Below are positions 1 through 64,000 of a stretch of 64,000 bases of DNA, piece by piece (positions within the stretch are counted from its first letter, which is position 1; each line of letters begins with the position of its first letter). The DNA lies in the NCBI RefSeq assembly GCF_950295315.1, contig NC_080164.1, positions 56,267,451 to 56,331,450 of the forward strand. The letters are read 5' to 3'. The DNA is from Erinaceus europaeus (taxonomy: Eukaryota; Chordata; Mammalia; Eulipotyphla; Erinaceidae). The position numbers and the translations under genes are program-made. The notes beneath the pieces were generated by a model. It saw only the letters and a program-made list of their open reading frames with translations, searched no databases and was not told where the DNA came from.

Positions 1-4
1 ATCT

Positions 5-178
5 GTGTTCCAGGCACTTTACATATACCATTGCTTTATGTTCTTCGATAACCTGGTAAGTTAACTATTTTATATGTGGAGAAACTTTCAGAGAGGTTAT
101 GCCACTCAGGCAAGATCACACAGCAGATATAGGGTAGAGCCAGGATTGTAATGCAAGCTTGTAGCAGGCTCTTCCCAT
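5..178 (+). repeat. MIR SINE
   Basis: An ancient tRNA-derived mammalian SINE in sense orientation. It shows the MIR order: 'ccaggcactttacat', a degenerate middle, 'gtggagaaact', 'agagaggttatg' and 'gatcacacagc'. It is strongly diverged and shows no terminal duplications. Confidence 0.75.
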
Positions 179-300
179 CAGAGGTTGCTGCCTCCATGCC
201 TTCTGGTCCTCCATCTGAAAGTCCCTTAGAAACAAAATCTAGATTCATCTAGGCCTTGAGGACATAGACTAAAGCCAAGTGGAAAGATACTTCATAAGTA

Positions 301-483
301 TGGCTTGGGAGGTGACACAGTGGATAAAGTGTTGAACTCTTAAGCATTAGGAGTTCACCATCCTGTATCACTGTGCCAGAATGATGCTTTTATTCTCTCC
401 CCCATCTCTATCCCTATCCCTATCTCTCTATTTCCTCTCTTGCTCTCACTCTTGCTCTCTCATTAGTAAATAAATAAATCTTC
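301..483 (+). repeat. SINE-E (tRNA-derived), sense
   Basis: It begins with a tRNA-like 5' part ('gacacagtggataaagtgtt', with a weak B-box around 'gagttcacc'). A CT-rich segment follows, and it ends with taaataaataaat. The same family lies antisense near 17.3-17.5 kb. Confidence 0.65.
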
Positions 484-1783
484 AGGAAAAAAAATCTTGT
501 GAAGCATTTCATATGTCTCAGCAACAGTTATAGACTCTCTCACTGTGGAAGGGATTTTAGGCATCAAGTTGAAAAATGAGAAGGCTTGTTTCCAGGGAGA
601 AGGAATTAGCAAGGTGTGCCACTCTTCCTGGAACTCTAAAATCACCTTGAGGGGTCAGTGCCTCATGAACAGTGGGAAGAGAAATTTACTGAAATTTATA
701 TGAATTAACCCATATAACCACCACAATATTAGCAAATTATGCATTAAAATTCCTACCCAGTTTTCTCCCAGACAACAGGTAGCAATCTGACAGATATGGA
801 CTTAAAGATGTTAGGATGCAGTATAACTCAAAACCTATAACCAGCATCTGTCTACTCACAACCTTTATTTTTATAGCAGGACAAGCAGATTTTGCTCTTA
901 GGGGGTCTCAGGGATGCTTCTGCTTTTGAAAGTAATGGTAAAGTCCTAGATTCTGAACCAGCCTGATCACAAGGAGCTGTCTGCTGGCTGAGCTGAATTT
1001 CTGGACTGAAGCCAGTTTGGAGAAGAGGCATCTGATCAGTGATAAGGATGAGGGGCCAGAGGCAGCTGCAGCTGCCCTCCGCCTGGCCCTTTGCTTAATA
1101 TATGGTCCATCTTCTGATGAAAGGGCTGAGGGTTAAAGGTCAGTTCTGAGTTGACTGTTTATATACCTGCCCTCTTTTTGCTCCCTGGGGGAGGGAGTTT
1201 TTCTGCAGCTTTAATTCAGGGTAAATGTAATTTAGGGAGAAAGAGTGGCACAGACATTTTTTTTTAATTAGAAAAAGAGAGAGGCACTGACTTTCTGTTA
1301 CACTCTGGGTTACAGATCTTGGTAATTCCTTAAATGTTCAAAGTTCTTAGGCTTATGAAGAGATGATAAATAATAAATAGTAATTAAGTTATAGATGTGC
1401 ACATTGGCCCTCTAAATTCCAGGAAGTTTGAACATGAACTTGTCTGTCATCATAATTAAGATCCTCACTCAGGACATTCTAGAAGTGCTATGCAGAGGAG
1501 GATGTCACTGGGGTCCACCACAGACTTTTTGAACTTGTCATGGTTCAGCATCTCCTTTGGGAAAACGAGGTAGAGGTAGAGAGTGGGCTTAGTAGGGGCT
1601 GAGGAGGCCTTGGTCACCTTGGCATTAAGAGGGAGAGAGTATGAGGGGCGCAGTCAGGTGTGTATGGGTTGAAGTTGAAACTGTTGGATCCTGAGTCTCT
1701 GGGTCTGTCTCAGATCTTAACCTAAGAGAAATCTGGGTATATAAAGGATTGTTAATGCAATGGGATTGTGTAACTCTTGGTCA
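484..1783. other. Mostly unique sequence
   Basis: No confident repeat or exon is seen. On the minus strand, 1458-1640 has an open frame of about 50 codons without its own gene structure; I could not identify it, and it may be a decayed processed pseudogene or chance. 1255-1300 resembles a worn SINE tail. Confidence 0.4.
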
Positions 1784-2215
1784 GAGATCTATCTCACCAG
1801 CTCGGGTGCATGACTGAGGTTTGAGCCCCAGTGCCACATGGGACCTGCTGTGGTGCTGGAGAGAAACTCCGATGCTAAGTTTCTCTCCTTCTTTCTGTCT
1901 ATTTTTAAAAAATATTTATTTTACTTATTTATCCCCTTTTGTTACCCTTGATGTTTCATTGTTGTAGTTATTGTTGTTGTTACTACTGATGTCATCGTAG
2001 TTGGATAGGACAGAGAGAAATGGAGAGAGAAGGGGAAGACAGAGGGGGAGAGAAGGATAGACACCTGCAGACCTGCTTCACTGCCTGTGAAGCAACGCCC
2101 TGCAGGTGGTAAGCCGGGGGCTTGAACCGGGATCCTTACACTGGTCCTTGTGCTTTGAGCCACCTGCGCTTAACCCCTGTGCTACTGCTGGACTCCCCCT
2201 TCTTTCTATCTTAAT
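1784..2215 (+). repeat. SINE-F, split by a younger SINE
   Basis: The tRNA-like head ('caccagctcgggtgcatg', 'ttgagccccagtgcc') and CT-rich body occupy 1784-1900. The tail resumes at 2198. The interruption is the antisense SINE-A at 1901-2197. Confidence 0.6.
1901..2197 (-). repeat. SINE-A, antisense
   Basis: Full-length tRNA-derived SINE on the minus strand: tail TATTTATT, GTTGTTGTT-rich segment, 'cacctgcagacctgcttcac', reverse B-box 'cttgaaccgggatcc', and tRNA head near 2160-2195. The 14-bp target duplication ccttctttct(g/a)tct lies at 1887-1900 and 2198-2211, with one mismatch. Confidence 0.9.
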
Positions 2216-2221
2216 GAAAAT

Positions 2222-2462
2222 GAGACCCCATATGGATCAACCTGCCAATGTTCATGTTCAGCGGGGAAGCATTTACAGAAGTCAGACCTTCCCCCTTCTG
2301 CATCCCATAAACAATTTTGGTCCATACTCCCAGAGGATAAAGAATAGGGAAGCTTCCAATGGAGGATATGGGATACGGAACTCTGGTGGTGGGAACTGTA
2401 TGGGATTGTATCTCTGTTGTCTTATAATCTTGCTATCATTATCAAATCACTAATAATAATAA
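2222..2462 (+). repeat. Element X 3' end, sense
   Basis: A 5'-truncated copy of the X non-LTR 3' region. Shared blocks are 'atgttcagcggggaagca', 'cagaccttccccc', 'actcccagaggataaag' and 'ggtggtgggaa'. It ends in an AATAATAATAA tail. It is more diverged than the 10.2 and 42.3 kb copies. Confidence 0.7.
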
Positions 2463-2679
2463 GAAAATGAGACCCCCAAACTGTGAAATCATGTGTGTAA
2501 GAAAGCCCTGATCCAAACAAAACAAAATAAAACCAATGGGACAACTGTGTAATTCACTTGGGACTGGGGTGGTCATTTAAAAAAGACCATGGAAAAATGA
2601 AAGCTGATTCCTTTGGAATAACTACTCTACAGTAGAAAGGCCACAACAGGAAGGCTGCCATACTTTCTTCTCACCCTTC

Positions 2680-2822
2680 AATTAGGTGCCTAATAGATCG
2701 TGTGCTTTGCATGCTTAAAGTCTGGGTTCAAAACCCAGCACCATATGGAAGTGCCTCAGTGTTGTGGTATCTCTCCCTCTGTCTTTTTCTCTGAAATAAA
2801 AAAATAATAATAATAATGAAAA
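2680..2822 (+). repeat. SINE-F, sense
   Basis: tRNA-derived SINE with 'tttgcatgcttaaag', the B-box-like 'gggttcaaaaccc', 'agcaccatatgg' and a CTCTCCCTCTGTC segment. The tail is (AAT)n. Confidence 0.65.
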
Positions 2823-4024
2823 AGTTAGCCTGGGCATGGTGAAATCAGACATGATTGAGACCCCCACAGGAAGAAAAAAGCATTTTGATATCTAAAAGTC
2901 TTTCTACAGTAAGAAAGCCTTTTACTATATAGTTGTTGATGTGACTGATAAAATGTCACAAGAGGGATTTTATTAGTTGCAAGGAGATTGGCTGCCTAGG
3001 GCTGTCCCAACCAGTGTAGTGTTGGGAGATAAGCCAGGGCTCTAGGCACAATCAGCAAAGACCTTTCTAGCTCAGACCTCAGGCCATGTGGTTCTGAACA
3101 TTCAGACATTGAGATAATAAGTTCTGGAGGGAGGGTACCCTGGCAGCCCTGTGTGGGTCAGTCTTCATGGCAGAGAAGGACTAGAGGCATTGATAATATC
3201 TGGATGGGTATGGATGAGGAGGGACAGAGTCATGGGAAAGTCTGCCTCCTGCCGTTGCTTGTGGGGCTTAGGGAATTGATGTGTGTGTGGGCTGAGCTGG
3301 GGAGGGTTGAGCCTCTGACCTCTGGGTTAAGGAAATTACATTTTCTCTTTTTAAAGACACACACACACACAGAGACACACACACACACTCACACACACAC
3401 TCCGAACAGTTCATGGTCCTGTTTATTCTCAGACAGGGAGTGGATAGCCTTTTGGAGGTGTCCGACTGTGCCGTCCAGCCAGACTGACATCTGTGGGAGT
3501 TCAGGGTTTTAAATGTTTAGTCTACGTGAGACCCCCAGGCCCCAGCGGGCTCAACTCCTGATAGGCCTAACTTAGCCACCTACCTCTCCCCCTCCTGTCA
3601 AATGTACCATGGGAGTTTATATGAGGGAAACTTTGCTGCCCATTAAATCCAAGTGGGAGGACCTTGTACAGGGCTGTCATCAAAATTGTTGGGGACTTGG
3701 TTTAGACTGTAGACCAGAATCAGCCCTTCCTCACTCTCTCCTTCACACTTAACCACCATTTTTTCCTCTGAAGGGATGTAGCCTGGGTTAGGCCCTGTGT
3801 CCCGGGCCTCTCTGCTCACTTAGCCGTTCTTACTATTATCTCTATACTTAAATAGTCCCGCATGATTTGTTGGCGTGTCAGTGCCCCTCAGTTCTGTTCT
3901 TTTTCTCTTTAAGTCTCTATCTTGTATCACAGTGCCAGGCACAAAAGATTTTGGAGTTTTTCTCATATGAGCTTAACTGAGCATACCTATCAAATCCCCA
4001 AAGATCTCTCTGGGACTAGTGTCA
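2823..4024. other. Mostly unique sequence with a CA microsatellite
   Basis: No gene or family assignment is possible. The interval holds one short (CA)n tract at 3356-3401. The open frames here have no start context, splice signals or recognisable residues. Confidence 0.5.
3356..3401. repeat. (CA)n microsatellite
   Basis: An interrupted dinucleotide tract (ACACAC with AGAGAC and CTC breaks). It explains the His/Thr run in the overlapping open frame. Confidence 0.95.
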
Positions 4025-5080
4025 TTTTTTAAAAAAAAATTTTTTTTATTTAAGAAAAGATAAATTAACAAAACCATAGGGTAGGAGGGGTACAACTCCA
4101 CACAATTCCCACCACCCAATCTCCATATCCCATCCCCTCCCCTGATAGCTTTCCCATTCTCTATCCCTCTGGGAGCATGGACCCAGGGTCATTGTGGGTT
4201 GCAGAAGGTGGAAGGTCTGGCTTCTGTAATTGCTTCCCTGCTATTGACTGGTCGATCCATACTCCCAGTCTGCCTCTCTCTTTCCCTAGTAGGGTGGGTC
4301 TCTGGGGAAGCTGAGCTCCAGGACACATTGGTGGGGTCTTCAGTCCAGGGAAGCCTGGTCGGCATCCTAATGGCATCTGGAACCTGGTGGCTGATGGACC
4401 CAAAGGTTGGAATAGTGGAGAGGAAGTGTTAGGGGGGTACTCACTGCAAACTCTAGTGTACTTCTGCTTTCAGGTATATATTTTGCAGTAGTTTATGGAT
4501 ACGTGTGAACATAAGCTCTCTCTCACAGAACCTGGTGTATATCTAGGTTTTGGGACTTTGTTAGAAAGTGAACCACCTGGGATGGAATTAGAGAATACTA
4601 TGAAAGGGAAAGTCTCACCCTTTGAAGGTGAGACTCACCGAGTAATGAAGCTGAAGGGTTGTCATTCCACACGTGAAGTCTCTGGACACAGTCTGAGCTG
4701 AAGCATGTTGAGGTGGCAATAGTTGCGTTGATTAGGTTGCGATCGGCAGATGCAATATTATTTGATATGGATTGGGAGAGGCATGCAGGAAAGTGAGCCC
4801 TATCCTAAGGTTCCAGGACTGGGGGAAATATAGGCTCTATAGTGGAAATGTGATGTTCCTTCTGTCATAGGGTTCAAAGAGACAATGGATAGTTAATGTT
4901 ATCATCACATTATTTGGTAACTGGGTTAACTTTAAAAAGTCCTTTTGTTAGGGTTTGCTGTATAGTACCCAGTATCTTGTATGTAGCTGTGCCATTGGTT
5001 GCTTCTGATCTACTTGGTCTAGGCTTTTGAGAGAGTCCACATATCAAATACATAGCCTATATATTAAAAAGACTCAGTCT
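4025..5080 (-). repeat. Element X, about 1.05 kb 5'-truncated copy
   Basis: The left edge is a reverse-complement A-rich tail ending in TTATTTAAG. It continues with 'gggtacaactccacacaatt', 'ctgggagcatggaccc' and 'gggaagctgagctcc'. The distal part (about 4430-5080) is X sequence further from the 3' end and is not in the short copies. No long open frame is seen, which fits an untranslated 3' region. Confidence 0.7.
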
Positions 5081-5084
5081 GTGT

Positions 5085-5330
5085 TTTAAAAACTTCGAGA
5101 CATACAATTAATTTTCCCCCTCTCATATTAATTAACTAGTGATTTATATGACTACACTTTACTAGGAGTGTACATAAACACCATTCCTACCACCAAAAGA
5201 CTGTGTCCCATCCCACCCACCCACCCCCACCCCCCACCAGCCCAGGAAGCTGCATGTCTACCCCTCACCACAGGGTTTTTACTTTGGTGCCCTACTCCTA
5301 GTGGCATTTTTAACAAACACAGGGAGAAAG
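5085..5330 (-). repeat. Old L1/X-like 3' end, degenerate
   Basis: An A/T-rich left edge followed by 'ccattcctaccaccaaa' and 'ctgtgtcccatccc' matches the 3'-end pattern of the older copies at 6.6, 52.3 and 61.7 kb. It is too diverged to place precisely. Confidence 0.45.
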
Positions 5331-5632
5331 AACATTTCTGAATTTACTGATGATAGAGTTCTTGGACCATCATCAGGGAGTAACTGGTGGGCAAGGACTG
5401 CTTACTATATCTGTGTTCAGCTAGGGTTGTTGAGCTATTTGGGGACATAAGAGGAACAGCTGAGGTATACACTCCAAAAGAGCTAGGGTATTAATGCCTG
5501 CATTGCAGGAGTGCACTGTGGTCACTGCTCTAACTGGAAGTCTGCAGAGCCTGAGAAAGGAGACACCCTGGGGCTGACATCAGGATGGGTCTAGTAATCA
5601 CCTATGTAGTTCTTGCCTGAGTAATTACTGAA

Positions 5633-5633
5633 A

Positions 5634-5715
<82 letters not shown>

Positions 5716-5719
5716 ATAT
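5633..5719. repeat. (TATATG)n microsatellite
   Basis: About 14 near-perfect hexamer units abut the 3' edge of an antisense SINE-A2. The tract probably grew from its A/T-rich tail. It makes the artefactual Met-Tyr and Ile-Tyr repeat frames. Confidence 0.95.
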
Positions 5720-6255
5720 TTGCCTGCAGGTTTGTCACTGGGGCTTGGTGCCAGTACTATGAATCCACTGCTCCTGGTGGCCATTTTCCCCATTTTATTG
5801 GATAGGACAGAGAGAAATTGAGAGAGGGGGAGATAAAAAGATAGAAACTAAGGGCCAGGTGGTGGTGCATCTGGTTGAATGTACATGTTAGATAGAAACT
5901 AAGGGCCAGGTGGTGGTGCATCTGGTTGAATGTACATGTTATAGTGTCTGAGGACCTGGGTTTGAGCCTCCGGTCCCCACATGTGAGGGGAAGGCTTTGC
6001 GAGTGGTGAAGCAGGGCTTCAATTCTCTCTCTCTGTCTCTCTTCCTTCCTATTACCCCCTTCCCTCTCAATTTCTGGTTGTCTCTATCCAATAAATAAAT
6101 ATAAATAAAAAGAAGACAGAGACTTACAGACCTGCTTCACTGCTTGTGAAGCATCCCTCCTGCAGATGGGGATCCAGGGCTCGAACCTGGATCCTCGAGT
6201 GGGTCCTTGTACTTAATACTATGTGCGCTTAACCAGGTGCACCACCTCCCAGCCC
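5720..6255 (-). repeat. SINE-A2, antisense, interrupted
   Basis: It begins with the A2 extension ('gcctgcaggtttgtcactgg', 'actatgaatccactgctcc'). It is interrupted at about 5850 by a sense SINE-B, and resumes at 6113 through 'cctgcttcactgcttgtgaa' to the tRNA head near 6255. Confidence 0.85.
5851..6112 (+). repeat. SINE-B, sense, nested, with duplicated head
   Basis: The tRNA head 'gggccaggtggtggtgcat', B-box 'gggtttgagcc' and tail 'ccaataaataaatataaa' define family B. The first 40 bp plus 10-11 bp of host SINE are duplicated in tandem (5840-5890 and 5891-5941), so two SINE heads sit in a row. Confidence 0.85.
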
Positions 6256-6584
6256 ACTCTCCCGAAAATATGCTTTTAAACCAGTTTAAGTAACATATTG
6301 GTTTCCAGGAACTAAAGAGTAGTGAAGATGCATTTATACACAACCAATAAGTTCAGAAAGCACATTATTTACATTAATAAACATAATTTATACAAATATA
6401 TTAGCAGAATATGAGTTGGAAAAAAACCCAACCCTAACAGTTTGCACTATGCACTGAAATGGTATATAAAGTATTTAGCTGAGTACCTAATTTAGGAGTA
6501 ACCTCCAGAAAGAATCCCTTTCCTCCTAGAATCTCTGTGGCAGATCCTGCAGTTTGACCAGTTGTTCTCTGGCCATGGACACTC

Positions 6585-7480
6585 TATTTTTTTATTAGTG
6601 ATTTAATATTTACTTAAAAATTATCAGATAATAGAGATGCAGTTTCACACCGTTCCCACCACCAGAGTTCTGTGTCCCCATCCCCTCCACTGGAAACTGC
6701 AGTAATTCTCTCAAGGTCACAGATATGGGTTGACTTATTATTTCTGTAACTATCTGTATTGATATATATATTTGTCCATTTTTCCTGTGGTCCTGCCTTC
6801 TTTTTCTAAGTCATGTCACCTATTGCTACTTCTGAATGTTCTTCCTTTTTTTCTCTTTTCTTTCATGGTCCTGATGGAGTTTGAGTTCAGAGTCCTCTGG
6901 TCATCTTCCTCTATTATTTCTCCCCCTCTGGGGGCATGGACTAAAATTCTGTTTGGGGTGCAGAAGGTAGGAGTTCTGGCTTCTATAATTGCTTCTACTG
7001 GATATAGGTATTGGCAGGCTTATCCATGTGCTCAGCCTATTTCTATTTTTCCCCAGTGGTGTAGGGTTCTGGAGAGGTGAGGTTCTGGGACACATTGGTG
7101 AGATCCTCTGCCTGGGGATATCAGGATGAAAGCATAATAGCATCTGCAACTTGGTGGCTGAAAGACAGTAAGATATTAAGCAGGAAAAAATGTTTAATAA
7201 ACAGGAACCAAATAGGAATAGAGCAAATGAGAATAGGGATCTTATGGTGGAAAGAACTGAAGAAGTCTGTCTTAGTTATGTTCCTAGGGTTCCTAGCTTT
7301 CATAATTTTTGCTTGGATTTGATAACTGACATGCAGGTGGACTAAAATTATTATCTGGGAAGATGGTTTCAGAGTTGAGAACAGGACTAGAAAGCTGGAT
7401 TAGTGTAGAGAGGAGCTCTAATTTTTGAGATGCTGAATCTTTACATGCCACAGACAGCTCAGGATAAACTCAGCTTTGCT
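6585..7480 (-). repeat. Element X, old copy
   Basis: This follows the X order from a TTTTTATTAGTGATTTAATA edge through 'ccgttcccaccaccagag', 'ctctgggggcatggac', 'cttctataattgcttc' and 'ggacacattggtgag'. It is diverged by many substitutions and small indels, so it represents an older X lineage. Confidence 0.65.
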
Positions 7481-7591
7481 GTTTTTCAGTCTGTATGGTC
7501 TACTCAGTGTTGATGTTTGTCTTTCCATTTAATAGTTGTAAAGAGCATACTGTGCACATTGTGTGACATTGCAAAAAGAATGCCAAAGATA

Positions 7592-7627
7592 TATCCTTGC
7601 CGCTAAGAATATCCTTGCCGCTGAGAA
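7592..7627. repeat. 18-bp tandem duplication
   Basis: Two adjacent copies of tatccttgccgct(a/g)agaa differ at one base. Confidence 0.85.
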
Positions 7628-7644
7628 ACTCACTGTTTAACTTA

Positions 7645-7870
7645 GGATTTCTTAACTTTTGCACTATTGACATTTTGGGCTGAGTAATTCTTAGTTGTCA
7701 GGGATCTTGCTGTATATTATAGGATGTTTAACCACATGCCTGGTCTCTCCATGATACATGATGAAAGTTTTCTCCTAAACTTCAGTATCACTTGAGGCAA
7801 TAAAAATATCTGTAGAAGCTGCCAAATATCTGCTAGAGCCTCAAATCACTTCCAGTTGAGAACTGCTGGT
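7645..7870 (-). mobile_element. MER20-type hAT DNA transposon fossil
   Basis: It shows the conserved order of the antisense MER20 consensus: 'cactattgacattttggg', 'tataggatgttta', 'ctggtctct' and 'agttgagaactgctgg'. It is non-autonomous and has no coding capacity. Family naming is from memory. Confidence 0.7.
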
Positions 7871-8272
7871 TTAATTGGAGATAGACACACCTGACACAGA
7901 GCAATGGATGCTTTATCAAGTGCTTTAATGACTGTATGGCCAGAGGATTATGAGACATGTGAAGAGGGAACAGGGCTTCTTTGGGTTGGACCTTGAGTGG
8001 CCTGTTCAAGTTTGCCAGGCAGAGCAGAGAAGAAAGGGCATTGAATGCAGGAGTGGTGTGCAAAGAAGCAAAGATAATACAGAGCATGATGGGCTTGGGC
8101 AATAGAAGGTTAATATGTATGATGAATAACAGTGGTGGAGGAAAAATCTGGAGAGAGAAGTAATAAAGTAAGGCAAAGCCAGGTGGGACAGGACCCACAG
8201 GCAATATTACTTTTGGATTTCACCTTTTCTGACATTAGAAACAAATGAACAAACAAACAAATGTTTTTTTTT

Positions 8273-8554
8273 AATATTTACTTATTTATTTTCCCTTTTG
8301 TTAGCCTTGTTTTTTATTGTTGTTGTAATTATTATTGTTGTTATTGATATCGTCATTGTTAGATAGGACAGAGAGTAATGGAGAGAGGAGGGGAAGACAG
8401 AGGGGGAGAGAAAGATAAACACCTGCAGACCTGCTTCATCACTTGTGAAGCTACTCCCCTGCAGGTGGGGCGCCGGGGGCTTGAACCGGGATCCTTACGC
8501 CTGTCCTTGCGCTTTACACCACGCGGGCTTAACCCACTGCGACCCCTGACTCCC
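8273..8554 (-). repeat. SINE-A, antisense
   Basis: Full-length: TATTTATT tail, 'attgttgttgtaatt', 'aggacagagagtaatgg', 'cacctgcagacctgcttc', 'cttgaaccgggatcc' and 'gacccctgactccc'. It is flanked by similar ATGTTTTTTTT stretches consistent with a target duplication. Confidence 0.9.
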
Positions 8555-9627
8555 ATGTTTTTTTTTTTTTTTTTAAAGGAAGATTGTGAAAGAGAGTTGC
8601 TCACAGACCAGAGCACCTTCTCAGATCTTATATGAACAAGAAACAAACTGCTGTTGTGTTGAGTCACTTATTTTTTGGGTCTGTTTGTTACTGTATCTTA
8701 GCTTTGCCTAGCAAACACAGCCATTTTTGCCAGTCTGATCCTAAGAACACAAATGGTCACTATCACCAATACAGCAGAATAGATGAGGTTGAGCACCAGC
8801 AATTGAAATGGTGATGTCTCTGACAATGTGTGTGAGGGTGGGGGTTGGAGGTTAGGGATTGGGGGAAGGGGAGAGTAAGGTGTTGGCTGATTTAATCCTT
8901 TCATAGCCTGCAGTAGGGTTTCCAGGTGATAGCTGCCATTTATTTATTTATTTATTTATTTGCCTTTCTGTCCTCAACCAGCACCCCTCAGATTCTTCAT
9001 TATTTTCTTCATTTTTTTTTTTTTTTTTTTACCTCATTGGTTAGGGTTTTTTGTCCATGGCAAGTTGGGAGAATTTGTCATTTGTCCTTTGTCCCTTAGG
9101 CAGAGTGGTTTTTTAGAGCTCTTTGGAAGCTACACATGCCCATTGCTTTCTGTTGCTTCTCTTTTTGTGGTCTGCACTCTAATACTGCAGGCCAGCTGTG
9201 GTGTCTGTTTCAATTGAATGTGTCCGAATAGAAGATTCCTTCCTGTGCTCCTGAAAACAGAAGGGCTGTCCAGCATGTGTGTATGTATACTATAGGCCTG
9301 ATGTTAGACACAGGGAAGTGAAATGCCATTCTTTCTTGAAGGGATCAGAGGTATTGGGTATGGGGAAATGCAAGAGCGTATGGATGCCTTTTACCATTTG
9401 GCTTTTGGGGGAAATGACCTCTAGGAATTTGCATGGAGATTCATATGTGCAGTGTTGGTGACTATTGGCTGTAAGACAGCAGGAGGAAAGGTATTGCTTT
9501 CTGAACTTCTTTTCCCAAATGGTTCCCCTTATCTGCTTGCATACTGTCAAATAGAGAAAGCAGAAGAGGAGAAAGCTGAGGTGCTAGCTGAAAAATGGAA
9601 GGGAAACTTGAATGTGCCTTTTTCCTT
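8555..9627. other. Mostly unique sequence
   Basis: It contains a (TTTA)n tract near 8940-8962 and a poly(T) tract near 9011-9031. No exon, promoter or confident repeat is seen. Confidence 0.5.
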
Positions 9628-9641
9628 CATCCCCTACTCTT

Positions 9642-10520
9642 TTTTTTTTTTTTTTTTTAGATTTTAATTTTTTATTTATAAAAAGGAAACACTGACAAAA
9701 CCATAGAATAAGAGGGGTAGAACTTTGCACAATTCCCACTACCAGACCTCCTTATCCCATCCCCTCCCCTGATAGCTTTCCTATTCTTTAACCTTCTGGG
9801 AGTATGGACCTAGGGTAATACTAAGAAAGTATACGTACACAGATCTTTTGGGATGGGTGTGTTGGGTTCCTTAGGATATATCACCAGGAGGTGAACTACA
9901 GGATCATAGGGTAGGTACATTTCTAGCCTTCTGAGAATTCTCCAGACTGTTCTCCATAGAGGTTGGGCCAACTGACATTCTCACCAGCAGTGCAGGAGGG
10001 CTCCTTTGACCCCACACCCTCTCCAACATTTGCTGCTGTTACCTTTTCTGATGTATGACATTCTCACAGGAGTGAAGTGGTATCTCATTGTTGTCTTTAT
10101 TTGCATTTGTCTGACAATCAGAGACTTGGAGCATTTTTTCATGTGTTTCTAGGCCTTTTGGACTTCTGTGGTGAATATTCTGTCCATGTGCTCTCCCTAT
10201 TTTTTTTTTTAAATTTTTTATTTAAGAAAGGATTAGTGAACAAAAGCATAAGGTAGGAGGGGTACAACTCCACACAATTCCCAACACCCAATCCCCATAA
10301 CCCACCCCCTCTCATGGTAGCTTTCCCATTCTCTATCCCTCTGGGAGCATGGACCCAGGGTTGTTGAGGGTTGCAGAAGGTAGAAGGTCTGGCTTCTGTA
10401 ATTGCTTCCCCGCTGAACATGGGCGTTGACTGGTCGGTTCATACCACCAGGATGCTGGCTAGGCTTCCCTGGATTGAAGACCCCACCAATGTGTCCTGGA
10501 GCTCAGCTTCCCCAGAGACA
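9642..10520 (-). mobile_element. Composite insertion: X + L1 ORF2 end + X, one TSD
   Basis: A perfect 14-bp duplication, catcccctactctt, flanks the unit at 9628-9641 and 10521-10534. Read on the minus strand: an inverted X piece (10441-10520), an X 3' end with its own poly(A) (10201-10440), an L1 ORF2 C-terminal segment (about 9822-10200), then a second X 3' end with poly(A) (9642-9821). The inverted 5' piece is the twin-priming signature. Either an RNA template jump joined two templates in one insertion, or a second insertion hit exactly the edge of the first. Confidence 0.75.
9822..10200 (-). pseudogene. L1 ORF2 C-terminal fragment
   Basis: The reverse complement matches the L1 copies at 21.2-21.6 and 34.6-34.9 kb, including the segments for 'cagtctggagaattctcag' and 'aaatgcaaataaag'. 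At about 9820 it switches to X 3' sequence instead of the usual L1 tail, so an internal deletion, splice or template switch joined them. Non-functional. Confidence 0.75.
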
Positions 10521-10534
10521 CATCCCCTACTCTT

Positions 10535-12394
10535 AACCATCATTAACAGAAAAATGTTTTTAAAAGATCCCTTGATGGCAGCTCCAGAAGCGAAGCCCGA
10601 CATTTTCTTAGCTGATGGCCTAACTTCGTGAAGGTATTTTCTGTCCTCCCAGCATGCCTGCTGGATCCCTGGTTTGGCGAGGTTGCTAAGGTAAACACTC
10701 TTTCCATTAAGGATCACAGCCCACGAGTGGCCTAAAGCTCAAATAAATGACCAAGGAGCAAGTTAAACATTCCCTTGAGCGATTTTAACCTATGCAATGG
10801 CTTTTTTTTTTTTGGAAAATTGCCTATTTTTCATGTTTGGCCAGGAGGGGGATCTTTTAGTCCCACCCCCTTTTTTCTTTTTCTTTTCAGCTGAGTATAT
10901 CTTCTCTTTCATTTATTCATTCATTGGATGAAGGATGGAAGCAGGATTCATAAATCACAGAGGGCTACCTTCCCCTGGCCCCAAGCTCCATATTTGTAAA
11001 GAAAGTCAGAGTAGAATACATGCATTATGGTAACTTTGGGGGGACTTAGGGCATGTAGCCAATTCACAGAAAGGCCCATTTCCCTTTCCTATGAAAACAG
11101 CACAGCACAAGAGGCAATGGAAAATGACACAATTCCAGAAGATTTCTCCAGCAAGAAGAGGGTTCAAGAATCCTGGTCCTCAGTGACATTTTAGCAAGAG
11201 ATTGTGCCCAGAGCTGTGAATATTGGTTTGACTTTGCTTGTTCTCTTTTGCCTCAAAAAGAATGTGCTTACAGGTCTTAGGGAAAAAAAAATCTACAAGG
11301 GTTCTGACAGTTGTCATACTTTATCATTTGACTAAGAGACTTTGGGACAGACTTATTTTCTTTTAATCTTGTTAAGTGGAGGAATCTGGCTATCTGGCAG
11401 AAGGCAGCATGTGACCAGTGAGAGAAAACATGAATGTCCTGTGGCACTTAAAGCCTCCTGGACCCTGAAGAAAGGGGATGCCTCCCCCAGAAGTTCACTC
11501 TGAATTCTTTCCTGACTACTTAGTTTTGAGACTTACTTCTTTGCAGTGTCTTTATCACTCTGCTAGATGACATGTTCCAGTGGTCCCAGAATCCTGTTTT
11601 TCCACTTTTTGTCTGCAATGTACAAGATTCCCATCAAACTGTTGAATGTACCTATTCTGATGGCAGAAGTAAAGTGTTGAAGGGAAGACCATTTTTATAG
11701 TTTCCCATGCTGGTGATTTTCAAACCTTGTTTCTCAGAACTTCAGGCACAGGAGAGCCCTAGCTAGTGGGCAGGTACCTCTTTGGCCAGAATATCTTTTT
11801 CAGAATGCAAGTCAGATTACTCACTACATTTAGAACAAAAGTGCATCTTGAGAGTTAGGCCTGTCAGGTCCTGTGTTTTGGGTTCTTTGACAGTTTTGTC
11901 CTATGCCCCTTGCTCTCTTCTCAGCCTTCTCCATGGTTCTGACCTCAAAGACTCCTCCCCATGCTTTGCCTGGAGACCAGATTAAGTGTCTGTTTGCTGA
12001 GAGGTCTTCCTTGAAGTCCAGCTGAACTGTCCTCAGTGTCCTCATTCACAGAGCACTGTGAATTCTCTTCACTGTATGAGGCTCAGCTTAGTTATTTGGT
12101 GTGGTTATTTGCTTAATGTTCATCCTTCCAATCATAGGAACAGAGACTCATCAGTTTTCTTCGTAGATATATTATCACTTGTCAGTTGCATATTGTTGAT
12201 GCTTAATAAACACACTTTTAGTGAAAGTATGATTGCATGGCACTGCCTCTTCATGTCCTAAATGATGTCTAGACTTTTCATTTTTCTTCTCTCTCCTCCA
12301 AGTTGTTTATCAGCTGTTCAGCAGAGCAGAATAACATAATTTCGCCAGTTCTCTTTCATAAAAGGGAGGGATGAGGTGAACTATTTATTACATT
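10535..12394. other. Unique sequence, possibly with conserved stretches
   Basis: I see no repeat over nearly 1.9 kb, which is unusual for this window. 10550-10760 has balanced composition and two CpGs. No open frame here looks coding. Confidence 0.45.
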
Positions 12395-12545
12395 GATTTT
12401 ATTTTAATGAGACAGACAGATAGACAGACACCCCCCTCCCCACACACACACAACTGCTTAGCTCTGGCTGTTGGTGCTGGGGATTGAATCTTGGACCTTG
12501 GAGCAGCAGGCATGAACATCTTTTGCAAAATCATCTGCTTTTCTC
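12395..12545 (-). repeat. Degenerate tRNA-SINE, antisense
   Basis: An A/T-rich edge, a GACAGACAGATAGACAGACA tract and a reverse B-box-like 'gggattgaatcttgg' indicate an old SINE-C- or SINE-F-like copy. Confidence 0.45.
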
Positions 12546-12697
12546 CCATCCTGAGTGAACCTTTCAGAGCACCTTGGTTCACTTGGATAGTGAGTCTTCT
12601 TTGTCATGTGCACACTTGAATTTGAGTCCCACCCCTACCACACTGGAAATGGCTTTGGTACAGTGGTATCTTCCCCTTATCTCTCTGTTTCTGTGTT

Positions 12698-12985
12698 TGT
12701 TTGTTTATTTATTTATTTATTTACCATGGTTATTGCTGGGGCTCAGTGCCTGCACAATGAATTCACTGTTCCCAGGGGGTATTTTTTCTTTTTTTCTTTT
12801 TCTATCTTTTTGCTTTTTTGATAGAGATTGAGAGGGAAGCAGGAGAAAGGGAGAGAGAAAGCAGCACTGTTTTATCATTCATGAAGCTTAACCCCCTGCA
12901 GGTCGGGGAGGGGGACTGGGCCCTGGTCCTTACACATGGTAATATGTGTGTTCAACAGGGTGTGTCACCTTCCTGTCACATCCCC
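12698..12985 (-). repeat. SINE-A2, antisense, diverged
   Basis: A TTTATTTATTTA edge, 'attgctggggctcagtgcc', 'cacaatgaattcactg', 'agattgagaggga' and 'cccctgcaggtcggg' follow the A2 order to the tRNA head. Confidence 0.8.
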
Positions 12986-14445
12986 CTCTCTGTCTTAAAA
13001 AAGTCTACTTGGAGTTGTGAACCCCTGACAATGACAAAAACAAAACAAAACACCTTGTTTAGACAGCTCTCAAAGAATATAGTCTTTATTCTTTATTTCC
13101 CTCCTTGGTGTGGAAAATTGGAGCTCTGATAAGTATGCACAGGGTCTGAATCCTGGAGTGCTTGGAAATAACCTGAATATCCTGGAGCCCATCCAGAGCC
13201 TGGAAGCAGATGAAGAGACCCCACTGCCCATTGCTGAGGCCTGAACTCCTTGTTCAAGCAACTGTTTTGCCAAACTGCCTTGGGCTACAGCACCAACTCC
13301 AGAGTAGGACTTGGATGAAGATATTAGAGAGTAGTTCTGACACCCACCTCTTTTTCCTTCTAAAAAAAACCCCAACTTTATGGGCCTTTCAGGAAATATG
13401 GGAGGGGAAGGTCCAGCATGTAACTGGGGCTGGAGTAGGGGTGGAGGTAAGATGGGGGGGGGGGTCTTGTTTTTCGTTCTTGACTCTAAGTCAGTCTGTT
13501 TTTGTACTTTTGTCTTTTAAGCTTTTCCACATGTGCCCCAAGGGCCCATTGGTGAGTGTATTTTATAAACTGGAGAAATGAATAAAAATAAGACCCAGAA
13601 GGAAAACACCAGAAGGAGTGTGAAGGGAAAAGTGTTAGTTCCTCTGTACCTCCCAGCTAGGGCTGCCCTGCATTTGTGGGAGTCTCAGGGTCAGGTTTAT
13701 TTGGCTTTATGGGTAAAATGTGGTGTCTTTACTCGGAGAGAGCCTCACCGGTTTTGGCCTGCTTGGTTCAACATTAATTAACTTCAGGAAAGTAAAAAGC
13801 CATTCTTTTTTATTTGACTATCTGGCTTCACAAACCTCATTGGCTTCCTGTCCCATAGGTGTTGGATTGATGGGCCTGCAAATGTGTAAAGTCTTGCACA
13901 GGAAGCCCCCCCAGTAAGGCCATTCCGAGGCTCTCACTTTCCACTGGACCCCGAACAAGCAAGCAAGAGGCCCAGGTCCCTGTGGTGGTGGTGGGGGGGG
14001 GGGCTTGGGGGGGCGAGGGCAACCTTCCATTTTCTTTTTTTAAGGTTAGGCCCAGATGAGGGGCTTCTTAGGAGTAAATTCTCCAAACTGCCCCCCCCCC
14101 CAATCAAATACAGCCCAATCTCTCCAAAAATTTAAAAGCATCATATTTAGGAAATCTGGAAAAACTTTGAAATAACTTCAGAAGGTGTGTGTATACTTTT
14201 TGTCTTCTGAACCTAAGGCTTTATCCTCCAAACCCTGATGAAGCAACTTGGTTAGTAAAAAATAAATTTTGAGAATGTATACCTAGCATATGCATATTTA
14301 TTTATCTTAATTTACAAATACATATTTTTTACTTGAAGTTGCACATTAAACTTAATCCTTTAAAGAAAATGTTTAGAATTGATACAGGTGAAATAAGTAA
14401 TTAAAAATAATGGCTTTGTTGTTGTTGTTCCTGCTGTTACTTCAC
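12986..14445. other. Mostly unique sequence with G-rich tracts
   Basis: It contains G-runs at 13453-13464 and 13985-14012 and a C-run at 14091-14101. 13720-13910 looks compositionally conserved but has no coding or splice pattern I can defend. Confidence 0.4.
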
Positions 14446-14628
14446 AACAACAGTTGGGACTTTACTGCTCCAGGCTGACTTTTTCAGATGGAAATAGAGA
14501 CAGAGACAGACAGAGAGACAGACCACAGCACTAAAACTTCCTTCAATACCTTGGGGGCTGGGCTCAAACCTGGGTGGTATGCATGACAAAACAAGCACAC
14601 TGTCTAAGTGAACTATCTTGCTGGCCTT
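14446..14628 (-). repeat. SINE-F-like, antisense
   Basis: It has a GACAGAGACAGACAGAGAG tract, the reverse B-box-like 'gggctcaaacctggg' and 'gaactatcttgctggcc' at the tRNA head. Confidence 0.55.
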
Positions 14629-15117
14629 AAGATTTTTTTTTTTCCTGCTCTTTGTTGTTCTCACTTAGATACAATATCAATGATCATATTTACAACATTG
14701 GGATTGGATAGATGCATTGCTTTTTGAAAATTTTGCTACAAAACTTTGTTATGTTGTAAGGTAAAATTCTGGTTCTAGGTTTGTTTTTTTAATACCTGGG
14801 CTGTAACAACTAAAAATGTATGAGAATAATGTGATAACCACTATAGTATGGAATCTACAATAGGTAAAAATGATATATACATCCACATGTAGGAAAGGAA
14901 TTGGAGCTGTCATCCCAGCTTCTATAGGGGCAAACATTTTAATCTGTTACAAAGTGGTGAAAGGGAACAAGCAGTTGAGGGTGTCAACTCCTTTGGGTCA
15001 CAGAATTCTCTCCTTTCTTTCAAATACCTCTAGTCAGTACCCACCTCTATATCTGACAGTGATTTTCTGTCCCATAGAAGCAATCTAGATAGCAAATTTA
15101 GCAAAGCTTATTTCTCT

Positions 15118-15228
15118 CTTTTTAAAATTTATTTAAAAAAGGAGACATTAACAAAACCATAGGATAAAAGGGGTACAACTTCACACAATTCCCACCACCA
15201 GATCCTTATCACATCCCTTACCCTGAGC
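15118..15228 (-). repeat. Element X, very short 3' end
   Basis: 'ttatttaaaaaaggagaca', 'aaaccataggataaaagg' and 'acttcacacaattcccacc' give about 110 bp of the X 3' end, severely 5'-truncated. Confidence 0.75.
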
Positions 15229-15359
15229 TTATTTTTCTTAATTATTGTAAGAGGCAGAATATTCTTCAGAGGTGTCCAGTCCCAATCCCTAGAAACTGTC
15301 AACATGTGACCTTACATAGTAAAGTGAGTTTTTCAGATATGACTAAGGTTTAGAATCTT

Positions 15360-15563
15360 TTAAAATATTTATTAATTTATTCATTTATTGGATAGAGGCA
15401 GAGAGAAACTAGGATGGAAGTGGGGGATATTGAGGGAGAGAGAAGAGAGACAACCTGCAGCACTGCTTCACCACTAGTGAAGCTTCTCTTCTTGCAAGTC
15501 CTGAGCCCAGGTCCTTGCACATGGTAACATGTGTTCTCAACTGAGTGTGCTACCATCCAACCC
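15360..15563 (-). repeat. SINE-B, antisense
   Basis: It has a TTTATTTATTCATTTATTGG edge, 'gaggcagagagaaac', 'cagcactgcttcacc' and tRNA head near 15540. It is the first of two insertions at one target; the site tttagaatctt lies at 15349-15359 and, mutated, at 15564-15574. Confidence 0.85.
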
Positions 15564-15574
15564 ATTTATAATCT

Positions 15575-15852
15575 TTTTATTATTATTATTATTATTTATT
15601 CCCTTTTGTTGCCCTTGTTGTTTTATTGTTGTAGTTATGATTGATGTCGTTGTTGTTGGATAGGACAGAGAGAAACGGAGAGAGGAGGGGAAGACAAGGG
15701 GAGAAATATAGACACCTGCAGACCTGCTTCACTGCTTGTGAAGCGACTCCCCTGCAGATGGGGAGCCGAGGGCTCGAACCCGGATCCTCACGCCAGTCCT
15801 TGCGCTTTGCGCCACGTGTGCTTAACCCGCTGCGCTATCACCTGACTCCCCA
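15575..15852 (-). repeat. SINE-A, antisense
   Basis: A well-preserved SINE-A ('ggctcgaacccggatcc', 'cttgcgctttgcgcc'). It sits between the second and third copies of the target tttagaatctt (15564-15574 and 15853-15863). Confidence 0.9.
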
Positions 15853-16332
15853 TTTAGAATCTTAAACAGAGAAATTACCCTGAAATATCTATGCCACTAG
15901 ACTTTAATAGCAGATAACTTTCTCTGACTGGAGTTGGACAGGAGAGATAAAAGGGATGGGGTCTTGTGCCATTTGAAATGTGAGGAGGATTCTGCCTACT
16001 GTTTGTTGGAGGCATCCCTACAGAATCATGAGTAGCAACATACAACCTCCAGGAGCAAAGACAGGCCAGCAGACAGCCTGCAAGGAAATAGCAACCTCAG
16101 TCCTACAGCCTCATGGGACTGAATTCTGCCAACAACCTGAAATCAGCTAGGAAGAAGCTCCTTCTCTACAGCTCAAGTAAGGAAAGTGACCTTACCCACA
16201 CTTTGATTTTGACCTAGGGAGGCACCAAACAAATCCAGCTGGACTTCTGACTTACATAAACTGTGAGATTTGTTCTTTTTTAATTTGCTAAATTTGTGGT
16301 GATTTGTTAAGGCAGCAATAGAAACCTAATAC

Positions 16333-17221
16333 AATTATATGTCAGAAAAAATGTGAATAAAAGTTCTGATAGTTTCTTCCTGTGTCTCAGTGGTTTACCT
16401 TATATCTAGGATTTTAGTCACCACTTGGGATTCTTCTTCTTCTAGCACTGGGATAAGAACTAGAAGTAACTTTTAGGATGTATTTTTGAGCCATTATCAA
16501 GGAATCCAGAGAAGAGAGATTTCTTGCCCTGGTGTGAAGCAATTTAATAATAAACTCTGAATCTAATTATTTTATTTTTTTAATTGGGGGGTTTAATGGT
16601 TACAGTAGAGTTTAATTGTCCTAACAACTGTTGCCAACATGCCAAATGTCCACTCTTCAGTCCTTCCTATCCTTTTTCTCCTCATGGTGATGACAGGCAC
16701 AGTGATGGTGTAGGTTCATAGTAGGATCTATTCTGTTTACAGTGACTTATTATGGGTCATTTCTTTGATATTTATTACAGTTGGTTGATGATAGAAGGCT
16801 TGACTTAAATAAATGAAAACTCTCCAAAGGTGTCTATGACCTAGTCCCTTGAAACTATGAACACAAGATCGTAGGTGGCAAATGGAATTTGCATATGTGT
16901 AGGGGTAAGTATATTAAAATGTAGAGATTATCCTGGTATATCCAAGTGTGCCAGTGTAATGGGCACATAAATGGAAAAAGGTTAAGTGTTGCTCAAAGTA
17001 AGGTCAGTAAGCCATAGGTTCTACATTCCTGGTAGAGCAGGATCTACATCCTCAGGACACAGGTGAAAGAAAAAACATTTAGATGTGGGTATCAAGGTGG
17101 GGCAGCTGAAAGTCAGAGCTGACTGTCTGTGATTGTGTAGTGGCTCTCATTTTCACCACCATATTTGTTTGTCTCAGTATGTTTATTTGGAATATTTTCC
17201 TGCTTATATTTCTATCTTGCA
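16333..17221 (+). repeat. Mixed unique DNA with a second MLT1-like fragment
   Basis: About 16810-17110 resembles an MLT1 LTR 5' half ('gtgtctatgacctagtccc', 'gagattatcctggtat', 'tgtaatgggcac'). 16555-16800 may be a worn L1 3' end. The rest is unassigned. Confidence 0.45.
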
Positions 17222-17310
17222 ATTAAAAGAAGAAGGAGGAGGAGGAGGAGAAGGAGAAGAAGGAGAAGGAGAAGGAGAAGGAGAAGAAGAAGAAGAAGAC
17301 TTGAAATCTT
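17222..17310. repeat. (GGAGAA)n purine-rich low complexity
   Basis: A GAA/GGA tract that produces the Glu/Gly and poly-Arg frames. It is not coding. Confidence 0.95.
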
Positions 17311-17343
17311 CTCTCCTAGACTTTCCTTAGCCTTTCTTTTCTT

Positions 17344-17492
17344 TTTAGAATTTATTTATTTATTCATGAGAAAGATAGGAGGAGAGAAAGTACCAGACAT
17401 CACACTGGTACATGTGCTACGGGGGATCAAACTCAGGACATTATGGTTGAGAATCTAATGCTTTATCCTCTGCACTACTTCCCAGACCACCC
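17344..17492 (-). repeat. SINE-E, antisense
   Basis: It has an ATTTATTTATTTATTCATGA edge, 'gatcaaactcaggacatta' as reverse B-box and 'tgctttatcctctgcacta' at the tRNA head. Confidence 0.7.
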
Positions 17493-18686
17493 TAGCCTTT
17501 CTTTACTTCTTAGAATTCATTGTTCAAAGATTAATTCTGGCACTTGTCATATGCTGCTTTGTATTGCTATTAAAAAATGGACAGTGTTCATTTTGACCCA
17601 GGAGGTAGACCTTACATGCCATGCTATATGCCTCTCCATGGTCTACTGTAACTTGGCATGTTGGCACACATATAAGAAGCATCATGAATATGTTTATGTT
17701 GAATGAGTGAAGAGATGCTGTTGATTTCCTTTGTTCATTGTTTCTTCTGATTTTACATCTTAAGCATAGTTTTTTCCTTCAGTGACAACTGTTTGTCTTA
17801 TCTATAGGTTAAAGTGGGGCAAGTATGCTTCTGCAATCCTATTTGGATGAATAATAGTATGTCTATTTCTGTCTGCACCACAAATGCAAAATAGTTTTAA
17901 AGGTACCACTGTGTCAAGAAGTCTAAACTGGATTAGATTGACCTTAGTCTTGGAAGAAGCCACAGCACTAATGATGCCAATTTTGTCTTGTGTGTAATTT
18001 TAGGCAGCAGCTCCCCCTTTCTTTTTCTCTTCTCCTTTCCCCCCACCACACAACTATGACCCTTTAACAGGATGTGCTACTTGATAAGCTTGACTTCTAG
18101 TTGACTCTCTATAAAGGTCCCATCTAGTTGCTGGATGGCAGTGTTGGCCACCAGAGTCTTATACACACAGGTTTAAGGACTCACTTTGGACCATGAGGCT
18201 GCCATTGTTGGATCCAGTCCTTGACATGTCCTGACCTTGCTGCTGGCTTGACTCCATCTGCTCTCAGATTTCCACCAAACAGATCTGACTGAGAATCCAG
18301 TCAGATGCCTGGTGGGTAGCTCTTTTCCTTCTTAGAGGGAAGACCCCTTAGAAGAACTGGCCTTTCCTGGAATCCCATTGCCTAGTAAGTCAAGTTCATA
18401 CACTCTGCCTGGCATTCAAAGCTTGCCAAAAGGACTTTGCAAATGTTCTCTAAAATAACTCCTGCACTAGTCAGATTGGTCTTCTGGATCTCCCCTGCTC
18501 ACATTATACTTATTTTTGACTATGCCTACTATTTAAGCACCCTCATCATAAGTATTTGTTCTGTTCTCCCAACTTAATATATATTATTGCTTAAAAAATT
18601 CAGATAACTGATTCAGTTGATTTTTTCCCCTCCTTGATTGCCACATGTCCTATTATTTGTCCCTTTATTTTTGCCCATATTAGTCT
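17493..18686. other. Unique sequence
   Basis: No repeat or exon can be assigned over 1.2 kb. Confidence 0.45.
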
Positions 18687-18954
18687 TTTAAAAAATATTT
18701 ATTCCCTTTTGTTGCCCTTGTTGTTTTTTGTTGTAGTTATTATTATTGTTGTTGTTAGATAGGACAGAGAGAAATGGAGAGAGAAGGGGAAGACAGAGAG
18801 GGGGAGAGAAAGATAGATACCTGCAGAACTGCTTCACTGATTATGAAGTGACTCCCCTGCAGGTAAGGAACCAGGGGCTCAAACCAGGATCCTTGAGTGG
18901 GTCCTTATGCTTCACATTATGTGCATTTAACCCAGTGCGCTACTGCCTGGTCCC
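18687..18954 (-). repeat. SINE-A, antisense
   Basis: 'ttattcccttttgttgccc', 'aggacagagagaaatgg', 'cccctgcaggtaagg' and 'ggctcaaaccaggatcc' run to the tRNA head ('gcgctactgcc'). Confidence 0.9.
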
Positions 18955-19079
18955 CTTAAAATTATTGTTAATAAGTACTCTACCTGGTACTTAAGAAAGA
19001 TCCAAAAGAATATGTATTAGAAGTGACTGGGTGATAGGCATGGTGACTAATTCTTCACTTTTATTGCTTGATGTAATCA

Positions 19080-19460
19080 AAAAATACCTTATGACCAGGT
19101 AATTCTACTTGGGGGAGCTATCTTAGAGAAACCCTGTTTCATGTGCACAAGATGTATGTAAGGGTGATTTCTGCAGTAGTGTTAGTCACAGTAAATAGAA
19201 CAGTCTGAATGTTCATCAAGATAAATAAGGTGTATTAAATTCATATAATGAAATTCAACACAGCAGATAGAATGAATAAACTAAGGTTATATCTAACAGT
19301 TCAGATCTTAGCACACATAATGTTAAAAAAAGATTGATCAAGTGTAGAAGCAAATGTGATGCTGATGCTGTTTGTGTGAAACCTTAAGATATATCAAATG
19401 TTACTCTATATGAATATGGAACTTTAGTATTAAAATATGCATGGAAATGATATATATGAG
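19080..19460 (+). repeat. Ancient L1 3'-portion fragment
   Basis: The succession 'atgaccaggtaattctac', 'gtgttagtcacagtaaata', 'gaatgttcatcaagataaa' and 'tcatataatgaaattcaa' resembles the C-terminal ORF2 region of old L1s. No intact reading frame remains. Confidence 0.45.
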
Positions 19461-19744
19461 GTTGGCCAACAATGTGCACTGGTCATGTCCAGTCTTCCCC
19501 CTATATTTGTGTGACCTAGGAACTAGGATCAAATTTTTCCCTTTCTTTCTCTTTTTTTCTTCCAATTTTAAGTAATTAGTGAAAGTTATATGTCAATTAT
19601 AGTCAAATACATCTCAGTAAAGTAGAAAAACATACACAAAAGTAAAAATCTGGTAAAAATACACTTTATGACACCTGAAAATGACAAGGAAAGCAAAATT
19701 TCAGTGTCTATCAATAAAATTTATTAGAACACCACTATGCAGGG

Positions 19745-20052
19745 GCTGGGCAGTAGCATAGTAGGTTAAGCGCACATGGCATGAAGTGCAAGGACCAGCA
19801 TAAAGATCCCGGTTTGAACCCCCTGGCTTCCTACCTGCAGGGGGGTTGCTACACAAGCGGTGAAGCAGGTCTGCAGGGCTCTATCTCCCCCCCCCCCCCC
19901 CCCCCCCCCGTCTTCCCTTCCTCTCTCGATTTCTCTCTGTCTTATCCAGCAACAGTAAAAACAAGGGTAACAAAATAAAGGGAAAAAAAAGGCCTCCAGG
20001 AGCAGTGGATTCATAGTGCAGGCACTGAGCCCCAGTTATAACCCTGGGGAAA
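19745..20052 (+). repeat. SINE-A2, sense, with a 23-nt poly(C)
   Basis: tRNA head 'ggggctgggcagtagcat', B-box 'ggtttgaaccccc' and A2 extension 'ggcctccaggagcagtgg' ending in poly(A). The internal CT segment has expanded into an uninterrupted C-run at 19887-19909. Confidence 0.9.
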
Positions 20053-20366
20053 AAAAAAAGAACACCACCATGCTCACTTTTTTATATGTTGTCTATGTCC
20101 TTTGTGCTTCAAGGGCATGATTATCAAGGGGCAACAAGAACTGGGCTGAGAATATCAGAGGTTGAGAATACCTTTTGGACTTTTCCAGAAAATATTTGCT
20201 AACTGCCCCCACACCTATGGACATCTAATCTTTGACAAACGTGCCCAGACTATTAAATGGGCAAGGAGAGTATCTTCAACAAGTGGTGTTGCAAAAAATC
20301 GGGTTGAAACCTGCAGAAGAATGAAACTGAACCACTATATTTCACCAAACACAAAAGTAAATTCCA

Positions 20367-20673
20367 GGGAGTCAGGCGGTAGAACAGCAGGTTAAGTGCA
20401 TATGGCTCAAAGCGCAAGGACTGGTGTAAGGATCCCGGTTCCACCCCGGGCTCCCCACCTGCTGGGGGCAGGGGTCGCTTCACAGGCGGTGAAGCAGGTC
20501 TGCAGGTGTCTATCTTTCTCTTCCCCTCTCTGTCTTCCCCTCCTCTCTTCATTTCTCTCTGTCCTAGCTAACAATGACATCAATAACAACAACAATAACT
20601 ACAACAACAATGAAAAACAATAAGGGCAACAAAGGGAAAATAAATAAATAAATATAAAAAAATTTTAAAAAAG
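20367..20673 (+). repeat. SINE-A, sense, in L1
   Basis: Head 'gggagtcaggcggtag', CT region and tail with 'caacaacaataactac'. The 10-bp duplication gtaaattcca lies at 20357-20366 and 20674-20683. Confidence 0.92.
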
Positions 20674-20879
20674 GTAAATTCCAAAGGGATCAAGGATTTG
20701 GATGCTAGACCAGAAACTATCAAATGCTTAGAGGAACATATTGGCAGAATTCTTTTCCATCTAGATTTTAAAGGCATCTTCAGTGGCACAAATCCAATTA
20801 CAAAGAAGGCTAAAACAAACAAAAACCATTGGGACTACAACAGATTAAGAAGCTTCTGCACAGCAAAAGAAACCTCCAC

Positions 20880-21058
20880 CTGGGGTGGGGGTAGATAGCA
20901 TAATGGTTATGCAAAGAGATTCTTAAGCCTGAAACTCCAAAGTCCTAAACCAATCCCCTGCACCACCATAAACCAGAGCTGATAAATGCTTTGGTAAAAA
21001 TACCCCCCCCCCAAACAAAAACAAAAAACCAAAACAACAACAACAAAAAACCACCACC
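20880..21058 (+). repeat. SINE-C, sense, in L1
   Basis: 'tagcataatggttatgcaaa', 'ctgcaccaccataaaccaga' and 'gctttggtaaaaata' define the C family. It ends in a long C-then-A-rich tail with (CAA)n. Confidence 0.88.
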
Positions 21059-21594
21059 CAAAGGGATTCCATAGAGAGTGGGAGAAGATATTTATATTTA
21101 TATGCCATACCTCAGACAAGAGTTTAATAACCAAAATATATAAAGAGCTCACCAAACTCAGCAACAAGAAAACAAATGACCCCATTGAAAAATGGGAAGA
21201 GGGTATAAACAGAGTATTAACCCAAGAAGAGATCCAAAAAGCCAACAAACATATGAAACAATGCTCCAAGTCAATGATTGTCAGAGAAATGCAAATAAAG
21301 GTAACAATGAAATTTCACTTCACTCCTGTGAGAAAAGGTGGCACTCCTGTCAGAAAAGATAGCAGCAACAAATGCTAGAGAGGTTGTAGGGTTAAAGAAA
21401 CCCTCCTGCATTGCTGGTGGGAATGTAAATTGGTCCAACCCCTGTGGAGAGCAGTCTGGAGAACTCCCAGAAGGCTAGAAATGGACCTACCCTATGACCC
21501 TGCAATTCCTCTCCTCGGGATATATCCTAAAGAACCAAACATATCCACCAAAAAAAGATTTGTGTATACCTATGTTCATAGCAGCACATTTTAA

Positions 21595-21882
21595 AAAATA
21601 TTTATTTATTTATTTATTCCCTTTTGTTGACCTTTTTTATTATTGTAGTTATTGTTGTTGCAATTGATGTTGTTGTTGAGTAGGACAGAGAAATGGAGAG
21701 AGGAGGGCAAGACAGAGACAGGGAGAGAAAGATAAACACCTGTAGACCTGCTTCACTGCTTGTGAGGTGACTTCCCTGCAGGTGGGGAGCCAGCCGGGTG
21801 CTTGAGCCGGGATCCTTACGCTGGTCCTTGGGTTTTGTGCCATGTGCACTTAACCCGCTGCACTACTGCCCGATCCCTAGTT
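21595..21882 (-). repeat. SINE-A, antisense, in L1
   Basis: A TTTATTTATTTATT edge, 'cctgtagacctgcttcac', 'gcttgagccgggatcc' and 'ctgcactactgcccgatccc'. It interrupts the L1 segment that resumes at 'gcacaatttgtaatagcc'. Confidence 0.9.
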
Positions 21883-22351
21883 GCACAATTTGTAATAGCC
21901 AAAATCTGGAAGCAACCCAGGTGTCCAACAGATGAGTGGCTGAGCAAGTTGTGGTATATATACACAATGGAATACTACTCAGCTATTAAAAATGGTGATT
22001 TTCTCATTTTCAGCCCATCTTGGATGGAGCTTGAAGGAATCATGTTAAGTGAGATAAGTCAGAAACAAAAGGATGAATATAGGATGATCTCACTTATGTG
22101 CATAAGTTGAAAAACAAGATCAGAAGGGAAAACACAAGGCAGATCTTGGACTGTAGTTGATGTATTGCACCAAAGTAAAAGATTCTGGGGTAGTGGGAGA
22201 GGGTTCAGGTCCTGGAACACAATGGCAGAGGAGGACCTAGTGGGGGTTGAGTGGAAATGTAGAAAACCAATAAATGTTACACATGTATAAACTATTGTAT
22301 TTTACTGTCAACTGTAAACCATTAATTCCCCAATAAGGAAATAAATAAAAA

Positions 22352-22694
22352 ATTTGGAAAGTACTATCATGATGCTGGACTGCCTTCCCTGGGCAGATGA
22401 CCTCAGCAATGTGTCCTGGAATTCCTACCTCCCTAGAGCCCTACCCCATTAGGGAAAGGTAGAGACATGCTGGGGTTATGGATAGACCTGTCAATGCCCA
22501 TGCCCAGTGGAGAAGCAATTATAGAAGCCAGATCTCCAACCTTCTGTGACTCTTAGAGCTCTCTGATCCTCTTTATCCAGAAAAGAATAGGAAGGCTTTG
22601 ATTGGAGGGGATGGGATATAGCATGCTAGTGGTAGGAATTGTATCCCTCTTATCCCACAGTCTTATTGATCATTATTAAATCACCAATAATAAA
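22352..22694 (+). repeat. Element X 3' end, sense, between two L1 tails
   Basis: 'ccttccctgggcagatgac', 'aatgtgtcctggaattcc', 'ggagaagcaattatagaagc' and an AATAATAAATAAAAAAG tail. It is placed directly after one L1 tail and before a second one. Confidence 0.75.
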
Positions 22695-22945
22695 TAAAAA
22701 AGAAGTTGAAAAATGAGAAAACACAAGCAGAACTTGGACTGGGTATGGTGTGCACTAAAGTAAACTGTGGGGTGGAAAGGAGGGTTCAAGTCCTGGAACA
22801 TGATGTCAGAGGACTTAGAGGGAATTGAATTGTTATTTGGGAAACTGAGGAATGTTACACATGTACAAACTACTGTATTTTATTTTTTGTTACTGTATTT
22901 TATTGTTGACTGTAAATCATTAATCCCCCAATACAAGGAAAAAAA
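22695..22945 (+). repeat. L1 3' UTR tail (second copy)
   Basis: It repeats the last about 240 bp of L1 seen at 22105-22350 ('aagcagaacttggactggg', 'caagtcctggaaca', 'gtaaatcattaatccccca'). It has no ORF2 sequence upstream, so it is a very short 5'-truncated insertion or a duplicated tail. Confidence 0.75.
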
Positions 22946-22966
22946 CCTCAAAAGACAAAAAAAAAA

Positions 22967-23078
22967 ATGCTGGGGATAGAGAGCATAATGGTTTTATAGT
23001 CAGTCAGTCAAGCCTGTGGCTCCAAAGTTCCAGGTTCAGTCCCTCACACCACCATAAGCTAGAGCTGACTAGTACTCT

Positions 23079-23115
<37 letters not shown>
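22967..23115 (+). repeat. SINE-C, sense, long poly(A)
   Basis: 'gctggggatagagagcata', 'caggttcagtccctc' and 'caccaccataagctagagct' followed by more than 30 A's. Confidence 0.88.
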
Positions 23116-23116
<1 letters not shown>

Positions 23117-23321
23117 ACCTTCAATCTGTATTAACTTTGGGAGAATGGTTACCTTTGGTACAGGAAGGCAAGGAATAAGATATGGGGTAGTGGTACAAGA
23201 AGGTTGTCCATTGTAATGGTTTGTTTCTCTTTTAAATTGCTGATGAGTTACTTATTATTAATTTTCAATTTCATGCTTCATAATTAAAGATAAAATACAC
23301 ACCTTCTCAAGTTGCTTTAAT

Positions 23322-23327
23322 AGCTAT
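23322..23327. repeat. Left TSD of solo LTR
   Basis: The sequence agctat, repeated at 23824-23829, sets the LTR edges. Confidence 0.85.
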
Positions 23328-23823
23328 TGCTGGGCTTCCGTTGCAGGAGAGAGACCAGGAACTCCTGGCGGCGTGGTAATACAATTCTTCATTCATGTGG
23401 GGGCTCCAGAATCGGGTGTGAGCACAGTGGCTTAAGCCACCTGGCGCCAAACCACAATGTCGTCCTCCAGCTCTGCACACCAGCCCTTCTCCAGGTCAGG
23501 ATATGGGAGAGAAAAGAGCGAAACCAGTTACAGAAGTGGGCTTTATAGGGTAAAACCAGAAGGGCAAGTTGGGAATGGAAATGGCTGGGAAAGGGGGTGG
23601 AGGAAAGAAAGAGCAGGAAGGTAGAAAGCTTCCATAGCAACGGTTGCTAGCATTTTAACTGGTGGGTTAAAGTACCTTGCAGGCAGGGCGGGTCTCCAGG
23701 TAGAAAAAAGATAGATCAAAGGAATGGGTGGGGAATCTTTCAGGCAAAACAATGATTATGTAGATAGGCCATAGTATCAGCAATGGGGGGGGGGGGGAGC
23801 AGGGGGCTGGTTAATGTCCAACA
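23328..23823 (-). mobile_element. Solo LTR (ERV), 496 bp, minus strand
   Basis: On the plus strand the ends are TGCTGGGC...TCCAACA, so on the minus strand it runs TGTTGGA...GCCCAGCA (TG..CA). A 6-bp duplication, agctat, flanks it (23322-23327 and 23824-23829). A TATA-like 'ccctataaagccc' lies mid-element on the minus strand. No internal retroviral sequence is adjacent, so it is the product of LTR-LTR recombination. A 6-bp duplication fits class II ERVs. Confidence 0.85.
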
Positions 23824-24144
23824 AGCTATCATAGCTTCTTAGCACAATTGAGAAAGTGAGACTTGGAGGTAGCATATACAATAAATGGGAAGAGGAGGAA
23901 ACTGGGAATCATCTGTCTTAGAACCACCAAAGCACTAAGCATGCTGCCTACCAGGGTCTTCAGGCCAGCTAGGTAGAAAAGATTTACTGCAGAGCTGCTA
24001 TGGTGTGAACACTTGGTCTTAGGTAAAGGCTGTTTTATGAAATATTTTGTTCACATTATTACCATCTTCTGAGTGTGAGAGGAGTAAGGCCATTTGTGTC
24101 AGGTGGCCTCCATGTTAATAATACCCAATTTTCTATTTCTCTCT

Positions 24145-24354
24145 TTTTAAAAATTTATTTATTTATTGGATAGAGACAGCCAGCAATCAAGAGGGAAGGG
24201 GGTAATAGAGAGGGAGAGAGACAGAGAGATACCTGCAGCCTTGCTTCGTTACTCACAAAGCTTTCCCCCTGCAGGTGGGGACTAGGGGTTCGAACCCAGG
24301 TCTTTGCGCATTGTAACATGTATGCTGAGCCAGGTGTGCCACCACTTGAACCCC
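24145..24354 (-). repeat. SINE-B, antisense
   Basis: 'tttatttatttattggatag', 'ccctgcaggtggggact', 'gggttcgaacccaggtc' and 'gtgccaccacttg' at the head. Confidence 0.88.
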
Positions 24355-24519
24355 AAGTTTTCTGTTTCTTCAGCCTTTTTCCATAGATCTCTCAGGAAGC
24401 CCTGGAGGAAGCAAGGCAATCATTATTTGTCCACAATGTGGAGATAATTAAAATGATACTCTGAACATCTGGTCAGTTCTTCAACATCCCAGGAGCGCTG
24501 GGTCAGGGGGGCTGGACTC

Positions 24520-24750
24520 TGGAGTCTGACCCTAAGCTCTTTGTTGACTGCCCAGCTTAGCATTTTTGGAATATGTCTGCATACTCTCCAACTCTCAGAA
24601 CAGCATCTGTAAGACAGAGCCAATAATTAGTTCCCGCTGCATATGTCTGCTGTGAGAATTAAATGAGATAATGCATGTAAAGTGCTTAGAATTGTTTCTG
24701 GAATGTGGTGAAAGCCACCTATTATACTGTTGTTGGTTTTATTATTAAAA
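24520..24750 (-). repeat. MIR SINE, antisense
   Basis: 'ctctggagtctgaccct', 'aactctcagaacagcatctg' and 'gagaattaaatgagataatg', then 'aaagtgcttagaattg', match MIR order on the minus strand. Confidence 0.75.
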
Positions 24751-24867
24751 CCTATAAAATTCTTAGAATATAACCATAATCTAGAATTCTTAACCACAGT
24801 GCTGTGTATCTGTGTCAAGACTTGACCATCTTTGAGATAATTCCTCTTAGATATAGTTCTGGAGGTT

Positions 24868-24894
24868 ATATTTTATTTATTGGATATAGACAAT

Positions 24895-24957
<63 letters not shown>

Positions 24958-25085
24958 GAGAGAGTCCTGCAACACTGCTTCACCTCTTGCAAAGCTTTTT
25001 CCCTGCAGGTGAGAAGCAGGGACTTGAACCTGGGCCCTTGAATACTGTAACATGTGCACTCAATGAGGTGTGCCACCACCCATTC
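24868..25085 (-). repeat. SINE-B, antisense, with TA/GA/G expansions
   Basis: Family B edge and head are clear ('tttattggatatagaca', 'gacttgaacctgggccc', 'gtgtgccaccaccc'). The interior has expanded into (TA)n, (GA)n and a G-run at 24898-24960. Confidence 0.85.
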
Positions 25086-25567
25086 CTGTTCTGTAGATTA
25101 TTAGTTCTACAAAATTCCTAGTGCAACTGTAATGAAACATTGTGTCTGAGAATGACTGAGGACTGGGAAAGCCTGGGATTTGGCCTTGTGTTCCTAGCTC
25201 TGGGACCCAACTGACTGCATGTTTTCTGCAAAGAACAGAAACAGTGTCACAACAGGTCAGGAGAATCATTTCCAGTTGGCAGTTGCAAGGTATTTCTGAG
25301 TGAGACATGGTTTCCTTTCATATGGGCCTGCACATTCATAGGGTTTGAACAGAAGGCTACTTTTCTTTCCCTGGTAAGGTCCAGGTTTCCCCCACTACCT
25401 GAAAGCAGACTAATCCTAAGGAAACTTTCTGTAAACTCCAATGGTGTCAAATGGAGATGAATTATCCTTTGTCTACATTGAAAAAAGTAATGTTATGCCT
25501 ATAGGGAATGTACCCAGGGCTTCACATATATGCAGAAGTGAATGGCTTTCCTGGACCAAATTTTATT
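25086..25567. other. Unique sequence
   Basis: No repeat or gene pattern can be assigned. Confidence 0.45.
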
Positions 25568-25570
25568 TTT

Positions 25571-25681
25571 CATCCACCCATCCATCCATCCATCCATCCA
25601 CCCATCCATCCATCCATCCATCCACCCACCCACTACCCACCTCCTTCCCTCCCTCCCTCCTTCCTCCCCTCCTTCCTTCAG
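25571..25681. repeat. (CCAT)n and (CTTC)n microsatellite
   Basis: A tetranucleotide CATCCATC tract with CACCCACC breaks, grading into CTTCCCTCCC. It explains the His-Pro-Ser-Ile frames. Confidence 0.95.
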
Positions 25682-25840
25682 GAGAGAAAGAAAGAGAAGC
25701 ACCACCACCTGCTCTACCATACTTTGGTAGCTTCTTTGGCATTATCCATGGTGCTCTTATCGGGTTCTAGGGCTCAAACCCAGGGCTCCACACATGCCAA
25801 GGCACGTGCTTTACTGGGTGAGCTGTCTCCTGGCCCCTGG
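25682..25840 (-). repeat. SINE-F, antisense
   Basis: 'ggagagaaagaaagagaag', the reverse B-box 'gggctcaaacccagggct', 'cacatgccaaggcacgtgc' and 'gtgagctgtctcctggcccc'. Confidence 0.7.
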
Positions 25841-26227
25841 AAAAAAATTAAGCATTCCCAGACTCCCCAAATTACCTACCAAATCATACTAGGGAACATA
25901 TCAAACCTTAAATAGCACCAACATATAGTAAAAGCAAAAATGGTGTGATAGGTATGTAGCTTGTATAATGTCATCCCCAGGGGAAAGAGCTGTTGTTGCC
26001 TCTATCCATGTTCCAGGTGCAGGCTGCTTCTAGAACGGCTGCTACAAAACAGACACTGTCACTACTTTCACTTTTTGACTTGCAAAAGTGAAAAAAACCT
26101 GTCTTTGAATATTGTCTCCTTAGGTCTTCAGTCAAAGGGGACTGGTGTAACGAGAACTTCTGAAAAGAGGAGGTTGCCTGTATTTATCACAGCAAGCCAT
26201 AGTTTCTTTTTATGTGGCTCTCAAGAT
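25841..26227. other. Unique sequence
   Basis: The 173-codon frame that starts here (25961) runs into an antisense SINE, has no family resemblance and is judged spurious. Confidence 0.5.
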
Positions 26228-26542
26228 TTGTGGTATTCTTTTTATTGCTGCCAGGATTATCTATGGGATTCAGTGCTGGCACTCAAATTCACTGCTCCCC
26301 ACAGCCATTTTCCCCCTTTTCTTCCTCCCTCCTTCTCTCCATTCTTTCCTTCTTTTCTATTTTATTTGACAGGAGAGAGAGAAATTGAGAGGGACAGTGG
26401 AGATAGAGAGGGAGAAAGACACCTGCAGACCTACTTCACAGCTCATGAAGTGCTCTTCTGCAGGTTGGGAGCAGGGGCTTGAACCCTGCTCCACACTCAT
26501 AGTAACATGTGCACTTAGTGGGGTGTGCCACTGCTTGCCCCT
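26228..26542 (-). repeat. SINE-A2, antisense
   Basis: 'ttgctgccaggattatc', 'gtgctggcactcaaattcac', 'gagagagaaattgagagg' and 'gggcttgaaccctgctcc'. Confidence 0.85.
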
Positions 26543-26589
26543 GTTATTTTTATTTTTTATTTAAAAAAAAATTTTAAAGATGCTTACCT

Positions 26590-26876
26590 TTATTTTATTT
26601 AATTAATTTATTTTCCCTTTTGTTACCCTTGTTTTTTTTATTGTTGTATTTGTTGTTATTGATGTCTTCGTTGTTGGATAGGACAGAGAGAAATGGAGAG
26701 AGGAGGGGAAGACAGATAGGGGGAAAGAAAGAGAGACACCTGCAGACCTGCTTCACCACCTGTGAAGCGACTCCCCTGCAGGTGGGGAGCCAGGGGCTCA
26801 AACCAGCATCCTTACGCCAGTCCTTATGCTTCGTGCCACCTGCGTTTAACCCGCTGCACTCCTGCCCGACTCCCTT
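26590..26876 (-). repeat. SINE-A, antisense
   Basis: 'ttcccttttgttaccctt', 'ggataggacagagagaaa', 'cacctgcagacctgcttc', 'ggctcaaaccagcatcc' and 'gcactcctgcccgactccc'. Confidence 0.92.
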
Positions 26877-27579
26877 ATTATTATTTTTTTGTAAGGGAGT
26901 TTGCCTTCCTTTCCCAAGTGAGATATTAGTAACAAAGATGGGCTGGGGAGACCATAGAATGAAAGATTCCTGGAACAGGGGAGGTTGGCATGGCTGGAAA
27001 ATGACCAGCCAGACTTAAGAAGAGATGGCATAGAGAGGTGGAAAGAGGTTGAGTGATGAAGTACTTGTGGGCTCAAGTGGTCCAAGTGTGCATTCTCTGA
27101 TAGTCTGCAGTCAAATGGAACAAGGATCTTGGTGTTCCAAAGTAGCAGTTGCAGTTTCTTCAAGAGGGCTTCACCTGATGTAAATGCCTTGGCTGGGATT
27201 TGGAGGCAGGCCGGTATAGATCTCAAGTGACAGAAACCAGCTCAAGCTAGTAAGAAAAGGAAAAGGACATTTGTTATCTCAGGGGAAGACAATGGAACAG
27301 AAAATGATGGTATGGTTGGATCTGGAGGTTTCACCAGGTTTGTCAGGGCTTTGTTTCATTTTTCTTTCAAACATTGTTTCCCTGAGACAGGCAGAAGCTA
27401 TGAACTGAGATAGGAAGATAAAATCTTTTAGATATGCTGGTGATTTCAACAAGGGAGGAACTCAGAGATTGGGCCTGGATCATTTGTCTCTCCTTTTTAG
27501 GAGAGGAGGTATCTACCACACAGTTTAGGGTAGTATGGACCTTGGGTCCTTGCTGCCACTTCACCATGAAGATAAGGAT
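26877..27579. other. Unique sequence
   Basis: No repeat or coding evidence. 27240-27570 is compositionally neutral. Confidence 0.45.
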
Positions 27580-27800
27580 GATTTAAATTTTTTTATTATT
27601 ATCTTTATTTATTTTCTGGCTAGAGACAGCCAGAAATCTAGAGGGAAGGGGAATAGTGAGGAAGAGAGACAGAGAAACACCTGCAGTACAGCTTCACTGC
27701 TTGTGAAGTTTTCCCCTGCAGGTGAGGACCGGGGACTCGAACCTGGGTTCTTGAGCATTGTAACACGTGAGCTCAACCAGGTGCGCCACCACCCGGGTCC
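27580..27800 (-). repeat. SINE-B, antisense
   Basis: 'tagagacagccagaaatcta', 'cccctgcaggtgagg', 'gggactcgaacctgggttc' and 'gtgcgccaccacccgggtcc'. Confidence 0.9.
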
Positions 27801-27804
27801 AAGG

Positions 27805-28115
27805 ATGATTTTTTAAAATTATTTATTGGGGGATTAATGTTTTACATTCAACAGTAAATACGGTAGTTTGTACATGCATAACATTTCTCAGTTTTCTTTT
27901 TTAAATTTTATTTATTTATTTATTTTCATTTCTCAGTTTTCTACATAACAATACAACCCCCCTCCCACTAGATCATCTGTCATCCTTTTTGGACCTGCAC
28001 TCTGCCCCCCACCCACCCCAGAGTCTTTTACTTTGGTGCAGTACACCAACTCCAGTTCAGGTTATACTTGTGTTTTCTCTTCTGATCTTGTTTTTCAACT
28101 TCTGCCTGAAAAAAA
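27805..28115 (-). repeat. L1 3' tail, antisense
   Basis: The reverse complement of the L1 3' end: 'tattgggggattaatg', 'cattcaacagtaaatac', 'actagatcatctgtcatcc' and 'gtcttttactttggtgcag'. It contains a tiny TSD-flanked insert at 27897-27926. Confidence 0.8.
27897..27926 (-). mobile_element. Tail-only retroinsertion (30 bp)
   Basis: Only T-rich/(ATTT)n tail sequence lies between perfect 15-bp direct repeats catttctcagttttc (27882-27896 and 27927-27941). This is what an extremely 5'-truncated SINE or L1 insertion would leave. Confidence 0.7.
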
Positions 28116-28116
28116 T

Positions 28117-28315
28117 AAGGATGATTTTTTTTTTTTTTTTTTGTGGTGAGCATACTCTGTCCTAATTTGCCTTGTCTGTAAAAACTAGGAAATCCCCTCC
28201 CCTCTCTCTTTAGAGTACTGCTCAATTCCAGCTGATGGTGGTGTGGAGGGATTGAATCTGAGCCTCAGGTACAAGAATCTCTTTGCATAACCATTATGCT
28301 AGTTACCCCTCCCCT
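28117..28315 (-). repeat. SINE-C, antisense
   Basis: Poly(T), 'ccagctgatggtggtgtgg', 'gggattgaatctgagcct' and 'ctttgcataaccattatgct'. Confidence 0.8.
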
Positions 28316-29269
28316 TAAGCTATTTTAGGTGGAGAAAATGACAGAATCTGTAAAACTGGATGCAGAACAAGAAACCCTACTGTGTCCTGTGTGAGGTCCA
28401 CTTTAATCACCTCACAGTTACTTCTGAGACCTATTTACCCTGATGGCTCCTTTGACCTTGTTGAGAGTGAATTCTTACTTCAGCATTGCTTATCAACATA
28501 AACATATACAAAGTCTGATTTCCTACCTCTAGTTCATCAGGACTATGTCCATAAGGACCTCCAGAATATGTAAGTTTTCCTAGGGTGCCAATCCAAGTTC
28601 AGTGGTAATAAACACCTCTCTGGACTTTGTAAAGAAGCTGTTCTAGGGACAAGTGTTGATTATCCTGCAGTGAATCTTTTTCTTCTTTCTTTTTCAATAG
28701 TACATAGTGCTGGCTCTAAGCATGAAGAAGACTGTTACTAAATTTGGGTGTAAAGACAAACATTTTGGAGATTTCTACTTATGGGATGGAGTGTGTACAC
28801 ATGGAACAGGTCTTGCTGGTTGCCACATTTTTTGAGAGTTAACATCAACAAACAAGGTCATTCATTTTTGGGGAACAGGACTTGCAGGACTTTGGTATTG
28901 TTTTGCTCTGAGGCTGTTGGAAAAACTTTCATGTCCTTCTTTTGTGCCTTTTCCCCTACTGATGGCATGTCTATTTGAAGTCATATTGTAGGAAATCAGT
29001 GCTGTTTTTCCTTTTATAAGGTGACCTTTAAAATTTTCCCATCTCCTGTGTGATGGCTAACATCTCTTCCATTCTTTCTCTAGTGGAGACCCAGCTCTTC
29101 ACATGGGGCTTGAGAAGACTCTTCATTTCAGTCCCCCATTCTTCATCTAGCCCCAGATGTCCTTTCCTTCTTTTCCTTGCACTTATGAATTCTTCCCATG
29201 TCTAGGGCTTCATTTTGAGTCTGTCCTTCATAATTCTGAACTTCAGAAGTGTCTTTAATATGTACTATT
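28316..29269. other. Unique sequence
   Basis: No repeat or exon assigned in nearly 1 kb. Confidence 0.45.
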
Positions 29270-30360
29270 GTGACTTACATTATTGTTTTAAACCAAGGAC
29301 ATTAATGGTTTACAGTGTATTTGTTGGCACACAGGTACAGTTTCATTATGCACCAGGACCCCCTAGTTTTCTTCTACTCCTCCCCCCAACCTTCTGCTAG
29401 AATCTTTGGCTTTGATGCAGTACACCTTGTCTAGTACATGTTTCACTTTGTGTTCTTTCTTCTTGTCCCCATATATTAAGTCCTACTTATAAGTGAGGTC
29501 TTTAGATATTTGTCCTTCACTTTTTGGCTTTTCTTGCTTAATATGATATCTTAAAATCCCATCCAAGATAATGCAAAGGAGGTGACTTCATCATTTTTAA
29601 CAGCTGAGTAGTATTCAGTTATGTATATATACTACAGTTTTTTATCCACTCATCTGACATTGAATATCTGGGTTGCTTCTAGGTTGTGGCTACTACAAAT
29701 TGTGCTGCTATGAGCATAAGTATACATAGATCTCTTCTGAGAGGTGTTCTTTTTTTCTTTTGGATCATAATGTAAGTCAATTTCTAGTGTTCTCAGAAAT
29801 CTGTAGACTGCTTTTCACAATGGTTGGGCCATTTTAAACTCCCACCAGCAGTGCAGAAGTGTCCTCTTCCCCCCATATCCTCTCCAACATTTGTTATTTC
29901 TGTCCTTTTGGATGTATGACATTCCCACAGATATAAACTGGTATCTCATTATTGTCTTTACTTGCATTTCTTTGATGGTCAGTGACTTTAAGCTCTTACT
30001 TTGGTAGTATGGATCTTTTCCTCAGTGAAATTTCTGTTCATATCCTTCATATCCTTGCCCAAATGGGGGCTGCTTATTTTATTTATTTATTTATTTATTT
30101 ATTGGTGCTAAGCTTACTGAGCTCTTAATATAATTTGGTTACTAGCCCTTTGTCTGTTGTGTAAAGATCTTTTCCCATACTGTAGGAGGATGTTTTTCTG
30201 TTTGGGTGGTGGTGCCTTTTACTGTGCAGAACCTCTTTAGTTTGATTTATTCCCATTGGTATAATTTGCTTTTATTTTCTTTGCTGTTAGATTTGAATCC
30301 TTGAAGACTTTTTTGAAGTATAGATCATGAAGTTTGACATACATTTTTTAATGTTGTCTA
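29270..30360 (-). pseudogene. L1 ORF2 C-terminal and 3' end, older copy
   Basis: On the minus strand this carries the L1 3' UTR at its left and ORF2 sequence to its right. Landmarks include 'gctgagtagtattcagtta' (antisense of the ITEYYSA-like region), 'cccaccagcagtgcagaag', 'tctccaacatttgttattt' and 'agatcttttcccatact'. A (TTTA)n insertion lies near 30077-30101. Highly mutated. Confidence 0.85.
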
Positions 30361-30559
30361 TTTATGTGCATCTCTGGTGTGTTCACAGCTGTGCTCAGCT
30401 GTAGAAGGGTGTGAGGGCACAGATAAAGCAAAAGATCTCTGATAGAATGAGGATCTAAGAGTCCCACTCACTTGTCTTGACCTCCTGCCAGGCCTCATCA
30501 GTCCAGTGGTCCACATCAGTCCAGTGCAGCTTCATGGAAGTCTTAGGGACTGACTTACA
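30361..30559. other. Unassigned
   Basis: No clear family. A duplicated phrase 'catcagtccagtg' occurs twice near 30488-30525. Confidence 0.35.
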
Positions 30560-30705
30560 GTGGTCAATACAAATCTTTATCTTTTCCTAACCAGAACACT
30601 GATTTATAGTGATGCAGTTGATTGAACCTGGAACCTTCTAGTCTCAGACGTGGAAGTTTCTTTGAATAAGCATTATACAATCTCCCCCAGCCCCATACAG
30701 ATCTT
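30560..30705 (-). repeat. SINE-C-like, antisense, degenerate
   Basis: 'gatgcagttgattgaacctg', 'gtctcagacgtggaagtttc' and 'aataagcattatacaatct' resemble the C family on the minus strand. Confidence 0.5.
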
Positions 30706-30849
30706 GATTTGCTGGATTGATGTTCATCTGCATGATACCTAGTTTACATGGTTTGAGTCACTGACACAGGCCTACTAGGGAGTAGATCCATTTTGCCGAG
30801 TGGAGCTCCGATTGTGATGGGGTGTTCTCTTTGCCTGCTGGTTAGTTTA

Positions 30850-31076
30850 GGCTAGGGACTAGAAAACTTTTTTTGTAAAGGGACCAGACCTTTTAGGTTT
30901 TTGTGGGCCATATGGACTCTCTATTATAGCTACTCAACTGTGCAGTTGTAGGGAGAAAACGGCCATAAACTGTGTGTAAACGAATGAGCATGGCTGTGTC
31001 CCAATAGAAGTTTATTTACAAAAACAGGTGGCTGACCAAATATAACCCATGAAAAACAGTTTTTTGACCCCTGGCT
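30850..31076 (+). mobile_element. hAT-Charlie-type MITE
   Basis: It matches a widespread mammalian hAT MITE: 'ttttgtaaagggaccagacc', 'gggccatatggactctct', 'agctactcaactgtgcagt', 'acgaatgagcatggctgtg', 'agtttatttacaaaaacagg' and 'tttgacccctgg'. I do not assert the Repbase name. No transposase coding sequence is present. Confidence 0.8.
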
Positions 31077-31483
31077 CAGACCATGGACTTATCTAGCATC
31101 AGAGAAAGTCTTTCATGATGTCCAGAAAAAGGAGATTAGTGAGTCAAGGTTATTATGAAGGCACCACCAGCACCAGCTGACTTTGTTGAGTACTTTGGCT
31201 TGTGTTTCCTTCTTTTAGGTTTACAAGGGCTGAGAGGGTCACATAACCCTCTTTTGAGAACATTTTATTTTCTACTATCCCCACACCACATTTTGAAAAA
31301 TTTTGTGTTTCAGTCTCAAATGCTTATGATTTAAGGAACTTTGACATGCTCCCATGAAGTTAGATGATGTGGGATTATTGCAGAGAAACACAGTGAGGTA
31401 AGCAATAAGGGAAAATCTGAGTGGTCACTGTTTATTAGGCTTCACTGAAAGCCAGAACATCATTCATGGTCGTGTGGGTTTTA

Positions 31484-31519
31484 TTTATCTATTTATTTAT
31501 TTATTTATTTATTTATTTT
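31484..31519 (-). mobile_element. Tail-only retroinsertion (36 bp)
   Basis: A (TTTA)n tract lies between 16-bp direct repeats ggtc(g/a)tgtgggtttta at 31468-31483 and 31520-31535 (one mismatch). This resembles a SINE tail inserted with a target duplication but with no SINE body. Confidence 0.6.
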
Positions 31520-31587
31520 GGTCATGTGGGTTTTAACAGGAAGGTGTATACCCTATGAACGAATGCTCATGTTCCATAATTAAACTT

Positions 31588-31790
31588 CCTGTGTTCAAAC
31601 TGTAGTTCTGCCTTTGCCATCTGTGTCATCTTCTTAGCCTCAGTTTCCCCATTTACAAGACAATGTAAAGCTAGCATAGAATTTCCATGTGACGAGTCAG
31701 TGAAATGGCATGTGTATGAAGCTAACAGTACTAGACACAGTCTTGCTCAATGAATGTGTTTATTTTCACCAATCGCTTATTAACATTATT
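31588..31790 (-). repeat. MIR SINE, antisense
   Basis: 'gtgttcaaactgtagttctg', 'tcttagcctcagtttcccc', 'atttacaagacaatgtaa' and 'gctcaatgaatgtgtttat' follow MIR order. Confidence 0.8.
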
Positions 31791-33127
31791 CCTGTTAATA
31801 CTTGTCATTGGCATGGGTTCTATCCCACATAGATAGTATCCATCGTTGTCGACTCTTGTCGATAGTAAGTTGATAATAAGATCAATGTGGTTACTCTTTT
31901 CTGTTGTGTTGCATCTTCCATTATTTGTTGATGATGGCTCAAAATATCCCAAGAGAAGATCTGATGGTTCTTCTGGGTGTTATGCAGCCCTACTGGTCAC
32001 TTTTCATTTATGACTGAGAACCCCCACAAAAAGTGGGCACTGAGGCATCTTGCAGAACCTGTCTAATGTGACATTTGTGGGTGTGGGGGGCTAGGAACCC
32101 AACAGGAAACCTATCTTGGTTATGGGAAGACATCTGTGCTTTTCTAGTTGGGACTTTATCGCCATCTCATGCTATGAGCATCTTTTATTGCCTCCACAGG
32201 GTTTCTGTTTTCAGTTTTCTTTTCACATGTTACCAGCCTAGAGCTCTTTAATTTACATGGTAAAATACATATATATTCGGAGCTAGAAATATTAGGTTCC
32301 TAAGCAAATTACTTAGAGAAGATCTCCTTAAAGCCATTTCTTTCGGTTAAAGGTGTGAAGATAAGCAGGTTGACTGAAATATTCTCTAGGGAGCCTCTAT
32401 TTTCCTATTCTTGTGCCCTTCTCCAAAGTAGCCCTTCCTTTACTAAAATGGGAGTTGTAGGCAGAAGAAGTGCTTGGTGTTAACTTTAGAAGTCTGCTGG
32501 CGCTCTGCAAACAACCTCTATTGAGCAGGTAGGGAACTGTCTCATTGTTTGACTGACTTCTTGGAGATCCTTTTGGGGGTTGCCTGTAGAAAATGTGTTC
32601 TTGGTAGATTTGAGGTAGGCTGTTAGTTGAAGCTTCAGAATATAGTTTCTTTCATTCCTTTAGCAAAGTCTCAGCCTGTTGACCTTTGGGTCCCAGTGCT
32701 GAGCCCAGCTCTGGATTTATCTACCCCACTGGGGCCAAATGCCTAACTTGTTAGCCAGGCTGAATGTTTTATTTGTTTTCGTTGTGCATTTTTATCATTT
32801 TGTTCATGTGTCTGGAGGCTTTCCTTAGAAAATGATGGATGCGTTTTCATAAATCAAAAAATAAATGAGGAAGAATATAAAGGCAAGAAATAGACCTAGC
32901 CTGGAATTTGCCACTATGGGTCAGGAGGAACTGCTAGCTATTTCCCAGTGAGGATGCTCTTTTTGATTTTACAAGGTCAGATCCTGACTTATTTCACAGA
33001 GCACAGTTTTCAGAGTATTGCCCAATAATAATGGTCATAGTTATGCTTATATTAAGACTGTGTCTGATAAGATGCTAAGTATTATATATACATTATTGTT
33101 GTTATTGTTATTATTGTTATTATTATT
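31791..33127. other. Mostly unique sequence
   Basis: No repeat confidently assigned in 1.3 kb. No coding or splice pattern supports an exon. Confidence 0.45.
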
Positions 33128-33447
33128 ATTTTGCCTTCAGGGTTATCACTGGGGCTGTGTGCCTGTACTACAAATCCATTGCTCCTGGAGGCCATTTCCC
33201 CCCCATATTGTTGCCCTTGTTGTTGTTATTATTATTTTTATTGCTGTTGGATAAGACAGAGAGAAATCAAGAGAGGAGGGGAAGACAGGGGATGAGAAAG
33301 ATATACACCTGCAGACTTGCTTCACCACTTGTGAAGCAATCCCCCTGCAGGTGGGGAGCTGGGGGCTCGAACCAGGATCCTTAGGCCAGTCCTTGTGCTT
33401 TGCACCAAGTGCACTTAACCCGCTGTGCTACCTACCATCTGGACCCT
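33128..33447 (-). repeat. SINE-A2, antisense
   Basis: 'gccttcagggttatcactgg', 'actacaaatccattgctcc', 'gataagacagagagaaatc', 'gggctcgaaccaggatcc' and 'ctgtgctacctaccatctgg'. Confidence 0.92.
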
Positions 33448-33483
33448 GGTTTTACATATATTATCACCTTTAATAATTTTCTT

Positions 33484-35373
33484 CTTCTTTTGGAAATCAT
33501 CAGGCAATACTGTAAGGTGTCAGGCTACAAAATTAACATTCAAAAGTCAGTGGCATTCCTCTATGCAAACACTAATTTAGAAGAAGATGAAATCCAGAAA
33601 TTAACTCATTTTACTATAGCAACAAAACCAATGTAATATCTAGGAATAAACCTAACCAAAGAAGTGAAAGACTTGTATACTGAAAATTATGAGTCATTCC
33701 TCAAGGAAATTGAGAAAGACACAATGAAGTGGAAAGATACTCCATGTTCATGGGTTGGAAGAATTAACATCATCAAAATGAATATACTACCCAGAGCTGT
33801 ATACAGATTTAATGCTATCCCCATCAAGATCCCAACCACATTTTTTAGGAGAATAGAACAAATGCTGCAAATGTTTATCTGGAACCAGAAAAGACCTAGA
33901 ATTGCCAAAACAATCTTGAGAAGAAAGAACAGAACTGGAGGCACCACACTCCTAGATCTCAAATTGTATTATAGGGCCATTGGCATCAAAACTGCTTGGT
34001 ACTGGAACATGAATAGACACACTGACCAGTGGAATAGAATTGAGAGCCCAGAAGTAAGCCCCCACACCTATGGACATCTAATCTTTGACAAAGGTGCCCA
34101 GACTATTAAATGGGGAAAGCAGAGTCTCTTCAGCAAATGTTGTTGGAATAAATGTGTTGAAACATACAGAAGAATGAAACTGAACCACTATCTTTCACCA
34201 AACACAAAAGTAAATTCCAAGTGGATCAAGGACTTGGATGTTAGACCACAAACTATCAGATACTTAGAGGAAAATATTGGCACAACTCTTTTCTGCATAA
34301 ATTGTAAAGACATCTTCAATGAAACAAATCCAATTACAAAGAAAACTAAGGCAAGCATAAACCCATGGGACTACATCAAATTCAAAAGCTTCTGCACAAC
34401 AAAAGAAACCATTACCCAAACCAAGAGACCCCTCACAGAATGGGAGAAGATCTTTACATGCCATACATCACACAAGAGTTTAATAACCAACATATATAAA
34501 GAGCTTGCCAAACTCAACAGCAAGACAACAGAAAACCCCATCCAAAAATGGGGGGAGGACATGGACAGAATATTCACCACAGAAGAGATCCAAAAGGCCA
34601 AGAAACACATGAAAAAATGTTCCAAGTCTTTGATTGTCAGAGAAATGCAAATCAAGATGACAATGAGATACCATTTCACTCCTGTGAGAATGTCATAGAT
34701 CAGAAAAGGTAACAGCAACAAATGCTGGAGAGGTTGTGGGGTCAAAGGAACCCTCCTGTACTGCTGAAGGGAATGCAAATTGGTCCAACCTCTGTTGGAG
34801 AACAGTCTGGAGAACTCTCAGAAGGCTAGAAATGGATAACCTATGATCCTGCAATTCCTCTCTTGGGGATATATCCTAAGGAATCCAACATACCTATCCA
34901 AAAAGATCTGTGTACACATATATTCTTAGCAGCACAATATTTAATAGCCAAAACCTGGAAGCAACCCAGGTGGTCAACAACAGATGAGTGGCTGAGCAAG
35001 TTGTGGTATATATACACAATGGAATACTACTCAGCTATTAAAAATGGTGACTTCACCGTTTTTAGCTGATCTTGGATGGAGCTTGAAAAATTCATGTTAA
35101 GTGAAATAAGTCAGAAACAGAAGGATGAATATGGGATGATCTCATTCTCAGGGAGAAGTTGAAAAACAGAACCTGAACTGGAACTGGCATATTGAATCAC
35201 AGTAAAAGATGCTGGGGTGGGTAGGGGGGAGAATACAGGCCCAAAAAGGATGACAGAGGACCTAGTGGGGGTTGTATTGTTATATGGAAAACTGGGAAAT
35301 GTTATGCATGTATGAAGTATTGTATTTACTGTTGAATGTAAAACATTAATTCCCCAATAAAGATATTAAAAAA
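33484..35373 (+). mobile_element. Young L1, 5'-truncated, 1.9 kb
   Basis: Perfect 12-bp duplications aataattttctt at 33472-33483 and 35374-35385 define the insertion. It starts inside ORF2 downstream of the RT FADD box and ends with 'gtaaaacattaattcccc', 'aataaag' and a short A tail. It is nearly identical to 49374-50499 of the second L1. It lacks ORF1, endonuclease and most of RT, so it cannot move by itself. Confidence 0.93.
33490..34698 (+). pseudogene. L1 ORF2p C-terminal region, broken by stops
   Basis: The frame includes EIIRQYCKVSGYKINIQKS (end of RT/thumb) and then the C-terminal segment with [20 protein letters not shown] and [12 protein letters not shown]. An in-frame TAA at 33634-33636 splits it, and a TAG at 34696-34698 ends the open part early. 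Downstream fragments of the same protein continue to about 35066 (WYIYTMEYYSAIKNGDF). The 33634 stop is shared with the copy near 49.5 kb. Confidence 0.9.
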
Positions 35374-35385
35374 ATAATTTTCTTT

Positions 35386-36824
35386 TTTAGAGGGTTCCGC
35401 ATGACCTAGTCATAGATTGAAGAGTGGGGGGTGATGGACTGATACAAACCAGAAGACCACTAAGACAACCCATAGGCTCATGTATTAGTTGTCTAGTTAT
35501 AAGAAACAGAATTCCCCTTGGGACTAGTTTAAGATTAAGGGAAGTCCATGATGTTTATTGGCTCATGTGACCAGACATGAAAATGACTCTTCTTGCCTTT
35601 AGATGATTTCCCTGCTCAGTCTCATGCCAATCCTTGAACACATCATAGGATCTGGGAAAATGCTCTGTTTAATCTTAATCATAAAGTTACTTCATTGACT
35701 GGAGGATGGGCTGTTGGAACTACAGAATCAAAGTGGTATGGAGATGTCACAAAAACAGAGAAATTTGTTCTTACAGACAACTCAGTAAATGTTTAGAGCA
35801 TTTTTTATTGATTTTCTTCTATTCCACACCTCCCTTCTTAATCTCAGCTACAACAGGCCTGCCCCAAATTGAAACTGTGACATAAAGCTCTGGTGAACTT
35901 CTAAACCATTCCACTTCTTGTTCTTTCCCTGCTCAAAATAACTTAGTGTCCCATTCTATCAGGGATGTCATATGAGATATATGTCCATATTCTAACTCCC
36001 AAGTTTAGACTTTAGCCTTTCCTCTGACTTGGAGATTTCATATGCTTCTCCTGGAAACTGCAGAGAGGGAATTAAGCCCATGGAGTTTTTAATTGGCCAA
36101 GTTTGAAATTTTCCATTTGGCATACTTTACCTCTGAATATCTGACAGAACCTGAATCATATTCTGATTTTGCATTATTTTTCTGACTTTTCAACAGTAAC
36201 AAAATTTGTAGCTTTGCAAAAGGCTCTTTCACAATTTTATGAGCTTTTGTAAGTAGACTAATTAGCGTAATGCTGTTATTCATCTGTGGGGCACCACCTG
36301 GCTTGGGACCATGCACCCCTTTTGAGCTACAGGCAATGAGACAGAGCAAACAACAACCCTGATGAAGCTTTGAATTAAGAATTTTAAGACCTGGTCCTTA
36401 AGCTTTGGAAGGAAACCTACTTCTTGATCAGAAAGGATGACGGTTTGGGTATCTTTTAGATAAAGTTCATTTTAAAGAAAAGAAAATAAGTCTGTAGTAA
36501 CTACATTGTACATTTATAATATATGTTTCGCTCTCTTCTCCCTTCCTGGTGATCCTACACAGTGGCCTACACAGCTGATCTGTTCTGCCCAAGAAGCTGT
36601 TCTGAGATTTGGATAAATTTCCTCTTGTGTTGTTCCAATCTGTTTTTCACAGTGGGTCTCCACTCGATTTGACTCTCCAAAGGTGTCACATGTGGTTTGG
36701 GGACAGGAAATCTATCCTATTTCTTTTGACAGATGTGTGACAGATATTTGATAAGCCATCCTTGACTGAGGAGTTGTAATTGTGATTGTGTGTGTGTGTT
36801 GGGGTTGAGGGTGGGATTTATACT
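35386..36824. other. Mostly unique sequence
   Basis: 35490-35740 may include an old repeat I cannot name. No gene pattern is seen. Confidence 0.4.
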
Positions 36825-37205
36825 AATTCTTGAAGGTTGCTATAGCAACATACTACAGATAGGGTGGTTTAACAGAATCCAACTTTCCTCACAGTTCTTG
36901 AAGCTGGACATGCAAGATTTAGGCTCTGGTGAAGTGTCTCTTCCTGACTTTGAGACAGCCATTTCTTGTGATGTCCTTATAGAATCTCTTCTTTGTGCGT
37001 GTTCTCTGGTGTCCCTTGCTTTTCTTTTCTTATATGCATCACTGTCCAGCCCCCTGCTTTTCTTATAGGGATACTGACTAGTCCTATATGATTTGGGAAC
37101 CACTGTGACTATCTCATATCACCTCCCCAAAAGGTCTACTTCCAAATACATCCAGAATAGGGGCCAAAGTTTCAACATATGACAATTCAGAGTGCAACAG
37201 CTATA
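36825..37205 (-). mobile_element. MLT1-type LTR (ERVL-MaLR), antisense
   Basis: The reverse-complement MLT1 pattern is visible: 'agatagggtggtttaacag', 'tcctcacagttcttgaagct', 'atgtccttatagaatctc', 'tatcacctccccaaaaggt' and 'gtttcaacatatgac'. Solo and degraded. Confidence 0.7.
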
Positions 37206-38574
37206 AGCAAGTGTGAGATTTCTTTACCCTTGTTCTGTTGGGGGTGCCTACATTACAAGTATAGAGGTTTTTCACTTTTAGGAGAAGTATTTTCTAACTG
37301 TCTAGATTTCTAACTGCTCTTCTCTCACATTGCTGGGTCAAGGCAAGTTCTGAACTGCATTGGAAATGTCTCTGCTTTCCATCAGAATTATGTATTTTCA
37401 TGGGACAGAACTGAGGCCAAACAGTTATGGAATTTACCTAAGGCATTTTTTTTTTTTTTTTTTTTTTTACCAATAACCTCCCAAAGTAGGTCAGTTATAT
37501 ACCCAACCTGTTTTGGCTTTTCTAAAGTCAAATTTAAACCTTGATTGATTTTCTATTCACTTGAAATACATCTGTAGAAGATGTGGGTACATGTCATGCA
37601 AGAGGGCATGGAGAGTGAGAGCAAGAGCGAGAGAGCAAGAGAGAGAGAGAGAGAGAGAGAAAAAGAGAGAGAGAGAGGGAGAACGAGCGGGGCGGGGGGG
37701 GGGAGAGGAGTAAGAAGGAAGAGAAAGAGCTATCCCCTGATAGCATTGCATCCCACTTTCTTTCTGATGAGTCTAAATGGACTTAAAGGACTTGATGTGA
37801 TCATGTGAAAATATGTTTCAGCAAACCCCCCCAGAAAACAAAACAAAACAAACAACAAAGAAACACATCCGTTTTTTGAGACCTATCCGTTAGGGAGGGT
37901 AGGAAAGTGGTGGTCACCTTCTGTTCTCCTTAGACCAGGCAGGGGGAAAGGGAAGTATATGTGGGTCTCTGATAATTTTCTTCTCTTTCTTCCCCTTGCC
38001 TTTGTTCTTCAATAAATCACTCGGGACAATCTGCTTCTCTTTAGTGGTGTATTTTTCTAGGGTTCAGCCTTTGTTTGAAATTCTAGAACAACAGAGTTGC
38101 AGTAAATATGGTCAACCTACGTGTAATTATGCTGGTATGTCAACTTTGCCCCTCAGAGTCGGGTCTGCTCTGGTTAACCAGAGGCCCCCCTGACTCAGAA
38201 ACAAGACCTCCTGCAGGACCCTGTGGAGGGCCGACCCTGAGCCCTGCATCTGAAGGGGGTAAGTGAGCCCATAATTATGCTCACTGTTTAGGTCAGAGTA
38301 CAGAAGGGTTTACATTAAAGACCTCAGCTGGCACACACAATGTGCCTATGGAAAAAACGAACCAGTCTCTTCCTCCCGCTCCTTGGCCCCAACAATGCCT
38401 GTCCAAAGGCTTTGGGTTTCACAGATGCCTTCCATGACTCCACTTTCTGACCACTCCTGATTAGAAGCTTGAATTCCTCTGGTTCCTAGAGGCATCACAA
38501 CCCGAATTCTGGAAACTGAGCCATAAACTGCTCTTTGTGAATACAGAATTTAAGTCTTGTGGAGGACCTGGAGA
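37206..38574. other. Mostly unique, with poly(T) and purine tracts
   Basis: Poly(T) at about 37446-37469 and (GA)n/G-rich tract at about 37612-37712. 37990-38170 looks compositionally conserved but has no supported exon. Confidence 0.45.
37612..37712. repeat. (GA)n tract with G-run
   Basis: GAGAGA grading to GGGGCGGGGGGG. It produces an Arg/Glu frame that is not a gene. Confidence 0.9.
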
Positions 38575-38735
38575 TGGTGTATCTCAAACTATAATGTTTA
38601 TGTGAATCACCTGATGATCTTGTCAAATGTGGACACTCAAGTGCAGCTGTTCTGAGATGGGTTGGGAAATCTGTTGCTATAAAGCTCTCTTTTAATGCCC
38701 TGCCATCTGGTTGTTGGACTATATTTTGAGTAATA
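38575..38735 (+). mobile_element. MER3-type hAT fossil
   Basis: 'tctcaaactataatgtttat', 'gtgaatcacctgatgatctt' and an ending 'attttgagtaataag' fit MER3 in sense orientation. Diverged; naming from memory. Confidence 0.55.
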
Positions 38736-39487
38736 AGATTCTAAGTTAAGCCTTTCACTTTACAAAGAACAAAAAGGGGTCCAGAACCTGAAAGAAATTG
38801 CCAATCAGAGTAGAGATTTGAGCCACTGTCCATGGTGTGAGTAGCTGTGATCCTGCCATGGGCATTTCTAGGCAGTGTTTGAACCCAAGGGTATCATCCT
38901 GTACCCCCTCTGGGTTCTTGAGAGTCTAAGCAAATAAACATACAGACTGAGAAGAGAATAAGTAAAGAGAAATTATTCATAACATGTATAACTCATGTAT
39001 TCATAACATGTATACATGTATATTTATTCATAACATGTATATATCACTCGTGTACATGGCTGAGACCTAGCAGAGCTAATGACTCACCAAGTGGCTTTAG
39101 AAACTATCTTTAAATATTTAGCTAATAAAGAGGGTTTAGATAGAAGGAAGGAAAGATCAGTTAAACCAAAAAAAAAACCAAAAAGGGCACATACAGATTT
39201 AAAGAAAACAAAGGGATGTAGATTTAATTTCTGTCTTTGTCACTGACTGAATCTTCTCTACCAAGGCCTTTAAGTGAGATGTTTACATGGAAATAGCCTT
39301 TGAAGAGAATCTCCATTCTGCCTTCAAGGTCCCTCCCCTGAGATGAACATTTGCCAGAGTCACACTTAGCATTGATAATGCAGAGAAATTTCTTTGACCA
39401 CATCTGTAATCCTGGAGTAAACTACTCTTTCCCAGATGCTGTAGGGTGGAAGAGCATCTACAGATCTCATCTCTTTTAAAATGCAGT
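38736..39487. other. Mostly unique sequence
   Basis: A short imperfect repeat of 'attcataacatgtata' occurs at 38976-39035. Nothing coding. Confidence 0.45.
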
Positions 39488-39838
39488 GTCGGGAGCTGGG
39501 TGGTAGTTTAGCGGGTTAAGTGCAAAGCGCAAGGACTGGCCTAAGGATCCTGGTTCAAGCCCCCAGCTCCCTACCTGCAGGGGGTCGCTTTGCAAGTGGT
39601 GAAGCAGGTCTGCAGGTACTTATCTTTTTCTCTTCCTCTCTGTCTTCCCCTCCTCTCTTGATCTCTCGCTGTCCTGTCCAACAACAACAACAACAGCTAT
39701 AACAACAACAATAATAACAATAACTATAAGTGCAACAAGGGGGAAAAATGGCCTCCAGGAGCAGTGAATTCGTAGAGCAAGCACCAAGCCCCAGCGATAA
39801 CCCTGGAGGCAATAAAATAAAATAAAATAAAATAAATA
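39488..39838 (+). repeat. SINE-A2, sense
   Basis: Head 'gggagctgggtggtagt', B-box 'ggttcaagcccccag', A2 extension 'ggcctccaggagcagtgaa' and 'cgataaccctggaggc', (AAAAT)n tail. Short duplications of aaaatgca flank it. Confidence 0.92.
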
Positions 39839-39924
39839 AAATGCAATACCAGAAATGAAACCATGGTCCTATGCATACACTCTGCTGTTAAGCTTTCATA
39901 GCCCAAATTTTCTATTGTGCATTT

Positions 39925-40085
39925 TTATAAGAGAGAGATAGAGATAGAGATAGATAGATAGATAGATAGAGAGAGAACCGCTACTTCATCACCTGTTTTT
40001 AGTTTTATGTGGTTCTGGGGATTAAACGCAGGGTCCACATACAGAAGCTATACACTCTTCTCTCTGAGCCACCTCCCTGAAGCTT
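39925..40085 (-). repeat. tRNA-SINE, antisense, degenerate, with (GATA)n
   Basis: GATAGATAGATAGATA expansion, 'ggggattaaacgcagg' as reverse B-box and 'ctctgagccacctccctg' at the head. Confidence 0.55.
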
Positions 40086-41089
40086 TTTCCCACCTCCACC
40101 GGTTCTTGACAGGTCTTAGCGGCTGAGTCTTGATGGAAATGAATCATATACTCCTCCTCTGGGTTGTGAAAGTGTTGTGGAAAGCTGGGTACTTGGAGCA
40201 TATTGGCTATTGATACACAAGTGTGTTCCTTAATCCTAGGTTGTAGAGGGAAATGTCAAATTAGGCAAATGGGATTTGGAGGGAAGTATATGTGATGTTA
40301 TGGTTGAGGGGAATTTTTTTTTTTTAAGCAAAAATCAAGAAGGCTGTATTTCTGTTCATACCCTCATGAAAACTTGGGCAAAGGAGTAACCTTTCTAGAG
40401 CCCACCAGCAAATTAAGAACTATGCCATCTACTCTTGAAATTTATTTTGAATCACTTAAAATTTAATTTGTAAGTTTAGTCTGTTATGTACCACATTCAT
40501 CTTTTGCTACCTTTATGTTTGTGGTGGAATTTTGATATTATATGTATGGCTGTGCAATACATTAGTTTTGCCTAAAGAGAGATCTAAAGAATTAGTTTTG
40601 CCTAAAGAGAGATCTGACCTTTACCCTCAGATACTGGGAGATGATCTCTATGTCCCTGGAAGATCCTGCCTGATAGGGATGTTTTCATCTGTAGGTTTTG
40701 ATCACTGGATAGACAGACAATGTGATTTATGATGAGACTTTGGTACATGCCATGTTGATTCCACTCTCCAAAGGAACAGGAGAAGGGAAGGCTGGCAATT
40801 AGAAGTCAACTCTGTGGTCAGTGTGTCATTGAGCCCCAATGAAAAGTAAGAACAGTAAAGGCTTGAGTGAGCTTCCCTTGTTGAGAGATCTCTCTGTGTT
40901 TAATCATACATTGTGGCCTGGGAGAAAGTAACACTGTCCATGACTTTGTAAGAAGAGGAAAATCACAAATCCTGCACTTTAGTTCTCCTAGAATCTGATG
41001 CCTTTCTTTTCTTGGCTAATTTAAATTTGTGTTTTTCGTTATAATAAAACTGTAGTCATGAGCATAGTGCTTTCCTGAGTTTAATTTTT
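40086..41089. other. Mostly unique sequence
   Basis: It contains a 30-bp tandem duplication at 40561-40620. The 66-codon frame across it is uninterrupted, but nothing else supports coding. Confidence 0.45.
40561..40620. repeat. 30-bp tandem duplication
   Basis: Two units begin 'attagttttgcctaaagaga' and are identical for 25 bp; they differ only at the end. Confidence 0.9.
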
Positions 41090-41455
41090 TAAAAAGATTT
41101 ATCTATTTTAATGAAAGAGAGCAAGAGAAAGTGAGAGATAGGGCAGAAAACTACTCAACATTGGGGCCAGGTGGTCATGCACCTGGTTAAGTGCATTTAT
41201 TACCATGCATAAGGACACAAGTTCAAGCCCCCAGTCCCCAACTTCAGGGGGAAAACTTCACAAGTGTTGAAGCAGTGCTGCAGGTGTTTATCTCGCTCTC
41301 CATTTTCATCTTCCCTCCCTCTCAGTGACTCTCAGTCTGTCAAATAAAATACAATATTTATATTCAGCCCTGGCATAATTATGATGCTAGGGACTGAACC
41401 TGTACCTTTAAACAAGTTCTGTTCTCTACCACATTCAGATCTTTCAGTGACTCCT
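41090..41455 (-). repeat. Old tRNA-SINE, antisense, split by SINE-B
   Basis: The left part has an ATTTATCTATTTTA edge and a purine tract. The right part has 'gctagggactgaacctg' and 'tctgttctctaccaca'. The interruption is the sense SINE-B at 41163-41368. Confidence 0.5.
41163..41368 (+). repeat. SINE-B, sense, nested
   Basis: 'ggggccaggtggtcatgcac', 'aagttcaagcccccagtcc', 'gaagcagtgctgcaggtg' and tail 'caaataaaatacaata'. Confidence 0.85.
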
Positions 41456-41749
41456 AATTTTTTTCTTGAGTCACTGAGTGAATTATTAAATCTGAAGATA
41501 TTTTCAGCTAACTTATTTGAAATGAAGATGGTCCTGAATATACCTGACCTTGCAGCTAATTTCTAAAGTGGGGACATTTCCCTTAAACTTCATAACTGAC
41601 TGAACTAGGAACAATAGCAATATGGGATTTTTAACAAATATTTGGGATGAGGAACCAAAAACATCAACTTTTTAAATGAAAAGTTCAGTCTTCAGATTTA
41701 AAATACTATTGTCAAACTCTCAGGTCAAATCATGAGAACAGAGCATCTC

Positions 41750-41930
41750 AATAGTCAAAGCAGAATCCTAAATTGCAGCTTGACATTGACTAGCAGTTCA
41801 CTCAACTCTAGTTTTTCTTATATGTAAAATTGGATAATAATCACATTTACTTTGGGTGTTCCTAGATGGAATCAATAACCTAATAATATAAAGAACATTA
41901 AATTTTGGTGGGTAGTGGTGCTTTAATTAA
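41750..41930 (-). repeat. MIR SINE, antisense, degraded
   Basis: 'gcagttcactcaactctag', 'cttatatgtaaaattgga' and 'aataatcacatttac' are MIR-like on the minus strand. Confidence 0.5.
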
Positions 41931-42289
41931 AAACAAAAAAGATATCATATTAGAGTAGTTAAGTCTTTGATCACAGCATACTTGAGTTGCACAGTTGACC
42001 ACTGGCATCTTGGGGTTTCTCGAAGTTTTAACCAGGGTACTGAGAATCAGGCAGAACAGATGAAAATTTTGGAAAACAATATACTTTTGTGATTCATCAA
42101 GTCTGATTACCAGTTGCAATGGCATGACAAGGTCCTGTTTGGTTAAACAATGGAAATCAACATTCTCTTGCATTTGGCAAGGACACATTGAGAAGCAGGG
42201 TTGGATGGTAGGTCCAGATTTCCTGTCTTCTGTTTGACTTTAACCTTCCACTACTGGGGATTTAACCAGAACACAACTAAAAGAGCATA

Positions 42290-42830
42290 ATGGAGAGACC
42301 GTGAGTTCAGACATTAAGGCTGAGCTATGAAATTGAGGTAGTCACTAATTTTTTTTTTTTAAATTTTTTATTTAAGAAAGGATTAGTGAACAAAAGCATA
42401 AGGTAGGAGGGGTACAACTCCACACAATTCCCAACACCCAATCCCCATAACCCACCCCCTCCCATGGTAGCTTTCCCATTCTCTATCCCTCTGGGAGCAT
42501 GGACCCAGGGTCGCTGAGGGTTGCAGAAGGTAGAAGGTCTGGCTTCTGTAATTGCTTCCCCGCTTCACAAGGGCGTTGACTGGTCGGTCCATACCCCCAG
42601 TCTGCCTCTCTCTTTGCCTAGTAGGGTGTGACTCTGGGGAAGCTGAGCTCCAGGACACATTGGTGGGGTCTGTAGTCACTAATTTTTAAAGCCTTGGTTT
42701 CTCCATCTCTAAAATGAACACAATAGAATCCTCTCATAATAGAGTTGGGAGAACTAGATGAGATGATGTATTTAAAATGTTTTGGAGATTAAGGATAATG
42801 CAAATTATTTTGTCCTTGAAATGTATTGAC
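42290..42830 (-). repeat. MIR SINE, antisense, interrupted by X
   Basis: Left 42290-42353 and right 42672-42830 join into one MIR ('gaggtagtcactaatt', 'ccttggtttctccatctct', 'aactagatgagatgatg'). Confidence 0.65.
42354..42671 (-). mobile_element. Element X, young copy with perfect TSD
   Basis: The poly(T)/TTTATTTAAGAAAGG edge lies on the left. The right end is the truncation point after 'ggacacattggtgggg'. A 16-bp duplication, gtagtcactaattttt, lies at 42338-42353 and 42672-42687. It shares young-subfamily bases with the 10.2 kb copy ('caaaagcataaggtagg', 'cccaacacccaatcc'). Confidence 0.9.
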
Positions 42831-43279
42831 TCATGTCATTATCCTTAGAAGGAGGTCAAGAATGGTTCTGAGCCTTGTCCAAGCTGAATTAGAGTGAGGA
42901 TGCAAAGGGCTACAGATGGCCTCAGTTTAACATCCCTCTTCCCCACTTTTTCTAGCATGTGTGTCAAGTATCTGCTGATCAGGAACAAACTTTAGTCTGT
43001 TTTTTGGTCTGCTTGGTTCAACTCTTAAGGATATGTATTGTGTGTTGGATTAGGTTCCATTGTGTCAATTTTCTCATTAATTTTGTGACTCAAGATATGT
43101 AAATCTGGTACATTTGTGTACTGCAGGATACATCTGTACGGTGGTGTCTAGGACCCTTAGCTCTCCATTTTTTGTAGTATTTATTGACCCATAACTTAAG
43201 GATAAGGGGGCAACTGGTCAAGCATTCATTCTGCCAATCTTTTAAATAAATGGGAAAAAGTGTTTAAAAATAAATTTAT
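42831..43279. other. Unique sequence
   Basis: No repeat or gene pattern. Confidence 0.45.
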
Positions 43280-43545
43280 AGGGAGTCAGGCGATAGCGCA
43301 GTGGGTTAAGTGCACTTGGCTCAAAGCGCAAGGACCAGCGTAAGGATCCTGGTTCGAGCCCCTGGCTCCCCACCTGCAGGGGAGTCACTTTACAGGTGGT
43401 GAAGCAGATCTGCAGGTGTCTATCTTTCTCTCCCCCTCTCTGTCTTCCCCTCCTCTCTCCATTTCTCTCAGTCCTATCCAACAACAATAACTACAACAAT
43501 AAAACAACAAGGGCAACAAAAGGAAATAAAAAAATTTTAAAAAAT
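43280..43545 (+). repeat. SINE-A, sense
   Basis: Well preserved: 'gggagtcaggcgatagcgc', 'ggttcgagcccctggctcc', 'gaagcagatctgcaggtg' and 'acaacaagggcaacaaaagg'. Confidence 0.95.
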
Positions 43546-44671
43546 TATAAATATCAACCTTTCACCTAGAATTTGAAAAATAAAACCATATTTGTAGTTA
43601 TACAAACTTGGAGAGATAAAGTCTTTAATGGATGAATCAACTCATAAAATAATTTGTTTTATGGTAGCTGCACTATCACAATATTGGTCTTATGTGCTGT
43701 AACCAATGGACAAACTTATGCCACAAGGTCAGTCAATTAGCTTTTGCTTATAGATTCTGTGTTCCCAGTGCTGCAAGAAATGATTATCTGTACTTCAAAG
43801 TTTGTTCAAAGCTTGTTCTTCAAAGTTTAGTTCAGGCAGCAGTTTCCCATTTTATAGACCTGGAGCCTGAGACCCGGAGGTACATTTATTGACAATTTTC
43901 ATTGTAAGTATCGATAACAATATTATTTTGAGACTAGTCAGGACAATTTTGGACATGTCTTCCTAAAATAGAAATCCTCCTTGAGGGACCTTCATGTAAG
44001 ACTATGGAAATGCATTCTGAGAGGTTTGCTCCCAGTATAGCAATTGAGGTTTCCAAGAAAGCTTTGCACTGCTTTATCCCCTTTTCTAGAATGGCTTTCA
44101 CTATCATTCCCAAAGAAAAGATTTATTTTTCTTTTCCAAACACACCAGTGAAATTTGTCCTCTAGAATTCAGTGTTTGGGGCAAAAGGGAGGGAAATACC
44201 ATTGTAGTAATTTCTTATTTGCAACTGACGTTCAAGTTTAGTGTGTGTGTGTCATAATCCAGGATATGGCACAGTGCAAAATCTTGGAGATTTTGGAAAC
44301 ATTAGATGAGCCTTGGCACTGTAGACCAGGAGCTTTGTCATTAGGGCTGCAGCCTGTTCACTCCACATGCCTACCCATTCACTTACTTACTTCTCATTCT
44401 TCCTAGAAAAGATGTTATTTTTTTTTTTTTTTGAGAGTATATTGTGGAACATCAGAAGGTCTTAGAGAGTTTGTTGGTGTGGGCTGCTCAGTTCCCTTCT
44501 TTAAGACAAAGAGTGTTGGCTACTGCTAATTCACAGGTGTACAATTCTGGAAGAAAGAAACTGCCTTGCTCAATCTAACTCCCTTTTCTGGGGACACTCT
44601 GCATCCAATTATTAGTTAATGTGAGATTAGGAAAGACTAACTCTCTTGCTTTAATTTGGCACAATTCTTTT
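43546..44671. other. Mostly unique sequence
   Basis: 43845-43885 may be the end of a MIR. Poly(T) lies near 44418-44432. No exon is supported. Confidence 0.4.
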
Positions 44672-46080
44672 TAAAAAAAAGTTTAATTTATAAAATGGTA
44701 ATATTGACAAGACCATTGTGTCCACAGGGGGTACAATTCCACAAAATTCTCATCACCTCCCTTGATAGCTTTACTGTTCTTTATCCCTCTGAGAGAATGG
44801 ACCCAGGATTATTATGGGGTACAGAAGGTGGAAGGTCTGGCTTCTGTAATTGCTTCCCCACTGAACATGGGTGTTGTCAGGTAAATCCATACTCCCAGCT
44901 TGTCTCTCTCTTTCCCTAGTGGGGGAGGGCTCTGGGGAAGCAGGGTTCCAGGACACATTGGTGGGGTTATCTGCCCAAGGAAGTCAAGTTGGCATCTGGA
45001 ATCTGGTGGCTGAAAAAGAGTTAAGACTGAAAGCAGAGCAAATTGTTGACTAATCATGAACCTAAAGGAAAGAATATTGCAGATGAAGATTTGAGGTCTC
45101 TGTTTTGGAAAAAGTTAGTAGGTTTATTTTAGGTATATTCCAAGGGGCTCATGACTTTACTAGTTTTTGCCTGAGTCTGACAGCTAATATGCAGGTGGAC
45201 CCAAGCTGTTGTCTGGGGAGCTGGTGTCATAGTTGGAAAAAGGACTAGAAAAAGGATCAGGGAAGAGAGTAGCTCCCAAATATTGGGAAAGTATACAAAT
45301 TTTGTTAAATGTAAACCCTATCGATTTGATCTGGGGCCTGTATTCAGTGCAGGAACCTATGTAACCTCTGCATCCCTGTAGGTCTGAGCTTGCATTCTGT
45401 GGTCATGGCTAGGAACATTCCAGGCTGCACTAATTTCAGGACCATCTTCCTTGGGTAATAGGTAAAGTATGTTTTCTAACCTCCCTTCAGATAATGGAAC
45501 ATTCCCTACCATTGTTGATCCACATTGAGGGCAAGGTTCTATAGGGGCCCACAAAGGAGTCTGTTATGTTGTTCCTGATGGAGATGATCAGTGACAGTGG
45601 AGAGAGGGATCTGTTAGAGATCCAGGCCCATCATGTGTATGTGGGAATCCCAAGACTCCCTGACTAGGGTACCAGATGATGGGATGGCTGGGCAGAGTCA
45701 TCATTAAAGTATGCCAGTCTCTTGCCCTTATTCAGTTTTTGTAGTCCTTACTTTATCTGACAAGGTTAGCTTTAGAGTGGTTGAAGGAAGTGTAATAGGA
45801 GGTAGGTAAGGAGGGTATCTAGGTCTAAGTAGAAACTATTTGATTAGGTGCTTTATAGTGTCTTTTAGGTCTTTCTACTTGCTTGCTGCATTTATTGACT
45901 TACTGCAAACTACTGTGGCACAATTCTTAATGGCAATCTGGCCCCAGAGCTATTTCTGGGTTTGACTGAAGACTTTGTTAAAGCTGCACCACAGTTTTAC
46001 TCTCCCACCTGATAATTTCTGCATTCACCTTTCCAAGAGTGCTCCTCTGTTTTCTCTACATACCCAGATCTCTTTTACAG
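44672..46080 (-). repeat. Element X, longest copy (about 1.4 kb)
   Basis: The 3' edge is at left ('gtttaatttataaaatgg'), followed by all X blocks in order and about 1 kb of upstream X sequence absent from short copies. The junction with L1 5' sequence near 46080 is approximate. The short minus-strand frame at 45357-45554 has a relative at the end of the window but is broken, and I cannot assign it to a protein. Confidence 0.6.
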
Positions 46081-46406
46081 AGTCTTTTTCTAGGGAATAT
46101 GATCTGAGATTGTCACTTTGAGCCACGGTTAAAAACAAAATGGTACTGCTCTCCCTGGTCAACTAGGATTACCAAAGGATACCACCTGGGACCACAACAA
46201 GGCAGGACTAGAACGACTTCAGGAACCCACCAAACCACTGGTGAGTGCAAACACGTGTGGCTCGTGGATAGGGAGGAGCCTAAGGAGAGATTGAATGGCT
46301 GATAACAGTCCTGAAGTTTACCAGTTGAGGCACCACCTCCAGTCTGCTTTACCAAGAAAAAGACTGCTGGAGGAGAGGACTCCTCTAAGATTTACCAAAT
46401 GCAACT

Positions 46407-47259
46407 GTGAGTCTATTGCTACTGCCCTCAGAGGCTGGAGCAGAAGGGGGGAGGTCCTGTGCTGAGGTCAACATCCAAACACTTGTTAAGGAAATGACCA
46501 CAGGAGTGAGTAAAGAGTTTGAAAGAATTGTCATCAGAAATGCAGAAACAACCAATGAGACTCTGGAAGAAAATTATCTCAAGGCTGTTAGAGAGCTAAA
46601 AGCTAAAATAGCTGAGCTAAGAACACAACTAGCTGAACAAGCTAAAACAGTATCGGAACAGGATAACAAAATAGATGAACTACAGAAAACAGTACAAAGG
46701 AGAGAGAATAGAATAGAATGAGGCTGAAAACAGAATTAGCAAGATCGAGGATATATTAGAGACAACTAAAAAAGAAGTAAGAGATCTCAAAAAGAGATTA
46801 AGAGATACTGAGAACAACAACAGAGACCTGTGGGATGACTTTAGAAGAAATAATATACACATTATTGGCTTACCAGAAGAAGAAAGAGAAGGAGGGGAAG
46901 AAAGCATTCTTCAGGTCATAATAGCTGAGAACTTCTCTAGCCTAGACAAAATAAAAGTCATAAAGACTCAAGAAACCTATAGGGTCCCAAAGAGAATTAA
47001 GCCAGACATAAAGACACCAAGACACATCCTATTTAGAATGGAAAGGAATAAGGATAAAGAAAGGATCCTAAAGGCTGCAAGAGAAAAACAAAGAGTCACC
47101 TACAGAAGAAAACCCATAAGATTAGCAGCAGATTTCTCCACACAACACTACAGGCCAGAAGAGAATGGTAAGATATCTATCGAGTGCTCAGTGAGAAAGG
47201 CTTTTAACCAAGACTACCGTATCCTACTAGACTGTCATTCAGACTATATGGAGGCATAA
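46407..47259 (+). pseudogene. L1 ORF1p (RNA-binding protein), frameshifted
   Basis: ORF1p binds L1 RNA as a trimer. The N-terminal frame (46407-46721) shows the heptad-rich coiled coil (ELKAKIAELRTQLAEQ). A one-base loss near 46718 shifts to the next frame. That frame carries the RRM segment (WDDFRRNNIHIIGLPEEE) and the C-terminal domain (RILKAAREKQRVTYRRKP), ending at 47259. About 284 codons remain, near the usual length. The true start is not clear; the first listed codon is GTG. Confidence 0.88.
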
Positions 47260-47289
47260 AAACCTTCTCAGACATGCAACATCAAAATC

Positions 47290-50200
47290 AACTATCACCA
47301 AGCCTGTCCTGAAAGAAGTTATGAAAGGTTTCCTATAAACAGACCACCATAAATATGCCATCTATCAGAACACTCTAAAATTCTACAAGAATGGGGTTAA
47401 AATATCTTCAGTGTTTGATATCAATAAATATCAATGGCCTGAATTCACCTATTAAAAGGCACAGAGTAGGAAGATGGATCAGAAAACACAAGCCAACAAT
47501 ATGCTGTTTATAGGAAACCCACCTACCTCAACAGGACAAACACAGACTCAAAGTGAAAGATTGGAAAACTACCATAGAAGCCAATGGCCAACAAAAAAGG
47601 TCAGGAACAGCCATTGTCATATCTGACATGATAGACTTTAAAATAAATAAAATTAAATGATAGAGATGGACATTATTTAATGCTCAAAGGATCAGTCAAC
47701 CAAAAGGACTTAACATCTATGCACCCAATGAGAAGCCATCTAAATACATCAAACATCTACTGAAAGAGCTACAGCAATATTAACAGCAACACAGTAATAG
47801 TAGGGGACATCAACATCCCACTCTCTCAACTTGACAGATCATCCAGACAGGAAATCAATAAAGAAATGAGGGAGCTAAATGAGGAGATAGATAAACTAGA
47901 ACTATTGGACATTTTCAGAGTCATTCACCCCAAGAAACTGGAATACACATTCTGCTCAAGTCTACCTGGGTCATTCTAAAGGATAGACCATATGTTAGGC
48001 GACAAAGACAGCATCAGCAAATTCAAGAGCATTAAAATCATCCCAGGCATCTCCTCAGACCACAGTGGAATTAAACTAACACTTAACAATCAATAAAAGA
48101 TTACTAATACTCCCAAAATGTGGAAGTGCAGCAGTACACTACTTACCAACTACTAGGTCAAAGAGGAAATAAAGGAGAAAGTCAAAATGTTTCAAAAGTT
48201 CAATGAAAATGAAGATACAAGCTATCAAAATATTTGGGATACAGCTAAGGCAGTACTGAGAGGGAAGTTCATAGCCATAGAAGCACACATTAGGAAACAA
48301 GAAAAATCACAGATAAACAACCTGATTGCACACCTTTAAGACATAGAAGAAGAAGAACAAAGAAAGCCTAAAGCAATCAGAATGACAGAAATAACTAAAG
48401 TTAGGGCAGAAAGAAATAAAATTGAAAATAAGAAAACCATACAAAAGATCAATGAAAGTAAATGTTGGTCTTTGAAAGAGTGAACAAAATAAACAAACCT
48501 TTAGCTAGACTCACCAAACAAAATAGAGAGAAGATTCAAATAAATCAGATTTTAAATGAAAGAGGGGATATCACAATAGATACCGCAGAAATTCAACATA
48601 TCATGCAAGGCTTCTAGGAACAACTATATGCCACCAAGCTGAACCTCAAAGAAATGGATGATTTCCTAGATACCTACCAACTTCCAAAAGTAAATAAAGA
48701 GGAACTAGATAATATGAACAGGCCCATCACAGCCAACAAAATTGAAACAGTTATTAAAAACCTTCCCAAGAATAAAAGTCCTGGACCAGATGGTTTTACA
48801 AATGAATTCTACAAAACGTTCAAAGTAGAACTAATACCACTACTTTTAAAAGTTATTGAACAAAATTCTAGCCAACTGGATACAGCAGTATATTCAAGAT
48901 TGTTCATCATGACCAAGTGGGGCTTATCACAGGCATGCAAGGTTGGTTTAATATACGCAAATCAATCAACGTGATCTACCACATCAATAAAAACAAGACC
49001 AAAAACCACATGGTCATATCAATAGATGCAGAGAAAGCCTTTGACAAAATACAACATCCCTTTATAATCAAAACGCTACAAAAAATGGGGATAGATGGAA
49101 GATTCCTCAAGATAGTGAAGTCTGTATATAGCAAACCTACAGCCAACATCATACTTAGTGCTGAAAATCTGGAAGCATTTCCTCTCAGATCAGGTACTAG
49201 ACAGGGCTGTCCACTATCACCATACTATTCAACATAGTGTTGGAAGTTCTTGCCACAGCAATTAGGCAGAGCAAGGAATTAAAGGGGTATAGACTGGAAG
49301 AGAAGAAGTCAAATTCTCCCTATTTCCAGATGACATGATAGTATACATAGAAAAATCTGAAGAATTCAGCAAGAAGCTTTTGGAAATCATCAGGCAATAC
49401 TGTAAGGTGTCAGGCTACAAAATTAACATTCAAAAGTCAGTGGCATTCCTCTATGCAAACACTAATTTAGAAGATGAAATCCAGAAATCAATTCCTTTTA
49501 CTATAGCAACAATACCAATATAATATCTAGGAATAAACCTCACCAAAGAAGTGAAAGACTTGTATACTGAAAATTATGAGTCACTCCTCAAGGAAATTGA
49601 GAAAGACACAATGAAGTGGAAAGATACTCCATGTTCATGGGTTGGAAGAATTAACATCATCAAAATGAATATACTACCCAGAGCTGTATACAGATTTAAT
49701 GCTATCCCCATCAAGATCCCAACCACATTTTTTAGGAGAATAGAACAAATGCTGCAAATGTTTATCTGGAACCAGAAAAGACCTAGAATTGCCAAAACAA
49801 TCTTGAGAAGAAAGAACAGAACTGGAGGCACCACACTCCTAGATCTCAAATTGTATTATAGGGCCATTGGCATCAAAACTGCTTGGTACTGGAACATGAA
49901 TAGACACACTGACCAGTGGAATAGAATTGAGAGCCCAGAAGTAAGCCCCCACACCTATGGACATCTAATCTTTGACAAAGGTGCCCAGACTATTAAATGG
50001 GGAAAGCAGAGTCTCTTCAGCAAATGTTGTTGGAATAAATGTGTTGAAACATACAGAAGAATGAAACTGAACCACTATCTTTCACCAAACACAAAAGTAA
50101 ATTCCAAGTGGATCAAGGACTTGGGTGTTAGACCACAAACTATCAGATACTTAGAGGAAAATATTGGCACAACTCTTTTCTGCATAAATTGTAAAGACAT

Positions 50201-50499
50201 CTTCAATGAAACAAATCCAATTACAAGGAAAACTAAGGCAAGCATAAACCCATGGGACTACATCAAATTCAGAAGCTTCTGCACAACAAAAGAATCCATT
50301 ACCCAAACCAAGAGACCCCTCACAGAATGGGAGAAGATCTTTACATGCCATACATCACACAAGAGTTTAATAACCAACATATATAAAGAGCTTGCCAAAC
50401 TCAACAACAAGACAACAGAAAACCCCATCCAAAAATGGGGGGAGGACATAGATAGAATATTCACCACAGAAGAGATCCAAAAGGCCAAGAAACACATGA
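47290..50499 (+). pseudogene. L1 ORF2p (endonuclease-RT), multiply broken
   Basis: ORF2p nicks target DNA and reverse-transcribes L1 RNA. Endonuclease traces lie at 47400-48110, including the SDHSG catalytic region at about 48055-48069. RT traces run from 48650: NKSPGPDGFTNEFYK, then a missing stretch near 48870, then [13 protein letters not shown] and [11 protein letters not shown]. The catalytic box reads F-P-D-D at 49323-49334 instead of the usual FADD. An in-frame TAA lies at 49521-49523, after which the C-terminal frame is open to 50504. Confidence 0.9.
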
Positions 50500-50615
50500 C
50501 ATAGCCTAGACTGTGCTGGTTAACAGAAGTCAAAGGACAAATAGATTACTGAAACTGAGCCCACTAAAATAGCTTAACAACTGAATAGTAACTGCCCTGC
50601 TTCCCATGGAAGCCT
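50500..50615. other. Unique flank between L1 and the chimeric insertion
   Basis: About 115 bp with no repeat match. Together with the sequence after 51178 it forms the plausible pre-insertion site. Confidence 0.5.
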
Positions 50616-50621
50616 AGAACC
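50616..50621. repeat. Left TSD of LTR-tRNA-7SL insertion
   Basis: The sequence agaacc is repeated exactly at 51172-51177. A 6-bp duplication is the size made by class II (betaretrovirus-like) integrases. Confidence 0.85.
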
Positions 50622-50751
50622 TGATGCCGAACTTAGTGCGGACACCCGATCGGCATAGCGCACTGCAGCCCAGAACTCCTGAGCTCAAGCGATCCTCCAG
50701 CCTCAGCCTCCCAAGTAGCTGGGACTACAGGCGCGCGCCACCACGCCCGGC
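50622..50751 (-). ncRNA. RN7SL (pseudogene fragment): 7SL RNA nt 1-130 (truncated retrocopy)
   Basis: 7SL is the RNA scaffold of the signal recognition particle. The minus strand begins gccgggcgtggtggcgcgc and runs without gaps through the Alu domain into 7SL-specific sequence ('ctatgccgatcgggtgtcc', 'gcactaagttcggcatca'), which Alu SINEs lack. It ends at nucleotide 130 of about 300. From memory of human 7SL I count about six substitutions, two at CpGs, and most CpGs survive. It has no 3' end or terminator, so it is not a functional gene. Confidence 0.92.
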
Positions 50752-50817
50752 TAGCTCAGTCGGTAGAGCATGAGACTCTTAATCTCAGGGTCGTGGGTTC
50801 GTGCCCCACATTGGGCG
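50745..50817 (+). tRNA. tRNA-Lys-CTT (pseudogene): tRNA-Lys(CTT) full-length copy (retrocopy)
   Basis: All 73 nucleotides are present with anticodon CTT (in 'gactcttaatc'), followed by CCA at 50818-50820. Two differences from the mammalian gene as I know it: A58 to T in the T loop (50802) and G66 to A (50810). A58 is m1A in the mature tRNA and the usual stop of plus-strand strong-stop synthesis. G66A lies in the PBS at a former CpG. The altered B-box (ggttcgtgcc) makes Pol III activity unlikely. Read from the LTR, it is the primer copied to its very 5' end. Confidence 0.93.
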
Positions 50818-50820
50818 CCA
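50803..50820 (-). promoter_or_regulatory. Retroviral primer-binding site (tRNA-Lys)
   Basis: The minus strand reads tggcgcccaatgtggggc, the 18-nt complement of the tRNA-Lys(CTT) 3' end including CCA, with one C-to-T change. It sits two bases from the LTR end, as in class II ERVs. Unusually, complementarity to the tRNA continues far beyond position 18. Confidence 0.92.
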
Positions 50821-50822
50821 GA

Positions 50823-51171
50823 TGTTGTTGCGGTGGTCTGGTGTCGGGGTGCACCGCAGAGAAGAGAGCGGACGTCCAGAGCAAAGGGGTACACAAATCT
50901 TTATTATAGGATGGGGGGGGAGGTTTGGTTCAGACCACATGGAGCCAGCCAGCAATGGCCGACCACGGGGGGAGAGCAGGGAGCGAGACCTCAGAGAGGG
51001 AGAGCCGAGAGCCCAGAGATAGAGAGGGGAGGGGTGAGGGGGCTTTTTACTGGGCGACAACCAGGGGTGCCATGTAGGGCCAGGATTGGTTGAAAGGGGG
51101 CACTCTAGGATTTTGCGGGGCATAGAAAAACCTGGGGGCGGAGACTGCATCAGAATAACTCCTCAGCAACA
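50823..51171 (-). mobile_element. Class II-like ERV LTR, 349 bp
   Basis: On the minus strand it starts TGTTGCTGAGG and ends GCAACAACA, a 5-bp terminal inverted repeat TGTTG..CAACA. A CCAAT box lies at 51085-51089, a TATA-like 'agtaaaaagcc' at about 51042-51052 and a polyadenylation signal AATAAA at 50900-50905. It is GC-rich with many CpGs, suggesting a fairly young insertion. The solo LTR at 23.3 kb belongs to another family. Confidence 0.9.
50900..50905 (-). promoter_or_regulatory. LTR polyadenylation signal
   Basis: AATAAA on the minus strand followed by 'gatttgtgtacccc', typical of the R region of an LTR. Confidence 0.85.
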
Positions 51172-51177
51172 AGAACC
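51172..51177. repeat. Right TSD of LTR-tRNA-7SL insertion
   Basis: agaacc, identical to 50616-50621. The next base is also shared if the first base of the insert is counted. Confidence 0.85.
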
Positions 51178-51322
51178 TATACTTTATTACCATGAGAGAA
51201 GTTACTCTCTCCCTCCTCCTGAGCCTCAGCTTACTTTTGTAGAGCATTGAAGTAATTAGAGGAAGCCTGGAGAAATGAAGGTGAATACCTGAAAAGTAGG
51301 ATCTGGGGAAAATGTTTAAATT

Positions 51323-51636
51323 CTTTTTTTTTTTTAATTGCCTCCAGGATTATCATTGTGTCTTGGTGTCAGCACTATGAACCCATGGCTCTTGGCAGCC
51401 ATTCTTCCCCCCCCCCCACTTTTTTTCCCTGTTCTATTTTATTTTTATTTGACAGGACAGAGAGAAATTGAGAGGGAAGGGGAGATAGAGAGGGAGAGAA
51501 AAAGATAGACACGTACAGGGCTGCTTCACCGCTTGTGAAGTGGCCCCCCTACAGGTGGGGAGCCGGAGCTTGAACCCAGATCCTTGCACATTGTATAATG
51601 TGCATTTAACTGAGTGCATCACTGGCAGACCCCCCA
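51323..51636 (-). repeat. SINE-A2, antisense
   Basis: 'attgcctccaggattatc', 'actatgaacccatggctc', 'gacagagagaaattgaga' and 'gagcttgaacccagatcc'. It has a C-run at 51409-51418. Confidence 0.9.
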
Positions 51637-52311
51637 AATCCTTAATTTTCTTATCTCTCTCAGACTGCTGCTTCGTGTTTAACTGGGTTAATGAATGTGG
51701 CTTGTATAAAGCAGAATGTATGTAAAGATAGTCATCAATGAAAAATATGGATTATTTGCTTTAAATAAAGTATTCAAATGGAGGTCAATTGTTGTAGAGC
51801 AGTATTAGCATGACAGATAGTGGATAAAAAGAGACTATTTTTCTCTGGAGCACTCTGTTCCAAGAGACCCTAAAAACAAAAGCTTGACATACTTTTATGG
51901 CACTTTCTTCTTATATGTTATAGCTATGTGTTCTTTGTTCACCTCTTCATATAACAGTAGTTTTGCAACATTCTCTATACAGAGAATAGAAATGATCTTT
52001 TTTTGACATGAGTTTATGGAAATTTGTCTTTTACTATTAATTAAAAATGCCAACTTTGCCACTTATTCTTATAATATCAGCAAACTTGATTATTAACAAA
52101 TATAGAACACTGAGCATCCTTTGTAAGTAAACTGCATTATTTCAGATTCTTCAGGGTTCTTTTTATTGTAGTTACTTATCTTACCCAGAATTGATGGCCC
52201 TCATTAACTTACTAAGGGCTTGGTAGAGCCCTGTATGACAGAATCTAGCATTCATCCATTTCATTGTAAATTTGCTTCTGTATAAAACTATTTCCTACAC
52301 CAAATATTTAT
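51637..52311. other. Unique, A/T-rich sequence
   Basis: No repeat or gene pattern. Confidence 0.45.
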
Positions 52312-52530
52312 TTATTTTAGTTTTTATTAGTGATTTAAAATTGATTTACAAGATTATAACATAATAGGAGTATAATTCCATACAGTTCCTGCCACCAGAG
52401 TTCTGTGTCCCATTCCCTCCACTGTAAACTTCCTTATTCTTTACCCCTCGGGAATATGGACCAAAGTCCTTTTTTGGGGTGAAACAAGTGGGAGTTCTGT
52501 TTTCTGTAATTGCTTCTCCACTCTTCATTC
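52312..52530 (-). repeat. Element X, old short copy
   Basis: 'tttattagtgatttaaaat', 'cagttcctgccaccagag', 'cctcgggaatatggacc' and 'tctgtaattgcttctcc'. Confidence 0.7.
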
Positions 52531-52886
52531 TAGACTCTTGTGCTATCCTTCCTTCCAGTGTTTAGTACTTAGGTATCAGAGAAACCACTGATGTAACTGG
52601 CATCTAGAGACTTTTCATTGGGTATTAGAAAGCTGTAGATTTCCTCATGAGAAAAGTTAAGTCAAATGCCTTTAACTTTCTTTTGTTTATACTTCCTGTG
52701 GTTGGGAGAGTGCGGTAAAGTGTAGGTGAACAGAGAAACAGGCTTTAGTGAAGAGAAATGATTTTCTAGAAGTTTTCCATATCTAAATATCCCCACATGA
52801 TGCACAGTTGTCAAACTACTGTCCTACCCAGTGTCATCTCTTACAGCATCAATACGACATAGATAGTTGGGGAGTCAGTCTTCATT
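52531..52886. other. Unique sequence
   Basis: Nothing assignable. Confidence 0.45.
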
Positions 52887-52899
52887 CTTCCTAGGTCTT

Positions 52900-53181
52900 T
52901 TTTTTTTTTTAAATCTTTTAAAAATATTTATTTTATGTATTCCCTTTTGTTGCCCTTCTTGTTTTATTGTTGTTGTTGTTACTGATGCTGTCGTTGCTGT
53001 ATAGGATAGAGAGATATGGAGAGAGGAGGGTCAGACAGAGAGGGAAAGAGAAATATAGACACCTGCAGACCTGCTTCACCACCTGCGAAATGACCCCCCT
53101 GCAGGTGGGGAGCCGGGGGCTTGAACTGGGACCCTTACGCCGGTCCTTGCACTTTGTGCCACGTGCGCTTAACCCACTGCG
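52900..53181 (-). repeat. SINE-A, antisense
   Basis: Full-length with the perfect 13-bp duplication cttcctaggtctt at 52887-52899 and 53182-53194. 'gggcttgaactgggaccc' is the reverse B-box. Confidence 0.94.
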
Positions 53182-53194
53182 CTTCCTAGGTCTT

Positions 53195-53787
53195 ATGGTG
53201 GGAGTTTGTGAAGAACAACTTGAAGACTTCCCAAGACTTGCAGATATGAGTTTATAGAAAGAAGACAGAGTTTTTCCCTTCTGACTCTTGGAAGAACAAC
53301 CTTAGAGCTCTGAGAACACATCCTGAGTTAAGGAGAGTCAGCAGGCCTGAACCCTGAAGGGGCAACTAAGTGTGATAGTCTGGGTGCCTGACATGGGCTT
53401 GCTTCCCTGGAGTAACTTCAGAGTTATTAATAAGGTTTTTTTATTTTATTGAGAACTATTCTTTGAAAAAGTTCCTAGCATGCAGCTGGTTCTGGCAGGA
53501 TGGTGCTATCCAGAAACCAAAGAGCCAAATCAGGCAGCTGAAGAGGTGAGGAAACCCAGGGTTACTACCCTAGGTATTAGCAGGAAGGCACTAGGAGAGA
53601 CCTAAGAGAGATACTTATGAGGTGGAACTGGATGGAGGTCTCCACTGCTGAGAGTTGCCAGGGATGTGACACTGCACAGAACTTACTCCCTGCTGTTGCC
53701 ACAAGAGCTAACAAAAAGAGCTTTTGTTAGAAGAATTCCCATCTCTCCTTCCTGGAGAAGTGACTAAGAGATAAAGCTAGAAAATCA
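53195..53787. other. Unique sequence
   Basis: No repeat or exon assigned. Confidence 0.45.
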
Positions 53788-53935
53788 GGGGGTGGAGGTA
53801 GATAGCCTAATGGTTATGCAAAGAGACTCTCATGGCTGAGGCTTCAAAGTCCCAGGTTCAAGCCCCTGCACCACCATAAGCCAGAGCTGATCAGTGCTCT
53901 AATAAAACAAAACAAAACAAAAAACAAAAACCAGT
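53788..53935 (+). repeat. SINE-C, sense
   Basis: 'ggtagatagcctaatggtt', 'tcccaggttcaagcccctg', 'caccaccataagccagagct' and (AAAAC)n tail. Confidence 0.92.
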
Positions 53936-54649
53936 TAGCCTTACCTAAAACTGGGGAACTAGATGACTATTTTTGATGTCTTTTTTAATTGACAAAACAA
54001 AGGCTTCTGTGGAAGACCAATTAGGTAGAAGTGCAGCTGTTTTACTTGAAGAGGAAGTTGGGGCCCCAAAGCCTTCCCAGAAGCCCCACCCCTTACCTTC
54101 TTCCACTCCTCAATGGCCCCTTTAGCGAGCTGCTTTTTTACAAACAGATTCCATCTGGAATAAAAAACAGAGGTCTAAAACATTTTTCCCATTTTCAACA
54201 TGCAAATACAGGCAGAAAATTGATTATTTGGAGTCCTGCATGGGATGCATTTGCAAGTGCTGGTTTAGGAGGTACAGGAAGTGCCTTCAGCATCATATGT
54301 TTGTATAGGTAGGGAAGAGAGTTGTCCAAGCACCCCGGAAGTACTGGGGCTGTTAGTGCCAATCTGATTTAAGACTGAATCTCAGCCATAGGAAGTCAAT
54401 GAAGCAACTGGATTTAAGTCTTGAATGTGTCCTCAGTGTCTTTTTGTTTCTGTTCCGCTTACTACAGGTTAGTTTTGATGTTGTGTGGAGTAACTAGACT
54501 TCTTAGAAAATATGGGTAGTTCTGGTACTTTTGAGAACCTCTGTTCTCTCCAATCTTTGCTTTAGAAAAAGATTTGTTCCATCTATTTTTCCCAAGATTC
54601 ACATTGAATAAAACCATACACTTCTAGAAGGGTTTGGATTATCAAAGAA
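53936..54649. other. Unique, possibly conserved noncoding stretch
   Basis: 54100-54270 is repeat-free with octamer-like 'atgcaaat' and homeodomain-like 'aaattgattat' motifs. This suggests, but does not show, conservation. Confidence 0.3.
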
Positions 54650-54830
54650 TACCCCATGATTTAATTTGATCCTCAAAACAAAATTTAAAAAAAATAGGCA
54701 GAGTAGGCTTAGGCTCACTTTTCAGATAGGCAAACAGAAGCCTAAGAGCCTTGCTCATAAACACATGGTCAGCACCTGGTGAACCTGGCACCAGATTTTT
54801 TGATTCAGCTAAGCCAGTTCCAGATACTCA
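54650..54830 (+). repeat. MIR SINE, sense, degraded
   Basis: 'aatttgatcctcaaaac', 'ttttcagataggcaaac', 'gccttgctcataaacacat' and 'gaacctggcacc' fit MIR order. Confidence 0.6.
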
Positions 54831-55011
54831 GTTCTGTCTAGATAGTGGATCAAATGCAGGTGTTTAGGAAAGGGTTTTCTTGCTGTGGTTTTTGTGGGTG
54901 AAGAGTAGCCATAGGCATTGTTAAAGGTGGAATTATGGCCCCATAGCAAATCTACAGCACATCTTGCTATTCACTGGGAAGAATAATACTTCTGCCCTGC
55001 CTCTAGTTCTA

Positions 55012-55079
55012 TTGGGTTGTTGGAAAAGTCATGACATTTTTCTATGCAAAAATGCATTATAACTTTTGCAACAATCCAA
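55012..55079 (+). mobile_element. Mariner-type MITE, copy 1 (68 bp)
   Basis: A near-palindrome from ttgggttgttggaaaagtca to acttttgcaacaatccaa, flanked by TA on both sides (55010-55011 and 55080-55081), the mariner target duplication. Confidence 0.8.
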
Positions 55080-55237
55080 TAATTGTTTTCCTTTGGCTCC
55101 CCAGAGCAGCAGAATGTGACAAGAATTACAGACATAGAATACTTCAGGTTATGTGTCTTGGGCAACTTCTCTGATCCTCCAAGGATATTGAACTACATTG
55201 TTGTTTCTCAAAGTGTTGCATTTGAGTCACCTGTGAG

Positions 55238-55276
55238 ACAGCTTGTGTGTGTGTGCGTGTGCGTGTGTGTGTGTGT
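55238..55276. repeat. (TG)n microsatellite
   Basis: TGTGTGTG with GCG interruptions. Confidence 0.95.
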
Positions 55277-55631
55277 TTTTCTCTTGGGTTACTGGTTCCC
55301 AGTCCTGATGCATCAGACTTTCTGAAGCTGGATCATGGGCTCTTCTGCTGATTTAGTGGCCACCTTGAGTCTAAAGAGTCCATAAGTGTCATCCCTCCCT
55401 CATCACTCCCCCAACTAGATGCCTCTATTCAGCAATAACTCTTTGCCTTGGACCTGAAATTTCTGTAGCGGGCAGGTAGCATTTGATTTAACCATAGATT
55501 TGAGGAGTTCTTTCAGGCAAAGTCTTGCAAAAACCTGAGAATTCAAGGGGGAAGTTAGCAAGCAGGTGGTACAGGTCTGTTTGTGGTGTGAGAAGTTGTC
55601 TTGTATGCTTGTTTTAGGAACTAATAAAGTA

Positions 55632-55711
55632 TTGGGTTGCCAGAAAAGTTACAATGTACTTTTCTATGCTTTTCAAAGCAAAACTGCATTATGATTTTTC
55701 CAACAACCCAA
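55632..55711 (+). mobile_element. Mariner-type MITE, copy 2 (80 bp)
   Basis: Palindromic ends ttgggttgccagaaaagtt and ttccaacaacccaa with flanking TA (55630-55631 and 55712-55713). Confidence 0.8.
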
Positions 55712-56099
55712 TATGTTCTTAAACTCTGCTCATTCCAGATGAGAGTCTTCTTAAGAATAAAAATTATTTTCCCATAGAGCTGCATCTTCTCTTAGCTCTC
55801 TTGAGCCTGGCACTGTTTAGAATTGCCTGAAAAAGAAGAAGCCAAATTCTTCCATTTTCCTGGGAAATACATAGTTGAAAGTATTGACCCAAGAAGTGAA
55901 CACAGAACCACTGAGATGATAAAGGAAGTCAGTCTAAGTCACAATTTAAAATATGTGCAGTACTTGTTTTTTGTATTCCTGTACTGTGTTTAAAGATTTC
56001 ACACTTTATAAAATTTGGATTCCAAACTGAATATATTGTCTTGTACTCGGGTTGCAAATAAAAGCAGCTGTAACAACTTAAATAGCTATTCTTAGAAGT
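55712..56099. other. Unique sequence
   Basis: Nothing assignable. Confidence 0.45.
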
Positions 56100-56310
56100 A
56101 GACTCGGGCCAGAGAACTGCCCCCTTTGGAGAGTGTGCTGCTTTGCTATATGTGGAACCCAGGATCATGCCCAGCTCCCACTGCATTGAAGGGAGGTTTG
56201 GTGCTATGGTCTTGGTCTCTCTCTCTCTCACCTCTCTCTCTCTCTCTCTCTCTCATCTCTCACTCTTTCTCTCTCTTCTTAGTTCGCTGTCTATATGCAA
56301 AAAATTAGAA
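56100..56310 (+). repeat. SINE-F-like, sense, with (CT)n
   Basis: 'gtgctgctttgctatatgtg', 'aacccaggatcatgcccag' and 'ggtgctatggtcttggtc' followed by an expanded CTCTCT tract at 56216-56281. Confidence 0.65.
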
Positions 56311-56384
56311 TTGATACTCATGTACCAATGCTACTTTATGGTTATGAATTGGAATTTAGAAGTTTGTTTAATTTTAGCAGACCA

Positions 56385-56492
56385 ATGCTCAGTTCTGGCT
56401 TATGGTGGTGCTGGAGATTGAAGGTGGAACTTCAGAGCCTCAGACATGAAAAGTCTATTGCTTTAGCCACTATGTAATTTCTCCTGAACCCT
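56385..56492 (-). repeat. SINE-C, antisense
   Basis: 'cttatggtggtgctggagat', 'cagagcctcagacatgaaa' and 'ctttagccactatgtaattt'. Confidence 0.75.
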
Positions 56493-57537
56493 GAATTTAG
56501 ACATTTTGGAGTATTCAAGTCTCTGCCAGGGATGATAAAATTATCAAAATGCCATGGTAAGAAGCCAAATCCTAAAGGAAGACCATTGTCTTAAAAATGG
56601 CTTTTATATATTATATAGAAACATAAGTTCTACTTTTCCAAAACTATAAAAAGGTGGTTTGTAATATAGAAATAATTGGATCTATACAATATAATATAAA
56701 CATACAGAGAGTATAAACAGGTTAGTAATGCATCTTACTAGATAAGTTTACAATTATTCAAGGTTTCCTTGGAATTTATAAATATATTTGAAAATTTTTG
56801 TATCATCTGATGCCTTCACATTTTTATCATCTGACCAAGATATAAATTTTAAGTACAATTGAATCTGTGAAATGCAAAGGTGATAGATTGGGAATGGATT
56901 CTGTGGCTTTTCTACTGGGAAAATGAGCAACATTTGAAACATGGAACCCCTGCCAGGTTTCTGGTGCTTTTTCCTCATTCTTCTCAAGTTTTCAAATATC
57001 ATGCAGAGTGAATCTAAGGCCAGTGTTGCAAGCTGTTTCAGTACCCTGGGATCTTATTTAACAGAGATGAGGAGATTTCAGTTTATTTTAAATTATTAGG
57101 TTTCATCTTCTCTGACCCCTACATCACCTATGTAGGCCACAGCAGTGTTCATTAGGAAGTAGCCTCTTTGTAGGTGATAATCTAACAGTTAGCCACAGAC
57201 TTTGGACACCAGCATCTTTAGTTAAGCAGAATTCTAACTTTTTGGCCCTCAGTTTCAGCTGTTGTTATGTCTATAAGTCAGTGCTTATAATTGTTCAGGT
57301 GGGCTGAAAATGTCTACAAAGAGGTCTAGCATAAATCTGAATCAGTGCAAAAGTCTGCAGACAAGAAAGCCTATAAGAGATGCCTCAGTGGTGGAAGTAA
57401 CAATGTAAGATGATGCTCATTCTGCCAGGAACGTTGTTTACATGTGTAATGTCCTAATTTAGATTTAATATAGTTAGATTATTTTGCATATCGCTATTCT
57501 TTCTTTGAAGCTTACACTACTTTAAAAACGATCATTC
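56493..57537. other. Unique sequence
   Basis: About 1 kb without assignable repeat or exon. Confidence 0.45.
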
Positions 57538-57539
57538 GT

Positions 57540-57808
57540 AGGAGTTGGGCAGTAGTTCAGCAGGTGAAGTGCACGTGGCACAAAGCACAAGGACCATGTA
57601 AGGATCCCAGTTCCAGCCCCCGGCTCCCCACCTGCAGGGGAGTCGCTTCACAAGCAGTGAAGCAGGTCTGCGGGTGTCTATCTTTCTCTCCCCCTCTGTC
57701 TTTCCCTCTTCTCTCCATTTCTCTCTGTCCTATCCAACAACAATGATATCAATAACAACAACAATAAAACAAGGGCAACAAAAGGCAATAAATAAATAAA
57801 AAAAGTAA
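57540..57808 (+). repeat. SINE-A, sense
   Basis: 'ggagttgggcagtagttcag', 'cccggctccccacctgc', 'gaagcaggtctgcgggtg' and 'aaaacaagggcaacaaaagg'. Confidence 0.93.
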
Positions 57809-57814
57809 TAATTT

Positions 57815-57965
57815 GTTGGGCCAGGAAAATAGCACAGTAAGTTAAGCAACAGATGTGTTTATTTGATGTGCAGAGGTCCCAGGTTCAATTCCTTGCATCA
57901 CCATAAATCAGAGATGAGTCGTGCTCTGGTAAAAAAAAATTAGCAAATAAAAATAATAGCTCTTT
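57815..57965 (+). repeat. SINE-C-like, sense
   Basis: 'gggccaggaaaatagcacag', 'ggtcccaggttcaattcc' and 'gcatcaccataaatcagaga' plus an A-rich tail. Confidence 0.8.
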
Positions 57966-58278
57966 AAAAATTAATTAATTAATTAACTAATTAATTATTG
58001 CTTCCAGGGTTCTCACTGGGGCTTGGTGCTGGCACAAATCCACTGCTCTTGGCAGCCACTCCCCCTTTTTTACCTTTTTATTTGATAGAATAGAAATTGA
58101 GAGAGGATGGGGAGATAGAGAAGGAGAAAGACACCTGCAGATCTGCTTCACCACTTGTGAAGCATCCCTCTACAGGTGGAGAGTGCGGGGATGGAGGGGG
58201 TGGTGGAACCCTGATCCTTGCACAGGTCATTGAGCATAACTACATGTATTTAACTAGGTGTGCTACTGCCTGCCCCCC
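57966..58278 (-). repeat. SINE-A2, antisense
   Basis: (TTAA)n edge, 'cttccagggttctcactgg', 'gatagaatagaaattgag' and 'cacctgcagatctgcttcac'. It carries a GGGGATGGAGGGGGTGGTGG insertion in the head region. Confidence 0.88.
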
Positions 58279-60174
58279 AAATTAATAGTTCTTTAAAAGT
58301 TGGTGTGTTTTCTATTTATTTGTTCAATTATTATATACACAACATTATTGATAGTTTGAGAAATAAAGATATGGAAAATAATCACTCATAATCTCTGACA
58401 ATTATTATCTTTGTTTCTTCCCTCTTCCCAGTCATTTTTGTAAGTATGCTTTTATCTAGTTGTAAACACAATGCAATACAATTTCTAGTCCCTTCCCCAC
58501 TTAGATGTGTCACTTGCATTTTTTCCATGTTGCTATCTAGTCTTTCTCCTCCTAATGGCTGTGTGATAGTCCATTGTAGTGTATCATAATTTTCTTAACC
58601 ATTTACCTATTGTTATCATTTTGATTGCTTCCAATTTCCCACTGTTACACAGCATATAGTGATGGCCATCTTTGTGTATATTGTTTTTCCATATTTTTAT
58701 TATATGTTGCACTTTTCAAAAGTGTCATTCAGGGACAGAGAAATTTACTCAGCAGAGGGAATTACATTTAAAGCTAAAGGGAAAATCGGGGTATTATTTA
58801 ACAATTACAGTGGGGAAAATGGGGCATTATTTAACAATTTGTTGGACCTCACTATTCCATAAATTGAGGAGGAACATGTAGCATTAAGTTATTAGCACAA
58901 TCATGGGTTTTTAGATACCTTAAAAGTACTCTGGATTCATTTAGAGGTCTTGGGATGTAGCCTTTTCTGTCCTTACCAACATTATTAAGTACTTTGATGC
59001 TGGTCTTCATTGCTAAATTGAATTTCAGTGCCATGCAGATAGGTAAGAGGCTGTGTACAAAGATGAAAAAAAATAACAGCATATCTTCTGTTAAAATCCT
59101 TTAGGAAAGATGCTAGTGATATACTATTTCCTGACCTAAATGTGTGGATTTTCTAGCTGTAGTAGAAGTATCATTCTTGTCATGTTCTGTGTCAGTAATA
59201 TGGCCCTTAGTGAGTGTCCAAATGAAGACTGTGATGCCCTGGTTAATATTCCTGAGATGCAGAGTATATTGGCCACTCACATACCAAGCATAGTCTTGTA
59301 AGTTCAGTGACATTCTTCAGTCTTTTAAGGGATGTGAAGAGTTTATTTAATGAATATGCTTAAGACTAACTACTGGGTTGTTGGAAGAGTCATGACGTAA
59401 AAGCACATCATGACTTCTCTGACAGCCCAAGTAGAATACTTTTCTGTCTCTCTAGCTCCTTTTTTCCTTCCTTTCTGTTTGTTTGTCTTTTAACTTAGCT
59501 TCATTTCTTCGGTATGAATGTGAAAAGATAAGTTTTGGAGGACAAGGAACCAGGCAGGGTTCACAGTAGTGGATCTTTGTGAGCTAATAGCAGGGAAGAA
59601 AAAAAAAAACATTGCATTTTTTTAAATGGGGGAAAATCAGGAAAAAGGCATGTATAAAGGATTTATTCTTTCCATGAAAACATTGATTAATGAAATCTAG
59701 TATGAATCGAGTAGCACACCCTTTAAATATTATATTTCATTACTTAGTGGCTAGTAGGCTTCTGAAAGGAGTTAGTCTGCTTCTGCCAGCTCTTTATGGA
59801 CACAAATATTTCATGCCCTTGCAGTGATCAAGGATGCAGATGCCTTGAGTAACTGAATCACTGGACAGGGTGAAACACTGCTGGACAGATGTGTTGTCAG
59901 GAAAGGGCTTTTGCGGATAAAAGGGACAGCTGCCATCAGAATAGGTTGGGGGGAGGTGGGGAGTCAAGCAAGAGGGAAGGAAGTCTGCAAGGGAAGGTGA
60001 CCCAACCACATGAAGCCAGCCTCTTGAGCCCATGCTGGGAAACTCCACCAGCTTGCTGCCTCTTCCGGTTCTAGCAGAACTGGTCAGACATCTGGCCTCT
60101 GTTCTAATTAAAGTGGGCAACCAGTTTGGTGGCTGTAGTGAGTCAAGCAGCAGTGAAATCTTCATGACTATAGA
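58279..60174. other. Mostly unique sequence; possible ancient LINE piece and a MITE
   Basis: 58400-58720 resembles an old antisense LINE ('gtgatagtccattgtagtg', 'gattgcttccaatttccc'), low confidence. 58785-58840 has an imperfect 33-bp tandem repeat ('gggg(t/c)attatttaacaatt'). No exon seen. Confidence 0.35.
59373..59431 (+). mobile_element. Mariner-type MITE, copy 3 (59 bp)
   Basis: Ends ctgggttgttggaagagtca and tctctgacagcccaag with flanking TA (59371-59372 and 59432-59433). It is shorter than the other two, with an internal deletion. Confidence 0.7.
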
Positions 60175-60387
60175 GTCTTTTTAAAATTTACTTATTTATT
60201 GGATAGAGATAGTCAGAAATCAAGAGGGAAGGGGGAGGGAGAGAGGGAGAGAGGCAGAGAGACAACACCTGTAGCCCTGTTCCACCACATGTGAAGCATC
60301 CCCCCTGCAGGTGGGGACCAGAGGTTCAAACCTGGGTACTTATGCATTGTAACATGGGCACTCAACCAGGTGCACCGCCAAATTGTA
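60175..60387 (-). repeat. SINE-B, antisense
   Basis: 'tatttattggatagagata', 'ccccctgcaggtggggacc' and 'aggttcaaacctgggta'. The duplication t(a/g)tagagtctt flanks it. Confidence 0.9.
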
Positions 60388-60773
60388 GAGTCTTAACAAG
60401 ACCCTCCATAATTCCTTCAGAACAAGTCTTTTCCATGTTATCTGTTTCTTCAGGACCATGCAATTCCATTCCATTAAAGCTATTGAATGTCAGCTATGTA
60501 CAGAGCCTGAACCCTGGTCCTCAGGAAGCTCTTGTCATTTTGGAAAGGCAGTCAAGGGGACATTTGGCTATGACACAAAGAGGAGTTAATCAAAAGATAT
60601 GCTATAAGAATACACAGAGTTCCACAGGAATGTAGCAAAAGGAGTAAATTTCTTATGGAGAGATTCTGGGAAGGCTTCTTAGGGAGCTGACATTTACTCT
60701 GAATTTTCAGTTTAGAAGTCAAGTCCTAGGCAACATTCTGGAGAATCTCCATGAGCAGAGAAATAAATTTTCT

Positions 60774-60997
60774 TTAAAAATTTTTTAAATAAATTTAATT
60801 TGTAATCTTTATTTATTGGATAGAGACGGTCAAAAATCAATTGGGAAGGGAGTGATAGAGAGGGGGAAGACAGAAAGACACCTGCAGCTATGCTTCAGCA
60901 CTCAGTTTCCCCCTTAAGGGGGCACCAGGGGCTCGAACCTGGGTCCTTATGCATTGCAACATGTGCACTCAACCAGGTGTGTGACCACCTGGCCCCT
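60774..60997 (-). repeat. SINE-B, antisense
   Basis: Family B with the perfect 16-bp duplication gagaaataaattttct at 60758-60773 and 60998-61013. 'ggctcgaacctgggtcc' is the reverse B-box. Confidence 0.94.
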
Positions 60998-61054
60998 GAG
61001 AAATAAATTTTCTAAGTGAAAATTTCCACCTCTCTTTATGCAAGTGAGATAAGA

Positions 61055-61385
61055 GACTCATTATTTTTTATTTATTTATTTTTTGCCTCCAGGGTTATTG
61101 CTGGGGCTCAGTGCCTGCACTATGAATCCACTGCTCCTGGAGGCTATTACCCACTTTGTTGCTCTTGTTTCCATTGCTATTGTTGTTATTGGATAGAACA
61201 GAGAGAAATTGAGAGAGAAGGGGGAAGACAGGGGGAGAGAAATATAGACACCTGCAGACTTGTTTCACCGCTTGCGAAGTGACTCCCTCCTGCAGGTGGG
61301 GAACTGGGGGCTTGAGCTGGGATCCATATACCCATCCTTGTGCTTCGCACCATGTGTGCTTCACCCACTGTGCTACCCCCAGCTC
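61055..61385 (-). repeat. SINE-A2, antisense
   Basis: 'tttgcctccagggttattgc', 'actatgaatccactgctcc', 'gatagaacagagagaaatt' and 'gggcttgagctgggatcc'. Confidence 0.93.
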
Positions 61386-61737
61386 CAGGAGACTCTATTA
61401 AGTCAGAGTTTCCCACATTTCTTGGGTGGCAGCTCAAACCTATAACCTCCAAGGGTAGTACTTAGACAGAGGGAACAAATCAGGATCCTGGTTTTTCACC
61501 TAGCTCAAATTGTTGGAGAAGGATCAGTTTGGCCTCTCAATATTTGGCTTATGTCTGTGTTCCAAACAGTGCATATGGTGACCTGCTACTACCAGGAATA
61601 ATTAAGCCCAATCTACCCAAGTTATCTCTTGTTAAGTAGTTAACCTGTACTTGGCTCTGTTGGTGGCATTGGCAACAGATGAAATAAGGGCTGCCTGTCT
61701 CCATGCAGATGGGCTAGTTGGAGCTTATTATTTCTTG
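61386..61737. other. Unique sequence
   Basis: Nothing assignable. Confidence 0.45.
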
Positions 61738-61875
61738 TGTAATTTGTTTTAATTTCATTAATGACTTAATATTGATTTACGAAATTATAAGATAACAGGT
61801 ATAATTCTGCATGTCCCCACCACCAAAGTCCTGTGTCCTCATTCACTCCATTGGAAGCTACAGTAGTTCAATTGG
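61738..61875 (-). repeat. Element X, old short copy
   Basis: 'catgtccccaccaccaaag', 'cctgtgtcctcattcactcc' and the A/T-rich 3' edge at left. Confidence 0.65.
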
Positions 61876-63825
61876 AGCTATTTGTTAAGCATTTTCTTTC
61901 CCTTCAGTGGCCCCTGTAATATTCCTTCACAGTGCCAGAGACTGAAAAAACTCTGACTTGATCTTTGTTACTGAAGGCGAAAATAATCTGCTATGTATAT
62001 TTCATAAGAAAATGTGTTTGGTTTATAGCTCTAGTATCAGCCCTCCCTTCCTCAACCCTAATAAGCTCATGTCAGAGTTCTGAATTTTGCCATAATGGTA
62101 GCCTAAAGGATATATTTTGTAAAAATGAAAAATGAACATATTATTTATATATCAATAGTGTAAAAAGCATTGATCAATGCAAGCAGCCTGATGTTTCCCC
62201 TCCAAGCCTCCTTGCCTTCCCCTGCTTCACCCCTCCCTTCTTGCCCCAGGTGCTCAGGACACTCCTTCCTTTTAGAAAAGGAGTGCTAGTCTGTCCTGGT
62301 CAGTTTGTGTGGGGATTCTGTATTTAATATAAAGCCTTCAACTGCTGAGTCTCCAAAATGACTCTCTGACAGCCAGCCATTAATTACCATCATCCAAATC
62401 TAATTCATTCATCCCTCTCCCTCTCATGTAGAGGGACAGCTAGGGCTGAGGGCACTCAGGGAAATGTAGGCATGATTCCATGTTCTTTATGCAGAGAGGG
62501 CTGCCGGAGACTTTGTTGGATGCAGGGGCTTTAATTGAATTGGCTTGCCAATAAAGCTGTTGTCATTCAGTAAGTGAATTTGTTGTACTACTCGAACCAC
62601 AGCTGCTGCAGACAGCCTGGAATTTCCTGACGGCAAGCCAGGCCCTGGGCTTGCCTGGGTTCAGCATTTTTGATCAGTCCCAAAGGCCATGCAGAGTGTT
62701 CACCCATGGGCTTGGGTTTGGCACCCATTGAGGTGACCACGAGTTGCAGAGGAGGCTGGAACTGAGCAGGAACCTGGTGAGCCAGCTGGGTGTGACCTTG
62801 GGGAATCTCCTAGGGAACTAGGCATCCTTAGAAATGTTAGGGGTGGTAATTTGTTGGAAGGAAAACCTTGCCCACCACAATTGCATGTTTCTTCAAGCTG
62901 CTGCCCTCGACTCCATCTAGCTAGTCATAAGAGGATATTGCTTCCCATTGTAAAAAAAGAAATTGAGAATATGACAGTTAATATATTTGTGGAGACTTGT
63001 TTAAGAGGTCGAGCGGTACTGAGGAAATACAGCAATGTTAGAACTGGCATTTGTTATTGGGAGATCATTGGGCCAGAAATGCTCTACCTCTCCCCACAGT
63101 TTATAAAACATGGCAAGATTGGCAGGTTGTGTGATTTATGATGGCTTTAAAGTAACATCAAGATTAAGGAAAGTTTTTCAAGGGACTGCAGGGCCATTTT
63201 TATTTTCAGAACACACATGTAGGGAACTCAAGTGAATGAGAGCAGGAATGACAGACTTTTCATGTTTGGTGTGTCTTTACAATTTAAATAAAAAGGAATC
63301 TCTCCTTGAACTCTCCATTCAAGGAATTTCTTTCCTTGTAATTTGGAATTCTCTGAGCAGGACCCAAACCTTTCCAGGGAGTCCAATTGTAGAGGAACTT
63401 TCATAGAACAGAAAAATCTGTTTTTAATCATTCAAGGGTGGTAGGTTTCCCAGCCCTTGCATGTGCTTTTGTCGGTCTATTTGCCTTCTCACCATTTCAT
63501 TGTGCCTTCACCAGGAGATTGGGGAAAACATTCTCTAAGCCAGGTTTGTTGGATCCTGAAATTCTAACTACCCAGGAACTTTTAAAAGTTAACCTATGTG
63601 TTGGCCCTGTTTTTGACTTCGCAGGTGAGGTTAAAATTGATATGTCATACTCTTGGCTCTAGTATTATAAGAGACTTTGTGTTTCTCTGTCAGCATGAAT
63701 ACATGGAATAAAAAGGCTGGGGGGAAATGCATGTATGCTCAGATTTGTATGTGTGTGTAGGGAAGGTTTACTTTGGTGTCTTACTTTAGGGCAAAATAAA
63801 GGAAAATTTGTTCTTAAAATTAAAT
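61876..63825. other. Nearly 2 kb repeat-free; candidate conserved noncoding DNA
   Basis: 62160-62660 stands out: no repeats, balanced composition and a cluster of homeodomain-like sites ('agccattaattaccatcat', 'ccaaatctaattcattc'). No exon with splice sites is supported. Confidence 0.35.
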
Positions 63826-64000
63826 ATTTACCGTTGTTGATCCAAGTTGAGGGCAAGGTCCTTATGGGGGCCCACAAAGGGGTCTATTGTGTTGTTCCTG
63901 ACAGAGATGACTGGTAATCCTCCGAAGGGAGGCTGGAAAACATATTCTATGCTACACCTGAGGAAGATGGGTCCTGATATTGGGGCAGCTTGAAACGTTC
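63826..64000 (+). mobile_element. Element X with inverted 5' end, cut by window edge
   Basis: Left piece (63826 to about 63918) is antisense X ('gatccaagttgagggcaagg', 'gggggcccacaaaggggtc'). The right piece, from about 63919, is sense X ('gaagggaggctggaaaacat'). Both pieces correspond to neighbouring X segments with about 20 bp lost between. This is the twin-priming arrangement of a plus-strand insertion whose 3' end lies beyond the window. Confidence 0.75.

Follow-up and report, generated by a model that had tools for sequence, protein, structure and literature searches.

A hedgehog LTR insertion carrying a complete copy of its primer tRNA-Lys and part of 7SL RNA as a probable product of plus-strand read-through

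The 64,000-nt stretch of the Erinaceus europaeus genome analysed here (the window) contains a single 550-bp insertion on the minus strand, made up of a long terminal repeat (LTR), the dinucleotide TC, a primer binding site (PBS), the complement of tRNA-Lys(CTT) including its CCA (anti-tRNA), and 7SL RNA nt 1-130 (Table 1). This unit is probably an integrated by-product of reverse transcription that went wrong when plus-strand strong-stop DNA overran the primer tRNA. We observed the anatomy of the unit and its target-site duplication, 102 places in the same assembly that exactly match the PBS and the adjoining anti-tRNA, and anti-tRNA reaching the exact tRNA 5' end in 37/100 of these places. 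Run-off predicts such exact ends, and these joints therefore count for read-through. Most of what is known about the m1A58 stop and second strand transfer comes from experiments in the test tube or with laboratory viruses, and here one animal genome seems to preserve ~100 natural failures at this stage with their joints at base level. Each joint would show how far into the tRNA the plus strand went, the base opposite position 58, the acceptor, and transfer within versus between genomes. If the reading is true, in-vivo misreading of m1A, intermolecular second strand transfer and the entry of 7SL and rRNA into retroviral DNA become testable from sequence alone.

Table 1. Features of the insertion and its flanks, in window coordinates
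Feature	Position	Strand	Remarks
Left target-site duplication copy, agaacc	50616..50621	.	6 bp
7SL RNA nt 1-130	50622..50751	-	sense relative to LTR; Rfam RF00017 (Metazoa_SRP) 77.7 bits, gathering 70
GCCGGGC overlap of anti-tRNA 3' end and 7SL 5' end	50745..50751	-	7 nt, common to both parts
Complete tRNA-Lys(CTT)	50745..50820	+	76 nt with CCA; ARAGORN; Rfam RF00005 54.6 bits
tRNA position 58 (m1A58 site), T for A	50802..50802	+	
PBS	50803..50820	-	18 nt, complementary to tRNA nt 59-76
Complete LTR	50823..51171	-	349 bp, TG..CA; sister-locus LTRs 91-100% identical
Right target-site duplication copy, agaacc	51172..51177	.	6 bp, perfect match to left

Re-reading of the sequence confirmed the components named in the original prediction, namely an LTR, PBS, whole anti-tRNA-Lys and 7SL nt 1-130 within TG..CA ends and a perfect 6-bp duplication. 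These had been placed end to end; their order and content were right, but the anti-tRNA and 7SL overlap by the 7 nt GCCGGGC. This overlap had gone unnoticed, as had the changed position 58 and the recurrence across the genome. When the first 30 nt of 7SL were shuffled, an end overlap of at least 7 nt arose in 0.16% of shuffles. The LTR runs TGTTGCTGAGG..GCAACAACA (minus strand, 51171-50823) and is separated from the PBS by the 2-nt spacer TC; beyond the PBS, the complement of the remaining 58 tRNA nt follows unbroken, and the complement of the tRNA thus sits in the retroviral plus strand. The tRNA agreed with human tRNA-Lys(CTT) at 74/76 positions, the only differences being A58T and G66A, the latter at a CpG. 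Since the copy includes CCA, its template was a mature tRNA. A tRNA gene adjoining an LTR by chance was excluded, with CCA present and directly abutting the LTR spacer. Alu-like SINEs retain less of 7SL than the part found here, and the source was therefore 7SL RNA itself. This part was identical at 124/130 positions to human 7SL, whose letters are given in PMC3395682. Its far end, GGCATCA, provides the CA terminus of the insertion. With the outer ends fixed by LTR and 7SL homology, the flanking 6-mers would match by chance in ~1 in 4096 cases. Insertion as one unit by particle enzymes and integrase, as had been proposed, was supported by the 6-bp duplication and TG..CA ends and by 16/30 long sister loci with two LTRs and an exact duplication; from duplication length and PBS, the element is provisionally assigned to the class II (betaretrovirus-like) endogenous retroviruses (ERVs). 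Self-comparison of the window gave no second copy of the unit, and IMG/VR pattern searches with the tRNA-7SL joint and the U5-PBS joint gave 0 matches each. By eye, L1-like sequence adjoins the unit.

The unit was searched against its own genome assembly (2.72 Gb), giving 62 matches (best 40 of 2906 candidates scored) that correspond to 40 loci, every one of which was examined. An LTR, TC spacer, PBS and 58-76 nt of anti-tRNA were present in 38/40 scored loci, with T at position 58 in 34 of the 38 and A in four; at L051 the anti-tRNA runs for no more than 19 nt, and the leader of L057 is a normal one that is followed by a gag-like start. A pattern that joined the PBS to the next 14 nt of anti-tRNA and allowed any letter at position 58 had 102 exact matches in the assembly and its reversed control none, which refutes the suggestion that the structure is unique. 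The recurrence of the tRNA joint at other genomic places also disfavours an assembly fault. One hundred of the 102 matches were read, 21 of them already among the loci and 79 as 170-nt pieces that start at the PBS and so cover no upstream LTR. At these 100 listed places the PBS ran unbroken into anti-tRNA (100/100, by virtue of the pattern). The anti-tRNA ended at nt 76 in 37, with differing onward sequences, at nt 70-75 in 27, at nt 67 in 10 and elsewhere between nt 37 and 69 in 26. There were 91 distinct joints, with repeats in four groups (L001/L002; L006/L020/L069; L085/L086/L088/L089; L102/L120/L123/L128). A genome-wide search for copies, as had been recommended, thus yielded many related places, but with varied joints and not one mobile structure. 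The idea of a family founder is unsupported, given these joints and a window LTR that is 7.3-7.4% from the other tRNA-7SL LTRs. The four loci L085, L086, L088 and L089 (contigs C10, C11, C64 and C73) have one common joint into the LTR, and their contigs are short (1.4-1.7 Mb and 0.2 Mb); they are probably duplicated contigs or one duplicated region. Other U5 types (..GAATTTTAACAACA-AA-TGG; ..CATATGTTGTTTT) showed tRNA-Lys read-through or acted as acceptors (L139, L134, L072, L108, L111, L116, L125 and L136, and places matching a pattern of T58 and TTTT), and more than one LTR family is therefore involved. Some copies of the LTR itself carry a 64-bp tandem repeat of nt 29-93 and others lack it (LTRs of L014-L029); the 5' LTR of L022 has an extra copy.

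Far ends were tallied by hand in the 30 long loci (at least 1.3 kb of flank), 17 of which were extended downstream by ~7 kb. Two LTRs were found in 19/30, with duplications matching at 6/6 positions in 16 and at 5/6 in three (L021, L028 and L030), while L012 had a distant LTR and no duplication. Among four single-LTR loci, L001 (the window unit) and L020 had exact duplications, L006 matched at 5/6 and L003 was ambiguous; no far end was assigned in 6/30 long loci (L005, L007, L010, L025, L027 and L029). The short loci L048 and L052 were also single-LTR insertions with exact duplications, and their far ends match the U5 end of another ERV (..GAATTTTAACAACA). Acceptors included internal sequence of the virus, its LTR (L014 and L101), a second tRNA copy (L132), inverted viral leader (L006, L020, L060 and L069), antisense 28S rRNA (L026 by an Rfam LSU match, L053 and L091 by letters in common), 7SL and other ERVs. 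Where the upstream sequence of the acceptor was in hand, microhomology of at least 2 nt was present at 9/19 joints versus 5.6% at random (P 3e-7). Full-length read-through DNA terminates in GCCGGGC, and GCCCGGC was found in the L057 leader and at the 7SL cDNA end; presumably it also occurs in 28S rRNA at the joint. Nine loci had LTRs diverging by 0-1.7% (L004, L008, L009, L011, L013, L015, L018, L024 and L026). The LTR pairs of L014, L016, L017 and L022 were 2.9-3.8% apart, differed in the 64-bp tandem repeat and had nearer relatives elsewhere, despite exact duplications. The simplest reading of these divergent pairs is plus-strand transfer to the minus strand of another molecule, though slippage that removed a repeat, and age, may account for some of the differences. 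In older studies second strand transfer was described as intramolecular (PMC12789967, in excerpt).

Across the 100 listed places, tRNA position 58 was T in 88, A in nine and G in three, which corresponds to A 88, T 9, C 3 and G 0 opposite it in the plus strand (79, 9 and 3 with one vote per joint). Beyond position 58, the copies differed at 20/3492 non-CpG and 21/274 CpG positions. At the non-CpG rate, a background taken from the stretch past position 58 because the pattern fixed the exact letters beside it, the 12 departures from the majority letter had a P of about 8e-13. Position 58 is therefore mixed far above background, and one inherited copy does not explain it. According to excerpts of the literature, m1A58 is the plus-strand stop in HIV-1, without which copying reaches the tRNA 5' end (PMC13191261), and cDNA misreads m1A, with m1A-G yielding a low C signal (PMC4787781). 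If T58 is a misread m1A, then an A58 gene is expected. Exact-stretch pattern searches of the assembly gave no A58 gene that matched the copied tRNA at all other positions: a 42-nt A58 stretch had six exact matches (L022, L026, L078, L080, L125 and L139), each of which its place or sequence identified as a read-through copy, and a 60-nt stretch had a single one, the read-through copy L136. Only L140 combined A58 with TTTT and no CCA, and it had two differences from the copied tRNA (C4T and C42T). L137 (G000:C86:64331300-64331600, nt 94-166) was a full CCA-less tRNA-Lys(CTT) with the copied tRNA's letters except T58 and no TTTT in the 37 nt shown after it; it may be a retrocopy, a gene in decay or a genuine gene for a U58 tRNA. 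L138 was a damaged CCA-less T58 copy. The T58 pattern with TTTT in reach matched 10 places, where the tRNA ended in CCA in nine and CTA in one, and judged by their letters these are taken as read-through copies. Either, then, intact A58 genes lie outside the assembly and position 58 was misread, or the primer was a U58 tRNA; read-through itself stands whichever origin T58 had.

A pattern for the normal leader of the virus, which leaves out leaders bearing the tRNA's own letters, matched 381 places in the assembly. Among the 100 matches listed, the PBS was TGGCGCCCATCGTGTTCC or near it (one A at letter 10, by eye), and L057 likewise had TGGCGCCCATCGTGTTCC. This PBS agrees with the tRNA-Lys(CTT) copy over the first nine letters and then differs at letters 10 and 15-17, whereas the 18-nt PBS of the read-through copies matches tRNA-Lys(CTT). 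The latter may thus not be the usual primer of the virus. Because of the differing letters, even a correctly stopped plus strand would pair poorly with its acceptor, which would favour ectopic transfer after a correct stop at m1A58.

In the read-through account that we prefer, a plus strand primed at the polypurine tract would have copied U3-R-U5 and continued through the entire tRNA, which was still attached to the minus strand, passing position 58 and likely misreading m1A58. Instead of making the normal transfer to the PBS, its 3' end, GCCGGGC, would have annealed to GCCCGGC, the 3' end of a 7SL cDNA (the 7-nt end overlap), after which each annealed strand could be extended on the other. 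Synthesis of the 7SL cDNA possibly began immediately 3' of nt 130, at a priming site that resembles the one for tRNA-Lys, and integrase would have trimmed both product ends to CA before insertion. The same failure on other acceptors would yield deleted proviruses, some by transfer between two co-packaged genomes. Of the chimera of LTR, primer tRNA and 7SL originally proposed, the particle origin is retained, but the tRNA would be a plus-strand read-through copy of the primer and not an added third piece. We count against this account the missing exact A58 donor gene, the T58 copy L137, the mismatched normal PBS, the loci without an assigned far end, L012 with its lack of a duplication and the ambiguous duplication of L003.

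The nearest alternative concerns only the origin of T58. If the primer were a tRNA-Lys isodecoder with an encoded U58, there would be no m1A58 stop, T58 would be faithful and the A58 minority would come from the ordinary tRNA. This would account for how common read-through is, and it fits the two CCA-less T58 copies, L137 and L138, and the failure to find an exact-donor A58 gene in the assembly. However, L137 has no TTTT and, by the B-box rule for tRNA genes, an altered B box; the T58 and TTTT pattern gives read-through copies only (10 places); L140, the sole CCA-less copy with A58 and TTTT, is two positions off the donor; and G58 (3/100) and A58 (9/100) require a second source or misreading. 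We therefore consider an encoded U58 unlikely, although an A58U tRNA-Lys3 made in the laboratory hinders HIV-1 (PMC13191261, in excerpt), and on the A and G minority at position 58 we favour misreading. It is an equally tentative idea that a natural suicide primer exists, or once existed, in this host lineage: a tRNA-Lys at which the plus strand does not stop, owing to an encoded U58 or a bypassed m1A58. Reverse transcription would then have run to the tRNA 5' end and repeatedly destroyed its own product, with ~100 deleted or chimeric insertions as the result. Such a primer would correspond, in the germline, to the A58U tRNA used against HIV in the laboratory, and 7SL and 28S rRNA would have been captured as collateral.

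The spread of one master element with PBS and anti-tRNA (T58), its joints made later by minus-strand template switching, is distinctly improbable. T58 is common to 88/100 places, four groups of places have a common joint, and L002 is small, two-LTR and mobilisable in principle, all of which speak for such an element. It would not explain why 37 copies stop exactly at nt 76 and then diverge, why letters at position 58 vary far more than those at other sites, why 5' LTRs are of several subtypes (with and without the 64-bp tandem repeat) with varying U5 ends, or why the tRNA copy also follows other U5 types. Stepwise assembly by separate insertions of the LTR and of retrocopies of a tRNA and of 7SL, or a LINE-1 chimera, has hardly any probability: a single 6-bp duplication surrounds the whole unit, which has TG..CA ends and no poly(A) tail, and the LTR-PBS-tRNA order recurs in 38/40 scored loci. 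Mammalian L1 chimeras with tRNA and with 7SL have been reported (PMC13174262, in excerpt), and the L1-like sequence seen by eye beside the unit would suit that route, but a LINE-1 retrocopy needs a poly(A) tail and a longer, variable duplication.

The biochemistry of read-through is known in pieces. Among titles and abstract openings of the open-licence literature, we found no description of germline proviruses with a whole primer tRNA, nor a germline record of such failures; open-licence papers likewise gave nothing specific on Erinaceus ERVs. The comparisons that follow draw on excerpts of the sources named. Strong-stop DNA made in vitro on unmodified tRNA-Lys3 (product P1, PMC13191261) likewise copies the primer tRNA to its 5' end, but this test-tube product was said to be unusable for transfer, whereas the class described here is integrated in the germline. 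In HIV and MLV, tRNA letters also enter the provirus through the plus strand at PBS inheritance (PMC4549124, PMC7472051), but as 18 nt up to position 59 only, beyond which the window copy continues; modification signatures were sought within the PBS and none were found (PMC7472051), and position 58 lies just outside it. The recombinant of Hajjar and Linial 1993 (via PMC4997597) had 7SL joined to retroviral DNA, as in the window, and was a single laboratory case. LTR-mediated retroposition (Tan and others 2016, cited in PMC5408686) is alike in its particle enzymes, microhomology, capture of host RNA and LTR-type insertion, but involves minus-strand switching to mRNA, with no primer tRNA copy at the joint described; it needs both LTRs around the host RNA, and the window unit, with one, was rejected as a case of it. 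The TRIMs Helenus, Ajax and Cassandra are short LTR elements with small-RNA sequence, like the window unit, but hold their tRNA or 5S part inside both LTRs, and no TRIM with 7SL had yet been found according to the author (PMC10886601). A TRIM or other mobile family (two LTRs, PBS, polypurine tract, one structure and many copies) was also rejected, as there were only three exact tRNA-7SL joints in two structures.

These three joints, the only exact ones in the assembly, are L001, L002 and L003; an exact search could have missed decayed ones. L002 is a small provirus consisting of an LTR, PBS, anti-tRNA, 7SL nt 1-141, 29 nt with a polypurine tract and a second LTR (duplication GAGGGG), and with two LTRs around 7SL it illustrates a route to short LTR elements enclosing host RNA. 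L001 and L003 have one LTR each, and their 7SL ends at nt 130 or within one base of it; the duplication of L003 is 6 bp if the end is GGCATC and 5 bp if it is CA. The LTR of L001 is 2.6% from that of L011 and 7.3-7.4% from those of L002 and L003. On sequence distance this favours at least two captures of 7SL, with recombination possible, and a single-founder spread of the three, though conceivable, is not supported. Shared differences of the captured 7SL from human were discarded as evidence of descent, as the letters at three test sites (GAGCTCAGG..CTGCAG) occur at 11/22 matched places, nine of them other than L001 and L002. According to an excerpt of PMC4997597, 7SL and tRNA are abundant in virions and endogenous reactions yield 7SL cDNA. 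Human 7SL just 3' of nt 130 reads ATA-TGGTGACC and pairs at 7/8 positions with the tRNA-Lys 3' end. There are two such tRNA-Lys-like priming sites in 7SL, and in 1.5% of shuffles one lay no more than 6 nt from the break, in a post hoc test made after the end was seen and with stronger duplexes present in 7SL. We suggest that priming there would account for where 7SL ends in L001 and L003, next to a CA that integrase could use.

Among copies that stop short, lengths of 67 nt and of 70-72 nt predominate, corresponding to tRNA positions 10 and 5-7; four of the 10 at 67 have one and the same joint. At L132 the anti-tRNA occurs twice in tandem, which would fit a switch of the plus strand to a second tRNA. 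At L060 and L113 an inverted LTR U5 follows the anti-tRNA, as would result if viral RNA had been copied backward from the leader by the plus strand.
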